From Azotosporobacter soli (GTDB taxonomy: Bacteria; Bacillota; Negativicutes; SG130): a DNA stretch of 64,000 nucleotides. The DNA is taken from positions 1 through 64,000 of the forward strand of contig NZ_JAUAOA010000020.1 in NCBI RefSeq assembly GCF_030542965.1. Direction: 5' to 3'. The notes below the pieces were generated by a model, which was not told the origin of the DNA, did no database searches, and was given only the letters and a program-made list of their open reading frames with translations. Below are positions 1 to 64,000 of this stretch, piece by piece. Both the position numbers and the translations under genes were made by a program. Position 1 is the stretch's first letter; the number at the start of each line of letters is the position of its first letter.

Positions 1-225
1 TTTGCAAATCTTTCTTCTATAAAGTTTTCAGGGAATATATTCTCTTGTAGAAATGTTTACCTGTAAGATCTTGCGATGCGTTAGCTCGTGTTGCAAAGAA
101 TTGGCATAAAGCATTTAGCGGCAAGGCGCGCTGAGGACCGTAAGCGAAGGCGTAGCGGAAGCTACGTTGAGCGAGGACCGCAAGCAGCAACGCAGCAGAT
201 GAATGGTTTAGGACAATTCGAAGTA
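1..225 (+). other. rRNA operon spacer upstream of 5S
   Basis: No gene is visible here. The position just before the 5S gene suggests the 23S-5S spacer. It contains two imperfect direct copies of a short unit beginning GAGGACCG (about 132 and 173), each followed by an AAGC-rich stretch, with a short inverted repeat built on GTAGCGGAAGCTAC between them. The unit probably forms processing stems in the precursor rRNA, but that is inference. Confidence 0.5.
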
Positions 226-341
226 TCCGGTGATGATGGCTGTGGGGTCCCACCTGTTCCCATACCGAACACAGCAGTTAAGCCCACATACGCCGAAAGT
301 ACTTGGCTGGAAGCGGCCTGGGAGGATAGGGAGTTGCCGGT
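226..341 (+). rRNA. rrf: 5S ribosomal RNA
   Basis: The sequence has the standard 5S layout: a closing helix made by CCGG at both ends, the conserved CCCATACCGAACACAG block in loop B/C (about 260-275), and GGGAGGATAGGGA-type sequence near the 3' end. Length, about 116 nt, is normal. A strong terminator follows directly, so this is the last gene of an rRNA operon whose 16S and 23S genes lie before the window. The ends are placed from helix I pairing and may be off by a few bases. Confidence 0.93.
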
Positions 342-342
342 T

Positions 343-381
343 AAAAAGACCGTCTGCATGAACGTGCAGACGGTCTTTTTC
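343..381 (+). terminator. Terminator of the rRNA operon
   Basis: A perfect stem (AAAGACCGTCTGC pairing with GCAGACGGTCTTT) followed by a T-run lies directly behind the 5S gene. Confidence 0.92.
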
Positions 382-457
382 TATATTGGAATGCTTTGAA
401 GCACAAAAATAGAAAGAAAAAGCGAAGGACAGCAACTGCTTAAATCTAGCGAGTGGC

Positions 458-486
458 TTGCGTTTCGAAAAAAATTCCGGTACAAT
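458..486 (+). promoter_or_regulatory. Sigma-A promoter of the RNase H-like gene
   Basis: A -35 TTGCGT (458-463) and a -10 TACAAT (481-486) are separated by exactly 17 bp. The longest reading frame of the gene would begin inside this promoter, which supports the downstream ATG at 530 as the true start. Confidence 0.75.
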
Positions 487-529
487 GCTAGAGAAGATGA
501 TGCAGGAGAGAGTGGGAAAGGATGAGATA

Positions 530-886
530 ATGGAAAAGCACTTTGACATATATGTAAACGGAAGTCAGCAACCGAGAAAATATGCCTGGGGTTTTGTCGT
601 CAACGAGGGGCCGGTGATGCTGCATATGACAAGCGGAGAGGGGAAAAATCCGCAGGCGCTGGCGATGAAAAATGGCGGCGGTGAAATCGAAGCGGTGATC
701 CGTGCGCTGAAATGGGCGAAAAAGCAGCAAAATACGACAGTGACGATACATTATGACTATGAAGGAATTCGTGCCTGGGCGAAGGGCGAATGGCCGCCAG
801 AAAATGAATTTGTGCAGCAGTATGTGGATTTCTTGGAGGACAAGCTGGCTTGGATTGATTTTGTAAAAAAAGACGTCAAACGGTAA
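530..886 (+). CDS. RNase H-fold protein (viroplasmin/RNase HI-like)
   Basis: This 118-residue protein has the RNase H fold. Three spaced acidic residues fit the metal-binding set: Asp in the first strand (FDIYVNGS), Glu in GGGEIEAVIRAL and Asp in IHYDYEGI. The likely role is cleavage of the RNA strand in RNA/DNA hybrids. It is shorter than classical RNase HI and resembles the RNase H domain that follows viroplasmin modules, without the hybrid-binding N-terminus. The ATG at 530 is preferred because an AAAGGATGAG ribosome site precedes it and the frame upstream overlaps the promoter. The gene is monocistronic, between its own promoter and terminator. Activity is inferred from the fold only. Confidence 0.75.
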   Translation: MEKHFDIYVNGSQQPRKYAWGFVVNEGPVMLHMTSGEGKNPQALAMKNGGGEIEAVIRALKWAKKQQNTTVTIHYDYEGIRAWAKGEWPPENEFVQQYVDFLEDKLAWIDFVKKDVKR

Positions 887-887
887 A

Positions 888-926
888 AAAGGGCTCTCAA
901 CCGGATTATCGGTCGAGAGCCCTTTC
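888..926. terminator. Bidirectional terminator between rnh-like gene and nrdD
   Basis: A GGGCTCTC/GAGAGCCC stem with an inner CCG/CGG pairing is flanked by A-run and T-run, so it can stop transcription from both converging genes. Confidence 0.85.
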
Positions 927-935
927 GTATGCTGC

Positions 936-3065
936 TTAGGCCTTAAAATGATCGATGCGGCTGTCGAGTTCGGCCCGTTTCGCGGAGTTGAAGCGATCGA
1001 CCGTGCTGAGATAGCCGGTGATGCGGCGAACGCGGCGAACACTGGAAACGCGGCAGTTCGGGCAATCGTCTTCGGCGATGATGCCGGTATAGCCGCAGTT
1101 GCAGCAGTAATCGAGCGGGAAGTTAATGCCGCCGTAACCGATGTCGGAGGCGGCCATCGCGCGAACCAGGCTTTCCGTTGCAGCGACGTTGCCGGCCGGC
1201 GGCGAGGGCAGTTCGACATAGCTGATATGCCCGGCGTTGCAATATTTGTGGAAGAGGCCTTCGATGCGCAGTTTGTCAAACGCGCTGATCGGCGCGAATA
1301 CCGGAACATGGAAGGAGTTGGTATAGTACTCTCGATCGGTGACGTTCTCGAGCGCGCCGTAGCGGTTGCGGTCGATGCGCGTGAAACGGCCGGAGAGTCC
1401 TTCAGCCGGCGTCGCCATCAGCGAATAGTTAAGATCATAGGTTTCGCTGGCCTGATCCATCATGTCGCGCAGTTTCTTCACGATCGCTTCGCCTAGCGCC
1501 AGCGCATCGGGGCATTCGCCATGGTGCTTTCCGGTAAGGGAAATCAATGTTTCGGCCAAACCGATGAAGCCGACCGACAGAGAACCGTGCTTGATTGAAT
1601 CTTCAACATGATCGCCCATGCCCAGTTTATCGGAATCGAGATAGAGACCTTGTCCCATCAAAAACGGCATGTCTTTGACTTTAAGCTGCGACTGAACGCG
1701 AAAACGCTGGTAAAGCTGCTCGATGGCCAAATTCGTCAACGATTCCAGATTGCTCCAGAATTTTGCCAGGTCGCCGTTGGCTTCAATCGCGGCGCGCGGC
1801 AGGTTGATCGTCGTAAAGGTCAGGTTGCCGCGTCCGTCGGTGACTTCGGGACCGCGGCGGTTTGAAATGACGCGCGTCCGGCAGCCCATATAGCCGACTT
1901 CCTCTTCGGCATCTTTGTTGAAGCTGGAATCGAGGAAGCTAAAGGTCGGGAAGAGACGTACGCTGGCGACTTCCAACGCCAGTTTGAAGAGGTCATAGTT
2001 AGGGTCGCCCGGGTTCATATTGACTCCCGCCTTGACCTTGAAGATGATGTTGGGGAAAATCGGTGATTCGCCGTTGCCGAGACCTTTACGATAGGCGAGC
2101 AGCAGGTTCTTGCTGACAAGGCGGCCGCCATGCGAGGTATCGGTGCCGATATTCACGCTGGAGAAGGGCACCTGTGCACCGGCACGCGAATGCATGCTGT
2201 TGAGATTGTGAATCACGGCTTCCATCGCCTGATACGCTTCGATGTCATTGGCATCATTGAAGTAGGGGCCAAGATCGCGGTCGAAGAAGGCGTAGGATTG
2301 GCCGCCGAACATGTCGTTCTGGTTGCTTTGCAGGATAATGCAGGCCAGAGCGGCTGCCGAAGTGGGCCGTTTGGGCGGACGGATATAGCCGTGACCGGTG
2401 TTAAAGCCGCTTTCGAGCAGTTTGCGCAACGGAATTTGCAGGCAGTTTAGCGTCTTGCCGTAAAAATCGAGGTCGTGGATGTGGATGGCGCCGCTTTTAT
2501 GCGCTTCGGCGAATTTTTCCGGAATGACTTTGCTCAGGTAGTAATTTTTGCTGGCCGCGCTGCCGATCTGCAGCATTTTGGCCGAGGGCGAGTTGGCAAC
2601 GTTGGCGTTTTCCTTGTGCGTCTCTTCCAAAATTTCCGCAACGGCTTTGTCGAGCGAGTTCTTTGCCTCACGAATCGCGGTGCGGTTCGCGCGATATTGG
2701 ATGTAGGCTTTAGCTGTTTGTTTGAAACCGTTATCAAAAATGGCGTCTTCGACAAAATTTTGGATGTCTTCGACGCTGTAAACACGTTTGTTGTCCATCA
2801 CTAAGCGGTCGACGACCATCTTGGTGATACTGAGCGCCAGATTGCGCGCCCAGGCTTCGCTGGTGTAGTTTTTGGGCGTGGCGTATTCTTTTACCGCGAT
2901 TAATGATTTATAAATAGCGGAAGAGATCTTGATCGGGTCGAAAGCGACCTCTTTCTGTCTGCGCTTGACGACGCGGGTCAGGTTTTCCTTCAGGTTTTCC
3001 GTATAGCTGGTGAGCTGGGTTTGTTCTTGCTCGGTGAAAATTGTTTGGAATAAATCCGTTGACAT
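936..3065 (-). CDS. nrdD: Anaerobic ribonucleoside-triphosphate reductase NrdD
   Basis: NrdD makes deoxyribonucleotides under anaerobic conditions using a glycyl radical. The 709-residue protein starts with an ATP-cone allosteric domain (residues about 30-130), continues with the 10-stranded barrel, and ends with a zinc site (CCNCG...CPNC) and the radical motif RITGYL near the C-terminus. The start at 3065 is chosen because GAGGAGG precedes it at good spacing; an in-frame ATG five codons upstream lacks one. The activating enzyme gene nrdG usually sits next to nrdD but is absent on both sides. Two NrdR-type boxes lie upstream, so NrdR repression is likely. Confidence 0.95.
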   Translation of the reverse strand: MSTDLFQTIFTEQEQTQLTSYTENLKENLTRVVKRRQKEVAFDPIKISSAIYKSLIAVKEYATPKNYTSEAWARNLALSITKMVVDRLVMDNKRVYSVEDIQNFVEDAIFDNGFKQTAKAYIQYRANRTAIREAKNSLDKAVAEILEETHKENANVANSPSAKMLQIGSAASKNYYLSKVIPEKFAEAHKSGAIHIHDLDFYGKTLNCLQIPLRKLLESGFNTGHGYIRPPKRPTSAAALACIILQSNQNDMFGGQSYAFFDRDLGPYFNDANDIEAYQAMEAVIHNLNSMHSRAGAQVPFSSVNIGTDTSHGGRLVSKNLLLAYRKGLGNGESPIFPNIIFKVKAGVNMNPGDPNYDLFKLALEVASVRLFPTFSFLDSSFNKDAEEEVGYMGCRTRVISNRRGPEVTDGRGNLTFTTINLPRAAIEANGDLAKFWSNLESLTNLAIEQLYQRFRVQSQLKVKDMPFLMGQGLYLDSDKLGMGDHVEDSIKHGSLSVGFIGLAETLISLTGKHHGECPDALALGEAIVKKLRDMMDQASETYDLNYSLMATPAEGLSGRFTRIDRNRYGALENVTDREYYTNSFHVPVFAPISAFDKLRIEGLFHKYCNAGHISYVELPSPPAGNVAATESLVRAMAASDIGYGGINFPLDYCCNCGYTGIIAEDDCPNCRVSSVRRVRRITGYLSTVDRFNSAKRAELDSRIDHFKA

Positions 3066-3142
3066 ACAATTCCTCCTCAAATTTCTTGCTGCGCAGACCG
3101 CTGAATGACAGAAAAATATGGCCTGGTATACGGCCCACTATC

Positions 3143-3165
3143 ATTATAAACGCATTATATAGTAT
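3143..3165 (-). promoter_or_regulatory. nrdD promoter with NrdR box 1
   Basis: On the minus strand a TATAAT -10 (complement of 3143-3148) is preceded, at 18 bp, by TTTACT. The promoter spacer contains ACGCATTATATAGTAT (3150-3165), which matches 13 of 16 positions of the NrdR box ACACWATATATWGTGT. A repressor bound here would cover the promoter. Confidence 0.65.
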
Positions 3166-3191
3166 GAGTAAATAGGTTTAATGACATAAAA

Positions 3192-3207
3192 ACACAATAT
3201 ATTGTAG
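3192..3207. promoter_or_regulatory. NrdR box 2
   Basis: ACACAATATATTGTAG matches 14 of 16 positions of the NrdR box consensus. It starts 42 bp from box 1, close to four helical turns, so both boxes face the same side of the DNA, as in known NrdR operators (which are usually closer together). Confidence 0.7.
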
Positions 3208-3218
3208 GACGCTATGCC

Positions 3219-3247
3219 TTGCATTTGGCAGGAAAGTCCGCTACAAT
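3219..3247 (+). promoter_or_regulatory. Promoter of the marR gene
   Basis: TTGCAT (3219-3224) and TACAAT (3242-3247) are spaced 17 bp apart. The gene's ATG follows 40 bp downstream behind AAGGAGG. Confidence 0.7.
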
Positions 3248-3287
3248 CACAGGGAAGGCGTTGATTTTAAAAGGAGGACGGGCGCAA

Positions 3288-3707
3288 ATGACTTCAGAAT
3301 ACATTATTCCTCGCATCAATAAATACGTTCGAATCGTCAATGAAGCGACCAACAAAAAATTGGGCCCGCTCGGAATTTACACCGGTCAATGGTCGCTGAT
3401 TCTCGCGCTGCATGAACTCGGCAGTGCGACGCAGTCTGAGCTGATCCAGTATCTGTCGATCGAAGCGCCGACGCTGACGAATATGCTGCGCCGTCTGGAG
3501 GAAGCGGGACTGGTCAGGCGCGAGACGTGCCAGGACCGTCGTGTGAAAAGGGTGTCGCTGACCGAAACGGCGCAAGAGCGTTTTCCGCTTTGGAATCAGG
3601 AGATCCAAGAATATCGCAAGCAGCTATTCAAAGGCTTCGCGCCGGAAGAAATGCAGCTCTTATCGCAGCTGATGAACCGGCTCTTGGAGAACGTGAAAAG
3701 AAAGTAG
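3288..3707 (+). CDS. MarR-family transcriptional regulator
   Basis: This 139-residue protein is a winged-helix repressor of the MarR type, expected to act as a dimer that releases DNA on binding a small, often aromatic, ligand. The recognition region reads ATQSELIQYLSIEAPTLTNM, followed by RLEEAGLVRRE and the wing QDRRVKRVSLT. The start at 3288 follows AAGGAGG (3271-3277); earlier in-frame codons fall in the promoter. It lies directly upstream of hpdBCA in the same orientation, so control of that operon in response to 4-hydroxyphenylacetate or a related phenol is a reasonable inference. Control of nrdD is less likely given the NrdR boxes. Confidence 0.85.
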   Translation: MTSEYIIPRINKYVRIVNEATNKKLGPLGIYTGQWSLILALHELGSATQSELIQYLSIEAPTLTNMLRRLEEAGLVRRETCQDRRVKRVSLTETAQERFPLWNQEIQEYRKQLFKGFAPEEMQLLSQLMNRLLENVKRK

Positions 3708-3730
3708 CGCTGCCAAGAGGCCGCAATTTT

Positions 3731-3816
3731 CTTAGTATACCATAAAATAAGGCGATAAAACGAGCGGAAAAATGCGCACGGCTCTTTATCAGCGAAGGAT
3801 TAGGCGGTATACTTAG
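3731..3816 (+). promoter_or_regulatory. Putative paired operator and promoter of hpdBCA
   Basis: Two near-inverted 11-mers, CTTAGTATACC (3731-3741) and GGTATACTTAG (3806-3816), lie between marR and hpdB, 75 bp apart (about seven helical turns). The second overlaps a likely -10 TATACT (3808-3813), with a weak TTTATC 17 bp upstream. They are candidate MarR sites; the link is inference. Confidence 0.45.
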
Positions 3817-3888
3817 AGAAGCGAAAGCATTTTTATTTTTACGCATATAATTAGCCTGCTAAATAAAATCAGGAGGTTTTCCGAAACG

Positions 3889-6606
3889 ATGAGTGTGAAC
3901 AAGAAGTTGCTTGAGATCCTTAAGGAAAAAGGCGTGCCGGTCAATTTTCAATCCGGCGGCCAGGCCCCGGACGGCCTGACGCAACGGGAGGTTAGGAAGC
4001 AGCCGGGCGCACGGGCGGCTAAGCTGCGCGATATTTACTATGCGACGTTGTCAACGGTCGATACGGAATTTCCTTATTGGTATACAAGGCGCTGGAATGA
4101 GTTGGAGGGCGAGGTCGCGGTCGTGCGGCGGGCGGAGGCGTTGAAAAGCGCATTTTCGCATCTCACGCCGAATATCCTGCCGGATGAGAAACTGGTCATG
4201 CAAAAAACGCGCAATTATCGCGGTTCGTTTCCGATGCCCTGGCTTTCGGAAGGCTTTTTTGTTGCAAAAGAAGATGAACTGTATCGCGAGGCGATGCAGC
4301 GCGGCAGCGAGAGTGCAGGCGAACTCAGCAAATTCGGCAGCGGCGGCGGCAACGTGACGCAAAGTTTTGGCAATGTCGTTTCGATCGCCGGGAAATTCGG
4401 TATTCGAAAGGAAGAAGTGCCGAGTCTGGTGCGCCTTGCAAAAGAGTGGGTGGGCCGGTCGGTTGAGGACTTGGGACACAAATATGAAATGATGACGCCG
4501 GGCTATGAAATAAAAGAGAATCTGATGAAGTCGGTCGTCTGCATGTTCGATTCCGGTTATACGCTGCCCCAGGGGCGCGAAGTGATCAATTATTATTTCC
4601 CGCTGCAATATGGTTTTGACGGCGTGAAACGACTGGCGGAGGAGCGCAAGGCCGAAGTGGCCGGACAGGCCGGCGGCGACGGCGTGTTGGGCATGGAGCG
4701 GCTTTATTATTATGAAGCGGTGCGCGTCATCATCGAGGGGTTGCAAAACTGGATCTTAAATCATGCGAAACTGGCACGAAAGTTGGCGGCAAGATGCAAA
4801 GCCGCGGAACAAAGTCTGGAATACGGCGAAATCGCCGCTTGTCTGGAATGGATTGCGCATCATCAGCCGCGCACGTTCCGTGAGGCTTTGCAGCTGACTT
4901 ATATCATTCATATTGCGGTGGTCAATGAAGATGCGATATCGGGCATGTCGCCGGGACGGCTTGGTCAGGTCCTCTATCCCTGGTTTGAACAGGATTTGGC
5001 GGCGGGGCGGACGACGGAAGCGGAAGTACTCGAATTATTGGAATTGCAACGCGTCAAAATGACCTGCATCGATTGTTTTGCCTCGACCGGCGTGGTCGGC
5101 GGCGTGCTGTCGGGCAATACGTTCAACAATCTGACGCTGGGCGGTCTGAAAAAAGACGGCAGCTCGGCGGCCAACCGTCTGGAAATGCTGATCTTGGAAG
5201 CGGGCATGACTTGCGAGACGCCGCAGCCGACGCTGACCTGCCTGTATGATGAAAAGCTGCCGGAAGAATTCCTGCTGCAGGGAGTCGAATGTACGAAAAC
5301 CGGTACCGGATATCCGGCCTGGGTCAACAACCGGGGGGCGATGGAATTTCTGCAAAACCAGTTCGGCAAAGAAGGGATGACGCCTCAGGAAGCAAGAGCG
5401 GTCGCAATGGGCGGTTGTCTTGAGACGTCACCGTGCAGCTACTTGCCGCTGGAACTAAACGGACGACAATACGATATCCCCGGCGGTTCGGGTCAGACGG
5501 CTGGGACCGGCGTCCATTTCCTCGCCAATCCGAAGATACTGGAACTGGTGCTGACGAATGGTTTTGACAAGCGGACCGGTGCGCAGGTGTATCCGGCGCA
5601 TAATCGCAGTCTCGACAGCTATGCGGAACTGGTTGACCAGTTCCGGGAATATTATAAGCTGAGCTGCGATCTGGTGATCAAGACAAACAATATCCAACTC
5701 GATATCTGGCGCAAGAACAACATGTCGATCCTGAATTCGTTTTTGAAGCCGGATTGTCTGACGAAAGGCCAGCACATCGGGAATCTTGGCTACCGCTACA
5801 ATGCGACGCTGAACATCGAAAGCTGCGGCACAATCACCTGCGTCAATTCGCTCGCCGCGATCAAGAAAGTGGTCTATGAGGAACAACGCTGCACGCTGGC
5901 GCAACTGACGGAGGCACTGCTCGAAAATTTCGGCTTCAAGACGGCGGAAGAAGTCGGCAGCTATTCGCTCTCTGATCAGGAAAAGCGCAGCGCTGACGAC
6001 GCGTATGACGCGCTGTATGAAGCCTGCCTGCGCGCGCCGAAATACGGCAATGCGGACGCGTATGCCGACGATATTTTGGCGGACTATGAAAACTGGTTCT
6101 GCGCGATGGCGCATGATTTTGAATCACTCTACGGCAAACCGCTCTATGCCAGTCAGATTTCCGTCTCGACGCACGGGCCGCAGGGTGCGTGCACGCTTGC
6201 GACAGCCGATGGACGGCTGGCCGGGACGACATATGCGGACGGTTCGCTGTCGGCCTATCCCGGAACCGATAAGAACGGGCCTTATGCGTTGTTCCATTCG
6301 GCGACCGTCTGGGATCATAGTCTGTCGCAAAATTCACAGATGAACCTCAAACTGCATCCGGCCGCGGTGAAAGGCCGAGAGGGCGCGCGCAAACTGCTTG
6401 AACTGACGCGTTCCTATATGCGTCAGGGCGGTTTTCATCTGCAATACAACATTGTCGACTCCAAGGTTTTAAAAACGGCGCAGGAAGAACCGACTGCGCA
6501 CCGCGACCTGATGGTCAGGGTGGCCGGTTTTACGCAGTACTGGTGCGAAATCGGCAAGCCGATTCAGGATGAAGTGATTGCGAGAACCGAATATGAAGGG
6601 GTGTAA
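3889..6606 (+). CDS. hpdB: 4-hydroxyphenylacetate decarboxylase, glycyl-radical large subunit
   Basis: HpdB decarboxylates 4-hydroxyphenylacetate, a tyrosine fermentation product, to p-cresol. The 905-residue length fits the family. The thiyl-radical cysteine is Cys510 in GGCLETSP, with Glu512 two residues on, as in known decarboxylases of this group; the glycyl radical is Gly880 in RVAGFTQYW, 25 residues from the end. Related phenylacetate and indoleacetate decarboxylases do not carry a small Fe-S subunit, and one is encoded directly downstream, so the 4-hydroxyphenylacetate assignment is favoured. An AGGAGG site precedes the ATG. The operon order hpdB-hpdC-hpdA is the classical one. Substrate remains inferred. 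Confidence 0.92.
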
Positions 6607-6613
6607 GCGTTCG

Positions 6614-6871
6614 ATGAACAAGCATAGTGATTGTGAGAATTTTTGCGCGATCGACGCGGCAAAAGGAATTTGTCGTCTAAACGGTGAATTCGTTCTGATT
6701 GATACGGCTGTTTGCACGGAGTTTGAAGAATTGCCGAAATGCGGCAACTGCCAGTGCTTTACGCAAAATGACAAGGATGGAATGGGCAGCTGCAGCGGTT
6801 TTAAAAAAGAGTATTGGAGCGCGGCCGAAAACAGGGCGGTGAGTTGTGAAGGCTATGTCGGACGCTGCTGA
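6614..6871 (+). CDS. hpdC: 4-hydroxyphenylacetate decarboxylase small subunit
   Basis: This 85-residue Fe-S protein is the regulatory partner of HpdB. Its ligands fit the two [4Fe-4S] sites known in the family: His4, Cys7, Cys20 and Cys34 for the first, and Cys43, Cys46, Cys60 and Cys78 for the second. The opening NKHSDC and the FCAIDAAKGICRL segment are typical. The start at 6614 puts the conserved His at residue 4 and follows a GGGGTG ribosome site. The gene follows hpdB by 7 bp and overlaps the start of hpdA. The small subunit is the main evidence that the system is the hydroxyphenylacetate type. Confidence 0.92.
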   Translation: MNKHSDCENFCAIDAAKGICRLNGEFVLIDTAVCTEFEELPKCGNCQCFTQNDKDGMGSCSGFKKEYWSAAENRAVSCEGYVGRC

Positions 6872-7808
6872 GGAAAACGTAAGCGGCATTATCTTTGATA
6901 TGCAAAGTTTTTCTGTACATGACGGACCGGGCTGCCGGACGACAATCTTTCTGAAAGGCTGCAGTCATCGCTGCGCCTGGTGCGCAAATCCGGAAAGTTG
7001 GCACGGCAAGCCGGAACTGATGTTCAGCGCAGGCAAGTGCCGCTGTGCGAGCGGCTGCAGGCGTTGTCTGGATTCTTGCGCGCTGGGGGCGATCCGTATC
7101 CGGGAAAAGATGCTTGCGCTCGATTGGCAGCGCTGCCGCGCATGCGAGAATCCTGTTTGCGTCAGCGCCTGCGCGTATGAGGCGCTGCGCGTTTGCGGCA
7201 AAACGTACAGCGTAAAAGAGGTCATGCAGGTCTTACAGCGTGACCGTACCTATTGGGGCAGCGGAGGCGGCGTGACGTTCAGCGGCGGCGAACCGCTGCA
7301 GCAGGCGGAGTTTTTGACGGCCTGCCTGAAACGCTGCCGTCAGGCTTATATCCATACGGCGATTGAAACGACCGCGCATGTCGCAAGGGACGTTTTTTTA
7401 GCGGTCATGGAATGGGTCGATTTCGCTTTCATCGATCTGAAGCACAGCGATACGCAAGCGCATCGCGCCGGAACCGGAGTGGATAATGCGCTTGCATTAG
7501 GGAATATTGCCGCACTCAGGCAATGTGCCTGGCCGGGGCGACTGGTGCTGCGCGTACCGGTGATTGAAGGCTACAATGATGGACGGGAGAATCACAGGCA
7601 AATCGCGGCTTTCATGAAAAGATGGGATCTGTTTGAAATCAACCTGCTGCCGTTTCATCGCCTGGGCGAGTCGAAATGGACGCAATTAGGCCGGCAGTAT
7701 CCTTATGCTGAGCAGAAAAGCATGGAAGAAGAACGTTTATTGGCATTGCAGGACTATTATCTGGAACGCGGCATCGCCTGTTATCTGGGCAGCGAGACGC
7801 CATTCTGA
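6855..7808 (+). CDS. hpdA: Glycyl-radical activating enzyme for HpdB
   Basis: HpdA is a radical-SAM enzyme that installs the glycyl radical on HpdB. The cluster motif CSHRCAWC (CX3CX2C) follows the typical FDMQSFSVHDGPGCRTT opening. An inserted ferredoxin-like module carries further cysteines (CRCASGCRRC and CRACENPVC). The GGEP SAM motif is present (FSGGEPLQQ). Length, 317 residues, is normal. ATG 6855 is preferred over GTG 6846 because of spacing to GGTGAG; either way it overlaps hpdC, which implies coupled translation. A bidirectional terminator follows. Confidence 0.92.
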   Translation: MSDAAEENVSGIIFDMQSFSVHDGPGCRTTIFLKGCSHRCAWCANPESWHGKPELMFSAGKCRCASGCRRCLDSCALGAIRIREKMLALDWQRCRACENPVCVSACAYEALRVCGKTYSVKEVMQVLQRDRTYWGSGGGVTFSGGEPLQQAEFLTACLKRCRQAYIHTAIETTAHVARDVFLAVMEWVDFAFIDLKHSDTQAHRAGTGVDNALALGNIAALRQCAWPGRLVLRVPVIEGYNDGRENHRQIAAFMKRWDLFEINLLPFHRLGESKWTQLGRQYPYAEQKSMEEERLLALQDYYLERGIACYLGSETPF

Positions 7809-7812
7809 ACGA

Positions 7813-7852
7813 AAAAAGAGGCTGTGAAACGAATTGTTTCACAGCCTCTTTC
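7813..7852. terminator. Bidirectional terminator between hpdA and the chemoreceptor
   Basis: A 13-bp perfect stem (GAGGCTGTGAAAC with its complement), a short loop, an A-run before and T-run after. Confidence 0.9.
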
Positions 7853-7859
7853 CAATGAC

Positions 7860-9845
7860 TCATACCTTGAAGCGGTCGATTTCGCGTTGCAATTCTTCGG
7901 CGGTGTTTTTTACCGAGGCGATTTCCTGGGCGATCGATTGAACGGTTGCCGTTTGCTCTTCGACTGCCGCAGCCATTTCTTCTGCGCCGGCGGCGGTTTC
8001 TTCCGAAACGCTGGCGATGTTCTCGATCAGCCCTTTGACGTCGGAGGCCCGGTTGCGCGTCGTTTCGGCAGCGCTTTGCGCCGCGTTCACCTCGCGCACC
8101 ATGATGTCGATCGATTCGCTGAATTTCGAGAAATACTCGCGCACTTCGACGGTCGATTTTTCCTGATTGCTAACGACTTGATAGGTGCCGTCGACTTCTT
8201 TTACCGCCTGCTGCACCATATTTTGAATTTCGGAGACGAGCTTGGAAATTTCCTGGCTTGAGTTCGCGGACTGTTCGGCCAGCTTCCTGACCTCGTCGGC
8301 AACGACCGCGAAGCCGCGCCCCATTTCGCCGGCTCTGGCCGCTTCGATCGCGGCGTTCAAGGCCAAGAGATTCGTCTGTCCGGCAATCGCGGTGATGACT
8401 TCGATGATCTGGCCGATTTTTTGCGAATGGTCGGCCAAGGTGGCGATCGTCTTGCCAACATTGTCAGCTGCCCTGCGACTTTCGCCCATCATCAGGTTTT
8501 GTTTGTCAATCACGCCCTGGCCTGACTTAACGAAGCCCTGCATTTCAGTGGCCAGTTCGCCGGATTTGCTTACGTTATGCGCCATCGAATCAATCATGCT
8601 GGCCATGTCGGAGATCATCGAGGCTTCTTTTTGCAGTGACTGCGCCTGTTCGCCGGTGCCTTTGGCAATTTCGCCGACCGTTACGGCCAGCTGTTCGGAG
8701 ACTTTGCCGGTTTCGTAAGCGGAATTGCTGACGCTTGTCGCAGTATCCGTCAAACGGATGCCCGACTCGCGCATGTTTTGCACCAGATTACGCAAATTCG
8801 CACTCATCTGGTTGAAGGCATTGGCCAATGCACCGATTTCATCGCTACGGTCGACCTGTGTCGTGACGGTCAGGTCACCAGCGGCCACCAGTTGGGATTG
8901 TCCCATCAGATAGGCGACCGGTTGCGCGATGCGTCGCGCTACAAACAGAACGACGAGAATAGAAATTAGCAAGGCTCCTATGGTTAAAAAGATGAAAAGA
9001 GTGGCGATCTTATTTAGCGGAGCATAAACGATGCTCTTATCGACGGTAATCGCAACGGTCCAACCCGTAGTGTTTAGTTTGGCATAATAGAGCAGTTTAT
9101 CCTGATTGGCATATTGATATTCTTTGAAGCCGCTCTCTTTGCTGCTGAGGATGTCCTTCAGCATCGGAGCGATTGCTTTTGTCTTATCGTTTTCAAAGAC
9201 ATTTTTCGAGACGACGTCTTTATCCGGATGCGCCAGCATGTTGCCCTTGTCATCCATTAGAAAGGCATAGCTTTGATCTGAACCGACTTTGATTTTGCTG
9301 ACGAGATCGACTAAAGTGGTCAGCAGGATGTCGCCGCAGACGACGCCGCGCAGTTTACCGTTCGCGTCATTGACCGGAGTTGCGTAACTGACGACATACT
9401 GTTTGGTGACCATGTCGACGTACGGATCGCTAAAGGCCGGGCCGCCTTTGGCCGCGGTTGCTTTATACCAAGGGCGCGTGCGAGGGTCATAATCGGCCGG
9501 CGGCGTCCAACCGCTGCCGTCGATCATCTTGCCGTCCGCAGTGCCGAAATAGACGTCGGAAAATTCCTTGTCTACGGCCTGATAGCCGGCAAACATCGGA
9601 ATGGTGAGAGCGGCATCAGGAACGGCAACTTTAACAGTGCCTCCTAAGATGTCAATGGCTTTTGCTTTTGAGAGCAACCAGCCGTCCAGTTTATTGACGC
9701 TGCTTTCTACCGCCGTTGACATTTGCGCGTCAATATCCTTTGTCAGTTCCTGTTTGAACATCGAATAGCCGGTAATCGCCAGCGTGAGCAAGGCGCAACC
9801 GATCAGAAGCGAGAAGACCAGGAGCAGACGAACACGAAGTTTCAT
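7860..9845 (-). CDS. Methyl-accepting chemotaxis protein with dCache sensor
   Basis: This 661-residue chemoreceptor has an N-terminal membrane segment (about residues 5-27), a periplasm-side dCache-type ligand domain (about 35-280, including DPRTRPWY and [13 protein letters not shown]), a second membrane segment (about 285-310), a HAMP linker and the long cytoplasmic signalling coil. The hairpin tip reads [26 protein letters not shown], which is the CheA/CheW contact. The start at 9845 is set by GAGGAGGG; an upstream frame extension has none. It converges with hpdBCA, so a role in sensing an aromatic or amino-acid ligand is possible but unsupported. Confidence 0.93.
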
Positions 9846-9921
9846 GACTATCCCTCCTCTCTGTGTAATCATAGTATAACATTGATTTACAAAATTATAC
9901 AGAAAATTAAGCGTGAAAATT

Positions 9922-9950
9922 GAAAAAACGGCCGCTCGAAAGAGCAGCCA
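9922..9950 (-). terminator. Terminator of the yeiH-type gene
   Basis: On the minus strand GGCTGCTC and GAGCGGCC pair and are followed by a T-run. Confidence 0.8.
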
Positions 9951-9986
9951 TTTGCAGAAAAAATGCAGGAAATTGGCGGATGCGAC

Positions 9987-10982
9987 TTACCAAAGGTTCA
10001 GGTAATGCTGCGTGAGCAGGGAGACGACGGCGACGGCCGCCCAGCAGGCAAGGCCGAGAAAGAGCGGCGCAACGCCGTTATGAATCAACTGGCGCAGATG
10101 CGTGTTCAGGCCGATCGCAGCCATCGCGACGGCGATGCAGAATTTTCCGGCTTGCGCCAGCAAGAGGCAAAACGCAGGCGGCAATACGGCGCTGGTACTG
10201 ATGATGGAAGCGCCGAGAAAGCCAAGCACAAAGAGTGGGAAAATTTTGAGCAGATTGAACGTTCCCTGCGCGTTTTGCTGGCGTGCGGTGTAAATAGCCA
10301 ATGCCAGCGTGATGGGAATGATCATCAATGTCCGTGTCAGTTTCACAATCGTGGCGTAGCTGCCGGCTGCATCGCTATAGGAATAAGCGGCGGCGACTAC
10401 GGAAGAGGTGTCGTTGATCGCGGTACCGGCCCACATGCCGAAACCGGCGTCGCTCAGACCCAAGAGATGACCGGTGAACGGGAAGATAAAGACCGCCGCG
10501 ATGTTGAAGAGAAAAATCGTCGAGATGGAATAGGCGACTTCTTTGTCGTTGGCGCCGATGACCGGCGCGGTCGCCGCGATCGCGGAACCGCCGCAGATGG
10601 CGGTTCCGACGCCGATCAGGATGCTGGTGTTGCCGCGCAGGTTAAGCAGGCGTCCGACAAGCCAGGCGGTCAGGAATGCCGCACTCAGCGTGAAGAGCAT
10701 GATCAGCAGGGATTGCGCGCCGACCGCAAGCACGCTGTAGAGGTTCATTTCAAAACCGAGCAGGACGATCGAAGCCTGGAGAACTTTCTTGGCGGAAAAG
10801 CGCAGGCCCGTTTCAAAAACGGCAGGGCGCTGCCAGCCGGCCAACAGGATACCGAGCAAAATGGCAAAGACCGGGCCGCCGATCAGCGGGACGGCCTTGC
10901 CGAGCAGCCAGGCTGGCACAGCGATGGCAAAAGCCATCAAGAGGCCGGGCAATGTAGTAGAAATGCTTGCAAATGACATCAT
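9987..10982 (-). CDS. yeiH: YeiH/UPF0324 family membrane transporter
   Basis: This 331-residue protein has about ten hydrophobic segments and the family signature GVGTAICGGSAIAA, plus GTAINDTSSVVAA. Members are annotated as putative sulfate/sulfite exporters, but the substrate is poorly established. The gene is divergent from a LysR-type regulator, the same arrangement as yeiH-yeiE in enterobacteria, so that regulator very likely controls it. The ATG follows AAAAGGAGC. Confidence 0.88.
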   Translation of the reverse strand: MMSFASISTTLPGLLMAFAIAVPAWLLGKAVPLIGGPVFAILLGILLAGWQRPAVFETGLRFSAKKVLQASIVLLGFEMNLYSVLAVGAQSLLIMLFTLSAAFLTAWLVGRLLNLRGNTSILIGVGTAICGGSAIAATAPVIGANDKEVAYSISTIFLFNIAAVFIFPFTGHLLGLSDAGFGMWAGTAINDTSSVVAAAYSYSDAAGSYATIVKLTRTLMIIPITLALAIYTARQQNAQGTFNLLKIFPLFVLGFLGASIISTSAVLPPAFCLLLAQAGKFCIAVAMAAIGLNTHLRQLIHNGVAPLFLGLACWAAVAVVSLLTQHYLNLW

Positions 10983-11058
10983 AGAACGCTCCTTTTTTCG
11001 TATGTTCTTAGGATACGCCTTGTAAAAGGATATGTAAAATACTATAATTTAATATAAA

Positions 11059-11078
11059 CCATAAGTAATAACCTATGG
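11059..11078. promoter_or_regulatory. Likely LysR operator between yeiH and lysR
   Basis: CCATAAGTAATAACCTATGG is an imperfect palindrome (16 of 20 positions symmetrical). It lies just upstream of the regulator's start, in the shared intergenic region, as expected for an autoregulatory LysR site. Confidence 0.55.
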
Positions 11079-11093
11079 ATGGAGTGTGAAAAA

Positions 11094-11996
11094 GTGACGT
11101 TTCGTCATTTGAATATTTTTCTCAGCGTCTGCGATTTAGGCAGCATGACGGCGGCGGCGGAAAAACTGTATGTGGCGCAGCCGTCGATCAGCCAGGCGAT
11201 TTCCGAACTGGAGCGGCATTATCAGGTGAAACTGTTTGAGCGCTTGGGGCGGAAGCTGTTTTTGACTGCGGCGGGGGAACGTCTCAGAACGTATGCCCGT
11301 CACATTGTTCACTTGAACCAGGAGGCGGCGGAGGCGATGCGGGAGGTCAGCCAGCACGGCGAGATCCGCATCGGCGCAAGCGTCACCGTGGGCACGTATC
11401 TGCTCAGTGGGCTGGTCAAACGCTTTGCTGAAAGGCATCCGGCGGTAAAGGTGACCTCTTCGGTCAGCAACACAAAGGTCATCGAGGACGGGTTATTGGA
11501 AGATCGGATCGACATCGGACTGGTCGAAGGCGAAGTGCATTCACCCTGGCTGCTGACGGAGCCGTTCATGGAAGACGAGCTGGTGCTGGCCTGCGCCGCG
11601 TCACATGACTGGGCGAAGGCCAAGTCGGTCGCGGCGGCGCAACTGAGCGGCGAAGTTTTCTTCGTGCGTGAGGCGGGCAGCGGCACGCGGGAGCTATTTG
11701 AGATGGTCATGGCCGGCGCGGGGATTTCCTGGCGGGCCGGCGGGGTGTATAATAATGCCGAAACGATCAAAGCGGCGGTGAGCGCCGGACTCGGGCACAC
11801 AGTCATATCGAGACTTGCGGTGCGCCGCGAAGCGGAGCGGGGAGAGTTGTCGGTCGTCGCGCTGCGCGGCCTACAGTTTAAACGAACCTTTCAGCTGGTT
11901 CAGCATAAGAATAAGTATATCTCACCCGCGATGGAGTCTTTTATCACGCTGGTAAGAAGCGAAGGGAAAACAAGAGGAGAACATAGCATATGCTGA
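11094..11996 (+). CDS. LysR-family regulator (YeiE/CysB-like position)
   Basis: The 300-residue protein has an N-terminal winged helix (FRHLNIFLSVCDLGSMTAAAEKLYVAQPSISQAI) and a C-terminal periplasmic-binding-like effector domain with EAGSGTRELFE. It probably activates the divergent yeiH. GTG 11094 is chosen because GGATGGAG precedes it by about nine bases; the in-frame ATG at 11079 lacks a site and adjoins the palindrome. The stop overlaps the recJ start, so lysR, recJ, rmuC and the hydrolase may be one transcript. Confidence 0.88.
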   Translation: MTFRHLNIFLSVCDLGSMTAAAEKLYVAQPSISQAISELERHYQVKLFERLGRKLFLTAAGERLRTYARHIVHLNQEAAEAMREVSQHGEIRIGASVTVGTYLLSGLVKRFAERHPAVKVTSSVSNTKVIEDGLLEDRIDIGLVEGEVHSPWLLTEPFMEDELVLACAASHDWAKAKSVAAAQLSGEVFFVREAGSGTRELFEMVMAGAGISWRAGGVYNNAETIKAAVSAGLGHTVISRLAVRREAERGELSVVALRGLQFKRTFQLVQHKNKYISPAMESFITLVRSEGKTRGEHSIC

Positions 11997-13618
11997 CAAG
12001 ATTTCAAGAAGATTTTTTAGAAAAACGCGGCATTCCGGCGGAGGAACGGGAACGTTTCGTCAAAGCGGAGGTGGCTGAGCTGCGCGAGCCCGGCCTGCTA
12101 AAAGGCGTCTTAGAGGCGGCGGCGCTGATCGAAGCGGCCATAGCTGCAGATAAACATATTTGGATCGTCGGGGATTTTGACGCGGACGGCGTCACATCAA
12201 CTGCCTTGCTCTTGCTGGCGCTGAAGCAGTTAGGCGCAAAAAATTTAAACTGGTACATCAATAGTCGCTTTGAGCTGGGCTACGGTTTTCAAGTCGGTAC
12301 GCTCGAGGAGATGGCGCTGCAGGGAGCGATTGACCTGATCATCACGGTCGATAACGGAATCAGCGCATTGGAGGCGGTGCGCGAGGCGCGCGCACGCGGC
12401 ATCGACGTGATCGTCACCGATCACCATGATTTGGCGGCCGAGCTGCCGGATGCGAATGTGATCATCAATCCGAAACAGCCGGACTGTCTTTATCCCGATA
12501 AGAATCTGGCCGGCGTCGGCGTCGCGTTCAAACTGGTGCAGCAACTCTTCAACGGACGCAAGCAGCCGCGCCAGGCGCTGATGTATCTAGATCTGGCTGC
12601 GATGGGCACGGTCGCCGACGTGATGACGCTGGTCGGCGAAAACCGGATCATCGTCAAAAACGGCCTAACGCTGATGAACTGGCCGCAGGCGAGAGCCGGA
12701 ATCAAGGCGATCAAGCAGGTCTTTAAGATCAGCGGCGATATCCGCGCTTATCATCTCGGCTTTATGTTCGGTCCGGCGCTGAATGCGCAAGGGCGGATCG
12801 TCGGAATTCCGACGATGGCGATCGAACTGTTGACGACGCGCGATGCGGCGCGGGCCGAGAAGCTGGCCGAAGAATTGCACGCGATCAACTGCGAGCGTCA
12901 GGAACTGACGAAGGCGCAGGTGGAACAGGCGATGAAGTACATCGGTCTGACGGAGAAACGTTTCATCGTTTATTATGAAGCGGAGCTGCACGAGGGCATC
13001 GTCGGTCTGATCGCCGGGCGGGTCAAAGAAAAATACGGCGTGCCGACGCTGGTCCTGACGACGGACAAGGAAGCAGGACTCGTCAAGGGCTCGGCGCGTT
13101 CGGTGAGCGGTTTCGATATCAAGGAGAATCTGATCGACGGCTGCGCGGACTTATTGGTACGCGGCGGCGGTCATGCGATGGCTGCCGGCGTCAGCTTGAA
13201 AGAGGAAAATATCCCGGCGCTCGAAGCGCGGCTGCTCGAATTGGCGCAGCAGTATCCGGAGGAGGTTTTTCACCCGGAACCCGGCGTCGACTTCGTGATG
13301 AAAGAAGAAGAGTTCAGTTTGCAGCTTGTCGATGAGATTGAAGCGCTGGCGCCGTTCGGTACTGGATTCCCTTCGCCGCTTTTCAAACTGGAGCAGTTCT
13401 TCGTGCAGAAGAAGATGTATATGGGCAAGGAAAAACAGCACGTGAAGCTGGTCGGCGAGCGGGGCGTCGAGCTGGTCGCATTCGGCCAGGCGCAGCTCTA
13501 TCGCACGGCCGGTGAGCCGAACTATGTCGGCGGCATCGGGCATCCGGTCAAGAATGAATGGCAGGGGCGCAGCAGCCTGCAATTCAATATTAAGGGCGAA
13601 CATCTAATCGTGCTCTAG
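11990..13618 (+). CDS. recJ: Single-stranded-DNA-specific exonuclease RecJ
   Basis: RecJ degrades single-stranded DNA 5' to 3' in recombination and mismatch repair. The DHH-type core shows GDFDADGVTSTALL and VTDHHDLA, both metal-binding, and the DHHA1 domain has GGGHAMAAGV. At 542 residues it is the short form, lacking the C-terminal extension found in many Bacillota RecJ proteins. An OB-type domain probably fills the last 130 residues (APFGTGFPSPLF onward). It overlaps the lysR stop by 7 bp and is followed by rmuC, so the two DNA-maintenance genes are coupled. Confidence 0.92.
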   Translation: MLTRFQEDFLEKRGIPAEERERFVKAEVAELREPGLLKGVLEAAALIEAAIAADKHIWIVGDFDADGVTSTALLLLALKQLGAKNLNWYINSRFELGYGFQVGTLEEMALQGAIDLIITVDNGISALEAVREARARGIDVIVTDHHDLAAELPDANVIINPKQPDCLYPDKNLAGVGVAFKLVQQLFNGRKQPRQALMYLDLAAMGTVADVMTLVGENRIIVKNGLTLMNWPQARAGIKAIKQVFKISGDIRAYHLGFMFGPALNAQGRIVGIPTMAIELLTTRDAARAEKLAEELHAINCERQELTKAQVEQAMKYIGLTEKRFIVYYEAELHEGIVGLIAGRVKEKYGVPTLVLTTDKEAGLVKGSARSVSGFDIKENLIDGCADLLVRGGGHAMAAGVSLKEENIPALEARLLELAQQYPEEVFHPEPGVDFVMKEEEFSLQLVDEIEALAPFGTGFPSPLFKLEQFFVQKKMYMGKEKQHVKLVGERGVELVAFGQAQLYRTAGEPNYVGGIGHPVKNEWQGRSSLQFNIKGEHLIVL

Positions 13619-13633
13619 GAAAGGAGGCGCAGC

Positions 13634-14965
13634 ATGGCGCAAAATACGATTTGGCTTATGCTTGCGGTACAGGGGCTGGGCCTTTTACTGTTACTTATCT
13701 TGCTGGTCAAAGTGTCGGGGCGCGGGCAGGGCGATACGGCGGCAAAATTGGCCGTACTGGAGAGTGCACTGGAGCGGCTGGAGCGGAATTTCGCCGCCGA
13801 AGCGGGAAAAAACAGGCAGGAGGCCGCTCTCAGCGCCAAGGACCTGCGGGCGGAAGTGGCCAAAGGGCTGAAAGACGCCGCGGACTCGATGGCACGCCAG
13901 ATGGCCGGGCATGGACAGCTGCAGGCAGCGCATAATGAGAATCTGGTGAAGCAGCTGCAGACGCTGACCGCGGCCAATGAAGAGCGCATGGAAAAGGTGC
14001 GCCAGGCGGTAGAAAAGAAACTCAAGGATATTCAGGACGATAACGGCAAGAAGCTGGAGGAAATGCGTAAGACGGTGGATGAAAAACTGCATGAGACGCT
14101 GGAGAAACGTCTGGGCGAAAGCTTTAAGCTGGTCAGTGACCGTCTGGAACAGGTGCATAAGGGCTTGGGTGAGATGCAGACGCTCGCTTCCGGCGTCGGC
14201 GATCTGAAACGGGTGCTGACCAATGTGAAGACGCGCGGCATCTGGGGTGAGATCCAACTTGGCAACTTATTGGAACAGGTGCTGACCGCCGAACAATATG
14301 AACAGAATGTCGCAACGAAACCGGGCAGCAATGAGCGGGTCGAATTTGCGATTAAGCTGCCGGGCCGTGATAAAGAGGGTAGCGTCGTCTGGCTGCCGAT
14401 CGATGCCAAGTTTCCGCAGGAAGATTATCAGCGTCTGCTTGAAGCGCAGGAGGCGGCCAATCCGGTGCTGGCGGAAGAAGCGGCTAAGGCGCTGGAATTG
14501 CGCGTGAAAAGTGAGGCTAAGGATATTGCCGCAAAATATATCAGTGTGCCGCAGACAACGGAGTTTGCCATTCTGTTTTTGCCGACCGAAGGTTTATATG
14601 CCGAAGTGCTGCGTCGTCCGGGTCTGTCGGAACAGCTGATGCGCGAGCAGCGCGTCGTGATTGCCGGACCGACGACGCTCGGCGCACTGTTGAACAGTCT
14701 ACAGATGGGCTTTCGGACACTGGCGATCGAGCGGCGCAGTTCGGAAGTATGGGGGCTGCTCGGCGCGGTCAAGACTGAGTTCGGCAAATTCGGCGACCTC
14801 TTAGATAAGACCGGCAAAAAATTGCAGGAAGCCAGCAATACCATCGACAGCGCCGCGCGACGCTCGCGCGCGATCGAACGGAAATTACGCGATGTGCAGG
14901 AATTGCCGTCGCCGGAAGCGGTTCAACTGCTAGGGCCGCTGGGTGAAAATGAAGCGACGGAGTAG
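13634..14965 (+). CDS. rmuC: DNA recombination protein RmuC
   Basis: The 443-residue protein has an N-terminal membrane anchor (about residues 5-24), a long charged coiled coil (about 35-180), and the RmuC nuclease-like domain with TRGIWGEIQLGNLLE, DAKFPQEDY and FLPTEGLYAE. RmuC is thought to limit rearrangement at inverted repeats. The AAAGGAGG site sits just past the recJ stop, so translation is probably linked. Confidence 0.92.
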   Translation: MAQNTIWLMLAVQGLGLLLLLILLVKVSGRGQGDTAAKLAVLESALERLERNFAAEAGKNRQEAALSAKDLRAEVAKGLKDAADSMARQMAGHGQLQAAHNENLVKQLQTLTAANEERMEKVRQAVEKKLKDIQDDNGKKLEEMRKTVDEKLHETLEKRLGESFKLVSDRLEQVHKGLGEMQTLASGVGDLKRVLTNVKTRGIWGEIQLGNLLEQVLTAEQYEQNVATKPGSNERVEFAIKLPGRDKEGSVVWLPIDAKFPQEDYQRLLEAQEAANPVLAEEAAKALELRVKSEAKDIAAKYISVPQTTEFAILFLPTEGLYAEVLRRPGLSEQLMREQRVVIAGPTTLGALLNSLQMGFRTLAIERRSSEVWGLLGAVKTEFGKFGDLLDKTGKKLQEASNTIDSAARRSRAIERKLRDVQELPSPEAVQLLGPLGENEATE

Positions 14966-14980
14966 GAAAGGACAAAGTGA

Positions 14981-16285
14981 ATGAAAAGATGGATCATAAT
15001 GGCAGCCTGTTTACTGCTTACTATAGTAGGGCAAAATCAGCTTGCGGAGGCTAGCGCAGCGGCAGTGAAGCCGCAGCCGATCACACAATCTTTAGAGCAG
15101 GCTGCGACGGATCGACCGCTCTTGTCTTGGAGTCTGGTTCCGGGTTCGGCTTCCTATGAAGTGGAATTTTTGGAGAAGATGCCGGAAAATCCGAATGCTA
15201 GCGATGCTTCCAAGTATCGGCTGCGCGCGGTGCGCGATATTTTTACGCTCGGCTATCAGGCGGATTTGTCCGACTATCCGGGCAAGGCGGTCTATTGGCG
15301 TGTGCGCGGCTTGACGCTCGATGGCCGCCCGGTCGGCGTGTTTTCCGATGCGCAGAAGATCACGCTGCAACACGGGCGGATCACTCTCTTGCGTCCGACG
15401 TTGACCGCGCGTTTTAACGAAGCGGGACAGGCAACGCCGCTTTATCCGGTCTATGCCTGGATTCCGGTACCGGGAGCGTATGCATATGAAGTCGAAGTGC
15501 TGGATCAGGCGCCGGAAGCGACGGAAGAGGACAGCACGGCAGCGTCTTCGCATCGTATTTGGCGCAAGCGGGTCGAAGGTTATGATTGCTATGACGATGT
15601 GGCGCGTATCCGGCCCGGCGTTTATTATTGGCGTGTGCGCGGTCTGGACGCGCTGGGCGGACCGATTGGCGGCTTTTCCTCGACCGGGCAGTTTCGCGTC
15701 GATTTGAGTCAGGCTGTTTACGCAGCGACGCTCGGCGACAGCATTACGCACGGCGGCGGTGACGTGTCGTATTCACCGGCGGATCGTGAATATTGCTATC
15801 AGACGTATTTGGACTTTCCTACGGTCAATTTGGGACGCAGCGGCGACACGGCGCGGCAAATTTTGAACCGCTTCGAGGCCGATGTCGTACCGTATCACCC
15901 GCAAAATCTGATCATCTTGGCGGGCACGAACAGTTTACGCGACGGCGTAAACGCCGATACGGTGATCCGTGAACTTACCGCGTTGCGGCAAAAATGTCTG
16001 AACTGGGGCATCCGGCCTATTTTTCTGACGCTGCCGCCGCTGAACCCGACGCTGATTGCGCAGGTGTCGGAGAGCAGCACTGCACGCAACTGGCGCAGTG
16101 AATATGATAAGGTGAATCGTTTCATCCTCAGCCAACCGTATTGCATCGACATAGCGCCGAGTCTCAGCGATGAAAAAGGCTGGCTACCGGAAGAGTATGC
16201 GATGGACGGTTTGCATCCCGGCGTCGAAGCGAAGAAGATCATGGCCCGAATCATTAATGAGAACTGGAGCCGAGTGAGCCAATAG
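14981..16285 (+). CDS. Secreted SGNH/GDSL hydrolase with two N-terminal beta modules
   Basis: A signal peptide (residues 1-25) is followed by two repeated modules of about 110 residues, each ending in YYWRVRGL-type sequence, which resemble fibronectin-III-like domains. The C-terminal SGNH esterase domain shows GDSITHGGG (nucleophile Ser), GTNSLRDG and DGLHP (Asp/His). The enzyme should act outside the membrane on an ester in cell-wall or extracellular polysaccharide; the substrate is unknown. It ends the recJ-rmuC run. Confidence 0.85.
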   Translation: MKRWIIMAACLLLTIVGQNQLAEASAAAVKPQPITQSLEQAATDRPLLSWSLVPGSASYEVEFLEKMPENPNASDASKYRLRAVRDIFTLGYQADLSDYPGKAVYWRVRGLTLDGRPVGVFSDAQKITLQHGRITLLRPTLTARFNEAGQATPLYPVYAWIPVPGAYAYEVEVLDQAPEATEEDSTAASSHRIWRKRVEGYDCYDDVARIRPGVYYWRVRGLDALGGPIGGFSSTGQFRVDLSQAVYAATLGDSITHGGGDVSYSPADREYCYQTYLDFPTVNLGRSGDTARQILNRFEADVVPYHPQNLIILAGTNSLRDGVNADTVIRELTALRQKCLNWGIRPIFLTLPPLNPTLIAQVSESSTARNWRSEYDKVNRFILSQPYCIDIAPSLSDEKGWLPEEYAMDGLHPGVEAKKIMARIINENWSRVSQ

Positions 16286-16289
16286 TAGG

Positions 16290-16420
16290 AGAGGATAAGC
16301 GCAGCGCAGCTCCTGACAGGAAATTTATCCCGTCAGGGGTATAGCGCTGTTGTCGAAATACGGCGATACTTGCAGTAAGAGCGTTATTTCAGCCGGTACA
16401 CCGACGCGAAGGGAGGTGAA
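16290..16420 (+). other. Structured leader before a short ORF
   Basis: CCTGAC (about 16312) pairs with GTCAGG (about 16332), flanked by outer AGCGC/GCGCT arms, and GAAATA pairs with TATTTC further on. It matches no riboswitch class that I recognise. Confidence 0.35.
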
Positions 16421-16421
16421 C

Positions 16422-16670
16422 ATGGTGGGAGAACAAATTTCGCTGCAAGCACGCATCGGAATCGTGTACGGTCTATATCATTTCAGCACAGAACTGGCCG
16501 ATGGATTCGTCCGTTGGCTGCACAGCATCGAGCATCCGTATGGGCGTTGCCTTTGCTTTGCTCCCGGCAGCTGTGAATTCAGCGCATTATGGCTGGAACT
16601 GGCGGAACAGGACCCTGAAGAATTCCTTGGTCTGCAGACGCGTTATCATGAACTTTTATTGCACTCATAA
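16422..16670 (+). CDS. Short protein resembling part of a phage-type VgrG-related/endolysin domain
   Basis: The 82-residue product reads VYGLYHFS...GFVRWL...FAPGSCEFSALWLELAEQDPEEFLGLQTRY. This recalls the SYGKYQF...FAPGSAAFDAAW...DPEGF...Q pattern in phage-tail peptidoglycan-acting domains annotated as VgrG-related. It would cover only the middle of that domain, and the upstream glutamate-bearing part is not visible, so it is probably a remnant or a derived small protein. A strong GGGAGGTG site precedes ATG 16422; a longer TTG start at 16350 is possible. No other phage gene is nearby. Assignment from memory of the motif only. Confidence 0.5.
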   Translation: MVGEQISLQARIGIVYGLYHFSTELADGFVRWLHSIEHPYGRCLCFAPGSCEFSALWLELAEQDPEEFLGLQTRYHELLLHS

Positions 16671-16705
16671 AATTAAGGGGTGAAAGCCGCCGTAAGACGG
16701 TTTTC

Positions 16706-16836
16706 CGAGACTGAAACGAAAGCAAGCGGGACGTTTTTTACACGAAGAGTCGAAGACGGGAAGGTTGGAAGAGCTTTTAAATTCTTCCGACCTTCTCACC
16801 GGGCCGATACGATCGGGCCGCTTTGATTCTTCGTGT
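16706..16836 (+). repeat. Structured dispersed repeat, copy 1
   Basis: The core (16740-16836) is bounded by inverted ACACGAAGA/TCTTCGTGT ends and contains two further hairpins, one built on GGAAGA/TCTTCC and one on GGCCGAT/ATCGGGCC. Together they could fold as a three-way or cloverleaf structure. A conserved flank (CGAGACTG, then AAACGAAAGCAAGCGGGA) precedes it. An inverted copy lies at 51537-51676. Confidence 0.8.
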
Positions 16837-16942
16837 TTTCATGTTCTCCAAGCGTTCGATTCGTTCCTGTTAGCGCACGCTACTTTCTCTATCAAATCGA
16901 GCTGCAGCGAGAAAAAACAAACGTAGTTTTTTGAATATTCAG

Positions 16943-16971
16943 TTGAAGTTTAGAGAGAAATCGGTTATAAT
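16943..16971 (+). promoter_or_regulatory. Strong promoter of a putative non-coding RNA
   Basis: TTGAAG (16943-16948) and a perfect TATAAT (16966-16971) are spaced 17 bp apart. The predicted start is about 16978. No convincing gene follows before the terminator at 17347. Confidence 0.7.
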
Positions 16972-16977
16972 AAAGAC

Positions 16978-17347
16978 AAGCACAGAAGGAATGAAAAAGA
17001 AGAAATTCATCGCAGAATGCGCAGAAAGAGGTGATTCCATCGACAGAGAATAACGACGCCGAACAATCCCAATGGATGAGGAGTTGGTTATGCTGGGAAA
17101 ACCGAACCATGGGATCACAATTGAATAGCTAAGAGATCACAGTGTGTCGAACGACACACACTGAACAGCGCAATGTATCGTTGCGAGACAGAGTCTACCT
17201 GTATTGTTTCAGCTGTAGGCTCGAGTGAAGGTTTTTATCAACGGTTGGAGTGGCTTGACCCGTAAGAGGTTATAAGTTTCAGATCGTTGATCCAAGTTAG
17301 CAAGTAAGAACCGCCGGATGACTGGCTTAGTCACCCGGCGGTTTTTT
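16978..17347 (+). ncRNA. Putative ~370-nt structured RNA of unknown class
   Basis: A consensus promoter, about 330 nt without a credible gene, and a strong terminator define a transcription unit. Several helices are visible: CCC-ATGG with CCATGGG near 17066-17115, AGTGTGTCG/CGACACACT near 17140-17160, GAGTCTAC/GTAGGCTC near 17190-17222, and ATCAACG/CGTTGAT near 17238-17290. It is not tmRNA (no tRNA-like ends), not RNase P RNA (no GAGGAAAGTCC), and does not show the 6S or SRP signatures. Tiny frames exist (18 codons from 16992) but sit inside these helices. The next plus-strand gene is far away, so it is not a leader. Confidence 0.6.
17309..17347 (+). terminator. Terminator of the putative RNA
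   Basis: CCGCCGG and TGACT arms pair with AGTCA and CCGGCGG and are followed by six T residues. Confidence 0.9.
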
Positions 17348-17397
17348 GCATGCGCAGCAACCGCTCTTTCAGAAGAAGGCGGTCATGTTTAAAGGGT

Positions 17398-17442
17398 AAA
17401 AAAAACAAGCCTATCATAATAAGGGAAGAAGATAGGCTTGTT
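17398..17442 (-). terminator. Terminator of the 25-residue peptide gene
   Basis: On the minus strand AACAAGCCTATC pairs with GATAGGCTTGTT, followed by a run of eight T residues. Confidence 0.85.
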
Positions 17443-17504
17443 CGTATGAAAGCAGAGAAAGTCTCTGACGGATGATCGACGCGAAGCGAAAAAAGTAAAT
17501 GGCT

Positions 17505-17582
17505 TTAGATGGCTTGCGTGACCGCTAAGGCAATAACAAAACAAAACATCAGCGCATAGGCCTTGAATTCTATTTTTTGCAT
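17505..17582 (-). CDS. Small hydrophobic membrane peptide (25 residues)
   Basis: This short frame begins MQKIEFKAYALMF and continues as one hydrophobic segment (CFVIALAVTQAI), enough for a single membrane helix. It has an excellent AGAAAGGAGG ribosome site eight bases before the ATG and its own terminator downstream. I do not recognise the family. Possible roles include a membrane-acting toxin or a small regulator of a membrane complex; the neighbouring lrgAB genes make a holin-like role tempting but unproven. Confidence 0.6.
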   Translation of the reverse strand: MQKIEFKAYALMFCFVIALAVTQAI

Positions 17583-17685
17583 GAGAGGAAGCCTCCTTTC
17601 TAATAAGATAACAGAATATGTATAATAGCATAACACAATCGAGAGCTAAGGATAACAAGAAGTTATCAAGATTTTGCCAAACGGA

Positions 17686-17724
17686 TAAAAAGAGGCCCCT
17701 TTGCCATGGCAGCAGCAAAGGGGC
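17686..17724 (-). terminator. Terminator of lrgAB
   Basis: GCCCCTTTGC pairs with GCAAAGGGGC; on the minus strand a T-run follows. A second, weaker hairpin (TCTC/GAGA arms) lies just before it. Confidence 0.85.
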
Positions 17725-17848
17725 GAAAGAAAGGATAAGAGAGCTATGTCTCTATCTTTCTATTTCGCACATTTCTGCGTAAGTCCTGTAGGCAGAGCTG
17801 ACGAAAAAAAGCCTGCGCAGGATAGCATTTATGACAAAACGCTTCGCG

Positions 17849-18547
17849 TTAAAACGAGAAGGTCAGAAACTGCATGAAGGCCGGGACGACAAACGGCGCA
17901 AGCAGCAACGTGGCTACGCCGGCAAAAATCATCGTCAGACTGGCAATCGCGCCGTGCTGGTTGCCGAGTTCATAAGCCTTGGCCGTTCCGGCGGCATGAG
18001 CGCCCATGCCGAGCAGCATGCCCTGGCTGATCCGGTTCTTAAGCGGCAGGACGCGCAGCAAGAGCGGCGCGACAAGGATGCCGGTAAGGCCGGTCAAAAT
18101 CACGAAGACTGCGGTCATGGCCGGGACGCCGCCGATCGATTGCGAGGCGTTCATCGCCATCGGCGTGGTGATCGAGCGCGGCGCCAGGCTGCCTAACAGT
18201 TCGAGATTGTCGATATGCAGCCACTTGGCGTAAATCAGCGAGCTTAAAATCGCGACTACGGAACCGCCGAGCACGCCGGCCACGAGTTCGCCGGCATATT
18301 CTTTGATCAAATGGCGGTATTTGTATAAAGGGACCGCAAACGCGACGGTGGCTGGTTGCAGCATCTGCGTCAACGAATCGGTGCCGCTTTGATAAAAAGC
18401 ATAGGGAATGTGGTTTAAGAGCAACAAGCTGATGAGCAGCAGCGGGCAAATGACCAGCGGCGAGAAGATCGCGTAGGACCAGCGACGATAGCCTGCTTTG
18501 GCGGCCGCGTAGATCAGCAGCGTTAAAAAAAGACTGAGCATACTCAT
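17849..18547 (-). CDS. lrgB: LrgB/CidB family membrane protein
   Basis: The 232-residue protein has about seven membrane segments and the family sequences PATVAFAVPLYKY, LAPRSITTPMAM and GMGAHAAGTAKA. LrgB-type proteins work with the small LrgA/CidA holin-like partner in murein hydrolase control and, in several species, in pyruvate or short-acid movement. Its start overlaps the lrgA stop by 4 bp (ATGA), so the two are co-translated. Confidence 0.93.
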   Translation of the reverse strand: MSMLSLFLTLLIYAAAKAGYRRWSYAIFSPLVICPLLLISLLLLNHIPYAFYQSGTDSLTQMLQPATVAFAVPLYKYRHLIKEYAGELVAGVLGGSVVAILSSLIYAKWLHIDNLELLGSLAPRSITTPMAMNASQSIGGVPAMTAVFVILTGLTGILVAPLLLRVLPLKNRISQGMLLGMGAHAAGTAKAYELGNQHGAIASLTMIFAGVATLLLAPFVVPAFMQFLTFSF

Positions 18548-18918
18548 GAGGTCTTCTCCTTTGGCGTTCCGAGGCGATGGATTGTTTCCGCCAACACGCC
18601 GGTGCAGATCATCACGGTCAGGGTGCTTAAGAGGATGACGAGTTCAAAGCGCAGACCGCTGACCAGCATCATCTGTTGGTACTGGACGACGCCTACCGCA
18701 GAGGGAATAAAAAACAGCATCAGCTCGGCGATCAGACAGTCGGCGCCGCTTTCCAGCCATTCCAGGCGCAAGATTCCGGCCTGGAGCAGAAGAAAGACGA
18801 GGAAGATGCCGACGATGCTGCCGGGCAAAGGCAGATGAAGCGAGTTTGCGATGACAGAGCCCAACTGCGCGAACGCGAAGAGCACACCGACTTGAAACAT
18901 GATCGTTAGGATTTTCAT
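18544..18918 (-). CDS. lrgA: LrgA/CidA family holin-like protein
   Basis: The 124-residue protein has four hydrophobic segments and the typical LHLPLPGSIVGIFLVFLLL and ELMLFFIPSAVGVVQY sequences. It is the partner of LrgB, forming oligomeric membrane pores in known systems. A LysR regulator of the CidR type is encoded about 0.5 kb upstream on the same strand, with a small unknown gene between them. Confidence 0.93.
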   Translation of the reverse strand: MKILTIMFQVGVLFAFAQLGSVIANSLHLPLPGSIVGIFLVFLLLQAGILRLEWLESGADCLIAELMLFFIPSAVGVVQYQQMMLVSGLRFELVILLSTLTVMICTGVLAETIHRLGTPKEKTS

Positions 18919-18960
18919 AAAGACACTCTCTTTCCGTGTGTACGAGTAAAAAATAAGTGA

Positions 18961-18995
18961 AAAAGGATGACTGGCGCAAGCTGTGTTGCGCCAGT
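18961..18995 (-). terminator. Terminator of the 59-residue gene
   Basis: ACTGGCGCAA pairs perfectly with TTGCGCCAGT; on the minus strand CATCC and a T-run follow. Confidence 0.8.
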
Positions 18996-19013
18996 CGTCA
19001 GTCGTTCCATCAA

Positions 19014-19193
19014 TTAGGAGAGAACTGCGGTATCCCAGAAACCTTGTTGCCGGGTGATGTCAGGCCAAGCTTTGAGTTCCGGCCAAACTTGGACGGCAGC
19101 GCCTTTGCTGGCTTTGACTTCGACTTTGGGGCTCGTTTTGACGGTTTTGGCAGCTACTTTGCGTTCCAAGCTGCGCAGTGATGCGGTCATCAT
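19014..19193 (-). CDS. Small hypothetical protein (59 residues)
   Basis: The product is basic in its first half (SLRSLERKVAAKTVKTSPKVEVKASKG) and Trp-rich in its second. No known domain or membrane segment is visible. It starts at 19193, after a GAAAGGAGG site that is followed by GCTTC, the same leader motif as in the 25-residue peptide gene at 17582. It has its own terminator, so it is an independent unit between cidR-like lysR and lrgA. Confidence 0.6.
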   Translation of the reverse strand: MMTASLRSLERKVAAKTVKTSPKVEVKASKGAAVQVWPELKAWPDITRQQGFWDTAVLS

Positions 19194-19354
19194 AATGAAG
19201 CCTCCTTTCAAATTTTTATCGTCTCTTTCCGGTTCGGGAAAGGTGTGCTAGCATTCATCTGTTTTCTCTTGCTATGGTCTTATTGTAGCGCAGGTTTAGT
19301 TATAAGAGAAATACAAAAAAAGAATTGTGTATATTCAAATATGGAATAACTGAA

Positions 19355-19388
19355 TGAAAAAAAGACGGCCCGCGTAGCCGTCTTTTCT
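19355..19388 (-). terminator. Terminator of the CidR-like gene
   Basis: AAAAGACGGC and GCCGTCTTTT pair around a short loop right after the stop codon, with further T residues on the minus strand. Confidence 0.85.
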
Positions 19389-20269
19389 CATTTATGCTGA
19401 AAGGTTTGTGCGAAGGTAAGCAGTTCGCGCGCGGCGTGCGACAGGTAACGGCGCTTTTTCCAGACCAGCGCCAGACGCAGGCAGATGGTCGGATCGCTGA
19501 GTGGTCGTGAGGCGATCTGCGCCGGATCAAGCGCTGCGCAGATCTTATGCGGCAAGAGCGCAATGCCCATGTTGGCGGCTACCATCTGCGTCATCAGCTC
19601 ACGCTGCGCGGTCTCGAGCGCGATCGACGGCGAGAAGCCGGCTTTCTTGCAACAATCGATGATCATATCATGCAGTTTGTATTCGCTGCTGAAGAGGATG
19701 AACTGTTCTTTCGCCAGATCCTGAAGGACGAGCTGCGAACGCGAAGTCAAAGGATGACCGGGGTGAAGGATGACATCGAGCGGATCCTGTTCGAACCAGA
19801 TGCGGTCATATTCATCGCTGGCGTCGTCCGGCGTGAAGAGACCGAGGTCCAAGAGACCGTCCTGAACGGAAGCCTCGACTTTTTTCGGCCCGGATTCATA
19901 GAGATGGATCTGAATCTGCGGATAAGCGCGGCGAAAAGCGCTCAACAGGTGTGAGAAGCTTGTTACCGCGGTAATCGGCGGAAAACCGATATGGATCGTG
20001 CCGGTTCGGATCTGCGTGAGCCCATCTAGCTGAGCCGTGAGATTTTGAAACGAGGAGACGATCTGCTGCGCCTGCTCGAGAATCGTTTCGCCGGCATCGG
20101 TCAACTCGACGTATTTGGTGCTTCGGTAAAAAAGCGTGACGTTCAGTCTGTTTTCCAAATCCTTGACCGCCTTACTGATCGACGGTTGTGAGACATGCAA
20201 GGTTTCCGCCGCCTTGCTGAAATTTTTCTGCCGGGCGACTTCGATGAAATAGGCAAGGTTTCGTATATC
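19388..20269 (-). CDS. LysR-family regulator, CidR-like
   Basis: The 293-residue protein starts with a winged helix (IRNLAYFIEVARQKNFSKAAETLHVSQPSISKAVK) and continues with an effector domain. In Bacillota such regulators often activate cid/lrg genes in response to acetate or pyruvate metabolism, and lrgAB lies just downstream, so that role is inferred. The likely start is TTG at 20269, preceded by GCAGGAGG; a longer frame from 20290 would begin inside the ribosome site. Confidence 0.8.
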   Translation of the reverse strand, partial: DIRNLAYFIEVARQKNFSKAAETLHVSQPSISKAVKDLENRLNVTLFYRSTKYVELTDAGETILEQAQQIVSSFQNLTAQLDGLTQIRTGTIHIGFPPITAVTSFSHLLSAFRRAYPQIQIHLYESGPKKVEASVQDGLLDLGLFTPDDASDEYDRIWFEQDPLDVILHPGHPLTSRSQLVLQDLAKEQFILFSSEYKLHDMIIDCCKKAGFSPSIALETAQRELMTQMVAANMGIALLPHKICAALDPAQIASRPLSDPTICLRLALVWKKRRYLSHAARELLTFAQTFQHK

Positions 20270-20384
20270 CAACGCAGCGTCCTCCTGCAATTTTTATTAG
20301 TACTCTTATTTTACAGGAAGTCAGCGGAAAATGAAACGGGCGTTGGCATATGCTTTAAAGCGGCGTATCGCACGTAAAATTAAA

Positions 20385-20428
<44 letters not shown>

Positions 20429-20920
20429 TCATTGCCCCAAGCGCTCGCGGCAGAACGAGGCAAGCGGCGTTTGACAGAGCAGATAGGCGAGCAGGCTGCC
20501 GCCGGTGGTGCTGATCAGAAACGGAATGATGAAGAAAAAAGCACCGACCTGCGAGCCAAGGAGGAATTTGGCGATCGGAAAGGCCAACAAGCCGCCGATC
20601 AGTCCGGTACCGATGATTTCGCCGAGGATCGCGCCCCAGATGCGCCCGGTTTTTTGGTACAAGAAACCGGCGCAGGCTGCGCCAATCATGCTGCCGGGGA
20701 ACGCGAGCAAGGAGCCTGTGCCGAGCAGATTGCGCAGTAGTGAGGTGGTAAAGGCTGCACTGACCGCATAGCGAGTGCCGAGCAGCACGGCCAGCAGGAC
20801 ATTGATCGCATGCTGGATCGGAAAGCATTTGGCGATGCCGACCGGGATATAGACGATATGGGCGGAAAAGACGGCGATGGCGACGAATAAAGCGCTAAAA
20901 GTCAGTTGGCGTAGCGGCAT
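20429..20920 (-). CDS. thiW: ThiW, thiazole-precursor ECF transporter S component
   Basis: ThiW is a small membrane protein (163 residues, about five helices) that gives substrate specificity to an energy-coupling-factor transporter, probably for hydroxyethylthiazole. The sequence starts MPLRQLTFSALFVAIAVF and includes HAINVLLAVLLGTRYA and FPGSMIGAACAGFLY. It overlaps the end of thiM, shares its TPP riboswitch, and starts at 20920 behind AGGAGG. The shared ATPase and T components are not in the window. Confidence 0.88.
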   Translation of the reverse strand: MPLRQLTFSALFVAIAVFSAHIVYIPVGIAKCFPIQHAINVLLAVLLGTRYAVSAAFTTSLLRNLLGTGSLLAFPGSMIGAACAGFLYQKTGRIWGAILGEIIGTGLIGGLLAFPIAKFLLGSQVGAFFFIIPFLISTTGGSLLAYLLCQTPLASFCRERLGQ

Positions 20921-21759
20921 GAGGGAGCCTCCTTTATGGTTGTTGTGAGCCGCGCTTTTGCGGCGAAAGTTTCGGGCGTCAGAGTGGAAATGGCGTCGAA
21001 GAGACGCAGGCGAAACGTGCCTAGTCCCTCGCCTTCCCGCAGTGTAGCCTGCGCCGTTTCGCCCGCCACGCCCATGACGGTGAGGCCGGTTATAGCACCG
21101 AGGAACGGATCGCCGCAGACTGCGCAGCAGGAAGCGATCAGCGCGCTTGCCATGCAGCCGGTACCTGTGATGCGAGAGAGAAAAGGATGTCCGTTGCTGA
21201 TCAGACAGAGGCGATGCTTGTCGACGACGAGATCCTGTCTGCCGGTAACGCAAACAACACAGTCGAGACGCTGGGCCAAGTCGCGTGCGATTGCCGGAAG
21301 ATCGTTGATTTCTTCGTCGTCGTCTTCCTGCGCGTCGACGCCTTTGATAACAGAGGCAAAGCCGGCCAGTTGTTTGATTTCGGAACGGTTGCCGCGAATC
21401 ACGCTGAGCGGCAGGCAGCGAATGATCTCCTGTGCCGCGGCGCTGCGCAGCGCGGTCGCGCCGACGCCGACCGGATCAAAAATAATCGGAATGCCTTTCT
21501 CTGCCGCCGCCTGACCGGCCAAGAGCATGGCGGGCAGACGGCTGTGATCGAGCGTGCCGATATTTAGAACCAGTGCGTCGGCGGCGCTGCTCATTTCCGC
21601 CGCTTCGCCCGGGTCGTCAGCCATTACCGGCGACGCGCCGAGCGCCAGTGTGACATTGGCGCAGTCGTTGGCGGTGACGAAGTTTGTCAGTTGGTGGATC
21701 AACGGGTTTTGCGCCTGGACGCGCTCGAGCGCCTCGGCCAGCTGCTGCTTTAAGTTCAT
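20902..21759 (-). CDS. thiM: Hydroxyethylthiazole kinase
   Basis: ThiM phosphorylates 4-methyl-5-(2-hydroxyethyl)thiazole for thiamine salvage. The 285-residue ribokinase-fold protein shows LIHQLTNFVTANDCANVTLALGASPVMA, IIFDPVGVGATALR, VIRGNRSEIKQLAG and ITGTGCMASALIA (anion hole and catalytic Cys region). The C-terminus overlaps thiW. An AGGAGGAATTCCGG leader precedes the ATG. Salvage rather than full synthesis is suggested by the thiM-thiW pairing. Confidence 0.95.
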   Translation of the reverse strand: MNLKQQLAEALERVQAQNPLIHQLTNFVTANDCANVTLALGASPVMADDPGEAAEMSSAADALVLNIGTLDHSRLPAMLLAGQAAAEKGIPIIFDPVGVGATALRSAAAQEIIRCLPLSVIRGNRSEIKQLAGFASVIKGVDAQEDDDEEINDLPAIARDLAQRLDCVVCVTGRQDLVVDKHRLCLISNGHPFLSRITGTGCMASALIASCCAVCGDPFLGAITGLTVMGVAGETAQATLREGEGLGTFRLRLFDAISTLTPETFAAKARLTTTIKEAPSCRYAN

Positions 21760-21789
21760 CCGGAATTCCTCCTGTGTTCATGGAATAAA

Positions 21790-21822
21790 ATAAAAACAGC
21801 GCATCCAGAGAAAGATGCGCTG
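21790..21822 (-). terminator. Riboswitch-controlled terminator
   Basis: CAGCGCATC pairs with GATGCGCTG and is followed by a T-run on the minus strand, between the TPP aptamer and thiM. Confidence 0.85.
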
Positions 21823-21840
21823 ACGGCTTGTGAGTCGGCT

Positions 21841-21931
21841 GGCAATTCCTACGCTGGCATAATCCAGATCAGGTATAAGGGTCATGCACTTAGCGGTGCA
21901 TTTCTCAGCCGGCGATACCGGCTCCCCTTGC
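21841..21931 (-). promoter_or_regulatory. TPP riboswitch controlling thiM-thiW
   Basis: On the minus strand the THI-box core is intact: GGGGAGCC, GGCTGAGA, ACCCTTATACCTGATCTGG and GCCAGCGTAGGAA. The terminator just downstream indicates transcriptional attenuation when thiamine pyrophosphate binds. Confidence 0.97.
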
Positions 21932-22013
21932 CCATATTTAATTGTCTTAATCATAAAGCAGGCGGCGTAAAATTGCAACCGTACTTTACGCGGCAGGGAT
22001 CGATTGAAAGAGA

Positions 22014-23090
22014 TCAGCGGATCTCCAGCAGCTCTTTGCCGGTTCCGGCAGTCAGGTTAATGCAGCCGTCCGCCGAGACGACCACGGTGTCCTCGATCCG
22101 GACGCCGCCCCAACCGGGAAGATAGATGCCCGGTTCTACGGTGACCGGCGTGCCGATCGTCAGTATCCGGTCGCCGACCGGACTGAGGCGCGGTTCTTCG
22201 TGGATCATCAGTCCAAGACCGTGCCCAAGGCCATGACCGAATTGCTCGCCGTAACCGCCGCTGATGATGACCTGCCGCGCCGCGGCATCGACGTCTTTGC
22301 CGGTGATGCCGGGTTGGATTGCGGCGCAGCCGACTTCCTGCGCCTTGAGGACGAGGTTGTAGATTTCGAGCTGTTTTTCGCTTGCCGTGCCAAGGCAAAG
22401 CGTGCGCGTCATATCGGAATGGTAGCCTTTATACACTGCCCCGAAGTCCAGCGTCACCAATTCGCCTTCACACAATTCCTTTTCGCTGGCCACGCCGTGC
22501 GGCAGCGCACCGCGCGCTCCGGAGGCGACGATGAAATCGAACGCCTTGCCTTCTGCGCCGCGGCGACGCATTGCAAACTCGAGTTCCAGAGCGATGTCGC
22601 ATTCTCTTGCACCGGGTTTAATCAGCGGCAGAATCTGCGCAAAAGCCTGCTGGCTAATTTCCATCGCCTGATGGATGAGGCGCAGCTCTTCGGCGTCTTT
22701 TTGCATGCGCAGCGACTCCAGGCTGCAGCTTTGCCAGGCAGATTCCGGCAATGCCGTCTTCAAGGCTTCAAAAGTATCGTGAACGACAAAGTCGCCTTCG
22801 AAGGCGATCGTCAACTTCTTGCCAGGATAGGCAGACGCCAGCGTTTCGGTCATGACCGGATAGGGCGAACCGCTGTAGCGCAGGATCGAAAAATCCGGCG
22901 CTTGCTGCGTGGCCTGCTCGACGTAACGAAAATCGGTTAGCAGCCAGGCCTGATCCGGTGTGATCAGGAGTTGGGCATTGCTGCCGCTAAAGCCCGAATA
23001 ATAGCGGACGTTTTCTTTTTTGCTGACAAGCACAGCGTCGCAGGCGATGCCGGCTAAAAATTGACGCAAACGGTCGGTGCGGATGGACAT
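22014..23090 (-). CDS. M24 family aminopeptidase (Xaa-Pro type)
   Basis: The 358-residue protein has a creatinase-type N-terminal domain and a pita-bread catalytic domain. Metal ligands are visible in LDFGAVYKGYHSDMTRT (two Asp), FGHGLGHGLGLMIHEEP (His), and VTVEPGIYLPGWGGVRIED (two Glu). It is expected to remove an N-terminal residue preceding proline, in the cytoplasm. The gene is alone, with a GGAGG site before the ATG. Confidence 0.92.
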   Translation of the reverse strand: MSIRTDRLRQFLAGIACDAVLVSKKENVRYYSGFSGSNAQLLITPDQAWLLTDFRYVEQATQQAPDFSILRYSGSPYPVMTETLASAYPGKKLTIAFEGDFVVHDTFEALKTALPESAWQSCSLESLRMQKDAEELRLIHQAMEISQQAFAQILPLIKPGARECDIALELEFAMRRRGAEGKAFDFIVASGARGALPHGVASEKELCEGELVTLDFGAVYKGYHSDMTRTLCLGTASEKQLEIYNLVLKAQEVGCAAIQPGITGKDVDAAARQVIISGGYGEQFGHGLGHGLGLMIHEEPRLSPVGDRILTIGTPVTVEPGIYLPGWGGVRIEDTVVVSADGCINLTAGTGKELLEIR

Positions 23091-23177
23091 CGGGAAACCT
23101 CCTTCGTATCGTGAAAAAACTTCATAAATGCTTCATTCGGCGTAGCCGGTTAAAATCCTGTGCTGCGGCGAAAAAGG

Positions 23178-23214
23178 GAAAGCCGGGCGCAGACGTTTGG
23201 CCTGCGCCCGGCTT
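23178..23214 (-). terminator. Terminator of cheW
   Basis: GCCGGGCGCAG and CTGCGCCCGGC form an 11-bp perfect stem, with T-rich sequence after it on the minus strand. Confidence 0.8.
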
Positions 23215-23227
23215 TTCACGGGGCGGT

Positions 23228-23686
23228 TCATACGGATTCGGGCAGCGACTCCAGTTCTTCGACCGAAAGCAGATGATCCAACTTGAGAATGACCAGCAGA
23301 CGTTCATCGATCTTGCCGACGCCGCTGATGTATTGGGCGTCCTTGGCGGAAACGAAAAAGGGCGCCGGTTCGATCTCGTCGGTGTCGAAGCGGACGATGT
23401 CGTTGACCTCGTCGACGATGAAGCCGACGCTGCCTTCCGACACCTGGACCAAAACAATCTTACTTTCCGGACTGATCTCGCGGTGCGGGATGTCCAGCTT
23501 GCTGCAGAGATTAAAAAGATAAATGATCTTGCCGCGTAAATTGATCATGCCGTCGATGCGCTGATCGTTGCCGGGCAGTTTTTGAATGGTGAATTTTTTT
23601 GCGCGAAGAATGCCGTTCGCCGATTCTGCGTCGATGGCAAATTCTCGGTTGCCGACTTCAAAAACAAGCAATTGGATGCGTGCCAA
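23228..23686 (-). CDS. cheW: Chemotaxis adaptor CheW
   Basis: CheW couples receptors to the CheA kinase. The 152-residue protein shows the expected LPGNDQRIDGMINLRGKIIYLFNL and VGFIVDEVNDIVRF segments. The likely start is TTG at 23686 behind AAAGGAG; an upstream extension has no site. It lies directly downstream of the soluble PocR-type chemoreceptor on the same strand, so the two probably form a dedicated pair. No cheA or cheR is adjacent. Confidence 0.88.
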   Translation of the reverse strand: MARIQLLVFEVGNREFAIDAESANGILRAKKFTIQKLPGNDQRIDGMINLRGKIIYLFNLCSKLDIPHREISPESKIVLVQVSEGSVGFIVDEVNDIVRFDTDEIEPAPFFVSAKDAQYISGVGKIDERLLVILKLDHLLSVEELESLPESV

Positions 23687-23727
23687 AGTACTCGCTCCTT
23701 TCAGTTTCAAGATGCGATCAAATGAAA

Positions 23728-24771
23728 TTAATTTTGTTGCGTGAGTTTATAGAGTTGCTCGGATATTTCCGTCAGTTCGACGATGTTGTGTGCGACCTGG
23801 TCGATGGCCGACGCTTGTTGATTGATGATGATCGAGGTGGATTCGCCCATGCTGACGGTTTTATTGACCGACTGCGTGATGATGTTGGTAAACTCGCGGA
23901 TTTTGCCGATCGTTTCCTTTGAATCGCCGGACAGTTTGCGAATCTCCTGCGCGACGACGCCGAAGCCGGCTCCGGCCTCACCGGCGCGCGCGGCCTCGAT
24001 GGCGGCATTAAGGCCGAGCAGGCGCGTTTCGTCGGCGATTTCTTTGATGAATTCGATCACGTCGTTGATTTGCGCCGAGACGATATTTACGTTTTTAATT
24101 TCCGCGTTCAAGAGGCCTTGGTTGGTATTTACGTCGGTTGCGGAGGCGGCCAGCTCTTCGATCGTCGCGGAGATATTAGTCAGATTGTCATTGATCATTT
24201 GCGCCATATGGCGGAGGCGATATTTATACGCGCCGGCCTTGGAGATGGTATTGGCAACCAGATAGAGAAGCAAGGCGGCCGACTCGATGTTTTTGCGCGG
24301 CATGATCGGGATTTCCCGTACCGCAGCGACATACTCATCGGGATCGACGCCGATTTCCAGCGCGATCTTGCGGTATTTTTCTTCGACCGGCGGTTCGGTC
24401 AGCACCTGACCTCCCAGCATGGAGCCGATCTGGCGGCCCTCCAGCATGATCGGGCTGGCAAAGTCGATCAAGCCGGCGTGACATTCGTAAATCGCCGGTT
24501 TTCCGGTGCGCGCCGACTCTTCGCCGCCTTTGCGGTCGCCTTCCATGCAGCGTTTGCAGCCGACAGGCGACTGACGGGTGAAATCCATACAGAAGCGGGT
24601 GAAGTTGCTGGGCGACGTGACCGGCGTGCCGTCGATATCGACCGCGATGCTGGTGATGCCAAGGCTTTCCGCGAACGTGTTTTGAAACTGCTGCAGAAAG
24701 TCGAGGTCGATCACGTCTTCGATTTTGAGTTCGTCGAGATTGATGCTTGCCTGGGTAAGATTTTTTTCCAT
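23728..24771 (-). CDS. Soluble chemoreceptor with PocR ligand domain
   Basis: This 347-residue protein has no membrane segment. The N-terminal half is a PocR-type sensory domain (FCMDFTRQSPVGCKRCMEGDRKGG, CHAGLIDFASPI and IGSMLGGQVL). The C-terminal half is a short chemoreceptor signalling domain with [24 protein letters not shown]. PocR domains in other proteins bind small metabolites such as propanediol-like compounds; CX2C cysteines here could instead sense metal or redox state. The start at 24771 follows GGGAG; GTG 24778-24780 is less likely. Confidence 0.88.
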   Translation of the reverse strand: MEKNLTQASINLDELKIEDVIDLDFLQQFQNTFAESLGITSIAVDIDGTPVTSPSNFTRFCMDFTRQSPVGCKRCMEGDRKGGEESARTGKPAIYECHAGLIDFASPIMLEGRQIGSMLGGQVLTEPPVEEKYRKIALEIGVDPDEYVAAVREIPIMPRKNIESAALLLYLVANTISKAGAYKYRLRHMAQMINDNLTNISATIEELAASATDVNTNQGLLNAEIKNVNIVSAQINDVIEFIKEIADETRLLGLNAAIEAARAGEAGAGFGVVAQEIRKLSGDSKETIGKIREFTNIITQSVNKTVSMGESTSIIINQQASAIDQVAHNIVELTEISEQLYKLTQQN

Positions 24772-24967
24772 GTTGAACACACTCCCTGTTCAAAATAAGC
24801 TACAGGCTAACAATTCGTGAAAGAAGTCTTCGTGCCTTGAAAGAAAAAGGTGGAATTGTAGCAATGTTTTGTCAACTTTCGGTGGGGAAGAGGAGCAGGA
24901 AATAGTTGGCAAGCGGCGAAAATTAAAAAAGAATGTATGCGAGGAATAGGAAAATGGGAGGTTGCGT

Positions 24968-26542
24968 ATGCAAAAACTGAAAAAAACACTCCTTGCGCTT
25001 TGTCTTGTCGCCGTCTGTCTGACCTTTTGGACAGCGGCCGCGACGGCCGAGGAAAATGGCGACCAAGTCGAACTGCAAATCGTGAGCGTCAATGATTTTC
25101 ACGGCGCGCTGATTGAAAACGGAAAAAATCCCGGCGCGGCAAAACTGGCCGCTTATTTGAAAGCGTTGCGCGCCAAGAATCCGGACGGGACGCTGCTGCT
25201 GAGCGGCGGCGACATGTTTCAGGGCAGCGTGGAGTCGAATCTGCTCTACGGCAAGCCAGTCGTCGAATTCATGAACGAGGTTGCGTTCGATGCGATGGCT
25301 TTCGGCAACCACGAATTCGACTGGGGCATTGAACGCTTAGAGCAGCGGATCGCACAGGCGAATTTCCCTTATCTTGGCGCCAATATCCTGCTGAAAGACA
25401 GCGCTAAAGCGGCGCCGTTCGCCAAAGACTATCAGATGCTCGAACGCAAGGGCGTCCACATCGCGGTCATCGGCCTTGCGACGCCGCAGACTGCCTATAT
25501 GACGAATCCGAAAGCGGTCGGCGCGTATCAGTTCGCCGATCCGGTGGAGCGCGCGAAGGCACTGCTGCCGCAGCTCAAGGCGAAGGGGGCGGATCTGGTC
25601 GTTGTCGTCTCCCATCTCGGCAGCTATCAGGATAAGGAAAGTCGTCTCATCAGCGATGACGCCGCACGCTTGGCGGCGGGCGTGCCGAGTTTGAACGCAA
25701 TCGTATCCGGGCATACGCATCAGACGATCTTTGGCAAGGTCGGTGAAGTGCCGATCGTGCAGGCCTATTATTTCGGCCGTGCGGTAGGTGAGATCGATCT
25801 GACCTATGATAAAAAAAGCAGACAGGTGACGGCCAGCGTTGCCAAGGTCAGCGCACTGAATCCGGCGGAACTGACAGCCGACCCGGCTGTAGCCGCGATC
25901 GTGGCGAAAGCCGAAGCGGAGGTCGCGCCGATCAAGCAGGTGGTGCTGGGAGAAACGCTAAGGGAATTGCATCATGAGCGCAGCGAGCAAAATGTCTCGC
26001 TCCTCGGGCAATGGAGCAGCGACGTGCTGCGCGAAGCCGCCAAGGCGGACATCGCCTTTCAAAACGGCGGCGGTATCCGTACCAGCATTCCGGCCGGACT
26101 GATCAAGATGGGCAATCTGTATGAAATCATGCCGTTCGACAATACGCTCTTCACCGTCGATCTGACCGGCGAGCAGGTCATGCAGGTCCTGCAGTACGGC
26201 ATTCATAACAGTAAGATCGGCATGTTGCAATATGCCGGACTCAAGGTGCAATACGACGCCAGTCTGCCGCCAGGGGAACGGATCGTCGCGGTGACGACGC
26301 TTGACGGACAGGCGCTCGATAAGAAGCGCGGCTATCGCGTCGCGACGAATGACTTCATGGCGCTCGGCGGTGACGGCTACAGCATGTTCAAAGAAGGCAA
26401 GAACCTAAAAGACAGCAACATACCGCTGCGCGATATCCTGGTGGAAAAGATCAAAGCGCTTAAGGTCATCGACTTCAGCGGCGATGATCGTCTCATCGAA
26501 ATCCGAAGCGAAGCCGTCGGCCGACTTCCGGCAGCGGCATAA
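24968..26542 (+). CDS. Secreted 5'-nucleotidase/UshA-family phosphoesterase
   Basis: A Sec signal peptide (about residues 1-28) is followed by the calcineurin-like metallophosphatase domain (VNDFHGAL, SGGDMFQGS, GNHEFDWG, VSGHTHQT) and the C-terminal nucleotide-binding domain (NGGGIRTSIPAG, PFDNTLFTVDLTG, NDFMALGGDGYSMF). The enzyme should dephosphorylate nucleotides outside the membrane. ATG 24968 follows GGGAGG. A second family member, at 30881-32641, has a Tat signal instead. Confidence 0.9.
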   Translation: MQKLKKTLLALCLVAVCLTFWTAAATAEENGDQVELQIVSVNDFHGALIENGKNPGAAKLAAYLKALRAKNPDGTLLLSGGDMFQGSVESNLLYGKPVVEFMNEVAFDAMAFGNHEFDWGIERLEQRIAQANFPYLGANILLKDSAKAAPFAKDYQMLERKGVHIAVIGLATPQTAYMTNPKAVGAYQFADPVERAKALLPQLKAKGADLVVVVSHLGSYQDKESRLISDDAARLAAGVPSLNAIVSGHTHQTIFGKVGEVPIVQAYYFGRAVGEIDLTYDKKSRQVTASVAKVSALNPAELTADPAVAAIVAKAEAEVAPIKQVVLGETLRELHHERSEQNVSLLGQWSSDVLREAAKADIAFQNGGGIRTSIPAGLIKMGNLYEIMPFDNTLFTVDLTGEQVMQVLQYGIHNSKIGMLQYAGLKVQYDASLPPGERIVAVTTLDGQALDKKRGYRVATNDFMALGGDGYSMFKEGKNLKDSNIPLRDILVEKIKALKVIDFSGDDRLIEIRSEAVGRLPAAA

Positions 26543-26545
26543 AGA

Positions 26546-26597
26546 GAAGGGTCTGTTGCAAAATGAGAGTAAAATCTTATTTTGCAACAGACCCTTC
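26546..26597. terminator. Bidirectional terminator, nucleotidase/MFS
   Basis: A long stem (GAAGGGTCTGTTGCAAAA with its complement) lies between the converging genes. Confidence 0.85.
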
Positions 26598-26627
26598 TTG
26601 TTATTCAGATTGATGAGCGAAAAAATC

Positions 26628-27854
26628 TTAGCTCTCTACCGATAAGGGTGAAGAGGCCTGGATGGCCGCGCTTTTTTCCTGGCGCAGCAGGAAAAAGCTG
26701 ACCGCAAAGGCGAGGCTGAGTACGAAAGCGGCCAGGAAAATCACGCCGGGCCAGTTCCAACGGTGCAGGAAAAAGCCGCCTGCGCCGCCGATCACGCTGG
26801 CGCCGAGATAATAGAAGAGAAGATAGAGTGACGAGGCTTGCGCCTTGTCCTGCGCGGCGCATTTGCCGATCCAGCTGCTCACCACCGAATGGCTGGCGAA
26901 GAAGCCGAACGTGAAAACGGCCAGCCCGGTCAGTTTTAAAAAGAGCGGAGACAAGAGCGTGGCGAGCGCGCCGACCAGCATGATCGAAAGAGAACGGCAA
27001 AGGATACGCGAATGCCCGAGCTGATCGGCTTGGCGTCCCATGTAGGTGGAACTGAACGTGCCGACCAGATAAAGAAAGAACAGCGCGCCGATCGCGGTCT
27101 GACTGAGACTATAAGGCGGCGCCAGGAGCGGGTAACCGATGTAATTGTATAACGTGACAAAGCTGCCCATGATTGCAAAGCCGATCGCATATAGCGAGAG
27201 CAGGACCCGGTTTTGCAAGAGACGCAGCAGCGCCAGTGCCAGTTGACGCGGCGGTTTCGGCGACGCTTGGAAGCGCTGCGAGTTCGGCAGCGCCAGCCAA
27301 AAACCGAGGCTGGCTAAAAGCGTCAAAAGACCGAGTGAACCGAGCGCCAGTTGCCAGGAGAAATGATCGGTGATCGCGCTGACGGCCAGACGTCCGGCCA
27401 GTCCGCCGATCGAAGTGCCGCTGACGTAAATGCCCATGACGAGGCCGGTGATGCTTGGATCGAATTCCTCGTTGACATAGGCCATGGCGATCGAGGGAAA
27501 GCCGGCCAGCAGGACGCCCTGCAGCGCCCGGAAGAATAAGAGGTGGTTGAAGTCGTTGACAAAGGCGCTGGCCAGCGTCAAGAGCGAAGCGCCGCCGAGC
27601 GCGATCGCCATCGTGCGTTTGCGCCCGATCCGGTCGGACAATCCTGCCACGAGCAGCATCGAGAGAGCCATCGCCCCGGTCGGCAGCGACACGGATAAGC
27701 TGGCCCAAGAGGGAGACAACTGAAACTCGCGCGAGAATACCGGCAACAGCGGCTGCGTACAATAAAGCACGGCGAAACTGACCAGGCTGCCGGCGAAGAG
27801 CGCGGCAATCGCCCGGTAATAAGCGCGACTATCTTTAAGAATGTAAGCTTGCAT
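26628..27854 (-). CDS. MFS transporter (YnfM/AraJ type)
   Basis: The protein of about 408 residues has twelve membrane segments and the MFS loop motif GLSDRIGRKRTMAI after helix two. The family exports drugs or small metabolites; the substrate is unknown. It is divergent from a LysR regulator that probably controls it. ATG 27854 follows AAAGGACC; a GTG three codons upstream touches that site. Confidence 0.9.
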   Translation of the reverse strand: MQAYILKDSRAYYRAIAALFAGSLVSFAVLYCTQPLLPVFSREFQLSPSWASLSVSLPTGAMALSMLLVAGLSDRIGRKRTMAIALGGASLLTLASAFVNDFNHLLFFRALQGVLLAGFPSIAMAYVNEEFDPSITGLVMGIYVSGTSIGGLAGRLAVSAITDHFSWQLALGSLGLLTLLASLGFWLALPNSQRFQASPKPPRQLALALLRLLQNRVLLSLYAIGFAIMGSFVTLYNYIGYPLLAPPYSLSQTAIGALFFLYLVGTFSSTYMGRQADQLGHSRILCRSLSIMLVGALATLLSPLFLKLTGLAVFTFGFFASHSVVSSWIGKCAAQDKAQASSLYLLFYYLGASVIGGAGGFFLHRWNWPGVIFLAAFVLSLAFAVSFFLLRQEKSAAIQASSPLSVES

Positions 27855-27929
27855 AAAAAACACGGTCCTTTCACGCGGGTTATCCTTTTTCTTCTATCAT
27901 AATAGGGAATAGTTCATGCGTCCAATGCA

Positions 27930-27958
27930 TTGTTTACATTGAAATGATGCGTTATGAT
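27930..27958 (+). promoter_or_regulatory. Promoter of the MFS-linked lysR gene
   Basis: TTGTTT (27930-27935) and TATGAT (27953-27958) are spaced 17 bp apart. Confidence 0.55.
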
Positions 27959-27978
27959 TATATAAAGGTGGTGAGCGA

Positions 27979-28869
27979 ATGCAGTGGAGTCAATTTCAAC
28001 AGTTCAAGACGGTTGCCAGACTGGAGAACATCACGCAAGCCGCGCTGGAACTGTCCGTTTCACAACCGGCGCTGAGCCGCTCAATGGCAAAGCTGGAAGA
28101 AGAGCTTGGCTTCGCCTTGTTTGAACGCGGCGGCAAGCGGATCAAACTAAGCGTTTGCGGCAGGATGTTCCTGCAGTATATCGAGCGGGCGATGCTTGAA
28201 ATCGAGCAGGGGCGGGAATCGATCCGCGAGTACATCGACCCGGAACAGGGGACAGTCGCGCTCGCTTTTTTGCACTCGCTGGGAACGAACTTCGTGCCCA
28301 GTCTGGTTGGACGTTTTCGCAAGCTGCACCCTAAGGTGCAGTTCAAACTCTACCAAAACGGCACGGCGGCGTTGGTCAAACAGTTGCTCGGCGGTGAGAT
28401 CGACCTATGCCTCTGCGCGGCGGTGGAAGAAGAAGGCATTGAATGGACGCCGCTCTTTAAGGAAGAACTGTTCATTGCCGTGCCGGCTGCGCATCCATTG
28501 GCGAAGTGCGCCAGCATCCGCCTCTGCGACATCGCGGAAGAACCGCTGATCACCTTTAAAGAACATTACGGCTTGCGGATCTTAAGCGACGCACTGCTGC
28601 GCAGCGCGAACATCGCCCCGGAAATCAAATTTGAAGGCGAAGAAATCATGACGGTCGCCGGTTTGGTCGAAGCGGGCTTGGGCGTGGCGATGATTCCGCA
28701 TATTCATGGTCTCGAGCAAATGAAAATCGTCTTCCTGCCGATTGTCGAACCGGTCTGTTTCCGTACGATCGGCCTGGCGTGGCAACCGGGACGTTATATT
28801 TCACCCGCAGTCAAACAGTTCAAAGACTTCATCCTGCAGGAAGAGAAAAAGCAGCACAGCCTGAATTGA
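27979..28869 (+). CDS. LysR-family regulator of the divergent MFS gene
   Basis: The 296-residue protein shows the winged helix (WSQFQQFKTVARLENITQAALELSVSQPALSRSMAKLEEE, with the recognition helix in SQPALSRS) and the effector domain. It reads away from the MFS gene across a 125-bp shared region, the usual setting for a LysR-controlled exporter. AAAGGTGGTGAG precedes the ATG. Confidence 0.9.
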   Translation: MQWSQFQQFKTVARLENITQAALELSVSQPALSRSMAKLEEELGFALFERGGKRIKLSVCGRMFLQYIERAMLEIEQGRESIREYIDPEQGTVALAFLHSLGTNFVPSLVGRFRKLHPKVQFKLYQNGTAALVKQLLGGEIDLCLCAAVEEEGIEWTPLFKEELFIAVPAAHPLAKCASIRLCDIAEEPLITFKEHYGLRILSDALLRSANIAPEIKFEGEEIMTVAGLVEAGLGVAMIPHIHGLEQMKIVFLPIVEPVCFRTIGLAWQPGRYISPAVKQFKDFILQEEKKQHSLN

Positions 28870-28925
28870 AATCGCTTTGCCACGACCGCTGCAGGCGGAA
28901 AAAACAAAACGCCGACGGATTTTGA

Positions 28926-28954
28926 TTGACAAGGCGGGCGTATCTTGTGATAAT
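28926..28954 (+). promoter_or_regulatory. Promoter of tcdA
   Basis: A perfect TTGACA (28926-28931) and GATAAT (28949-28954) are spaced 17 bp apart. Confidence 0.75.
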
Positions 28955-28989
28955 GAATGCGCTTTACTATACTCATGGAGGATTTTACT

Positions 28990-29742
28990 ATGTTACATGC
29001 ATTTTCCCGCACGGAGCTGTTGATCGGCGAAGCGGGTTTAAAACGTTTGGCGGAAAGCACGGTGGCGGTGTTCGGCGTCGGCGGCGTCGGCAGTTTTGTC
29101 GTCGAAGCGCTGGCCAGAGCCGGCGTCGGACATCTGGTACTGGTCGATGACGACCTGATCTGTCTGACCAATCTGAACCGGCAGCTTCACGCGACGCGCG
29201 CCACGGTCGGTCAGGCCAAAGTGGAAGCGATGAAGGAGCGAATCCTTTCGATCAATCCGCAAGCGGTCGTAGAAACGCATAAAACCTTTTATTTGCCGGG
29301 GCAGGGCGATGCGCTGATCCGCGCCGACTATGACTATATTGTCGATGCGATCGATACGGTGACGGCCAAGATCGACATTATCATGCAGGCGGAGGAAAAA
29401 GGCATTCCGGTGATCAGCGCGATGGGCGCGGGCAATAAGCTCGATCCCGGCCAGCTGCGCGTCACCGATCTGTACAAGACGAAGACATGCCCGCTGGCTA
29501 AGGTGATGCGCAAGGAGCTGCGCGCGCGCGGCATCAAGGCATTAAAAGTCGTCTATTCCGAGGAGATCCCCCTGAAACCGCAGGGACCGGGCGCTAATTG
29601 TGACGGGCAGTGCGTCTGCCCGGAAGGTTCCGATCGCCATTGTCTGACGAAACGTCAGGTGCCCGGCAGCATTTCGTTTGTCCCGGCGACATCCGGCTTA
29701 TTGATCGCCGGTGTTGTGGTACGCGATTTGTTAGAGAAATAA
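28990..29742 (+). CDS. tcdA: tRNA threonylcarbamoyladenosine dehydratase
   Basis: TcdA (CsdL/YgdL) uses ATP to cyclise t6A at position 37 of ANN-decoding tRNAs. The 250-residue E1-like protein has the nucleotide-binding GVGGVGSFVVEALARAGVG, the LVDDDLICLTNLNRQ segment, and a cysteine-rich region CDGQCVCPEGSDRHC near the C-terminus. ATG 28990 follows GGAGG. Single gene with its own promoter and terminator. Confidence 0.92.
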   Translation: MLHAFSRTELLIGEAGLKRLAESTVAVFGVGGVGSFVVEALARAGVGHLVLVDDDLICLTNLNRQLHATRATVGQAKVEAMKERILSINPQAVVETHKTFYLPGQGDALIRADYDYIVDAIDTVTAKIDIIMQAEEKGIPVISAMGAGNKLDPGQLRVTDLYKTKTCPLAKVMRKELRARGIKALKVVYSEEIPLKPQGPGANCDGQCVCPEGSDRHCLTKRQVPGSISFVPATSGLLIAGVVVRDLLEK

Positions 29743-29743
29743 T

Positions 29744-29784
29744 AAAAAGAAGCCGACTTTCATGCGAAAGTCGGCCTCTTTTTA
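29744..29784. terminator. Bidirectional terminator, tcdA/amidase
   Basis: GCCGACTTTC and GAAAGTCGGC pair around ATGC, with A- and T-runs on either side. Confidence 0.9.
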
Positions 29785-30861
29785 TGGTTTTTTATTCAAT
29801 TTGGCGGCCTGCATGAAGAAACTCTGTAAACCGTTGACGATGCCCTGCGCCGCTTTCTGTTGGAAAGCCGGATCGCTCAATTGCTTTTCTTCATTGGGGT
29901 TGGAGATAAAGCCGAGTTCGATCAGCGCCGCGGGCATTCGCGTCCGTTTCAGCACGAAGAAGTTGGCGCTGGAAATACCGCGGTCGTCGAGTCCTCCGGC
30001 CGCTGCGGTCGAATTTTGCAGCGTTTGCGCCAGCAATTTGTCGTAGGGCGATTTTTCAAAATAAAAGGTTCCGGTGCCGCCGACGGAAGGATCGGAAAAT
30101 GAGTCGGCATGAATGTCGACGAAGAGGTCGGATAAGTTACGGTTGCCGATCGCGGCGCGTGCGCCGAGTTCATCGGGTGCGCTGGCGTTAACGGCAAAGA
30201 CGTCTTTATCGCTCTGGCGCGTCAGGATGACTTTCGCGCCGCTTTTTTCCAGCAGGCTTTTGACCTGCAGTGCGACCGCGAGCGTCACGTTCTTTTCCAG
30301 CGTTTTGCCGGGGCCGACCGCGCCGGGATCGCTGCCGCCGTGGCCGGGATCGAGCGTGATCGTCTTGCCTTTTAAGCCCGGCGTAAAGACAAGCGGCAAC
30401 GGCAGGAGAGGTTTGGTGATCGTCAACACGATCTGGCCGGGTTTTTCCGCACCCGGCGGCTGGTTCGTCAGGCGGTAGTCTGCGGCCGTGATGCCTTTGA
30501 CTAGTTGCAGCGTCAGTACGGTCGTCGACGCAGTCGGCGTCGTCAAAGAGATCGCTTTGGCGATTTTTCCGTCGGCTGTCAATCGTTTGGCTAACTTGGC
30601 CCCGCTGCTGCCGCTGATCGTCAGCTGCAGACGCGTCGGCTGCGGCAAAGTTGCGCTGACCTGAACCGGACCGTTGGCGTCGAGCGTCAGTTGCAGCGCA
30701 TTTTCGCCGCTGGCGATGTCAAGCGGCGCCGTAAGGCGAAGATTTGTCAGCTGCATCGGTACCGGAGGCGTTTTTGAGCTAGGCATGCCTGCCTGGACAG
30801 ACGGCGCATAGAGCAGGCAGAGAGCGAAAAGTAAGAAAAAAAGTAGCTTTTGCAAATGCAT
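29782..30861 (-). CDS. N-acetylmuramoyl-L-alanine amidase (Amidase_3)
   Basis: The 359-residue protein has a signal peptide (residues 1-24), a beta-rich AMIN-like region (about 35-150) and a C-terminal zinc amidase domain with TLDPGHGGSDPGAVG (His ligand), EKNVTLAVALQVK (Glu), FVDIHADSF (His) and ALIELGFISN (catalytic Glu). It cleaves the link between glycan and peptide in murein. The Tat-exported nucleotidase ends 20 bp upstream on the same strand, so they probably share a transcript. Confidence 0.92.
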   Translation of the reverse strand: MHLQKLLFFLLFALCLLYAPSVQAGMPSSKTPPVPMQLTNLRLTAPLDIASGENALQLTLDANGPVQVSATLPQPTRLQLTISGSSGAKLAKRLTADGKIAKAISLTTPTASTTVLTLQLVKGITAADYRLTNQPPGAEKPGQIVLTITKPLLPLPLVFTPGLKGKTITLDPGHGGSDPGAVGPGKTLEKNVTLAVALQVKSLLEKSGAKVILTRQSDKDVFAVNASAPDELGARAAIGNRNLSDLFVDIHADSFSDPSVGGTGTFYFEKSPYDKLLAQTLQNSTAAAGGLDDRGISSANFFVLKRTRMPAALIELGFISNPNEEKQLSDPAFQQKAAQGIVNGLQSFFMQAAKLNKKP

Positions 30862-30880
30862 GACCTCCTATGCGTACGGA

Positions 30881-32641
30881 TCATTGACCGGTGGTCAAAT
30901 GCCAATTGTCGTAGATGACGGGAGCCAGCGTCTGCTGCTCTTTGATGTAATTGATGATCAGATTGCGCAGCTGTCCCTGGTCGCCGAAATTTTTCTGCGA
31001 ATCGAAGAGGACGGTCGGACGGTGCGTCGCGTCAAAACCCAAGGCAGCCATGTAACCGCCGCCGCCGTTATAGCGGTAGTTGTTCAGCGCCAGAGTGAAC
31101 GTATCGCTGTCGCTGACAGGCGCGCCGTTAAAGGTCAGCGCCTGAAGGCGTTCTCCTTCCGGCAGGCTGAGATCGAAGGTGTAATCCACTCCCTGAATCA
31201 TATCATAGTTATAATCGCGCATACCATGATTATTCGTGCTGATCGCGCTGTCGCCGGGCTGCACTTGTTTGTAGAACGTCGCGGCGTGTTCCAAGTAGCG
31301 GCGCAGCTGAGCGCCGCTGATTTGAATGGTGTAGAGATAGTTTTCGTAAATGTAGAGCGCGTAGATGTTTTGCAGGCGGATGTCGCCGCGCGTGATGCGC
31401 GCTTCCGGATTGAACGTGGCGGCGGCGCTGAGCTGCGCGTGGCCGACCTGGCGCTGGATCCGATTGATGAGCGAAACGAGCGCGGTGTCCTGCAGCGTGC
31501 CGTTGACCGCGTCGAAGTCGCCGCTGGCTTTGGCGATCGTCGTGTTGAGATAGGCGACCGTAGCGTCATGATAGGGTTTGGCCAGCTGAAGGATTTCTTC
31601 ATCTTCAACGACGTCCTTTGTCGGACGGTTTGCCGTCTGAATGCTGCTGATCTGCCAACGTCCATCCTGCCAAACCACGCCGAATTCCGCCGTGCCGAGA
31701 AATTTGCCCCAACAGTTCGGTTCCAGCACAGGTTTGTTTTTGATGAGTGAACGGTCATAAACGACATTGCGGTTGGCATCGCGGACCGGGTTGTCATTAT
31801 CGAGCGTCTGGTGCTTATGTCCGGCGATGATTAAGCTGACTTCCGGACAGGCGGCTGCCAGTGCGGCAATCTGATTTTCGTTGCTGAAACTTTCTTCGCC
31901 GCTGATTTCGACGCCGGAGTGACTGGAAAGAATAATCAGATCGGTCTTGTCCTTGATCTCGGCTACGTAGCGGCGTGCCGCGGCAATCTGGTCTTCAAAG
32001 GCCAGACCGGAAAAATTGGCCGGATTCTCCCAGTTTGGAACGGCAGAAGTCGTCAGCCCAATCAATCCGACGCGCAGCGGTCGTCCGGCGACAGTGAACT
32101 GTTTGATGATGTAAGGCTTGAGTCTCGACCAGCAGCGGCCTGTCTTTGCATCGAGCGTGTTGGCCGAAAGGAGCGGGCAGGCCGAACCGGCGATCACTTT
32201 TTCCAAGAAAGCCCGTCCGTAGTTGAACTCGTGGTTGCCTAAGACGACCGCATCATAATGCATCGCGTTAAAGGCTTGGAACATCGGGTGAACCTGCCAG
32301 CTTTTGTCGACCGAACTGTAATAGGTGTCGAGCGGTGTGCCCTGCAGGATATCGCCATTGTCGATCAGGAGGCAATTCGGATTGGCCAAGCGTTCCTCTT
32401 TGACCAGTGTGCTGATTTTGGCTAGACCGAGTTCGGCCGCTTTGGCGGTGAAATAGTCCCACCCGACAAGATTGCCGTGCAGATCGGAGGTGACGAGAAG
32501 CTTGATCTTGTCGTCTGCCGCCTGCGCAAAAGAGGACGTGAGATGCGGCGCGAAAAACAGGACGCCGGCAGCGGTTGCACAAGAACGGAGAAATTGACGC
32601 CGCGATACGGCCGCCGTTAGTGAAAAGCGAGATTTTTTCAT
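30881..32641 (-). CDS. Tat-exported 5'-nucleotidase/2',3'-cyclic phosphodiesterase family enzyme
   Basis: The N-terminus carries a twin-arginine signal (SRRQFLRS, then a hydrophobic stretch). The metallophosphatase domain shows TSDLHGNLVGW, NGDILQGTP, GNHEFNYG and IAGHKHQT; the C-terminal domain has the family RGDIRLQNIYALYIYENYL segment and NNYRYNGGGGY. The 586-residue protein should hydrolyse nucleotides outside the membrane. Export by Tat implies that it folds and takes up metal in the cytoplasm, unlike the Sec-exported relative at 24968. Confidence 0.88.
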   Translation of the reverse strand: MKKSRFSLTAAVSRRQFLRSCATAAGVLFFAPHLTSSFAQAADDKIKLLVTSDLHGNLVGWDYFTAKAAELGLAKISTLVKEERLANPNCLLIDNGDILQGTPLDTYYSSVDKSWQVHPMFQAFNAMHYDAVVLGNHEFNYGRAFLEKVIAGSACPLLSANTLDAKTGRCWSRLKPYIIKQFTVAGRPLRVGLIGLTTSAVPNWENPANFSGLAFEDQIAAARRYVAEIKDKTDLIILSSHSGVEISGEESFSNENQIAALAAACPEVSLIIAGHKHQTLDNDNPVRDANRNVVYDRSLIKNKPVLEPNCWGKFLGTAEFGVVWQDGRWQISSIQTANRPTKDVVEDEEILQLAKPYHDATVAYLNTTIAKASGDFDAVNGTLQDTALVSLINRIQRQVGHAQLSAAATFNPEARITRGDIRLQNIYALYIYENYLYTIQISGAQLRRYLEHAATFYKQVQPGDSAISTNNHGMRDYNYDMIQGVDYTFDLSLPEGERLQALTFNGAPVSDSDTFTLALNNYRYNGGGGYMAALGFDATHRPTVLFDSQKNFGDQGQLRNLIINYIKEQQTLAPVIYDNWHLTTGQ

Positions 32642-32679
32642 TTGAATCTCCTTTGTGCAGTGAAATGAATGTATTTACA

Positions 32680-32705
32680 AATTTCTCTATGTGAAGGGAG
32701 AAATT
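32680..32705. repeat. Inverted repeat upstream of the Tat nucleotidase
   Basis: AATTTCTC and GAGAAATT, 10 bp apart, lie about 40 bp before the gene start on the minus strand. They could be an operator or a leader hairpin. The rest of the gap to about 32900 is purine-rich on the plus strand; I see nothing else in it. Confidence 0.4.
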
Positions 32706-32912
32706 CCTGCTCTAGAGGAAGAAAAGAATGTGTTTGATCGAACTTACTTACAGTTTTAACGGGAAAATGGAAAAAAATGAAAATGGAGCGAAGGAAGGCG
32801 GAGGAAAGCAGAGGACGGCAAGGGAAGTCAACGGAGTTTGCAGATGATGTCAATCGGCGCGCGTTTACTCCAATCCCCGTCGGATAGCGAGCGATAGGGC
32901 GCGTTGCTTTGC

Positions 32913-33040
32913 CTGAGCGAGCTGCGATACAATAAAGGCAGAAAGTGTCTGCGCCGGATCTTCGCTCCTATTGAGCGGGAAAAACAAATTGCCGCGCGAC
33001 TTCCTGTAACAGGAAGAGCGGTAGTTCGGTTGCAGAGCAG
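32913..33040 (+). promoter_or_regulatory. Promoter and structured leader of the SMR pair
   Basis: TTGCTT and TACAAT (about 32931) are about 18 bp apart. The following leader can form three hairpins: GGCAGA/TCTGC, CGCTC/GAGCG, and a long one with TGCCGC/GCGGTA outside CTTCCTG/CAGGAAG. Such a leader fits RNA-level control, but it lacks the loop motifs of the guanidine riboswitches often found before SMR genes. Confidence 0.4.
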
Positions 33041-33046
33041 GTGTCT

Positions 33047-33463
33047 ATGTTCTATTGGTTCATGCTGTTTGTTTCGATTTTGGCCGAGATTATCGGAACG
33101 AGCAGCCTCAAGTACTCCGGCGTGAATGCCGGTATTTTTGATTATCTGTTTTTATTTGCGATGGTTGGCGCAGCTTATTTTTTTCTTGCGAAGGCGATAC
33201 AGGGAATGTCTTTAAGTCTGGCTTATGCGGTTTGGGAAGGCGTCGGCCTGATTACGATCGTTTTGATCGGCTGTCTGCTCTTTGACGAGACGCTTGAGCG
33301 AGAGAAAGTGCTGGCTTGTCTGGCGATTTTGGGCGGTATTGTTTTGCTGAATTTCGGGCGACGCAGAGAAGTTCCGAAAGGAGGACTGGCGAATGGACTT
33401 GGTATTTCTGGCTTCGGCCGTTTCGTTAGACGTGCTGGCCAATATTGTTTTAAAATATTCTGA
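33047..33463 (+). CDS. SMR-family transporter subunit 1 (MdtJ/EbrA-like)
   Basis: Four membrane helices and the SMR glutamate (ILAEIIGTSSLK) identify a small multidrug resistance protein. The conserved AYAVWEGVGLITIVLIG follows. The second SMR gene overlaps it out of frame by 71 bp, so the last 24 residues of this 138-residue protein are encoded in overlap and extend past the usual family length. Paired SMR proteins form heterodimers that export polyamines or cationic compounds. ATG 33047 is chosen; GTG 33041 is also possible. Confidence 0.85.
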   Translation: MFYWFMLFVSILAEIIGTSSLKYSGVNAGIFDYLFLFAMVGAAYFFLAKAIQGMSLSLAYAVWEGVGLITIVLIGCLLFDETLEREKVLACLAILGGIVLLNFGRRREVPKGGLANGLGISGFGRFVRRAGQYCFKIF

Positions 33464-33707
33464 TGGCTTTCGGCGCAAGGGTCTTGGCTTTTTAGCGCTG
33501 GCTTGCATTATGGCCGCCTTTGCCTGCCTGGCGCAGGCGGTGCAGACGATTGAACTGAGTGTGGCTTACGCTCTTTGGGGGGCGGCGGGGCTTTGTCTCA
33601 CTGCGGCGACGGACTTTATTTTGTTTGGCCAGCGTTTGAACCTTGTCGGCTGGCTGGGGCTTGGCCTGATGATATGGGGAATTGTGATTCTACATCGATT
33701 GAACTGA
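33393..33707 (+). CDS. SMR-family transporter subunit 2 (MdtI-like)
   Basis: The 104-residue partner has four membrane helices and the AYALWGAAGLCLTAATDFILFGQRL segment. In place of the usual helix-1 glutamate it has Asp (SLDVLANIVLKYS), a feature seen in some heterodimeric SMR subunits. It is preceded by an AAAGGAGG site inside the end of the first gene. A terminator follows. Confidence 0.87.
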   Translation: MDLVFLASAVSLDVLANIVLKYSDGFRRKGLGFLALACIMAAFACLAQAVQTIELSVAYALWGAAGLCLTAATDFILFGQRLNLVGWLGLGLMIWGIVILHRLN

Positions 33708-33751
33708 AGAAGCGCCTGTCGGACATGCTTGGTTGTTCGACAGGCGCTTTT
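33708..33751 (+). terminator. Terminator of the SMR pair
   Basis: AAGCGCCTGTCG pairs with CGACAGGCGCTT, followed by T residues. Confidence 0.85.
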
Positions 33752-33854
33752 ACAATGTAGAGAACCGTCTAAACTTGACGCTGGCAGAGGTATCTGGTAG
33801 CATAGTCTTTGTTTCATAACGCAAGATTGAATGGGTAGATGGGAAGGCGATCGC

Positions 33855-34679
33855 ATGGTTGAAAGAAGAAAGAAGCGTGGCTTGCTGCTGTTAGGCGGCT
33901 TGCTGCTCCTGGGGGTACTGGTTTTGTTCGGCAGCAGTCTGATCGACCGTTACAGTGGAGTCCCAGTCTTGAATTATCATGGCATCGAAGACCATGAGCA
34001 TAATCCGCTGATGTTGGGCGTGGCCGATTTTGACCGGCAGATGGCCTATTTGGCGCAAGAGGGTTATCATTCGATTACGCCGAAGCAGCTTTTGGCGCAT
34101 CTCGAACAGGGAGCGGAATTGCCGTCAAAGCCAATCCTGATCACTTTTGACGATGGTTACCGCAACAATTACGATAATGCATACCCGATTTTAAAGAAAT
34201 ATGGCCTGACGGCGACGATCTTTCTCGTGACCGATACGGTCGGGACGAACGATTGGTATCTGAACTGGCAGCAGGTGGAAGAAATGCGCAAAGCCGGTTT
34301 TGTCTTCGGCTCGCACACGCTGAACCACGTGCCGCTCAACGATTTGTCGCAAGATGAGATTCGCTTCCAATTGACGAAGTCAAAAGAAGGCATGCAGTGG
34401 AAACTTGATGTTCCGATCGATTACTTCGCCTATCCGACCGGCGCATATAATGAGACGGTCGGCGAACTGGTACGGGAAGCGGGCTATAAGGCGGCGTTCA
34501 CGATCGATTTCGGCCGCGTCAAGGTCGGCGACAATCCGTATGCGCTGGATCGCATCCCGATCCTCAAGACGAAAAGCCCGTTTTATCATTTCTATACGCG
34601 GCTCAACTTTACCACGCTGATGGGGAAAGCCAAGCTGGCCAAGGAATGGGTGCTTGGTCCGAGCACATTGACGTTGTAA
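33855..34679 (+). CDS. Membrane-anchored polysaccharide deacetylase
   Basis: An N-terminal membrane anchor (about residues 8-28) precedes a NodB-type domain: VLNYHGIE, ITFDDGYRNNYD (metal Asp), FGSHTLNHVPL (His-X3-His) and FAYPTGAYN. The 274-residue enzyme should remove N-acetyl groups from glycan outside the membrane, such as peptidoglycan or exopolysaccharide. ATG 33855 follows GGAAGGCG. It is a single gene. Confidence 0.9.
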   Translation: MVERRKKRGLLLLGGLLLLGVLVLFGSSLIDRYSGVPVLNYHGIEDHEHNPLMLGVADFDRQMAYLAQEGYHSITPKQLLAHLEQGAELPSKPILITFDDGYRNNYDNAYPILKKYGLTATIFLVTDTVGTNDWYLNWQQVEEMRKAGFVFGSHTLNHVPLNDLSQDEIRFQLTKSKEGMQWKLDVPIDYFAYPTGAYNETVGELVREAGYKAAFTIDFGRVKVGDNPYALDRIPILKTKSPFYHFYTRLNFTTLMGKAKLAKEWVLGPSTLTL

Positions 34680-34680
34680 G

Positions 34681-34729
34681 AAAAAAGCTCCTGTTTTGGC
34701 AAAATCAGCTTTGCCAAGCGGGAGCTTTT
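34681..34729. terminator. Bidirectional terminator, deacetylase/diguanylate cyclase
   Basis: AAAAGCTCC and TTTGGCAAA arms pair with TTTGCCAA and GGGAGCTTTT. Confidence 0.85.
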
Positions 34730-34749
34730 CTTGTAAAGGCGTAGGTTTC

Positions 34750-36420
34750 TCAGGCACAAATGCTGCGGTTGCGTCCGGAATTCTTTGCCCGATAGAGCGC
34801 ATCGTCGGTCCGTTTGAAAAATTCGGCGGCGCTTTCCTTTTTCTGCAGAGCGGCGATACCGATGCTTAACGTGACGTTGACGACAACGTCGGGATTCGGA
34901 CGAAACGCCTGTGCGGCAAATTGGCGACGGATGCGTTCGGCGATCTGTAGCGCCTGTTCCTGCGTAGCGCCGGGCAAGAGCGCGATGAATTCCTCGCCGC
35001 CGTAACGAAAAGCACTGTCGCTGTCGCGTAAGAGAAACGTCAAGGTTTGCCCCAAGCTTGCCAGAACATGGTCGCCCTCCCAGTGACCGTACGTGTCGTT
35101 GTAATGCTTGAAGTTGTCGAGGTCGAGGATCAAAAGAGCAAGCGGCGCATCATTTTTGTGCGCAAAGGAGATGCATTCTTGCAAATGGCTTTGGAAGCTG
35201 CGCTTGTTCTGTAAGCCGGTCAATGCGTCGGTCAGGCTGAGCTGCTGGAAATGACGCATGCGTTCTTGCAGCAGACGCTGTTTTTCCTGGAGCAGGCGCA
35301 GCCGGTCGGCCAGCGCGAGCGCGAGCAAAAGAATCTCGGCCGCGGTCGCAGGCACGAGGATGATTGAGGAAAAAGCGGGCAAAGGCAGATAAGCCGAAAG
35401 AATCCAAATCAGGATGCCGCAAAATAAGATGAGCCAGGCGGCCAAGTAGAAACGAGCGGCGCGAAAACCCTGGCGCAGACGGAAGAGAGCCAGCGTGATC
35501 ATGCTGAGCGGGCCGATAAGACCAAGCAGATGTGCGAGCTGGTTCGCGGCGATGTTCCAGGCGGCGATGCCGAACGCGCCTTGCAGCACAGCCAGGCCGA
35601 TCAGAAAGCGCAGCCAGTTTTTCCAGCGTTGGTGGCTGTTGTTCAGGTGCAGGAACGCTTCAGCAAAGAGGAGCGAGGCAATGAAGGTGCCGGAGAGCAA
35701 GAGCCAAAAGAAAAAATTGCCTGCATGGTACGGATAGTTAAAGAGGAGGCGGGCGTGGCCCTGCACCTGCAATTGGTAGAGGAACATGCCTGCGACATAG
35801 AGGCAGTAATAAAGATGCGCCTTATCGTGCAGCGCGCGATAAATGAAAAGATAAAAGAGACCGGCCGTCAGCAAGATGCCGTAAAAAAGGCCGAAGACGA
35901 GGTAATCTTGATTGATCTTTTGCCAAAAGGCGGCCTCTTGCCAGACGAGGACAGGAAGACGCAACGCCGAAGTGCTGGAAAGACGCAGATAGACGTAGTC
36001 GCTGCTCGGATAGAGATAAAAGGCCCAGGTGTTAGAGAAAATCTCCCTGTTTTCGGCGGGGCGGTCGTTGCCGACCGCGAAATAACGGTATTGGCCGGGT
36101 GTCTTTGCGGGCAGATAGACATCGATGCGGTCGATGTTGCCGTTGGCGAGCTGGAGGATCTGCCGCGTCTCGCTGAGGGGTTCGTTTACACGGAAGCGCA
36201 GCCAATATACGCGATCGGAAATGCCGAGCGAAAGCGTGTCCTGCGTTAAAGGCGCAAACGGCTGAGCGGCGATCTGTGACCAGTCGGCAGCGCCGCTCGA
36301 ATCCTGCCAGATTTCAAAGGTCTGCACGCTTTGCGGCGGCTGGGCCTTTGCCGACGGCAGGCAAAGGAAGAGGCCGAAGCAAAGGAAGAGAAGATTGCGC
36401 AATAAGCGTTCGAATGACAA
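34750..36420 (-). CDS. 7TM-DISM membrane diguanylate cyclase
   Basis: The 556-residue protein has a signal peptide, an extracytoplasmic 7TMR-DISM sensor domain (about 30-170, with YWLRF and LYLRLS-like strands), seven membrane helices (about 180-380), a short coiled linker and a GGDEF domain. The active site reads YGGEEF, and an RDSD inhibitory site lies exactly five residues before it, so it should make cyclic di-GMP and be feedback-inhibited. No effector or EAL gene is adjacent. Confidence 0.93.
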   Translation of the reverse strand: MSFERLLRNLLFLCFGLFLCLPSAKAQPPQSVQTFEIWQDSSGAADWSQIAAQPFAPLTQDTLSLGISDRVYWLRFRVNEPLSETRQILQLANGNIDRIDVYLPAKTPGQYRYFAVGNDRPAENREIFSNTWAFYLYPSSDYVYLRLSSTSALRLPVLVWQEAAFWQKINQDYLVFGLFYGILLTAGLFYLFIYRALHDKAHLYYCLYVAGMFLYQLQVQGHARLLFNYPYHAGNFFFWLLLSGTFIASLLFAEAFLHLNNSHQRWKNWLRFLIGLAVLQGAFGIAAWNIAANQLAHLLGLIGPLSMITLALFRLRQGFRAARFYLAAWLILFCGILIWILSAYLPLPAFSSIILVPATAAEILLLALALADRLRLLQEKQRLLQERMRHFQQLSLTDALTGLQNKRSFQSHLQECISFAHKNDAPLALLILDLDNFKHYNDTYGHWEGDHVLASLGQTLTFLLRDSDSAFRYGGEEFIALLPGATQEQALQIAERIRRQFAAQAFRPNPDVVVNVTLSIGIAALQKKESAAEFFKRTDDALYRAKNSGRNRSICA

Positions 36421-36540
36421 AGTGACGCCCTCCTTAGGAGTTGACGCGTTTTAAAAGAATCTTGACTTAGAGTTCGGGTTAAAAGTGAAAAGTCCTGCCA
36501 TAAAATAAGACGAAAGACCTAAAAGGCGGGACAAACAGAA

Positions 36541-36570
36541 AAAAGACGCTCCTAAAGCAGGAGCGTCTTT
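36541..36570 (-). terminator. Terminator of metA
   Basis: AAAGACGCTCCT pairs with AGGAGCGTCTTT; a T-run follows on the minus strand. Confidence 0.88.
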
Positions 36571-36578
36571 GCCTTCTT

Positions 36579-37541
36579 TTAAATGCCGTCGCCGTCCAAG
36601 CCGGAGGGACCGCTGCCGTTTCCTTCCCAGACCGATAAGTCATAGGGTGTTTCCTGATAGACATAATAGTTCAGCCAGTTGGCGAACATCAGATTGGCGC
36701 TGCTGCGCCAGAGGACCATCGGCGTCTGGCCGGGATCGTCGCCCGGATAATAGTTCTGCGGCACGGCGATCGGCAGGCCGAGAGCCGCGTCGCGGTCGTA
36801 TTCGCCTTTCAGCGTCAACGGATCGTATTCGGAGTGGCCGGTGATGAAGAAGCGACGCTGCTTTAAATCGGCGACCGCATATACGCCGGACGTTTCCGAT
36901 TCGGATAAGATGTCGAGCTGCGGGATCTTTTCGATGTCGCAGCGCCGGACTTCGGTGTGACGCGAATGCGGCACGTAAAAGACATCGTCAAAGCCGCGAA
37001 ACAGCTTGTCCTGCTTGGTGAAATTCTTAGTGTGCGCAAATACGCCGAACATCTTTTGCGGCAAAGCGTGTTTGGGGATGCCGTAGTGGTAATGCAGCCC
37101 GGCCTGTGCGCCCCAGCAGATATGGAGCGTCGAATAGACGTTTTTTTTGCTCCAGGCCATGATCTGGCAAAGTTCATCCCAGTAGGCGACGTCCTCGAAC
37201 GGCATCTGCTCGACCGGCGCTCCGGTGATGATCATGCCGTCGTATTTGCGGTGCCTGACGTCGGCGAACGTCTCATAAAACTTGACCAGATGTTCCTGCG
37301 GCGTGTTGGTCGGCGCATAGGTCGCCGTGTAGAGAAAATCGACTTCGACCTGCAGCGGCGAATTGCTGAGCAGGCGGAGCAATTGGGTTTCCGTTGCGAT
37401 CTTTGTCGGCATCAGGTTAAGCAGCAAGATGCGCAGCGGACGGATGTCCTGCGCATAGGCGCGGCCTTCTTCCATGACAAAGACGTTCTCTTTTTCCAGC
37501 GTAGCGGCCGCCGGAAGGTGATTCGGAATCTTAATGGGCAC
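36579..37541 (-). CDS. metA: Homoserine O-acyltransferase MetA, acetyl-CoA type by sequence
   Basis: MetA acylates homoserine at the start of methionine synthesis. The 320-residue protein has the acyl-enzyme cysteine at position 142 ([10 protein letters not shown]) and the GHSEYDP segment. Residue 111 ([10 protein letters not shown]) is Glu; work on this family showed that Glu111 favours acetyl-CoA and Gly111 succinyl-CoA. So the enzyme is probably a homoserine transacetylase despite the usual name. An AGGAGG site precedes the ATG. A TTGACT/TACAGT promoter about 100 bp upstream on the minus strand is plausible; no SAM riboswitch is present. Confidence 0.93.
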
Positions 37542-37809
37542 GGATGCATTACCTCCTGTTCAACTGTTAGCCTGTGACGTGAAAGTGTAAACGGACAAAG
37601 GGGCAAACGGTGATTATTAGTTGATACTGTAACCTATCTGCCGCAGAGAGTCAAGAGAATCGTCGCGCGATGCTCGGCGTGACGCAAGAGGAAAACGTGA
37701 AGAGAGGATGAAAAGGAAGAAATGCTTCTCTATTATTCGGACGGACATTATAATGAAAGAAGGAATCGAGTGAAAATTCACGAAAATACCTGCGGGTGAT
37801 TCGCATGGA

Positions 37810-37839
37810 TTGACAAAAAATGATAAAAAGCTATATAAT
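37810..37839 (+). promoter_or_regulatory. Promoter of the FIST kinase operon
   Basis: Perfect TTGACA (37810-37815) and TATAAT (37834-37839) are spaced 18 bp apart. The remainder of the metA-kinase gap (37542-37886) holds only this and the metA promoter. Confidence 0.75.
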
Positions 37840-37886
37840 GTGCCGAGATATTGCAGCCGTGCTGCTGACAATAGGAGAACGGAACG

Positions 37887-39932
37887 ATGAGAACTTTGAA
37901 CTTGCTCTATCAAACGACGGATGCGCTGCGCGAGTATGTACTGGAAAACAAGATGGCGGAAAACGGGGAACAGTGCCTGGTGCAGATTTTCAGCGGCATC
38001 AATGACGCCGTGCTGATCGCGTCGCTGATCAAAGAGCTGAGAGGCTTGCTGCCGAACGCGCATATCCTTGCAGCGACGACGGCCGGGGAAATCATCGACT
38101 GCCGCACGGAGTCCTCTTCCATCGTCCTTTCTTTCAGTCTCTTTGAAAAGACGGTGCTTCGCTCGGCGCTAATGGAAGGCGACGACTCGTTCGCGCTGGG
38201 CAAAGCACTGGCGGAGCAATTGGTGAGCGATGACAGCAAGGTGTTGCTGCTCTTTGGCAATTCGCTGACGATCAACGGCAGCGAGATGCTGGAAGGCGTG
38301 GCAGAAGCCGGCGTGCATTTCGTCGTGGCCGGCGGTTTTGCCGGCAACAACGGCTTCTATACCAATACCTTTGTCTGCTGCAATGAACAGCTCAGCTACA
38401 CCGGCCTGGCGGGCGTCTCTCTGAGCGGTGCGGCGCTTGAGGTCATCACGGAACGGAATTTCGGCTGGCAGCCGATCGGCAAGACGATGACGGTCACCAA
38501 GGCGAAGAAAAATCGCGTCTATACGCTCGATGGCCAGCCGACGCAGGCCGTTTATGAAAAATATCTCGGTCAGGAAGTGGCGCGCTACCTGCCGGGCAGC
38601 GCGACCGAGTTTCCGCTCTTGCTGCTTGATGACATGGTGGCGCGTTGCCCGCTGGCCATGCCGGAAGAGCGCGACGGCTCGCTGTATTTCATCGGCAATG
38701 TGCCGGAAGGGGCGAGAGTGGCTTTTTCCTGCGGCAACGCCGAGCAGATCATCCGCCGCTCGAATGAAATGTTTGACGATTGGGCCGACAAAAGACTGGA
38801 GGCGATCTTCATCTATTCCTGCACCGCGCGCTATATGTTCATGCAGCAGCGGGTAGCCGAGGAGTGGCAGGCGTTTCGCGGCATCGCGATGGCGGGTTTT
38901 TTCACCTATGGCGAATATTTTCAGACGCCGCGCAAGAAGAACGTCCTCTTGAATATCACGACGACGATTCTGGGCCTGTCGGAACATGGGATCTGCACCC
39001 GACCGCGCGAGGCGCCGCCCGAATACGTCAGCGGTTTTTCGGCCGATAACTTCGTGGACGGCAAGAAGAATATGGTCGTGACGATGCTCAACAATCTGCT
39101 TACCGCGGTCGTGAAAGATCTCGAAGAGTCGAACGCCAGACTGGCGGAAAAGAACCAGCGGCTCGAAGCGCAGGCTGAAAAGCTCAGAGAGTCGCAGGAA
39201 GCGATGATCCAGCGTGAAAAAGCGGTCAGCCTGGGGCATCTGATGGCCGGGATCGCGCATAATCTGAAGACGCCGCTGATGAGCAGTTCCGGCGGTCTCT
39301 CACTGATCCGAAAGCTCGTCGGCCAGCTGGCCTGCTTCCCCGGAAATCTGGGACTGGTCAAGGAAATCGAGAGCTGGATCGGCGAAATTTACGAAAGCCT
39401 GCGCTACATTTCCGACGTGATTAACACGGTCAACGGTTATGTGGTCAATCCTTCCAAAGCGCAGTACGACTACGAGATCGATTTGCCGGACGTGGCCAGA
39501 CGGGTCGGCATCTTGCTGCAGCATGAACTGAAGCAAAAAAAATGCCGTCTGGATTTAGTGATGGATTCCGAAGTGAACCGGGTGCGCCTGCGCAGCCATG
39601 AAAATGACCTGATCCAGGTATTGACGGTGCTGGTCAACAATGCCGGTGATGCGTATAAAGGAAAAGGCGGCGCCGTCAAGGTGCTGATGGCGATCAAATG
39701 GAGCCGGCTGGTGATCCGGGTCGAGGACGAGGGCTGCGGCATCAGTCCGGAAGTCGCGGCCAAGCTGTTTCGCGAGATGATTACGACCAAAGGGAAACAC
39801 GGCACCGGGCTTGGACTTTATACGACCTATTCGATCATCCGCGGCCGTTTTCATGGCAGCATTTCATTTGCCACTTCGAAGAACGGGACGCAGTTTACCT
39901 TAGAATTGCCGCTGGCAGAGGAGCGAGGATGA
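37887..39932 (+). CDS. Soluble histidine kinase with FIST sensory domain
   Basis: The 681-residue protein has FIST-N and FIST-C domains (about 1-385; HILAATTAGEI, VVAGGFAGNNG, AGFFTYGEYF), a coiled linker (about 410-450), a HisKA region with phospho-acceptor His458 (AGIAHNLKTPL) and an HATPase domain with N-box VLVNNAGDA and G-boxes DEGCGISP and GKHGTGLGLYT. FIST domains are thought to bind small ligands, perhaps amino acids. There is no membrane segment. Its stop overlaps the next gene (ATGA), a receiver-XRE regulator that is the obvious partner. Confidence 0.92.
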   Translation: MRTLNLLYQTTDALREYVLENKMAENGEQCLVQIFSGINDAVLIASLIKELRGLLPNAHILAATTAGEIIDCRTESSSIVLSFSLFEKTVLRSALMEGDDSFALGKALAEQLVSDDSKVLLLFGNSLTINGSEMLEGVAEAGVHFVVAGGFAGNNGFYTNTFVCCNEQLSYTGLAGVSLSGAALEVITERNFGWQPIGKTMTVTKAKKNRVYTLDGQPTQAVYEKYLGQEVARYLPGSATEFPLLLLDDMVARCPLAMPEERDGSLYFIGNVPEGARVAFSCGNAEQIIRRSNEMFDDWADKRLEAIFIYSCTARYMFMQQRVAEEWQAFRGIAMAGFFTYGEYFQTPRKKNVLLNITTTILGLSEHGICTRPREAPPEYVSGFSADNFVDGKKNMVVTMLNNLLTAVVKDLEESNARLAEKNQRLEAQAEKLRESQEAMIQREKAVSLGHLMAGIAHNLKTPLMSSSGGLSLIRKLVGQLACFPGNLGLVKEIESWIGEIYESLRYISDVINTVNGYVVNPSKAQYDYEIDLPDVARRVGILLQHELKQKKCRLDLVMDSEVNRVRLRSHENDLIQVLTVLVNNAGDAYKGKGGAVKVLMAIKWSRLVIRVEDEGCGISPEVAAKLFREMITTKGKHGTGLGLYTTYSIIRGRFHGSISFATSKNGTQFTLELPLAEERG

Positions 39933-40525
39933 AAATGGCGAAGAAAAAATTTAAGATCATGATTTTGGATGATGACAAGGCGCTGGTTCGTGTTTTGGCA
40001 GCGCATCTGGCGGATTATGAAACTGTGGGACTTACTGATGAGAGCGAGGCGCTCGAGCGTTTGCGCACGGAGGAGTTCGACCTCTTGATTCTCGATTATC
40101 TGCTGACGGACAGCAACGGCGAAGTGGTCGTCAAAAAGATTCGCGAATTCAATCAGAATCTGTATATTTTGCTTTTGACCGGCTGCGGGCCGAATACGCT
40201 GGAGCCGATGGAAGCATTAAAGGAATGGGACATTCAATTTTACTGCGAGAAAAGCGCGGACATCGAGCGGACGATGTTGATCATCGAAAGCGCGATCAAG
40301 AGCATCGTCTTTCTGCGCGGCAAACGGGTCTCGTTTGCCGATCGGCTGAAGGAAATGCGCGCACGGCATGGCCATAGCCAGGAACAGCTGGCGCAGATGG
40401 TCGGCGTCAAGCGCAGCGCGGTCGCGAACTGGGAACAGGGCGGTGAAGTCACGCTGGAAAATCTGAAACGTTTGTGCGCGATTTATCGCGTCAGCATGGA
40501 CTACATGATCGGCAATATTTTTTAA
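39929..40525 (+). CDS. Response regulator with XRE-type HTH output
   Basis: The receiver domain (residues 8-125) has acceptor Asp56 (LILDY), acidic residues Asp14-16, Thr in LLLTG and Lys in YCEKS. The C-terminus (about 135-198) is a Cro/CI-type helix-turn-helix (RARHGHSQEQLAQMVGVKRSAVANWEQG). Receiver domains are usually joined to OmpR, NarL, LytTR or Fis-type outputs, so an XRE output is unusual. It is co-translated with the FIST kinase. Targets unknown. Confidence 0.9.
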   Translation: MKMAKKKFKIMILDDDKALVRVLAAHLADYETVGLTDESEALERLRTEEFDLLILDYLLTDSNGEVVVKKIREFNQNLYILLLTGCGPNTLEPMEALKEWDIQFYCEKSADIERTMLIIESAIKSIVFLRGKRVSFADRLKEMRARHGHSQEQLAQMVGVKRSAVANWEQGGEVTLENLKRLCAIYRVSMDYMIGNIF

Positions 40526-40529
40526 AAAA

Positions 40530-40571
40530 ACGCAAGCGCTGCAGCTTCGGCTGCGGCGTTTGCGTTTTTTT
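40530..40571 (+). terminator. Terminator of the FIST/REC-XRE operon
   Basis: ACGCAA and GCTGCAGC arms pair with GGCTGC and TTGCGT and are followed by seven T residues. Confidence 0.85.
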
Positions 40572-40674
40572 GCCTTCGGGGCAGGGATTGAAGGCGCGAA
40601 AGAGGAATCATTTATAATTAGCAGATAATTCCGCTCTTTAGTCTGAGCAAATAAAGCAGCAAGGAGGAGTTTCG

Positions 40675-41829
40675 ATGCAGCAAGCGCTTAGCGAAGCAAA
40701 AGGGGAAACGAAGAAACGGGTGCGGGAACGCTTATATTTTTTTGATAATTTACGTACGGCGATCATCCTGCTGGTCATCGTCTTTCATGTCGCGATCAGT
40801 TTCATGCATAAACCGCCGCAGTGGTGGTATGTCATTGACACGCAAAACAGCAAGCTCTTCGATCTGTTCGTCATGCTTGCCGACGTCTTCATCATGCCGG
40901 TCCTCTTCCTTACCGCCGGCTATTTCGCGTTGCCCGCGCTGCTGCGCAAAGGCGGCAGCGCTTTTTGGCGGAGCAAGGGGCTGCGCATCGTACTGCCCTG
41001 GCTTTGCGGCGTGATGCTGTTTGCGCCGTTGATCACTTATATGATCTATTTCAGCCGTACCCCGACGCCGCCGCCTTATATTCCTTACTGGAGCGAAAAG
41101 TTTTTTCTTTCGCAGGATTATAACCAGGCACATTATTGGTTTTTAGGCGCGCTGGCCTGGTTCTACGCGGCACTGACCGCCGCTTTTTATCTGAAGCCAA
41201 AACGTTTTTATCCCAGCAAGTCGCCGCAGCATCCGACGACTCGCGCCTTTATCCTGTTCGGTTTCGTGACCGCAGGCGGTTTTCTGGTCGGCAATCTCTT
41301 TATGCCGGCCGATGCCTGGTTTCACAAACTGTATGTGTTTTCCTTCCAGCCCAGTCGCGTTTTCTTGTGCTTCGCCTATTTCTGCCTTGGCGTCTATGCG
41401 TGGAAAAAGCGCTGGTTTACGGCGAAAGGCTATCAGCCGGCCTTGCGAAACTGGCTGCCGCTGACAGGTCTGTCATTAATGGTTTTTGTCGCGTACCGTC
41501 TGGCTTTCACCTTAGAAACGCCGGTACCGCTTTTATTTAAAGTCGGACATGGAATCGTCCATGCGTTCTTTTGCCTGGCGATGACGTTTGCGTTACTGGC
41601 CGCATTCCGAACTTACGGCAACGGAGCGGGTCCGGTCTGGCGCAATCTGGCGAAGAATTCGTACGGCATCTACTATATCCATCAGTTTTTCGTTCTGGCG
41701 TTGACTTATGTCGTGCAGAAATGGACGGTGTCGGTCTGGTTGAAATATAGCGGCGTATCGCTGACTGCGCTGCTGTCGTGCTGGCTTTGCGCGGAACTGA
41801 TTCGTCGCTTTTTGCCGCGCGAAAGTTGA
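40675..41829 (+). CDS. Membrane acyltransferase 3 family protein (OpgC-like)
   Basis: The 384-residue protein has about ten membrane segments and the family opening RLYFFDNLRTAIILLVIVFHVA, where the His is catalytic in relatives. The family transfers acyl groups to sugars or lipids at the membrane; this branch resembles OpgC-type glucan succinyl/acyl transferases. AAGGAGGAG precedes the ATG. It stands alone; the substrate is unknown. Confidence 0.85.
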   Translation: MQQALSEAKGETKKRVRERLYFFDNLRTAIILLVIVFHVAISFMHKPPQWWYVIDTQNSKLFDLFVMLADVFIMPVLFLTAGYFALPALLRKGGSAFWRSKGLRIVLPWLCGVMLFAPLITYMIYFSRTPTPPPYIPYWSEKFFLSQDYNQAHYWFLGALAWFYAALTAAFYLKPKRFYPSKSPQHPTTRAFILFGFVTAGGFLVGNLFMPADAWFHKLYVFSFQPSRVFLCFAYFCLGVYAWKKRWFTAKGYQPALRNWLPLTGLSLMVFVAYRLAFTLETPVPLLFKVGHGIVHAFFCLAMTFALLAAFRTYGNGAGPVWRNLAKNSYGIYYIHQFFVLALTYVVQKWTVSVWLKYSGVSLTALLSCWLCAELIRRFLPRES

Positions 41830-42173
41830 AGCGAAGAAAAGAGCGACGCAGAGCAGAAAAAAACCTTTCGCTGGCAGCGAAAGGTTGGCGTTAAAATGGG
41901 AGCGACCGCCTGCTCGGGAGGGAACAGGCGGTCAAGTAAATGGGGATTACACTGACATCAGTATAGCATGCAAAAGCGCGTGGCTGCAATTATCCTCACG
42001 GGGAAAAAAGAAAGTGAAACTGACGCTTTTAATAGTCGTGAGAAGCTAATTGACTTGCCGCGATTAGGGGGAAAGGCGCGTTGGCACTGAAAAAGCAGGA
42101 ATTGTCACTCGAAACGAGAATGATATAGCAGTTGAACGCGTATGGATATTGGCAAAGGAGGGGAAGTCTGAGC
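41830..42173. other. Intergenic region with two hairpins
   Basis: AACCTTTCGCT/AGCGAAAGGTT (41862-41886) is followed by an A-rich, not T-rich, stretch on the plus strand, so it looks like a minus-strand terminator although no minus-strand gene is visible. A second stem, GACCGCCTG/CAGGCGGTC (41904-41933), follows. The acyltransferase gene may use them as transcript ends. No gene seen. Confidence 0.5.
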
Positions 42174-42614
42174 ATGAAGCTGTTGCAAAAAGTTGCAAGC
42201 ATAGGACTGTTTTTATTGGTTTTAGCGGGATTCTGTCTGCCGAGCACGCCAGTACAGGCTGCGGAAGCGGATATGGTTCAAGTCGGCGTGCATCTGACGA
42301 TTGAGAATCCGGATTATTTTTGGAAATACCCGTTTTGGGGACGGCCAATGGATAGCATTCGCGTCTATGGCCTGGGTAAGACCGTTTATATTTCCAGTCA
42401 GTCAGCCGGGGAGACGCTGCTCTTTGATGTGCCGAAAGGCTATAAGCTGAAACTGGCGCTTGCTTTCCAAAGCGGCGGGACGACGCTGAAGGAAATGAAC
42501 TATCTAACCGACTGGGGCGCTAGCGAATCGAACCACAGCGTCAGCATTCGATTGACGGCGCCGGAACCCGCGCCGATTCAGATCAAGGTTTCGGATTTGG
42601 AAACGCTGAAATAA
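42174..42614 (+). CDS. Secreted hypothetical protein (146 residues)
   Basis: A signal peptide (about 1-29, ending PVQA) is followed by about 115 residues with the look of a beta-sandwich (HLTIENPDYFWKYPFWGR, SIRVYGLGKTVYISS, SVSIRL). I do not recognise the family. The ATG follows GGAGGGGA. The Cys-rich small gene lies 30 bp downstream on the same strand, so they may share a transcript. Confidence 0.75.
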   Translation: MKLLQKVASIGLFLLVLAGFCLPSTPVQAAEADMVQVGVHLTIENPDYFWKYPFWGRPMDSIRVYGLGKTVYISSQSAGETLLFDVPKGYKLKLALAFQSGGTTLKEMNYLTDWGASESNHSVSIRLTAPEPAPIQIKVSDLETLK

Positions 42615-42644
42615 CAAGAGTTTTGTCAAAGGAGGATTCGGACA

Positions 42645-42779
42645 ATGGAACGCTGCAACGAAGAAAACTGCACTTGCCCGAAAAAGGAATGTGAACGCCA
42701 CGGCAAGTGCTGCGCCTGCATCAATTTTCACCGCGACAAGAACAATAAAGTGTTCTGCATGCGCGATAAAGAGGAATAA
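42645..42779 (+). CDS. Cys-rich small protein, DUF6485-like
   Basis: The 44-residue product has seven cysteines (CNEENCTC, CERHGKCCAC, then FCMR) and a conserved INFHRD stretch, resembling the DUF6485 family, which probably binds zinc or an Fe-S cluster. AAAGGAGG sits 11 bases before the ATG, and a terminator follows directly. Function unknown. Confidence 0.8.
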   Translation: MERCNEENCTCPKKECERHGKCCACINFHRDKNNKVFCMRDKEE

Positions 42780-42814
42780 GAAGACGCCCTGGCTGAACTG
42801 CCGGGGCGTCTTTT
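42779..42814 (+). terminator. Terminator after the Cys-rich gene
   Basis: AAGACGCCC pairs with GGGGCGTCTT (one mismatch near the loop), followed by T residues. Confidence 0.85.
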
Positions 42815-42973
42815 CTGTCGCGGGCAGCGTGGGCGGGAGACAGCGTGGCAGAGCGAGCTGTGGAGGAACTATCCGAGTGCGTGTCGAATCGAGTCTAGGA
42901 GAGAAACCGGTTGATGCTGCGGGATGACGCAAGAGAAATCTTTGCGCTTGTAGCGCGCACAGGGGGCGGAAAT

Positions 42974-43180
42974 ATGCAGACAGGATTGTATCGGCATTAT
43001 AAAGGAAAGGATTACCGCGTGCTCGGCGTCGCTAGGCACAGCGAAACGCAGGAAGAATTGGTCGTGTATCAGGCGCTATACGGCGAAGGCGGTTTGTGGG
43101 TTCGGCCGAAGGCGATGTTCCTGGAAATGGTCGTGCTCGATGGCGTGCGCGTGCCGCGCTTTGCCAAAGTGCCGGAGTAG
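42974..43180 (+). CDS. DUF1653 family protein
   Basis: The 68-residue product matches the DUF1653 pattern: GLYRHYKGKDYRVLGVARHSETQEELVVYQALYGEGGLWVRP and a final VPRF. The function is unknown; the fold is SH3-like in relatives. ATG 42974 gives the normal length and follows GGGGGCGG; an earlier ATG (42914) would add 20 untypical residues. Confidence 0.88.
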   Translation: MQTGLYRHYKGKDYRVLGVARHSETQEELVVYQALYGEGGLWVRPKAMFLEMVVLDGVRVPRFAKVPE

Positions 43181-43267
43181 GCGGCTGAGAACAATGAGGT
43201 TGTAAAAAAATACCAAATTGAGCAGGGGATCGGCGGCCGGATGTGGAACGGGTAAGATACTTTTACT

Positions 43268-46200
43268 ATGGCGGTGAAGCGGATGAAGGTGCGACGCAAG
43301 ACAGTCATCATTCTTGGCGGCATCATGCTCGGGTTGTTTTTACTGCTGGCGGGGCTGTCCCATGAATTGATCCTGGGGCGCTTTAAGGCGCTCGAAAGGG
43401 AGAATGCTCACGCCGATATGGAACGGGCGTTGCGGATACTGGAGACGCGTCTCGAGGATCTGGCTGGCGTTGCGCTTGACAATGGAAAATGGGATGAGAG
43501 CTATTCGTTTGTCATGGAGCCGAATGAAAAATACATCAATGACGTCGTCGGCGATACCTCGGCAGCGTATCGGCTCGATGTCTGGCTGATGCTCGATAAC
43601 GAAGGACGTTTCGTTTACGGCAAGGCGTTTGCCGCCGCAGAACGCCGCGAAATAGCGTTGCCAGACGAACTGCTTGGCAAAATGCGTCTGGCGGATGGAG
43701 GACCGTTGCCGCAGAGCGGAGGATCGGGCGTGGTCTTACTACCCAAGGGGCCTCTTTTGATCGGCTATCATCCGATTACGCATTCTGACGGTCAGGGGCA
43801 GGCGGCAGGGCTGCTGGTGGTCGGCCGTTATCTGCAGGGTGCGTTGCTGGAGGATTTTTCTCGCCAGCTGCAAGTGCCGGTTTCCTTGGAAATGAACGAG
43901 ACGGCGACGCTGGCGTCAGAGAGCGAGGAAAGGTTTTTACTGCGCGAAGAGCCGGAGCGGCTGCAGGGGCAGATTGCCATCGCTGCGTTGGCGCAGCGCG
44001 GCGAGCTTTTGCTCAAGCTGCAGCTGCCGCGCAAGATATCACGTCAGGGCGAGCAGGCGTTTCAATATTTTCTGGGCGGGATGTTCCTTGTCTCCGTTGT
44101 TGCGATCGCCCTGATCCTTTGGCTGCTCGAGCAAACCGTGCTGCGCCGTTTGCTGACGCTGACGCGTCAGGTTGAGGAAATCAAGCGGCAGGAAGATTGC
44201 TGGAAGCGCCTGCCGGAAGAGGGCAAGGATGAATTGACCCGTCTGGCCGTTGCCGTCAATGGCATGCTGACGATGCTCGAAGAATCGTTTCAGCGGGTGC
44301 AGGCGAGCAATAATGCGCTGGGGAATCTTTTAAACAACGCTGGGCAGGGCATCTTGATGTTTGGCGAAAGCTTGCGGGTGCATCCGGCTTACAGCGTGGA
44401 ATGTTTGCGCTTCTTTCCCGGCGCGATTGCGCAGCAGGATGTCTGCCAACTGCTTTATCCGGGGCAAAGCGCTCATGAGCAGGAGGAGCGGGCTTTCTTG
44501 GCGCGCGCGATCCGGCAGATTTTTCGCGAAGAAGATATGGAACGGCGCGATGTCTTCCTGTCGTTGCTGCCGGAGGAAATCGTCCTGCGCAATATGACGC
44601 TCGAGCTGAAGTATAAGGTCATACTGCGCCTGGAAAACGGCTCTCCGGTGATGGTGATGATGCTGATCCTTACCGATGTCACGGAAAAACGGCAGTTGGA
44701 GCAACAGTTTCAATTGGAACACAACGTGCTCAAGATGGTGATTGCCTCCAAACTTAACTATAATGATCTGTCGGAATGCGTCCAGGAATATCGCCAGTTT
44801 TGCCGGCGCGAACTGAAAAGCGTTTTTGGCCCGGGAGCGTTAACGGAAAAACGCTTGGCCGAACTGCTGCACTACATCCATACGTTTAAAGGCAAGTTCG
44901 CGCAATTTCATCTGCTGCGTATCGTGGAAGAATTGCATCATTTGGAACAGCGGCTTGCCGATCTGCGTGAGCGAGGCGCCGGCGACCGCGAATACCAGGC
45001 GCTGCTCTCCGGTGAGACGATGTTGACCTGGCTTGAGGATGACATCCGGGTCTTGAAGAGATTTCTCGGCGAACGTTTTTTTGCCGCGGCGGAACTGCTT
45101 AGCGTGTCGAAGCAGGAACTCTTGGCGATCGAGAAACGGATCCTGCAGAATATGAGCAAGTTTGATTGCCAGTGGCTGTTGCCGCTCATCCGCAAACTGC
45201 GTTACAAACCGTTTCGCGATTTGCTGGCCTCCTATCCGGAATATGTGGCTACGATGGCGGAGCGTCTCGGCAGACCGGTTGCCCCGATGCTGATTGAAGG
45301 CGGCGATAACCTGGTTAATCCGCAGTATTACCGTGCTTTTAGCAATACCCTGGTGCATGTGATCAAAAATGCGCTGGAACATGGCCTGGAAGAGCCGCTC
45401 GAACGCGCGAAAAGCGGCAAAGGAGAAGCGGGTGCGATTCAGTGCCGGATCAAAGTAAGAGACGGTTTCTTGCTCGTAGCTGTCAGTGATGACGGCCGGG
45501 GTCTTGATCTGGAACGAATCAAAGAGCGCGCGCTGCAGACGGGAATGTACGATGCGACAGCGTTGGCGTCGCTCGACGAACAGGCTTTGACGCAGCTGAT
45601 CTTTCGCGACGATTTTAGCACGCGCCAGGTCGTTACGAGTCTGTCGGGGCGCGGCATCGGTCTGGCGGCGGTCAAGAAAGAAGTTGACAAGCTGGGTGGC
45701 CGCATCGAGGTTATGACAAAATGGGGCAGCGGCACGACCTTTCAGTTTTTCCTGCCGTTGGATCGGCAAGATGCGCCGCCGCAGATCTCCTGGGATGCGG
45801 TGATGCGGCCGCTGGCAGAAGCGGCGCGTGACTTTTGGCGCGGACATGTCTGCCTGGAACAGGTTTATGCGGAAAACTTTAGTCTGACGCAAGGCGGTCT
45901 GCAGCTGGAGGAAATGTCGGCATTCATTGCGGTAAAAGGGGTTTTACAGGGCACGTTCATTCTCAGCGCGAACCGCTTGTTCCTGCAATCGTTGTCCGGC
46001 GGCTTGCAACCAGAGGTGTTGGCTGGCTTGGCGGAAAACGAAACGTGGGAAGGCCTGGTCGCGGAAAGCGCCAATGTGATCCTGGGCAATTCGCTGGCGC
46101 TCTTTCCGGCTAACCTGAAAAGCATCTTGATTGATACGCCGGTGACGATCACGCAGCTGAGAGGCGGCTGGCTGAATTATCCGCACCGGGAAATCTGGTC

Positions 46201-46279
46201 GTACCGGATCTCCAGCGAAGAAAAATTGCTGACGATTCATTTCGTCTCGCTGGAAAGCAATCCAATCGATTTGGCATGA
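43268..46279 (+). CDS. CHASE4-HAMP-HPt-CheA-type kinase fused to a CheX-like domain
   Basis: The 1003-residue protein has a membrane helix (about 11-31), a CHASE4-type extracytoplasmic sensor (about 40-270, with DNGKWDESYSFV), a second helix (about 275-298), HAMP, a PAS-like region (about 345-490), an HPt domain with His538 (YIHTFKGKFAQF), and a CheA-type ATPase (ALEHGLEEPLERAKSGKG, DDGRGLDLERIKERAL, GRGIGLAAVKKEV). There is no CheW-like P5 domain. The last ~150 residues resemble CheX/CheC phosphatases (ESANVILGNSLALFP). So one chain may hold sensor, kinase and CheY-phosphatase. A CheY gene follows 27 bp later. Confidence 0.88.
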   Translation: MAVKRMKVRRKTVIILGGIMLGLFLLLAGLSHELILGRFKALERENAHADMERALRILETRLEDLAGVALDNGKWDESYSFVMEPNEKYINDVVGDTSAAYRLDVWLMLDNEGRFVYGKAFAAAERREIALPDELLGKMRLADGGPLPQSGGSGVVLLPKGPLLIGYHPITHSDGQGQAAGLLVVGRYLQGALLEDFSRQLQVPVSLEMNETATLASESEERFLLREEPERLQGQIAIAALAQRGELLLKLQLPRKISRQGEQAFQYFLGGMFLVSVVAIALILWLLEQTVLRRLLTLTRQVEEIKRQEDCWKRLPEEGKDELTRLAVAVNGMLTMLEESFQRVQASNNALGNLLNNAGQGILMFGESLRVHPAYSVECLRFFPGAIAQQDVCQLLYPGQSAHEQEERAFLARAIRQIFREEDMERRDVFLSLLPEEIVLRNMTLELKYKVILRLENGSPVMVMMLILTDVTEKRQLEQQFQLEHNVLKMVIASKLNYNDLSECVQEYRQFCRRELKSVFGPGALTEKRLAELLHYIHTFKGKFAQFHLLRIVEELHHLEQRLADLRERGAGDREYQALLSGETMLTWLEDDIRVLKRFLGERFFAAAELLSVSKQELLAIEKRILQNMSKFDCQWLLPLIRKLRYKPFRDLLASYPEYVATMAERLGRPVAPMLIEGGDNLVNPQYYRAFSNTLVHVIKNALEHGLEEPLERAKSGKGEAGAIQCRIKVRDGFLLVAVSDDGRGLDLERIKERALQTGMYDATALASLDEQALTQLIFRDDFSTRQVVTSLSGRGIGLAAVKKEVDKLGGRIEVMTKWGSGTTFQFFLPLDRQDAPPQISWDAVMRPLAEAARDFWRGHVCLEQVYAENFSLTQGGLQLEEMSAFIAVKGVLQGTFILSANRLFLQSLSGGLQPEVLAGLAENETWEGLVAESANVILGNSLALFPANLKSILIDTPVTITQLRGGWLNYPHREIWSYRISSEEKLLTIHFVSLESNPIDLA

Positions 46280-46306
46280 AGAAAATAAAGGGAGCGTGGG
46301 GGAATA

Positions 46307-46669
46307 ATGGCTAAGGTAATGATTGTCGATGACGCATTGGTCATGCGCAAGACGCTGTCGAGCATACTCGGGCAGATGGGGCATACGGTCATCAGTGAGG
46401 TCTCAAGCGGTGCGCAGGCCGTTGCGGAATATGAAAAGCTGAAGCCGGATGTTGTGACGATGGATCTGAATATGCCCGGCATGGATGGCGTCAAAGCGAT
46501 CGAAACGATCATGGAGCGCTTTCCGGAAGCGCGTATCTTGGTCATCAGCGCACTGGGGCAAAAACACATGGTCTTCAACGCGATTGAAAAAGGCGCGAAA
46601 AACTATCTGGTCAAACCGATCACGATGGATAAATTGTCGGCCGTGATGGCAAGCGTGGTTAAAGGCTAA
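46307..46669 (+). CDS. Single-domain CheY-like response regulator
   Basis: The 120-residue receiver has Asp8/Asp9, acceptor Asp53 (VTMDLNMPGMDG), the Ser in LVISALG at the Thr position, and Lys in YLVKPI. It lies just behind the kinase/CheX fusion and is almost certainly its substrate. With no output domain it must act by protein contact, as CheY does. Its ATG follows a GGGAGCG-type site. Confidence 0.93.
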   Translation: MAKVMIVDDALVMRKTLSSILGQMGHTVISEVSSGAQAVAEYEKLKPDVVTMDLNMPGMDGVKAIETIMERFPEARILVISALGQKHMVFNAIEKGAKNYLVKPITMDKLSAVMASVVKG

Positions 46670-46682
46670 GAAAAAATAAAAG

Positions 46683-46834
46683 GCATAACTTCAGGCATCC
46701 GGAGGATGCTTGAAGTTATGCAAAGTGGTTTTAAGTCATCATCTCTATATAATAAGGAATATATATCGCTCATGGCCAGGAGGGAAACTTTTTGTGTAAC
46801 CTAGCCGGCGAAAAAAAGGGGTAACCCTTTTTTT
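46683..46834. terminator. Two hairpins between cheY and the coiled-coil gene
   Basis: GCATAACTTCA and GCATCC arms fold with GGATGC and TGAAGTTATGC (46683-46721), T-rich on the minus side. AAAAAAAGGG/CCCTTTTTTT (46811-46834) is a symmetrical bidirectional terminator. A TATAAT-like element at 46748 lies between them; no gene follows it. Confidence 0.7.
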
Positions 46835-46874
46835 GTTCCTGTCATAACAATGCAATTTACATAGTATGCGAGAT

Positions 46875-47129
46875 TTAATGATGAATACTGTTCGATGAGG
46901 TCGCCTTTAACACTTCGACGTTAAGCTTCTGGGTTTCCAGCAGAGCAGTCATTTTAATATCTAAACGGTGCAAGGCAGTGGCCGTATCGTGGCGCTGTTC
47001 GATGCTCAACACTTCCATCGTGGTGTGCAGCCGTTGCATTTCCTCTGCGGTGGTTTCCTCCAGCTCAGCCATGCGCTCTTCCATTTCATCGAGCTTGGCC
47101 AGTATTTTACTTAACAAGTCCTTACTCAT
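46875..47129 (-). CDS. Coiled-coil hypothetical protein (84 residues)
   Basis: The product is almost entirely heptad-patterned (LLSKILAKLDEMEERMAELEETTAEEM...), so a soluble helical coil is expected. There is no membrane segment or known domain. A GGGGACAGGTGACAG stretch upstream may hold the ribosome site. The function is unknown. Confidence 0.65.
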   Translation of the reverse strand: MSKDLLSKILAKLDEMEERMAELEETTAEEMQRLHTTMEVLSIEQRHDTATALHRLDIKMTALLETQKLNVEVLKATSSNSIHH

Positions 47130-47382
47130 GAGTCTGTCACCTGTCCCCTTTCGTTTATTGCCTGCTTATTATAACCATTTCCCCTAGAGGCGTCAAGGCA
47201 GGAAATTAAAAGAATTTTTATGAATTGGAATGCGTATTAAAGCGCAAGGAAAGGGAAAAGCGGACAAGACGGAGCCGATAATTTGCGCCGAAGCGATTGA
47301 CAGTTTATGGTAGGGCGCTTATACTTGAATAACCAATATTTGTAAAATGAAAGGCGAGAAGGCGAATGGAGGAGTGGCGGCC

Positions 47383-47793
47383 ATGGCTTTATTGTGCTGG
47401 GATGAATCGTACAGCGTCCGGATAAAAGAATTGGACCGGCAGCACCGAAAAATCGTCGAAGGCATCAACCGCTTGCATGACAGCCTGAAATTGGGCGGCG
47501 GCAAAGAAGAGACCGTGCTGCTCCTTACGGAGCTGCGCACGCATATGCAGGAACATTTTCAAACGGAGGAAGGCTATCTAAAGGCTAACGATTACGCGGA
47601 TTTTTCCGATCACTGTGAACAGCATCAGTTTTTTTTACACAGGCTGAATGAACTGGAAGAGCGCTTGAAGAAGAGGCGCAGTGTGAAGAGCGCATTGACG
47701 CTGGTACAACAGCTCAATCAACAGCAGGTCGAACATGTTCGCGAACATGACCAAAGTTACACGAAACGCCTTGTTGAGAAGGGAGTCTTATGA
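47383..47793 (+). CDS. Bacteriohemerythrin
   Basis: The 136-residue protein has the di-iron hemerythrin ligands in order: His in LDRQHRKIVEGIN, His and Glu in HMQEHFQTEEGYL, two His in HCEQHQFFLH, and His and Asp in HVREHDQSY. It should bind oxygen reversibly for storage, sensing or protection in an anaerobe. ATG 47383 follows GGAGG; earlier codons in frame would add an untypical tail. Confidence 0.93.
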   Translation: MALLCWDESYSVRIKELDRQHRKIVEGINRLHDSLKLGGGKEETVLLLTELRTHMQEHFQTEEGYLKANDYADFSDHCEQHQFFLHRLNELEERLKKRRSVKSALTLVQQLNQQQVEHVREHDQSYTKRLVEKGVL

Positions 47794-47807
47794 AAGAGAA
47801 CGGGAAA

Positions 47808-47852
47808 GAGGCTGTCTCCATCGCTTGAAAGAAGCGCAGCGGAGACAGCCTC
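47808..47852. terminator. Bidirectional terminator, hemerythrin/glnK
   Basis: GAGGCTGTCTCC pairs with GGAGACAGCCTC, with inner CGC/GCG pairing. Confidence 0.8.
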
Positions 47853-47867
47853 TGATCTTGTCTGTGG

Positions 47868-48239
47868 TTATTTTTTCAGATCGGTCGGGTCGAGGATGGC
47901 GATGTCGCCTTCTTCGCCGGTGCGGATGCGGACCGCGTTTTCAATCGGGTAGACGAAGATCTTGCCGTCGCCGACCTTGCCGGTGCGGCAGACGCGCTTT
48001 ACCGTGCTTACGACTTTTTCCACCGGTACCTCGCAGACGACGATTTCAATCTTGACGCCGGGCAGGAGGTTGATGTTGTACTCCTTGCCGCGATAGACTT
48101 CGGTGTGACCTTTTTGCAAACCGCAGCCGAAGATCTGGCTGACCGTCATGCCAGTTACGCCGATCGTGTTCAGTTCTTCTTTCAATTCCTCAAGCTTACC
48201 GGGACGAGTGATGATATCGATCTTGGTCATTTTTTGCAT
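47868..48239 (-). CDS. glnK: Nitrogen regulatory protein P-II
   Basis: The 123-residue PII protein shows VTGMTVSQIFGCGLQKGH, a T-loop with VYRGKEYNINLLPGVKIEIVV (the tyrosine in EY is the usual modification site), and RTGKVGDGKIFVYPIENAVRIRTGE. It senses 2-oxoglutarate and ATP/ADP and blocks AmtB when nitrogen is plentiful. It follows amtB by 15 bp in the usual amtB-glnK order and shares the ANTAR-type leader. Confidence 0.95.
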   Translation of the reverse strand: MQKMTKIDIITRPGKLEELKEELNTIGVTGMTVSQIFGCGLQKGHTEVYRGKEYNINLLPGVKIEIVVCEVPVEKVVSTVKRVCRTGKVGDGKIFVYPIENAVRIRTGEEGDIAILDPTDLKK

Positions 48240-48254
48240 GGCAAAGTCCCTCCT

Positions 48255-49697
48255 CTATTTGTAGCCGAGCTTTAAGTCGGCGGTGGCGACGGCAGGTGAA
48301 GATTCAAGCGAGGAAAACGGCAAAGCGATTTGCGAACCGATGCTGAGATCCTGATAGGCATAACCGCGTTCACCGTGTTCGACGATGTCAAGACCTTCGG
48401 CTTCGTCAGACGGATCGACGCGCAATTGCATGACCAGGCTGATTGCTTTTAAGATGACCAAAGTTGCAACTGCGGCAAAAGCCCAGCTGACGCCGACGCC
48501 GATCAGTTGCGTAAGAAGTTGATCGGGATTGCCGAAGAGCAGACCGTCTGCTCCGGCCGCGTTGATGTCCTTCGAGGCGAAGATGCCGGTGGCGATAGCG
48601 CCCCAGGTTCCGCCGATGCCGTGAACGCCGAATGCATCTAAGGAATCGTCATAACCGAAACGTTGTTTGATGATGCTGACGAATGCGTAGCAGATGATGC
48701 CGCCCAATGCGCCCAGAGCAATTGCGGATAAAGGACTCACATAACCGGCTGCCGGAGTGATCGCGACAAGACCGGCCACACAGCCGCTGGCTGCGCCGAG
48801 GATAGTCGGTTTGCCATGTTGCAGCCATTCGCTGACGACCCAGGAAACGGTAGCGGCTGCGGCTGCAATGTGCGTGACGATGAAGGCGTTGGCAGCCAGA
48901 CCGTTAGCGCCGAGCGCGCTGCCGGCGTTAAAGCCGAACCAGCCGAACCAGAGCAGCGATGCGCCGAGAACCGTCATCGGCAAGTGATGCGGCAACATGA
49001 CTTCGCTGCCGTAGCCTTTGCGTTTGCCGAGATAGAGTGCGACCACTAAACCGGAAACGCCGGATAAAATGTGGACAACGGTGCCGCCGGCAAAATCAAG
49101 GATGCCCATGTCGCGCAGCCAGCCGCCGGTACCCCAGACCCAATGTGCTACAGGGTCGTAAACCAAGGTTGACCAAAGCAGGACGAAAACCGCAAAGGCC
49201 GGAAAGCGCATCCGTTCGGCCAAAGAACCGCTGATCAATGCGGGTGTGATTACGGCAAACATCGCTTGGAAAATCATAAAGGCCAGATGCGGGATCGTGG
49301 CCGCGTAATCAGGATTGGCGTCCTGTCCGACGCCGGCCAGACCGAACCAGCTGAGGTTGCCGATTAAGTGATTGACGTCAGGCCCGAAGGAAAGACTGTA
49401 GCCGATTAATACCCATTGTACGGAAATAAGACCCAGGCTAAAAAAACTTTGCATCAGAGTGCTGAGAACGTTTTTGGTGCGGACCATGCCGCCATAAAAG
49501 AGAGCCAAAGCGGGCGTCATCAGCATGACTAGTGCAGCGCTGAATAAAACGAAAGCGGTGTCGCCGCTGTCAATTTTGGCTGCGACAACCGGTGCAGCGG
49601 CATCGGCCGCGTCGGATACGACTTCTTCGGCGCCTGCGACGGAGGCGAAAGAGAAAAGAACCAGGAAGAGGAGCGTTAAAACGGTAAGTTTCTTCAT
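48255..49697 (-). CDS. amtB: Ammonium transporter
   Basis: The 480-residue protein has a signal-like N-terminus (residues 1-22), then a short Ala-rich linker and eleven membrane helices with family sequences FYGGMVRTKNVLSTLMQSF, GTVVHILSGVSGLV and DAFGVHGIGGTWGAI (the last with a pore histidine). It conducts ammonium. ATG 49697 follows GAAAGGATGG; the frame extends upstream without a site. It is the first gene of amtB-glnK. Confidence 0.95.
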   Translation of the reverse strand: MKKLTVLTLLFLVLFSFASVAGAEEVVSDAADAAAPVVAAKIDSGDTAFVLFSAALVMLMTPALALFYGGMVRTKNVLSTLMQSFFSLGLISVQWVLIGYSLSFGPDVNHLIGNLSWFGLAGVGQDANPDYAATIPHLAFMIFQAMFAVITPALISGSLAERMRFPAFAVFVLLWSTLVYDPVAHWVWGTGGWLRDMGILDFAGGTVVHILSGVSGLVVALYLGKRKGYGSEVMLPHHLPMTVLGASLLWFGWFGFNAGSALGANGLAANAFIVTHIAAAAATVSWVVSEWLQHGKPTILGAASGCVAGLVAITPAAGYVSPLSAIALGALGGIICYAFVSIIKQRFGYDDSLDAFGVHGIGGTWGAIATGIFASKDINAAGADGLLFGNPDQLLTQLIGVGVSWAFAAVATLVILKAISLVMQLRVDPSDEAEGLDIVEHGERGYAYQDLSIGSQIALPFSSLESSPAVATADLKLGYK

Positions 49698-49770
49698 AAG
49701 ATAAAACCATCCTTTCATAGTGGAATATGTACGGTCTGCCATCTAATTCTTTTTCCCGCGGCTGAAAAAG

Positions 49771-49861
49771 AAAAAAATCCTTTCACGCTAAGCAGTGAAA
49801 GGACGTCATTGTCCTAAATAAACAGACAGCGCCTCCGCAAAGTGCGGAGGCGTCATTGCCT
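49771..49861 (-). promoter_or_regulatory. ANTAR-type antitermination leader of amtB-glnK
   Basis: On the minus strand two small stem-loops have the same hexaloop AATGAC: AGGC/GCCT arms (49848-49861) and AGGAC/GTCCT arms (49800-49815). The hexaloops have A at position 1 and G at position 4, the known ANTAR target signature. The second overlaps the 5' arm of a terminator (TCCTTTCAC/GTGAAAGGA, 49778-49803, with a T-run), so the two folds exclude each other. An ANTAR protein binding the pair would release transcription into amtB. Confidence 0.75.
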
Positions 49862-49884
49862 TCAATTAATGAAGTTATGGATGG

Positions 49885-49914
49885 ATTATACCAATAATGG
49901 TGTAACGTTGTCAA
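49885..49914 (-). promoter_or_regulatory. Promoter of amtB-glnK
   Basis: On the minus strand a perfect TTGACA (complement of 49909-49914) and TATAAT (complement of 49885-49890) are spaced 18 bp apart. The predicted start, about 49878, is just upstream of the ANTAR hairpins. Confidence 0.75.
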
Positions 49915-49949
49915 CCTTGTTTTTGAAAAATAAAATATGTAAAAAAATG

Positions 49950-50023
49950 TTGCAAAATTTTGTCATTGCTATATAATATCATTTGGCCTAGAGACTGTCG
50001 CACGAAGTGAGGGACAGTCTTTT
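49950..50023 (+). promoter_or_regulatory. Promoter with an immediate hairpin, leader of the FAD dehydrogenase
   Basis: TTGCAA (49950-49955) and TATAAT (49972-49977) are 16 bp apart. The predicted transcript begins near 49984 and meets AGACTGTC/GACAGTCT (49992-50020) followed by TTTT. It may be a conditional attenuator or produce a very short RNA. Confidence 0.45.
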
Positions 50024-50090
50024 AGCCTGCCAATTTACTGCCGCGCAGGCGGCGGACGAATGAGGCTGAAAAAATAAAGAGGTGTGACGC

Positions 50091-51476
50091 ATGAAAAAAA
50101 GCTATGATGTTGCCATTATCGGAGCGGGCCCGGCCGCGGTATTCGCCGCGTACGAACTGCTGGTCAAGGCGCCGGATTTAAAAGTGATCATGGTCGAGTC
50201 CGGGCATGACATTTATCGCCGCAGCTGTCCGATCGGCGAAAAAAAAGTAACGCATTGCATCAAATGTGTTCCCTGTGATATCATGCGCGGCTTTGGCGGC
50301 GCCGGCGCTTTCTCCGACGGAAAATACAACTTCACGACTGAATTCGGCGGCTGGCTGAACGAATTCATTTCTAATAAAGAAGTGGAAGAACTGATTGACT
50401 ATGTCGATTCCATCAACCTGGAATACGGCGCACCAAAAGAATTCTTCACCACGAAAAACAGCACGCTGCGCAACAAGGCGCTCAACTACGACCTGCACCT
50501 CTTGCAGGCCAAGGTACGCCATCTGGGCACGGAAAACAATCTGCACATTTTAAAATGCCTCTTCGAATTCCTGAAAGTCCGCATGACGATGCTCTTCGAT
50601 GTGGCCGTGGATACGTTTTCGCGCGTGGAAGACGGTTTTCAACTGCAGCTGAAAGACGGCAGCAGCGTCGATTGCCGCCATTTGATCGCCGCACCGGGTC
50701 GGGCGGGTGCGGAGTGGTTTTCCGCCGAGTGCCGCAAGCACGGGCTGTCGGTATTCAACAACCAGGTTGACGTCGGCGTCCGGGTCGAGATCCCGGCGGA
50801 AGTATTCGAGCATATCACCGATGAGGTATATGAGGCGAAACTGGTCTACCGCACGAAGCAGTACGGCGATCTCGTGCGCACGTTCTGCATGAATCCGAAA
50901 GGCTACGTCGTCGCAGAAAATACCGACGGCATCATCACCGTAAACGGGCATAGCTACCGTGACGAAGCGCTGCACAGCAAAAACACCAACTTTGCGCTGT
51001 TGGTCAGCAACCGCTTCACCGAACCGTTCAACGAACCGCATCAATACGGCAAGCGAATCGCTTCGTTTTCCAACATGCTGGGCGGCGGCGTGCTGGTGCA
51101 GCGTTTTGGCGACCTGATTAAAGGACGACGCACGAACGAACACCGCCTCTCGCAAAGCTTCACCCGTCCGACGCTCGCGGCGACGCCGGGCGATCTCAGC
51201 CTGGTACTGCCGAAACGTCATTTGGACAACTTGATCGAAATGATTTATGCGCTGAACAAGGTTGCGCCGGGGATGGCCAATGACGACACCTTGTTGTACG
51301 GCGTCGAAGTGAAATTCTACAGCTCGCGTCTAAAACTGACGCGTGAACTGGAAACTGAAATCCCCGATATGTACGGCATCGGCGACGGTGCGGGCGTGAC
51401 GCGCGGCTTGTCGCAGGCCAGCGCGAGCGGCGTCCACGTCGCGCGCGTGATCCTCGGACGGATGGGGAAATTGTAA
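50091..51476 (+). CDS. FAD-dependent dehydrogenase (COG2509-like)
   Basis: The 461-residue protein begins with a Rossmann-type FAD site (DVAIIGAGPAAVFAAYELL), has a cysteine cluster CPIGEKKVTHCIKCVPC near residues 45-65, and ends with the second FAD segment YGIGDGAGVTRGLSQASASGVHVA. It belongs to uncharacterised FAD dehydrogenases sometimes annotated as geranylgeranyl-reductase or thiazole-like; the real substrate is unknown. It is a single gene. Confidence 0.85.
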   Translation: MKKSYDVAIIGAGPAAVFAAYELLVKAPDLKVIMVESGHDIYRRSCPIGEKKVTHCIKCVPCDIMRGFGGAGAFSDGKYNFTTEFGGWLNEFISNKEVEELIDYVDSINLEYGAPKEFFTTKNSTLRNKALNYDLHLLQAKVRHLGTENNLHILKCLFEFLKVRMTMLFDVAVDTFSRVEDGFQLQLKDGSSVDCRHLIAAPGRAGAEWFSAECRKHGLSVFNNQVDVGVRVEIPAEVFEHITDEVYEAKLVYRTKQYGDLVRTFCMNPKGYVVAENTDGIITVNGHSYRDEALHSKNTNFALLVSNRFTEPFNEPHQYGKRIASFSNMLGGGVLVQRFGDLIKGRRTNEHRLSQSFTRPTLAATPGDLSLVLPKRHLDNLIEMIYALNKVAPGMANDDTLLYGVEVKFYSSRLKLTRELETEIPDMYGIGDGAGVTRGLSQASASGVHVARVILGRMGKL

Positions 51477-51536
51477 TGCTTTCGGCCTACTAACCGGACT
51501 CAAACTCTCGACAATTGAAAAAAATAGAATGCGCTA

Positions 51537-51676
51537 ACACGAAGAAGCGAAGTGGGCCGATCGTATCGGCCCGTCGGGAAGAAAGGAAGAAAAATTTAAA
51601 AACTCTTCCTGCATTCCTTTCTTCGCATCTTCGTGTAAAAAACATCCCGCTTGCTTTCGTTTTGTCGTCAGTCTCG
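51537..51676 (-). repeat. Structured dispersed repeat, copy 2 (inverted)
   Basis: The core (51537-51636) has the same ACACGAAGA/TCTTCGTGT ends and inner GGGCCGAT/ATCGGCCC and GGAAGA-type stems as copy 1, in the opposite orientation, and the same flank (AAACGAAAGCAAGCGGGA, then CGAGACTG) read on the minus strand. The loops differ while the stems are kept. Confidence 0.8.
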
Positions 51677-51700
51677 CCCGGCCTTCTGGCCGGGCTTTTT
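51676..51700 (+). terminator. Terminator beside repeat copy 2
   Basis: GCCCGGCC pairs with GGCCGGGC around TTCT, followed by five T residues. It probably ends the FAD dehydrogenase transcript. Confidence 0.8.
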
Positions 51701-51831
51701 GCAATCGAGGCAAAAAGAGATAATAAAAAGTTAATAAATTATTTGCAGTAGGAAATTGAGTGACGGGTGGAGAAAGATAGTAGGGTAATTCGTTAAATTC
51801 ACGGTACACGCAGCAAAGGGGGCAAAATTTT

Positions 51832-52320
51832 GTGAAAAAATATCTGTGGATGATATGTCTGCTCGTCTTATGCGCCGTAACGGGCACGGCACTGGCGGCG
51901 GAGGCGACCGCCGGAGCCCAGACAGCCAACACGGCCGGACAGATACCGGCGCCGGAACGCTTTCAAGTGATTGCTGCTACAGACCGGGTTAATGTGACGC
52001 TCGATACGCAGACGATCCGCTACGTCCAAGATCCTTACCGCGAGGAAAAACTCGTGGATGCGTGGGTCAAGACAGTGGACCGTGATACCGGCGGTTATAA
52101 TTTGAGCCGCTACTATTTCAGAACGAGCGAACGGCAGGCGCAACTGATGACGTCGATGGACTTTGACGCGGACGGAAATGTCCTGGCGACTGAACGCAAT
52201 TCGTATGCAGTCAAAGGTTTTAAGGACGTGATTCCGGAAACGGCGGAAGAAAAGTCGTATAATGCCGCGCTGCAATATGCGAAAGAAAAATTGACGGTGA
52301 AAAAAAGCTGGCCTTTTTGA
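51832..52320 (+). CDS. Secreted hypothetical protein (162 residues)
   Basis: The product starts with a signal peptide (about residues 1-23, ending ALA), a linker, and a domain with VNVTLDTQTIRYVQ, VDAWVKTVDRDTGGYNLSRYYFRTSERQAQLM and a final helix. It resembles short surface-associated proteins common in Negativicutes, but I cannot name the family. GTG is used as start, after AAAGGGGG. It is followed by its own terminator. Confidence 0.7.
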   Translation: MKKYLWMICLLVLCAVTGTALAAEATAGAQTANTAGQIPAPERFQVIAATDRVNVTLDTQTIRYVQDPYREEKLVDAWVKTVDRDTGGYNLSRYYFRTSERQAQLMTSMDFDADGNVLATERNSYAVKGFKDVIPETAEEKSYNAALQYAKEKLTVKKSWPF

Positions 52321-52337
52321 AGAAGAGCGCAGCACGT

Positions 52338-52388
52338 AAAAGAGCACATCTCCTGGCGAACGAGCGCCGGGCCGATGTGCTCTTTTTA
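52338..52388 (+). terminator. Terminator of the 162-residue gene
   Basis: AAAGAGCACATC pairs with GATGTGCTCTTT, followed by T residues. Confidence 0.85.
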
Positions 52389-52439
52389 TTTCAGGCGCAA
52401 AAAAAGTTTTTTGTAAGCAGGAAAAATAAAAGAAGTGGC

Positions 52440-52605
52440 GAATCATTTATTTTCAACTCTTTAAGTGTAGGGAAGAGTTGAAGTGTATTGCTTTGCACGA
52501 CTGGCAGTTCCGCAGTGCGGCGCCATCTTTTTTTGGATGGTTACTGTGAAAAAAAGAACATAGTCGTTCGTCAGGCTATTGAGTAGAAGGGTGGAGGGTT
52601 TTTTT
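52440..52605 (+). promoter_or_regulatory. Structured leader of ndh
   Basis: TTCAACTCTT/AAGAGTTGAA (52451-52482) is followed by a GC hairpin (GGC and CCGC arms, about 52503-52530) that runs into seven T residues, which looks like a terminator about 70 bp before the gene. CCATC and GATGG around the T-run could form a competing fold. No known riboswitch is recognised. Confidence 0.4.
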
Positions 52606-53871
52606 ATGGGAGAACAAGAGAAAAAAAACAGGCCTCATGTCGTGATTGTCGGGGCCGGATTTGGCGGTGTACGCGTTGCGCGTGGCCTGGCCAAAGCCGA
52701 CGTGGACATTACATTGATTGATAGGCACAATTACCATTTGTTTCAGCCGTTGCTGTACCAGGTCGCGACCGCGGGGTTATCGGTCGACGACATTGCCTAT
52801 CCGGTGCGCGCGATCTTCAAAGAGCAAAAGAACGTAAACTTCCGCATGGCCGAAGTAACGGGGCTCGACCATGACAGCAAATGCGTCCTGACCAATACCG
52901 GACGCATCTGTTACGACCATCTGGTCGTTGCGGTAGGCGGCGCGACCAACTATTTCGGCATGGAAGGCGTCGAGACCTATGGTTTCGGCATGAAAAACCT
53001 TGATGAAGCGGTCAGCATCCGCAACCATGTCCTGAAAATGTTTGAATTGGCCAGTCACGAGCCGGATATCGACAAGCGGCGCGCGATGCTGACCTTCGTC
53101 GTGGTCGGCGGCGGCCCGACCGGCGTCGAGTCCGCCGGTGCGCTCTCCGAACTTATCTATCACGTGCTGGATCATGAATACCACAACCTGAACTTCAAAG
53201 AAGCGCGTATCGCGCTTGTGGAAGCATCCGATAAACTGCTGGCGTCGATGCCGCAGGAACTGCAGGAAGCCACGCTCGAAACGCTGATTCGCAAACGGGT
53301 CGAGATCCGTCTTTGCGTCCAGGTTACCGACTACGATGGCCAGCGCATGACGCTCAAAGGCGGCGAAGTCATCCCGACGCATACGCTGATCTGGGCCGCC
53401 GGTGTGCGTTCCGTACCGCTCTTGGACAAGCTCGGCCTCGAACAGGCCAGCATGCGTCGCGCCGTGGTCAACGAATTTTTACAGGCGACCGGCAAGCCGG
53501 AAGTCTTCGTCATCGGCGATGCCGCGCATTTCGTCCAGGACGGCCGTCCGCTGCCGATGATTGCGCCGGTCGCGATCCAACAGGCTGCGCATGTCGCCAA
53601 ATCGATCAAGGGTCTGTTAAAAGGCAAAGCGATCACGGAACAAAAACCGTTTGCATACAAAGACGTCGGCAACATGGCCACGATCGGCCGCAACGCCGCG
53701 GTCGTCCACGTCGGTTCGATCAAAATCAAAGGCTTCTGGGCCTGGGCCTTTTGGTCGCTGGTTCACATCCTGCGTCTGATCGACTTCAGAAACAAAATGG
53801 TTGTCTTCATGAAATGGATGTGGGATTACTTCGTATACGAACGCGTCGTGCGCATCATCACGCGTCAATAA
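52606..53871 (+). CDS. ndh: Type II NADH dehydrogenase (NDH-2)
   Basis: NDH-2 oxidises NADH and passes electrons to quinone without pumping protons. The 421-residue protein has the FAD site VVIVGAGFGGVRVARGL, LFQPLLYQVATAGLS, the NADH site FVVVGGGPTGVESAGAL and VFVIGDAAH, plus a C-terminal amphipathic membrane-binding region. ATG 52606 follows GGGTGGAGGG. A type II enzyme suggests a quinone-linked chain or NADH disposal in an organism otherwise built for anaerobic life. Confidence 0.92.
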   Translation: MGEQEKKNRPHVVIVGAGFGGVRVARGLAKADVDITLIDRHNYHLFQPLLYQVATAGLSVDDIAYPVRAIFKEQKNVNFRMAEVTGLDHDSKCVLTNTGRICYDHLVVAVGGATNYFGMEGVETYGFGMKNLDEAVSIRNHVLKMFELASHEPDIDKRRAMLTFVVVGGGPTGVESAGALSELIYHVLDHEYHNLNFKEARIALVEASDKLLASMPQELQEATLETLIRKRVEIRLCVQVTDYDGQRMTLKGGEVIPTHTLIWAAGVRSVPLLDKLGLEQASMRRAVVNEFLQATGKPEVFVIGDAAHFVQDGRPLPMIAPVAIQQAAHVAKSIKGLLKGKAITEQKPFAYKDVGNMATIGRNAAVVHVGSIKIKGFWAWAFWSLVHILRLIDFRNKMVVFMKWMWDYFVYERVVRIITRQ

Positions 53872-53875
53872 CAGA
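53851..53875 (+). repeat. Direct repeat, left copy: end of ndh
   Basis: This is the last seven codons of ndh and its stop region. A copy with 22 of 25 bases identical lies at 55349-55373, on the far side of the AT-rich protease gene. Confidence 0.8.
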
Positions 53876-53877
53876 GC

Positions 53878-53927
53878 AATTGAAAAAATGCAGGTAAGCC
53901 TTACGGCTCGCCTGCATTTTTCAATTG
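53878..53927 (+). terminator. Terminator of ndh
   Basis: AAAATGCAGG and AGCC arms pair with GGCT and CCTGCATTTTT. Confidence 0.88.
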
Positions 53928-54079
53928 CTTAAAAAATGCCAGCGAAGTTAAAAAACATGTATTTAATAATTATGTAACTTATAAAGAGTTTAAGCAGGAT
54001 TTTTTTGACTAATTAGGGAATGGGTTTCAAAAGAGGCGAAAAATATGGCTGTGTTCAAATTAGTAGAGGGGGATATTGA

Positions 54080-55213
54080 ATGCTTAAGCGGATCATACTG
54101 TGTTTGATGATTGTTCTAATTGCAAGTTCAACACCTTGTTTTGCGTTAAAGAGAGTTGTTCCAGAAACGACAAAAGATGAAATCGTTACTAAGTATTTGA
54201 AGAATCAAAATCTGGATTCGGTTGAAGGGATATGGTCTTTTACCGTTAATGGACTTTATGGCGAAGTTGCAATTATTAAAAATCCTTCGAAAGAGTTTTA
54301 TAAAGACTGGAATTATACAGGAGTTTTGGTCAATGGAAATAGTTTTGGTAAAAATGGTGAAGCGAAGATTGTAATAAATAAGACTGCAGTTACAGGAGTA
54401 TATACGGGGGCCTATGTAGTTCAATCCATGGTCGGGTGGGGAAGTCAGAACCTCGAAGCAGTTAATTTTGTGACAAGTCAGGCAAACATAATGCAAGCCA
54501 ATGTGCCATATCTTGGAACGGTTCACTTTATCCGAATTGATAACTTTAACACAACAGGAGGCGGAAGTATTGGCGGAAACTCAACGGGAACCGGATTTTT
54601 TGTTACGCCAACTACGATAGTGACGAATTATCATGTAATAGCTGATGCGAAAAAAATCGAGATTACCTTTCAGAATGAGTATACATTGACGGCAAAAGTA
54701 GTGGGAAAAGATGCGGCAAATGATGTTGCCGTTTTATCGGTAGAAGGTCTTGAAAGCAAAGTCGTACCCTTGGCGTTAGGATATACCAATAAAATTAAAG
54801 AAGGCGAAAAGGTTTATACCATTGGATTTCCATTATCAAATGATTTAGGAACCAGGCATAAAATTACGGATGGACTAGTAAGTTGTTTGACTGGCTTAAA
54901 AGATGATCCCACAGTGTTTCAGATCAGTATTCCAATTCAGCCAGGAAACAGTGGCGGCCCATTACTCTTATCTGATGGGAGGGTCATAGGAATTACAAGT
55001 GCAGGATTAAATAGTGTTTATTATTTAAGGAAAATGGGGACTGTGCCGCAAAATGTAAATTTTGCCGTAAAAGCCGATTACATTTTGCCGGTATTAAATG
55101 TTGCAGGTGTAAATTTGCCGACTTCTAATATTGAAGAAAAAGAATTAAACGCAGTAGCAATTATGGATAGTGCTAAATTAGCCGTTGTATATGTTAAAGC
55201 CTATAGAGAATAA
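54080..55213 (+). CDS. Secreted trypsin-like serine protease (HtrA-type core)
   Basis: The 377-residue protein has a signal peptide (residues 1-22), a unique N-terminal region, and a trypsin-like domain with catalytic His185 (TNYHVIAD), Asp215 (ANDVAVL) and Ser291 (PGNSGGPL). No PDZ domain follows, so it is not a full HtrA/DegP. The gene is clearly more AT-rich than its surroundings: a hand count gives 32% GC at 54241-54300 against 57% at 53281-53340 in ndh. This points to acquisition by transfer. Flanking copies of the ndh 3' end support that. GAGGGG precedes the ATG. Confidence 0.9.
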   Translation: MLKRIILCLMIVLIASSTPCFALKRVVPETTKDEIVTKYLKNQNLDSVEGIWSFTVNGLYGEVAIIKNPSKEFYKDWNYTGVLVNGNSFGKNGEAKIVINKTAVTGVYTGAYVVQSMVGWGSQNLEAVNFVTSQANIMQANVPYLGTVHFIRIDNFNTTGGGSIGGNSTGTGFFVTPTTIVTNYHVIADAKKIEITFQNEYTLTAKVVGKDAANDVAVLSVEGLESKVVPLALGYTNKIKEGEKVYTIGFPLSNDLGTRHKITDGLVSCLTGLKDDPTVFQISIPIQPGNSGGPLLLSDGRVIGITSAGLNSVYYLRKMGTVPQNVNFAVKADYILPVLNVAGVNLPTSNIEEKELNAVAIMDSAKLAVVYVKAYRE

Positions 55214-55251
55214 GGGCGATGATCTCTGCTTTAACTTTAACAGTAACCAAT

Positions 55252-55286
55252 AATCAGAAACACCCAGTAGATGTGTGTTTCTGATT
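55252..55286 (+). terminator. Terminator of the protease gene
   Basis: AATCAGAAACAC pairs with GTGTTTCTGATT, followed by TTGTTT. Confidence 0.75.
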
Positions 55287-55348
55287 TGTTTCAAGCCACT
55301 AGAACTCTCGAACTCTTGAATTATTGGAAATATCAAGACTGAACATAC

Positions 55349-55373
55349 CGCAGCATTACGCATCAATAACAGA
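55349..55373 (+). pseudogene. Residual ndh 3' end (right copy)
   Basis: Read in the ndh frame, the bases encode a tail ending SITHQ and a stop, homologous to the true ndh end (IITRQ and stop). Just upstream the homology fades. This is most simply a leftover 3' fragment of a duplicated or disrupted ndh copy. Confidence 0.6.
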
Positions 55374-55375
55374 TT

Positions 55376-55415
55376 GAAAAAGAGTGGTCATCTCAGTCAG
55401 ATGACCACTCTTTTT
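55376..55415. terminator. Bidirectional terminator
   Basis: AAAGAGTGGTCATCT pairs with AGATGACCACTCTTT around CAGTC; it serves the minus-strand gene that follows. Confidence 0.85.
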
Positions 55416-55421
55416 CATAGT

Positions 55422-55898
55422 TTAAGGCTGCTTTTTTAAAATGCCGTTGAAGTCGGAGCCGTAAGGCGAACTGGGTGGGCCCCAGAAGGCGAGCGTGTTG
55501 TCCGGTTTCAGCGTGAATTCTTCCGTTATATCTGCGCGAGAAAACGGCGGTTTCAGTGGAACCTTCAGCTTGCCAAGAGAGAAGGTGCCGACTGTGCGGG
55601 TCCACTTTTCTTTTGCTCTCGGATCAGAGCCGTAAGAGAAAATGACGCTGACCTGGTCACCTTCAATTTTTTCTACGACCAGGACAAGTTCCCGGCTGCC
55701 GCTGGCGCCGCCGTTTATCCCCGTCCAGCTGAATTGTCCGGCCCATTTACCGGAGAGAGCCGCCAGTTTTTCCGGAACCTCCGGACCCGGCGCGATGATG
55801 TTGACATCGTTTGGCAGGGGCGGCGGCACGGCTGCGGCTGCAGGCAATACCGTCAGAACAAACAGCAGACACAGCAACGGGATGATCTTTTGCAACAT
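55422..55898 (-). CDS. Secreted hypothetical protein (158 residues)
   Basis: A signal peptide (about residues 1-22) is followed by a Pro-rich linker and a beta-rich domain (LSGKWAGQFSWTG, RELVLVVEKIEGDQVSVIFSYG, FWGPPSSPYGSDFNGILKK). It resembles small lipocalin-like extracytoplasmic domains, but I cannot assign a family. ATG 55898 follows GAGGAGG. Single gene. Confidence 0.7.
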   Translation of the reverse strand: MLQKIIPLLCLLFVLTVLPAAAAVPPPLPNDVNIIAPGPEVPEKLAALSGKWAGQFSWTGINGGASGSRELVLVVEKIEGDQVSVIFSYGSDPRAKEKWTRTVGTFSLGKLKVPLKPPFSRADITEEFTLKPDNTLAFWGPPSSPYGSDFNGILKKQP

Positions 55899-56130
55899 GT
55901 TGTAGCCTCCTCGAGATTTAATTCCATATAAGAATTTCATTCTGGCTTTTTACTGCAAATCCTGCGTGGCATGCCTGTTTCCGCGGAGAAAAGCGCGAGG
56001 GCGTAAAGAAAGGCGAACGTGTTGGAAAGAGAAGGCAGGAGAAAGCGTAGGGCAGAGAGAAGCAGAAAAGAGGCCTCAAGCGGCGAAGAACGTCGCCGCA
56101 AAAAGTCAGTTGGAAAAGGAGTGGTTGCCA

Positions 56131-57018
56131 ATGCGAAAAGCAATGTTGTTCCTGGTGCTGGCGGTAGGGTTTTGGCTTGTCGGGGGAGTGTCTGCGGGAG
56201 CTGTGGACAATTTGAAGATTGAGGACTGGAAAGGGCACTCGTTCACGTTCATGTCGTTGCCGGACGATAAACAGGTTGACGGCTACGGGATTTTTAAGGT
56301 GGAAAATGCCGTAAGAGGTTTTGAGGGCGACGTTTCGGTTCGCATACCGTATGCCAGCCATGCCGGGAAAAAGGTTCTGATTACGGAAGTGGTGCCGTTT
56401 ACGGCCGGTTATGATTTGAAGGAATACATGGTGTACATGACTGTGGAAGGCAGCGGCGAAAAATTGGTGGCGCGCAGTATGCGCGGACAGGTCAATCATT
56501 TGGTACGAACGTCGGACGTGGAGAATGCGCGCAAGCAGTTTATGGGTAAGACGGTGTATTCGAAGCTGCGCGAACTGTCCGGTGCGCCGTCGGCCGGAAA
56601 TAAAAATCCGGCAGCCGTTTCTGTCGGCATCGGTTTTCCGGTTGTAGTGGTCGATGTGTATCCGGGCATCCAGGTGCAAGATCCTATCTGGCTGATCGTT
56701 TCGGTAAGCGGCAGAAAGGCGATCTTGCCGATGAACTACAGCTGGACCAATATGCCGCTCATGGAGTGGACGAATCGGCCGGCCTGGGAAGATGATCTGT
56801 TCATGGAAAATCCAAGAGTGGCGTTCAACTGGTCGCCGGAAATGTGGCGGAATATCGAAGCCGCTCATGTGGTCAACGGCATGTTCAAGGAACAGGTCAA
56901 ACTGAGTTGGGGCGAGCCGACTGCGCGGCAAGAAAACGGCTTCGTCTGGATTTACGGTACGAAAAAGCTGAAATTCAACGGCGATGTGCTTATTTCTATG
57001 GAAGAGACGGAACAATAA
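56131..57018 (+). CDS. Secreted hypothetical protein (295 residues)
   Basis: A signal peptide (residues 1-23) precedes a two-part product. The first part (about 25-125) has beta-strand character (HSFTFMSLPDDKQVDGYGIF); the second contains KTVYSKLREL and a closing region with VKLSWGEPTARQENGFVWIYGTKKLKF, which recalls SmpA/OmlA-like repeats that gauge outer-membrane assembly. The resemblance is loose. ATG 56131 follows AAAAGGAG. The GNAT gene is 24 bp downstream. Confidence 0.7.
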   Translation: MRKAMLFLVLAVGFWLVGGVSAGAVDNLKIEDWKGHSFTFMSLPDDKQVDGYGIFKVENAVRGFEGDVSVRIPYASHAGKKVLITEVVPFTAGYDLKEYMVYMTVEGSGEKLVARSMRGQVNHLVRTSDVENARKQFMGKTVYSKLRELSGAPSAGNKNPAAVSVGIGFPVVVVDVYPGIQVQDPIWLIVSVSGRKAILPMNYSWTNMPLMEWTNRPAWEDDLFMENPRVAFNWSPEMWRNIEAAHVVNGMFKEQVKLSWGEPTARQENGFVWIYGTKKLKFNGDVLISMEETEQ

Positions 57019-57042
57019 GAGGGTATGGGGGACAGATAGTAC

Positions 57043-57552
57043 ATGGAACTGCGAGTCATGACAGTGGAGTGGGCGGAAGAGTTGGTGTGCTTGCTGCGTG
57101 AGAACAAGGATCGTTTTTGTCCGGTGGAGCCGTTGAGGCCGGAGGAATATTATACGGCGGAATTTCATCGGCTCTGGCTGGAGAAAAACGGCGAGAATAC
57201 AAGCGAAATTGCTTTTGGTCTGTTTGAAGCGGGTCGTTTAAGCGGACAAATCAAACTGAGCGTCATCCAGCGCGGCGCGTCTCAGTCGGCCGCGATGGGC
57301 TATTGGGTGGATCGGGCATCAGAGGGACGCGGCTGTTGCAGCTGGATGGTGAGCGAGACGCTGCGTTATGCACGCGATAAGCTCGGATTGCACCGGGTTT
57401 GGGCCAGTGTGCTGCCGGAAAACAAGGCGTCGCAGCGGGTTTTGGAGAAGAACGGCTTTAGCCGCTTCGGCCTGTCGCGCGATCATTTGTGCATTGCCGG
57501 GCAGTGGCGGGATCATCTTTTGTATGAAATTATTTTACCGGACCTGACGTAG
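57043..57552 (+). CDS. GNAT acetyltransferase (RimJ/RimL type)
   Basis: The 169-residue protein shows the GNAT fold with the acetyl-CoA loop region AMGYWVDRASEGRGCCSWMV and the typical NKASQRVLEKNGF near the end. RimJ/RimL relatives acetylate ribosomal protein N-termini, but many are stand-alone small-molecule or protein acetylases, so the substrate is open. Confidence 0.88.
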   Translation: MELRVMTVEWAEELVCLLRENKDRFCPVEPLRPEEYYTAEFHRLWLEKNGENTSEIAFGLFEAGRLSGQIKLSVIQRGASQSAAMGYWVDRASEGRGCCSWMVSETLRYARDKLGLHRVWASVLPENKASQRVLEKNGFSRFGLSRDHLCIAGQWRDHLLYEIILPDLT

Positions 57553-57556
57553 CAAG

Positions 57557-57598
57557 AAAAACAGGGTGTGCGAGCGGAAGAGGCACATCCTGTTTTTC
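57557..57598 (+). terminator. Terminator of the GNAT gene
   Basis: AAAAACAGG and TGTGC arms pair with GCACA and CCTGTTTTT. Confidence 0.85.
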
Positions 57599-57654
57599 GT
57601 TTTCGGGTATAATAGATAAGCAAGAGTCTTATTTGCCCGGGGGAGGAAGAGAAA

Positions 57655-59517
57655 ATGAGGATGCCATGGCTGCACACGCTGCGTTTTCGTTTGTTGATTG
57701 TCACGTTGATCATCGTCACCGTACCGATCATGCTGACTGGTTATATGCTAAAGGTCAAGACAGCGGACGCACTGCTGGCGGAAAAACAGGAGAAGCTGTT
57801 CGGCTTGACCCGCCTTTTGGACACGGCGCTGGGGCATGATTTTGAGGAGGTATTGGCGGAGACGGAGCAGACGCTCAGCCGGGAAGAAAAAATACGGCAG
57901 CTCAATCAGCGGTTGTCGGTCTATACCGACCGGATTGCGGCCGCGTCGCCGGGCGTCGGCGTCGGCTATTACAGCCGCGAACTGGATGCGATCATCACGT
58001 ACGGCCCGAGTGAAGAGTACGCAGCGACGGTCGGACGTTCGATCGAAGCAAACCATCCGGGGCGGCGCGTGATGCAAAGCGGGCAGCAGGCGGTGGAGTC
58101 GGGCTCGCAGGTGCGCGGCAGGATCATGAATGCGATGCTGCCGATCAGTCGCGACGGAAAGGTGATCGGCTATATCTGGGCCAACGAACTGACCGATAAC
58201 GTAGAAGCGCAACTGGCGGTAATCGAACGCGGTATTTTCGGCGCGGTGGCCTGCGGCATTTTGGTGGCGCTCTCGCTTTCGCTCGGTCTGACGCATCGCC
58301 TGGTCAATGAGGTGACGACGATCAAGGGTGGGCTCGAAGAAATGCAGTTCGACCTGCGCAAAACGATCGCGCCGCTCGAAGGCGAGATGGGAGAGATTTC
58401 CCTGGCGATCAATGGGATGGCGCAGTCGCTGCTTAATTCGCGCGGTCTGACGGAGAACATCATGTTCAGTATTGCCGATGGCATCATCACGGTGAACAAT
58501 CAGGGGAACATCACGATGATGAACCGGGCCGCGCAGGAGCTGACAGGCTTTGCGCCGGAAGAAGTGGTCGGCCGTTTTTATAAGGATATGTTCCAGAGCC
58601 ATCCGGAGTTCCACAGCTGGCTGCTCGATACGCTGGAGAGCGGCGCCAACCATATCGGCATGGCGATGGAGTATCCGGTGAAGCACGGCACCAGTCATAT
58701 CAGCGCCAGCACGACGCGGCTCAAGAACAGCCGGGAGGAGATCATCGGCGCGGTGGTGGTCTTTAAGGATCTGACGGAGCAGCACCGGCTGCAGGAACAG
58801 GTACAGCGCGCGGAAAAATTGGCGACGCTCGGCGAGTTAATGGCCGGCGTCGCGCATGAGATCCGCAATCCGCTGACTGCGATCAAAGGTTTTGTGCAAT
58901 ATCTGAGCGAGACCGACAGCGAGGAAGAGCGCCAGGAATATATGCCGATCATCAGCAAGGAAGTGGATCGGATCAACGCGGTGATTGAAGAGATGCTTTA
59001 TTTCTCGAAACCGTGTCCGCTGCGTCGCCGTCTTTTGGACTTTAACGCGGTCGTGGCGGCCACGCTGCTGCTTGTTGATAATAAGGCGCGGCGCGGCAAG
59101 GTCGTGTTCGTACGGCATCTGGCGGAAGGCTTGCCGGAAGTGGAAGGCGATGAAGAACAGCTGCGTCAGCTACTACTCAATCTGGTGATGAACGCCGTGC
59201 AGGCGACCGCGGCGGGCGGTACGGTGGCCGTTCGAACCTGGCGCAAGGCGGAACAGCTTTGTCTTCAGGTATCGGACAATGGCAGCGGCATTTTGCCGGA
59301 AAATCTGGCGCAGGTCTATGATCCGTTTTTTACCACGAAACAGAACGGCACCGGGCTTGGTCTGGCGGTGGTACAGCGGATACTGAGCAGTCACGGGGGA
59401 AGAATGGAACTGGAAAGCGTCTGGGGTCACGGAACCACGGTGTTGGTGTACCTGCCGCTTACGCAAGGAGGAAGCAAAGATGGTAGAGAAACAATACCGC
59501 ATTTTGATCGTAGATGA
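57655..59517 (+). CDS. atoS: Sensor histidine kinase AtoS
   Basis: The 620-residue kinase has two membrane segments (about 12-34 and 190-215) around a single-Cache-like sensor, HAMP, PAS (about 270-380; NGITVNN-like start at FSIADGIITVNN), HisKA with acceptor His401 (AGVAHEIRNPL) and HATPase (NLVMNAVQA, DNGSGILPE, NGTGLGLAV). It precedes atoC, with overlapping stop and start, and atoDAEB, so it senses a short-chain acid such as acetoacetate. GGGGGAGG precedes the ATG. Confidence 0.92.
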   Translation: MRMPWLHTLRFRLLIVTLIIVTVPIMLTGYMLKVKTADALLAEKQEKLFGLTRLLDTALGHDFEEVLAETEQTLSREEKIRQLNQRLSVYTDRIAAASPGVGVGYYSRELDAIITYGPSEEYAATVGRSIEANHPGRRVMQSGQQAVESGSQVRGRIMNAMLPISRDGKVIGYIWANELTDNVEAQLAVIERGIFGAVACGILVALSLSLGLTHRLVNEVTTIKGGLEEMQFDLRKTIAPLEGEMGEISLAINGMAQSLLNSRGLTENIMFSIADGIITVNNQGNITMMNRAAQELTGFAPEEVVGRFYKDMFQSHPEFHSWLLDTLESGANHIGMAMEYPVKHGTSHISASTTRLKNSREEIIGAVVVFKDLTEQHRLQEQVQRAEKLATLGELMAGVAHEIRNPLTAIKGFVQYLSETDSEEERQEYMPIISKEVDRINAVIEEMLYFSKPCPLRRRLLDFNAVVAATLLLVDNKARRGKVVFVRHLAEGLPEVEGDEEQLRQLLLNLVMNAVQATAAGGTVAVRTWRKAEQLCLQVSDNGSGILPENLAQVYDPFFTTKQNGTGLGLAVVQRILSSHGGRMELESVWGHGTTVLVYLPLTQGGSKDGRETIPHFDRR

Positions 59518-60862
59518 CGAAGACAGCGTACGGCGCTTGCTCGGTGCGGTCTTGCGCCGCGAAGGCTATCAGGTCGAGACCGCGGAAGACGGGCGGGAAG
59601 GACTGGAAAAATTCACGCTCTGGCGGCCCGATCTCGTCCTGCTCGATATCCGGATGCCGGAGATGGACGGCATGACCGCGCTCGGCGAGATCAGGCGCTG
59701 CCAGCCGACGGCCAAAGTGATTTTGATGACCGCGTTTGCCGCGGTCGATACCGCGGTGACCGCGCTGAAGCAGGGCGCGTTCGACTATATCATCAAGCCG
59801 TTTAATTTGGATGAGGTAAAGCTTTTGGCCAGCCGGGCGAAGGAAATGAGCCAGATGACCGAGGAAATCAGTTTGCTGCACCGCGAATTGAACGCGCTCT
59901 ACCGGCTGGATCATTTCCTGACCAACAGTCCGCGCATGAAAGAACTTTGCCGGACGGTGGCCAAGGTGGCGCAAAGCAACGCCAATGTGTTGGTGACCGG
60001 CGAGAGCGGCACCGGCAAGGAGCTGATCGCCAACACGATTCACTATAACAGTCTCCGGCGGCAGGGACCGTTTATCAAGGTGAACTGCGGCGCACTGCCG
60101 GAAGGGCTTTTGGAAAGCGAACTGTTCGGGCATGAAAGAGGTGCGTTTACCGGCGCGGCCGGACGGCGCATCGGGCGCTTCGAGCAGGCCGCGGGCGGCA
60201 CGCTGCTGCTCGATGAGATCGGCGAAATGCCGTCCAGCCTGCAGGTGAAGCTGCTTCGGGTGCTGCAGGAAAAAGAGTTCCAACGCCTTGGCGGCAGTCA
60301 GACGTTGAAGACCGATGTCCGGGTGATCGGCGCGACGAACCGTTCGCTGCCCAAGCTGGTGGAGGAAGGCACGTTCCGCCAGGATCTCTTTTACCGCTTG
60401 AATGTGGTGACGCTCGAACTTCTGCCGCTGCGTGAACGGCCGGAAGACGTGGCGCTGTTGGCCAATCATTTTTTGCAGAAGTTTTCCCATGACAACGGAC
60501 GCGACATGCTCGGTTTCGACCGCGCGGCCATGCGTCTTCTGGAGCGGCACGACTGGCCGGGCAACGTGCGCGAACTGGCGAATGTCGTAGAGCGGGCGGT
60601 CATCATGAGTACGGGACAGATCATTTTTCCGGAAGATTTGCCGCCGGGACTGGGCAGCCAGGCGGAGACGCATCCGCAGCCTGGTTATCGAGGGGCGGGG
60701 CAGAGTCTGAAAGAGCGCGTGAAGGAGGCGGAAAGCGGCTTCATCCGTGAAGCACTGCTGCATAACGGCGGCAACAAGGTGCAGACGGCGCGAGAACTCG
60801 GCATCAGTCGGCGTTCGCTCCTCTATAAGATTCAGGAATATGGCTTAGAACACTGTGAATAA
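59480..60862 (+). CDS. atoC: Sigma-54-dependent response regulator AtoC
   Basis: The 460-residue NtrC-type protein has a receiver domain with acceptor Asp56 (LLDIRMP), an AAA+ core with GESGTGKE (Walker A), the sigma-54 contact ESELFGHERGAFTGA, and a Fis-type helix-turn-helix (NKVQTARELGISRRSLLYKI) at the end. It overlaps atoS and should activate the sigma-54 promoter of atoDAEB just downstream. GGAGGAAG precedes the ATG. Confidence 0.95.
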   Translation: MVEKQYRILIVDDEDSVRRLLGAVLRREGYQVETAEDGREGLEKFTLWRPDLVLLDIRMPEMDGMTALGEIRRCQPTAKVILMTAFAAVDTAVTALKQGAFDYIIKPFNLDEVKLLASRAKEMSQMTEEISLLHRELNALYRLDHFLTNSPRMKELCRTVAKVAQSNANVLVTGESGTGKELIANTIHYNSLRRQGPFIKVNCGALPEGLLESELFGHERGAFTGAAGRRIGRFEQAAGGTLLLDEIGEMPSSLQVKLLRVLQEKEFQRLGGSQTLKTDVRVIGATNRSLPKLVEEGTFRQDLFYRLNVVTLELLPLRERPEDVALLANHFLQKFSHDNGRDMLGFDRAAMRLLERHDWPGNVRELANVVERAVIMSTGQIIFPEDLPPGLGSQAETHPQPGYRGAGQSLKERVKEAESGFIREALLHNGGNKVQTARELGISRRSLLYKIQEYGLEHCE

Positions 60863-60871
60863 AGACGCGCA

Positions 60872-60889
60872 TGCGCAAAATTTTGCGCA
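60872..60889. promoter_or_regulatory. Likely AtoC binding palindrome
   Basis: TGCGCAAAATTTTGCGCA is a perfect 18-bp palindrome, about 100 bp before the sigma-54 promoter. That is a usual enhancer distance, and the Fis-type domain of AtoC binds dyad sites. Confidence 0.65.
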
Positions 60890-60926
60890 GCGACAGCGCC
60901 GTTTTGTGACGGCAAAGAGAAACGGC

Positions 60927-60971
60927 AAAAAGAGTACAACCCTTAGAAAGTAAGGGCTGTACTCTTTTTTT
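60927..60971 (+). terminator. Terminator of atoSC
   Basis: AAAGAGTACAACCCTTA pairs with TAAGGG and TGTACTCTTT, followed by a T-run; it separates atoSC from atoDAEB. Confidence 0.92.
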
Positions 60972-60987
60972 ATTGTTTGCGCCGCAG

Positions 60988-61004
60988 TTGGCATCGTCTT
61001 TGCG
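60988..61004 (+). promoter_or_regulatory. Sigma-54 promoter of atoDAEB
   Basis: TTGGCATCGTCTTTGCG has the -24 GG and -12 GC dinucleotides with exactly 10 bp between, plus the TTGGCA and TTTGC context. Confidence 0.85.
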
Positions 61005-61048
61005 TTACTGGTAGGAGAAACAGAGAATAGGCTTTAAGGAGGGCAACT

Positions 61049-61711
61049 ATGATTGACAAGGCAGTGGGACTCGAAACGGCGGCGCAGCATTTAAAGGATG
61101 GCATGGTCGTTATGGTAGGCGGTTTTCTGGGAACCGGCAGTCCGGAAAAACTGGTGCAGATACTGATCGAGAAAAAGATCAAGGACATCACGCTGATTGC
61201 CAATGACACGGCTTTTGCCGACCAGGGCATCGGCCAGCTGATCGTGAACCGACAGGTGAAGAAAGTGATCGCCTCGCATATTGGAACCAATCCGGAGACC
61301 GGCAAACAGTTCATGGCTAACGAGCTGGAGGTTGAACTGGTGCCGCAGGGGACGCTCGCGGAACGGATTCGTTGCGGCGGTGCGGGACTCGGCGGCGTGT
61401 TGACGCCGACCGGCGTAGGGACCGTGGTTGCGGAGGGCAAAGAGGTGCTGCGCGTGAACGGGCGTGAGTACTTGCTCGAAGTGCCGCTTCGTGCCGATGT
61501 GGCGCTAATTCAGGCGCAGGTAGCCGATCGCAGCGGCAATCTTGTCTATGACAAGGCGGCGCGCAACTTTAATCCGATGATGGCGATGGCGGCGGACCAT
61601 GTTATCGCCGAAGTTTGCGACCTGCTGCCGCCGGGTAAGTTCGTCGAACCCGACTCGGTAATGACGCCCGGTATCGTAGTCGATCAAATCGTCAGCAAGG
61701 AGGGCTGCTAA
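61049..61711 (+). CDS. atoD: Acetate CoA-transferase alpha subunit
   Basis: AtoD pairs with AtoA to move CoA between acetyl-CoA and acetoacetate or other short-chain acids. The 220-residue protein shows [29 protein letters not shown] and [16 protein letters not shown]. Start follows AAGGAGG. First gene of the AtoC-controlled operon. Confidence 0.95.
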
Positions 61712-61712
61712 T

Positions 61713-62378
61713 ATGAATGCCAAACAAAGAATCGCCAGTCGCGTGGCGCTTGAAATGAAAGACGGCGATGTCGTGAATTTGGGGATCGGTTTGCCGACCA
61801 TGGTGACCAATTATCTGCCGGAGGACGTCAGGGTGATGCTGCAGTCGGAAAACGGTTTTGTCGGCTTGTGCGCCGCAAGCGGCGAAGCGCAGCCGAACAT
61901 AGTGAACGCGGGCGGACAGCCGGCCGGACTCGTGCCGGGCGCGGCGATGTTCGACAGCGCGATGTCCTTTGCGCTGATCCGGGGCGGGCACGTCGACGTC
62001 ACGGTGCTAGGCGGCTTGCAGGTCGATTGCGCAGGCAATCTCGCCAACTGGATGGTGCCGGGCAAAATGGTTCCCGGCATGGGCGGCGCGATGGATCTGG
62101 TCAGCGGCGCAAAGAACGTCATTGTCGCAATGGAACACTGCGCCAAAGACGGCGGCAGCAAGATCCTGCCCGAATGCACGCTGCCTTTGACCGGCAAAGG
62201 CGTCGTGAATCTCATTGTGACCGAAATGGCGGTGTTCAAGGTGACCGCAAACGGGCTGGTGCTTGAAGAACATGCGTCGGGCGTATCGGTTGACGACATT
62301 GCCGGATGCACGGCTGCTTCATTTAGCGTCAGTCCTTATCTGAAAGAAATGGCGACGGATAAGGAGGGGGCGGCATGA
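61713..62378 (+). CDS. atoA: Acetate CoA-transferase beta subunit
   Basis: The 221-residue partner carries the catalytic Glu in SENGFVGL, which forms the acyl-CoA intermediate, and VNLGIGLPTMVTNYLP. It follows atoD by one base and overlaps atoE by four. Confidence 0.95.
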   Translation: MNAKQRIASRVALEMKDGDVVNLGIGLPTMVTNYLPEDVRVMLQSENGFVGLCAASGEAQPNIVNAGGQPAGLVPGAAMFDSAMSFALIRGGHVDVTVLGGLQVDCAGNLANWMVPGKMVPGMGGAMDLVSGAKNVIVAMEHCAKDGGSKILPECTLPLTGKGVVNLIVTEMAVFKVTANGLVLEEHASGVSVDDIAGCTAASFSVSPYLKEMATDKEGAA

Positions 62379-63700
62379 TCCATGTAGTTTCGCGCTTTTT
62401 CACGAGCGTTGTAAACCGTTTTTTACCGGATCCGCTTGTCTTTGCGGTTTTGTTGACGATGATCACGTTTTTGCTCGGCATCTGGCTGACGCCGAATGAT
62501 TCTCTGGCGATGGTCAAGATGTGGGGCGACGGATTTTGGAACCTGCTCGGCTTTTCGATGCAGATGGCGTTGGTGCTGGTCACCGGTCACGCGCTGGCCA
62601 GTTCCGGTCCGGTGCGCAAGGGGATGACCTCGCTTGCCTCGATCGCCTCGACGCCGAAACAGGGCGTCATGCTGGTGGTCTTCATGTCTTCGGTCGCCTG
62701 CATTATTAACTGGGGCTTCGGTTTGGTCGTCGGCGCGATGTTCGCACGTGAAGTGGCGCGACGCATCCCCGGTTCCGATTACCGCTTGCTGATCGCTTCG
62801 GCGTACATGGGCTTTCTGACCTGGCATGGCGGTCTTTCGGCTTCGGTGCCGCTGGTTGCGGCGACAAAGGGCAATCCGATGGAAAAGATCTGCGGCATCA
62901 TTCCGATTTCGGATACGATTTTTGCCAATTACAATATTTTCATCACCGTATCGCTTGTCATCATGCTGCCGCTCTTGTGCCGCATGATGATGCCCAAGGC
63001 GCAGGATGTCGTGGCGATTGATCCGGCGCTGCTGCAGGAAGACGCGCACAGCACGCAAAAGAAACTGGGGCCGAACGCGACCTGGGCGGAGCGGATGGAA
63101 GAAAGTCCGTTGCTCTCGGTCATCGTAGCCGCTTTTGGCGCGCTGTATCTGGGCATGTACTTTAAGAACAACGGTTTCAATCTGAATATCAATACGGTCA
63201 ATCTGATGTTCCTCACCGCCGGCATCTTGCTGCACAAAACGCCGATGGCGTATGCGCGGGCGATCAATGCGGCGGCGAGAGGCACCGCGGGCATCATGAT
63301 CCAGTTCCCCTTTTATGCCGGCATTCAGATCATGATGGAACATTCGGGCCTTGGCGGCATCATCACGAACTGGTTCGTAAACGTCGCGACCAAAGAGACT
63401 TTTCCGATTATGGCATTCTTCAGTTCCGGCCTGATCAACTTTGCAGTGCCGTCCGGCGGCGGGCATTGGGTCATCCAAGGACCGTTCATCATGCCGGCGG
63501 CGCAGGCGCTGGGCGCGGATCTCGGCAAAGCGGCGATGGCGATCGCATACGGTGAGGCGTGGATGAACATGGCGCAGCCGTTCTGGGCGCTGCCTGCACT
63601 CGCGATTGCAGGACTCGGCGTGCGCGATATCATGGGTTACTGCGTGACGTCGCTGCTTTTTTCCAGCGTGATTTTTCTCGTCGGACTACACTTTTTTTAA
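62375..63700 (+). CDS. atoE: Short-chain fatty acid transporter AtoE
   Basis: The 441-residue protein has about twelve membrane segments and family sequences FAVLLTMITFLLGIW, MGFLTWHGGLSASVPL and NFAVPSGGGHWVIQGP. It brings in short-chain acids such as butyrate or acetoacetate. ATGA overlap with atoA shows translational coupling. Confidence 0.94.
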   Translation: MIHVVSRFFTSVVNRFLPDPLVFAVLLTMITFLLGIWLTPNDSLAMVKMWGDGFWNLLGFSMQMALVLVTGHALASSGPVRKGMTSLASIASTPKQGVMLVVFMSSVACIINWGFGLVVGAMFAREVARRIPGSDYRLLIASAYMGFLTWHGGLSASVPLVAATKGNPMEKICGIIPISDTIFANYNIFITVSLVIMLPLLCRMMMPKAQDVVAIDPALLQEDAHSTQKKLGPNATWAERMEESPLLSVIVAAFGALYLGMYFKNNGFNLNINTVNLMFLTAGILLHKTPMAYARAINAAARGTAGIMIQFPFYAGIQIMMEHSGLGGIITNWFVNVATKETFPIMAFFSSGLINFAVPSGGGHWVIQGPFIMPAAQALGADLGKAAMAIAYGEAWMNMAQPFWALPALAIAGLGVRDIMGYCVTSLLFSSVIFLVGLHFF

Positions 63701-63721
63701 ATAAGAGGAGGCAAAAGAAAA

Positions 63722-64000
63722 ATGGGCAATGCAGTTATCGTAAGTGCGGTACGTACCGCCGTCGGCAGTTTTCAGGGCAGTTTGGCAGGTTTCAGTGCGC
63801 CGGAACTCGGCGCGCTGGTGATCGAAGCGGCGTTGGAACGCGCGGGCGTTGATAAAGAGCAGGTCGACGAAGTGATCTTGGGCAATGTGCTGCAGGCGGG
63901 GCTGGGGCAGAATCCGGCGCGTCAGGCGGCGATCAAAGCGGGTTTGCCGGTCAAGACTTCCGCCTATACGATCAACAAGGTGTGCGGCTCGGGCTTGAAA
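63722..64000 (+). CDS. atoB: Acetyl-CoA acetyltransferase (thiolase), partial
   Basis: The visible 93 residues begin [22 protein letters not shown] and reach NKVCGSGLK, whose Cys is the acyl-carrying nucleophile of thiolases. It cleaves acetoacetyl-CoA to two acetyl-CoA and completes the pathway started by AtoDA. AGAGGAGG precedes the ATG. The gene runs off the window. Confidence 0.95.

Follow-up and report, generated by a model that had tools for sequence, protein, structure and literature searches.

A predicted free-standing noncoding RNA of about 370 nucleotides, bracketed by its own promoter and intrinsic terminator, in Azotosporobacter soli

Large structured RNA classes are normally widespread, and OLE, ROOL, GOLLD and raiA are each defined by a structure that is conserved across many species. 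All four are large free-standing noncoding RNAs of Bacillota, with GOLLD often exceeding 800 nt and raiA measuring 205 nt (PMC12286853), while OLE is about 600 nt long (PMC9723947). The predicted RNA described here shares with them that it is free-standing, large, noncoding and found in Bacillota. Unlike these classes with their conserved, covarying folds, it differs in size and has no homologue in the genomes that we searched, and, in contrast to them, it does not lie near phage or tRNA islands. The resemblance to the large RNAs of anaerobic Bacillota that the first-pass annotation had drawn was therefore not upheld, since no homologue was found and the fold without its terminator is only weakly better than that of shuffled sequences.

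RNase P RNA and tmRNA are similar in size to our candidate and, together with 6S RNA, have the same promoter-terminator layout. Bona fide copies of all of them are located elsewhere in the genome, namely RNase P (C22:27445-27800), tmRNA (C2:129812-130159) and two 6S RNAs (C5:25250-25429 and C9:22271-22449). With the lack of an Rfam match, this led us to reject these identities, as the first-pass annotation had already done. The Rfam comparison that it had proposed places the RNA in no known family: no match overlaps it at gathering score, and permissive settings yielded only unrelated, sub-threshold matches at chance level (E of 0.45 or worse). CsrB-type sponge RNAs are likewise about 370 nt long with several hairpins, and they carry about three times as many GGA motifs; our candidate, unlike them, holds approximately 6 by hand count, against a random expectation of 5.8 in 370 nt. 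Trans-encoded bacterial sRNAs resemble it in being intergenic, in having their own promoter, a Rho-independent terminator and no open reading frame (ORF), and in their narrow phylogenetic range; most are shorter than this predicted RNA.

The window, that is, the whole 64,000-nt stretch of DNA that was analysed, belongs to contig C20 of a 3.78-Mb genome in 39 contigs. To the left of the RNA region lie a GDSL-lipase gene and an 82-amino-acid ORF, and to the right lie lrgB and lrgA, both convergent. As no co-directional gene is found 3' of the RNA, a role as a leader is unlikely. The features of the region are as follows.

16714-16886, plus strand: copy of an interspersed three-way-junction repeat, separate from the RNA (genome matches; alignment and consensus fold)
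16943-16971, plus strand: sigma-A/sigma-70-type promoter, TTGAAG (16943-16948), 17-nt spacer, TATAAT (16966-16971)
16978-17347, plus strand: predicted noncoding transcript of ~370 nt
17025-17036, plus strand: AAAGAGGTGATT, a stretch similar to the complement of the 3' end of 16S rRNA (sequence; comparison with class genes L022 and L024)
17031-17118, plus strand: predicted domain 1, with a 10-bp closing helix GUGAUUCCAU (17031-17040)/AUGGGAUCAC (17109-17118)
17128-17301, plus strand: predicted domain 2, with a weak closing helix GCUAA/UUAGC, hairpins at 17142-17159, 17169-17185 and 17191-17222, and a long hairpin at 17237-17291
17306-17346, plus strand: intrinsic terminator, a long G+C-rich hairpin followed by a U run

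The two small flanking ORFs offer observations of their own. The 82-amino-acid ORF (16422-16670, plus strand) has three paralogues in the genome, on C9, C7 and C32; some of its homologues within the class occupy a longer open frame of ~200 amino acids, and it resembles PF21277 (VgrG3-like C-terminal) weakly, at a score below the cut-off. The RNA is absent beside the paralogues of this gene that were inspected in the genome. On the minus strand, a 25-amino-acid hydrophobic ORF (MQKIEFKAYALMFCFVIALAVTQAI, 17505-17582) has an AAGGAGG ribosome site, a GATAAC-GTTATC inverted repeat upstream and, near 17404-17442, a terminator; it is reminiscent of small membrane peptides or type I toxin peptides and matches no family.

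The promoter, which is preceded by A/T-rich tracts, agrees with the consensus at 10 of 12 positions, and the RNA would start near 16978, 6 to 7 nt past the -10 box. In the terminator, AAGAACCGCCGGATGACT...AGTCACCCGGCGGTTTTTT, the 18-nt arms are 89% complementary and the pair probability is near 1; a simple scanner overlooked it because of an internal mismatch in the stem. Promoter and strong terminator thus stand as the first-pass annotation had described them. Its span of 16943-17347 needs trimming: an RNA of ~370 nt is retained, and positions 16943-16977 are promoter rather than RNA.

How much such a bracket means in this genome was gauged by a rule that requires a promoter of at least 10/12, a terminator with a T run and a stem of 8 bp or more, of which 5 or more pairs are G-C, an intergenic position, and a promoter-terminator distance of 100 to 700 nt. 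Applied to 463 kb of this genome, the rule yields 10 units. Half of these overlap an Rfam match (RNase P, a tRNA pair, a SAM riboswitch, a c-di-GMP-II riboswitch and an L20 leader), two have the look of leaders on visual inspection, one of the T-box kind and one of the yybP type, and one contains a tRNA 3' half, which leaves two units without an explanation, the RNA at 16978-17347 and L067:13227-13521. Nine units fall wholly within real intergenic segments, compared to none in 25 dinucleotide-shuffled sets. Since shuffling chiefly tests whether the terminators are real, the recovery of known RNAs is the stronger evidence. In this genome, most units recovered by this simple promoter-plus-terminator rule are hence genuine RNA genes or leaders, and as the rule returns mainly known RNAs and finds none in shuffled sequence, a standalone noncoding transcript at our locus is likely.

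Three of the other loci merit mention in their own right. The second unexplained unit, L067:13227-13521 (minus strand, C8), is ~295 nt long and contains no recognised gene or RNA family. At L070:9690-9740 (C11), a lone tRNA 3' half that looks like tRNA-Gly (CCC), with a CCA end, sits inside a promoter-terminator unit; ARAGORN detects no whole tRNA there, and the half is possibly a remnant of an integration site. The leader at L069:13152-13546 (minus strand, C10) has a T-box-like core, GGGTGGTACCG, and a terminator, and scores below the Rfam gathering threshold, so that it is possibly a divergent T-box.

We propose, with a probability of roughly 0.6, that the locus is a lineage-restricted, free-standing noncoding RNA gene whose product would be untranslated and most likely trans-acting. 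The transcription unit and its lack of coding capacity are supported: computationally, the RNA is intergenic, has its own promoter and intrinsic terminator, and contains no ORF beyond chance. In this model, transcription by RNA polymerase carrying the housekeeping sigma factor would initiate near 16978 and end at the hairpin-U terminator at 17347, producing an untranslated RNA of ~370 nt. This RNA may then act in trans as a regulator, by pairing with mRNAs or by binding a protein. Antisense pairing to 306 translation-initiation regions was in no case better than that of shuffled RNAs, and pairing to the neighboring 25-amino-acid ORF, lrgA and lrgB was not above that of shuffled RNAs either, which weighs against the proposal. 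The match to the start of the 82-amino-acid gene was borderline, with 2 of 60 shuffles as good, and an unrestricted duplex computation returned full-length pairing and was uninformative.

Our searches for homologues covered genomes that are related to the source at class level only, none being from the same order. By blastn, no homologue of the RNA was found in 40 relatives, in 380 genomes of the class (102 genera), or in a sample of 398 genomes of the phylum; the sub-threshold matches that we inspected were ribosome-binding sites or coding sequence and were rejected. Plasmids and phages gave no homologue, and viral contigs gave two 21- to 22-mers and no homologue. Single-sequence covariance models of domain 1 (R1, 100 relatives) and domain 2 (R2, the 380 class genomes) found no match. 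Scans of GTDB for syntenic relatives returned none with the neighboring GDSL protein and, with LrgB, only Anaerospora hongkongensis (53% identity), which lacks the RNA. Gene content and this Anaerospora match are what suggest Negativicutes as the class. The absence of homologues leaves no sign of purifying selection and so counts against the reading as a noncoding RNA gene; it is in part an effect of sampling, because no same-order genome was in the searched set.

With respect to structure, the long-range helices of the first-pass annotation are indeed predicted, several of them at high pair probability, while their significance is limited, at z of -1.55 to -2.8 without the terminator. In the single-sequence prediction, the closing helix of domain 1 has a pair probability of 0.77 to 1.0; that of domain 2 reaches only 0.3 to 0.43, with main helices at 0.66 to 1.0, including a 10-bp helix in the long hairpin (17237-17246/17282-17291). 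The full RNA with its terminator has a fold z of -4.03. This weakens to -1.55 with a larger shuffle set, or -2.8 with a smaller one, when the terminator is left out; domain 2 scores -2.46 and the core, 17026-17308, scores -2.27. The significance of the fold derives largely from the terminator. In the same test and genome, RNase P reaches -2.6 and 6S reaches -2.5, while tmRNA (+1.3) and a T-box (+1.6) are positive, and scores of -2 to -5.7 also turn up among ordinary intergenic segments. With known RNAs at positive z and some unrelated intergenic segments below -5, stability neither proves nor excludes function.

It is unlikely that the transcript is a short mRNA or dual-function RNA encoding a tiny peptide, either 12 codons (MLGKPNHGITIE, 17090-17128) or 33 codons from the GTG at 17031, with the rest as untranslated region. 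The 12-codon frame is the sole ORF with a fair Shine-Dalgarno site, an AGGAG six bases ahead of the ATG at 17090, and the stretch at 17025-17036 is a good match to the anti-16S tail; against this, an equal or better combination of ORF and ribosome site arises in 145 of 400 shuffles (36%), codon scores are about zero or negative (orf3, -6), and no start codon but TCG comes after the strong ribosome-site-like stretch. The 33-codon and a 20-codon ORF have no family match, and the 12-residue peptide is too short to scan. Of the small ORFs that were scanned, none matched NCBIfam, and six-frame fragments of 16860-17400 gave no convincing Pfam match (best E of 0.0064, below cut-off); the earlier statement that the region holds no credible gene is thus borne out. 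The same stretch would be explained if a small gene had decayed here and left its promoter, terminator and ribosome site (17025-17036) behind, a reading that we hold to be quite unlikely. No start codon follows AAAGAGGTGATT, as TCG stands where the class genes L022 and L024 carry TTG, and AAAGAGGTGATTCCA (17025-17039) is close to the form of the ribosome site in those genes; AAAGAGGTGATTCCATCGACAGA differs by one base from AAAGAGGTGATTCCATTGACAGA of L022 over the compared stretch. The similarity is confined to ~25 nt around the ribosome site, however, and the six-frame fragments contain no convincing family. With TCG after it, the stretch may be either a decayed start or a chance match.

We consider it improbable that the RNA represents a large structured RNA, ribozyme or scaffold, of a new class. 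Long helices with high pair probability argue for it, as do a core z of about -2.3 and a z comparable to those of RNase P and 6S, but the value without the terminator is only -1.55 in the larger shuffle set, values as strong as -2 to -5.7 occur in ordinary intergenic segments, no homologue was detected in 380 class genomes (blastn, R2) or 100 relatives (R1), and large structured classes are usually widespread. It is also unlikely that a large structured class exists that is restricted to an undersampled Negativicutes-like lineage, with this RNA as its first sampled member and the homologues still unsequenced. It is too early to label the RNA a new structured-RNA class. It is very improbable that the RNA and the convergent 25-amino-acid ORF (17505-17582) form a type I toxin-antitoxin-like pair in which the RNA is the antitoxin or antisense partner: the position fits, as does a hydrophobic ORF that is short and comes with a ribosome site and a terminator, but the predicted transcripts do not overlap, their terminators lying at 17347 and ~17396, and their complementarity is below shuffled expectation, being matched or surpassed by 58 of 60 shuffles. 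The free-standing noncoding RNA gene is therefore the reading that we prefer. If transcribed, it adds one more such gene, in a lineage without a close relative among the genomes searched; as an orphan, it does not so far allow its structure, job or mechanism to be inferred.

Upstream of the promoter, the repeat copy at 16714-16886 belongs to a family with ~41 matches in the genome, each about 125 to 170 nt, including a further copy in the window (51534-51662, minus strand) and others at loci L075-L104. We considered whether the RNA might be part of this repeat and rejected it: the repeat ends at ~16886, before the promoter, and the 41 matches occur without the RNA. The copy beside the RNA also lacks duplicated flanks, which argues that the element does not include the RNA. 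The repeat folds into a three-way junction with a closing helix, ACACGAAGAG/CTTCTTCGTGT, and two hairpins, in which 38 pairs are maintained over 29 copies, five of them with changes on both sides. At least 13 of these 29 copies have near-identical terminator-like hairpins of ~20 to 32 nt on both flanks, scored as duplicates where they exceed the highest mismatched left-right pair. This arrangement suggests that terminators may have been the insertion sites of the repeat, the hairpin being duplicated in the process, and this terminator-flanked family may prove more informative than the RNA itself. Among the weak matches to the repeat within the class is a palindrome of the CGCGAAGATGCGAAG type in L106, which is possibly a different element.

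Follow-up and report, generated by a model that had tools for sequence, protein, structure and literature searches.

Two predicted single-hexaloop attenuators in series in the ANTAR-type amtB-glnK leader of Azotosporobacter soli

RESULTS

The amtB leader contains two overlapping hexaloop-terminator units

We analyzed a 64,000-nucleotide stretch of the A. soli genome (the window). The ammonium transporter gene amtB lies on the minus strand (48255 to 49697; Pfam PF00909, E = 1e-132). Its open frame extends to 49742, and we set the start at the MKKLTV... codon, because matching MKK or MKR starts are found in class-mates. The PII signal protein gene glnK (47868 to 48239, minus strand; Pfam PF00543, E = 4e-28) is located 15 nt downstream of amtB, and the two genes presumably form one operon. 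Elsewhere in the window, Rfam identified a 5S ribosomal RNA gene (226 to 342, plus strand) and, above the gathering score, a TPP riboswitch aptamer (21828 to 21938, minus strand).

The minus-strand promoter upstream of amtB (49885 to 49914) matches the consensus at 12 of 12 positions. It consists of TTGACA (49914 to 49909), an 18-nt spacer with a TG, and TATAAT (49890 to 49885), and would start transcription at about 49878. The first hexaloop hairpin, HL1 (AGGC-AATGAC-GCCT, 49848 to 49861, minus strand), has its A1 at 49857 and its G4 at 49854. The 3' arm of HL1 doubles as the 5' arm of T1, a GC-rich terminator hairpin, CGCCTCCGCA-CTT-TGCGGAGGCG, recognized by a terminator scan and by covariation (49830 to 49852, minus strand). 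HL1 and T1 are therefore mutually exclusive. The U tract of T1 is weak in the A. soli genome, with 9 U in 14 nt and a longest run of 3 (the broken tract reads CTGTCTGTTTATTT). A 32-nt linker that contains most of T1 (49816 to 49847, minus strand) leads to the second hexaloop hairpin, HL2 (AGGAC-AATGAC-GTCCT, 49800 to 49815, minus strand; A1 at 49810, G4 at 49807). The arrangement is repeated here: the 3' arm of HL2 doubles as the 5' arm of the intrinsic terminator T2 (49764 to 49804, minus strand), so that HL2 and T2 exclude each other. The terminator scan found both the stem and the tail of T2, whose stem-loop (49804 to 49777) is followed by TTTTTTCTTTTTC. Two AATGAC hairpins between a consensus promoter and amtB, the second mutually exclusive with a terminator, had been described in the original prediction, and all of these elements are present in that place on the minus strand.

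The calculated hairpin energies are -4.4 kcal/mol for HL1, -20.0 kcal/mol for T1, -5.6 kcal/mol for HL2, and -13.8 kcal/mol for T2. The leader folds with a z score of -6.1 relative to dinucleotide shuffles, and the RNA alone adopts the terminator form. We wrote a mechanical descriptor of the unit, namely a hairpin with a stem of at least 4 bp and an A1/G4 hexaloop that has its 3' arm in common with a terminator. In the 64-kb window it matched only HL1/T1 and HL2/T2; Markov-resampled sequence gave 0.1 units per strand and no tandem pairs in 20 replicates. A genome-wide search had been proposed for the same motif, and a single-unit covariance model (R1, seeded on amtB) returned the two amtB units of the A. 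soli genome (E = 2e-6 and 7e-5). We did not count the next matches (E = 0.06 and worse), which are ordinary terminators or matches in coding sequence. The genome has a second amtB paralogue, whose leader carries no unit. An Rfam scan at the gathering score, covering the amtB leader and ten further loci with units, found no family. The family IR_84 matched the plus strand with 23.9 bits at a relaxed E-value; the threshold is 51 bits, and we regard the match as chance.

Both units are conserved in Negativicutes

AmtB relatives were drawn from 60 class-mates (Negativicutes). The order of HL1 over T1, then HL2 over T2, is repeated across many families of the class, with a loop-to-loop distance from HL1 to HL2 of 44 to 78 nt in 26 class-mate leaders. 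The GC hairpin that had been thought to compete with the first stem is real, conserved, and terminator-like: 7 of 10 T1 pairs have changes on both sides, and 93.5% of T1 cells are paired, versus 40 to 50% in slid controls. T1 ends with four to six U in most relatives and thus has a real U tract there. The HL1 pairs are kept at 97% in the relatives, and the hexaloop stems, HL2 included, have compensatory changes on both sides that retain the pairing.

We then scanned 49 class amtB leaders in a way that was blind to the loop letters. The 56 hexaloop-terminator units found come from related sequences and are not 56 independent trials; G4 is present in 56 of 56, and position 1 is A in 51 and G in 5. 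Leaders with G at this position include L026, where both loops have it, and L028 to L030. A scan of named genomes for the exact pattern found matches upstream of AmtB in Sporomusa, Pelosinus, and Propionispira, genera that point to Negativicutes as the class of these relatives. We discarded as chance the hits from Delftia, Rhizobium, Streptomyces, Phycisphaerae, and other genomes, which either had no following terminator and AmtB or lay in ordinary coding-like sequence.

Solo units precede many other genes of the class

The R1 model found 113 units, not all of them independent, in 38 of the 60 class-mates, and most of these units are solo. Outside the first amtB, they precede glnK alone, second amtB genes, and genes for family-5 solute-binding (peptide-binding) proteins, M20 peptidases, a uracil/xanthine permease, an SDF symporter, chemoreceptors, and a 5-oxoprolinase-type CT_C_D protein. 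Before these unrelated genes, the stems of the units differ while the loop letters stay constant. Units were also found before DUF3100 and DUF969 membrane protein genes (L083, L087, and L093), which suggests that these proteins are linked to nitrogen or peptide metabolism. The class-mate locus L100 (696 to 2135) has one unit upstream of a gene for a PdtaS-type kinase, which adjoins a second ANTAR regulator. At L103 (about 2525 to 2576), a near-palindromic unit between two amtB genes was matched on both strands; this case comes from one family.

R1 was seeded on amtB, and this seeding should not bias the sequence upstream of a unit. We looked there for a partner. A second hexaloop with A or G at position 1 and G at position 4 lies within 15 nt upstream of 1 of 62 class units (0.09 expected) versus 8 of 22 units of other Firmicutes found with the same model (Fisher p = 6e-5), where the linkers are 2 to 11 nt. 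With a looser definition of the partner, the counts are 2 of 62 (1.2 expected) and 5 of 22. A -10 element with at least 5 of 6 matches is present in 54 of the 62 class unit leaders, and the median distance from its end to the hexaloop arm is 24 nt. This leaves only about 17 transcribed nt, and therefore no room for a partner hairpin. We also searched upstream of HL1 for a hidden classical P1 and did not find one. Solo units occur in other Firmicutes as well, for example before glnK in L157.

The genome encodes a single ANTAR regulator

The absence of an ANTAR protein would have spoken against the proposed control. An ANTAR-domain search of the A. soli genome found exactly one such protein (E = 5e-20). 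It is a 209-aa response regulator with a receiver and an ANTAR domain (Pfam PF00072 and PF03861), and its gene is directly downstream of a PAS/HisKA_2/HATPase kinase gene and not near amtB. The kinase adjoins the regulator in 30 of 30 class-mate loci checked.

The regulator aligns over its full length with EutV (PDB 6wsh/6ww6; E = 5e-44). It retains EutV residues R142, K143, K149, E160, Y164, M172, and R175, of which R142, K149, E160, Y164, and M172 touch G4 or plug the loop in EutV (PMC8934654). The changed residues are K147R, R168Q, N173A, and R177S, the last three at EutV backbone contacts. Two of these three changes are class-wide, with R168 changed to Q in 29 of 30 and R177 changed to S in 28 of 30 ANTAR proteins (L001 and L032 to L061). 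The changes are possibly tied to the use of a single loop.

The motif tracks ANTAR genes

Among 300 class genomes, ANTAR proteins are present in 68 of the 70 that are positive with a tandem-seeded model and in 172 of the 230 others (p = 6e-6, uncorrected for phylogeny). The two motif-positive class genomes without ANTAR are 87 to 88% complete. In genome G018, which is 87% complete, the motif is present and an ANTAR gene was not found. Outside the class, ANTAR is present in 37 of 40 motif-positive genomes versus 5 of 12 listed motif-negative ones (p = 5e-4, again uncorrected for phylogeny). In two other Firmicutes loci, L164 and L174, a unit lies directly before a REC-ANTAR regulator gene. Both are autoregulated ANTAR-glnA loci whose hexaloops have the classical dual form, and the following unit of L174 stands upstream of glnA.

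DISCUSSION

A model for two attenuators in series

The amtB-glnK leader is likely to be controlled by two serial single-hexaloop transcription attenuators that respond to the ANTAR regulator, a prediction made from its sequence and conservation. Without the active regulator, the stronger terminator hairpin would displace the nascent hexaloop hairpin via their common 3' arm, and RNA polymerase would halt at T1 or T2, upstream of amtB. Once phosphorylated by its partner kinase, the single REC-ANTAR regulator would bind the emerging AATGAC hexaloop through A1 and G4, hold the small hairpin, and so block the terminator. This antitermination step would take place at HL1/T1 and be repeated at HL2/T2, each hexaloop serving its own terminator. 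Two units in series should hold the operon off more tightly and make its response steeper. The sequences show the anatomy, the competition through common arms, the conservation and covariation, the regulator pair, and the co-distribution of motif and ANTAR. We infer that the regulator binds, in which direction it acts, and that each unit works independently of the other; the signal is probably nitrogen limitation. T1 may be a poor terminator in A. soli, because its U tract is weak in this genome. Since the tract is broken in the window, the larger part of the control may rest with T2 there.

The original prediction of an ANTAR-controlled leader is supported in its main point: the genome encodes an ANTAR protein, A1 and G4 are kept class-wide, and the motif tracks ANTAR. 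The leader departs from the textbook layout, in which one terminator follows a pair of hexaloops. Given the 32-nt linker, a terminator for each hexaloop, and the abundance of solo units in relatives, two serial attenuators with a single hexaloop each are the better description. We lean toward the wider view that ANTAR antitermination naturally works with one hexaloop per terminator, that the solo unit is the standard form in the class, and that amtB carries two independent units in series. Such a mechanism contradicts the only well-studied case, because EutV requires two hexaloops and a short linker.

Could HL1 and HL2 instead be one classical dual-hexaloop site with a long linker? In this scenario, HL1 would recruit the regulator and HL2 would antiterminate T2, while T1 would do no more than fold up as a spacer, or would inhibit by masking HL1. 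The order and the loops do fit P1 and P2 of EutV targets, the T1 U tract of A. soli is weak, and by its sequence the inner stem of T1 could fold with HL1 formed and thereby shorten the path. However, the 32-nt linker and the 44 to 78 nt from loop to loop in relatives exceed both the 2 to 25 nt of the published curation (PMC8164766) and the lengths that EutV tolerates. The T1 U tract is real in most relatives, and solo units stand at amtB and at many other class genes. We consider the dual site unlikely.

Two further explanations would take away the role of ANTAR or of the hexaloops themselves. The regulator gene is not near amtB, and the ANTAR-RNA link is a predicted one; the terminator pair might be read by another loop-binding protein, or might simply keep amtB expression constitutively low. 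This is hard to reconcile with the invariant G4 and the A or G at position 1 in all units, which are the exact EutV/NasR determinants, with the co-distribution of motif and ANTAR inside and outside the class, with units on ANTAR regulator genes, and with compensatory changes that preserve the three-way pairing. We regard it as improbable. The aligned cases are mostly amtB orthologues of one class, so mere inheritance of an orthologous leader, with hexaloops that have no function of their own, could be put forward too. But unrelated genes are preceded by units that differ in their stems and agree in their loop letters, and stem pairs change on both sides with pairing retained. We give this explanation almost no weight.

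The present picture of ANTAR antitermination is built on EutV. If ANTAR antitermination does work with one hexaloop per terminator, the dual-hexaloop rule of EutV would be one variant and not the general mechanism. The leader and the solo units are natural, class-wide candidates for single-hexaloop antitermination, and the question can be tested directly in some genomes that have one regulator and one strong target. Our results also imply that genome searches for dual hairpins missed many ANTAR targets in the class, including peptide-uptake, peptidase, purine/uracil permease, and chemoreceptor genes.

Comparison with known systems

ANTAR control of PII, ammonium-transporter, and glutamine synthetase genes was predicted in 2012 (Ramesh 2012, PMC3369931). 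The amtB leader has its target genes and its principle in common with those nitrogen regulons; the search of that study demanded a dual hairpin, and single-hexaloop units fall outside its definition. The actinobacterial and mycobacterial ANTAR RNAs likewise have A1/G4 hexaloops recognized by ANTAR proteins; in the published curation, ANTAR RNAs are dual stem-loops with linkers of 2 to 25 nt, and these often mask a ribosome site and not a terminator (PMC8164766).

The closest likeness is to EutV/EutW of the eut operons of Enterococcus faecalis, which also pair a REC-ANTAR regulator with a HisKA_2-type kinase and use a hairpin with an A1/G4 hexaloop that has its 3' arm in common with an intrinsic terminator. 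EutV antitermination needs two hexaloops joined by a short linker and is lost when this linker is lengthened (PMC3369931, PMC8934654). A single hexaloop has been proposed as the minimal EutV binding site, with both loops held to be needed for antitermination, and the authors of the EutV-RNA structure left the role of single-hexaloop sites to be determined and asked for studies of them (PMC8934654). EutV sites have two hexaloops 5 to 12 nt apart before one terminator, and the first hexaloop (P1) is terminator-free. In contrast, the A. soli hexaloops are 32 nt apart, beyond the range of the eut sites and of the curation, and each has its own terminator, HL1 overlapping the conserved and covarying T1; several backbone-contact residues of the regulator differ as well. 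The leader nonetheless has the broad features of ANTAR leaders, namely an A1/G4 hexaloop, exclusivity with a terminator, and an ANTAR protein in the genome, and the protein has the receiver domain, the ANTAR domain, and the conserved loop-contact residues of a REC-ANTAR response regulator.

A literature search, largely confined to non-subscription journals, turned up neither single-hexaloop terminators nor ANTAR leaders from the class. The layout of one loop per terminator appears to be new, and the link between ANTAR and amtB or PII was already published as a prediction. Tandem attenuators, such as tandem riboswitches or T-boxes, likewise put a single operon under two successive switches. The A. 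soli leader differs from these in that the thing sensed would be a protein and each switch would need one small hairpin.
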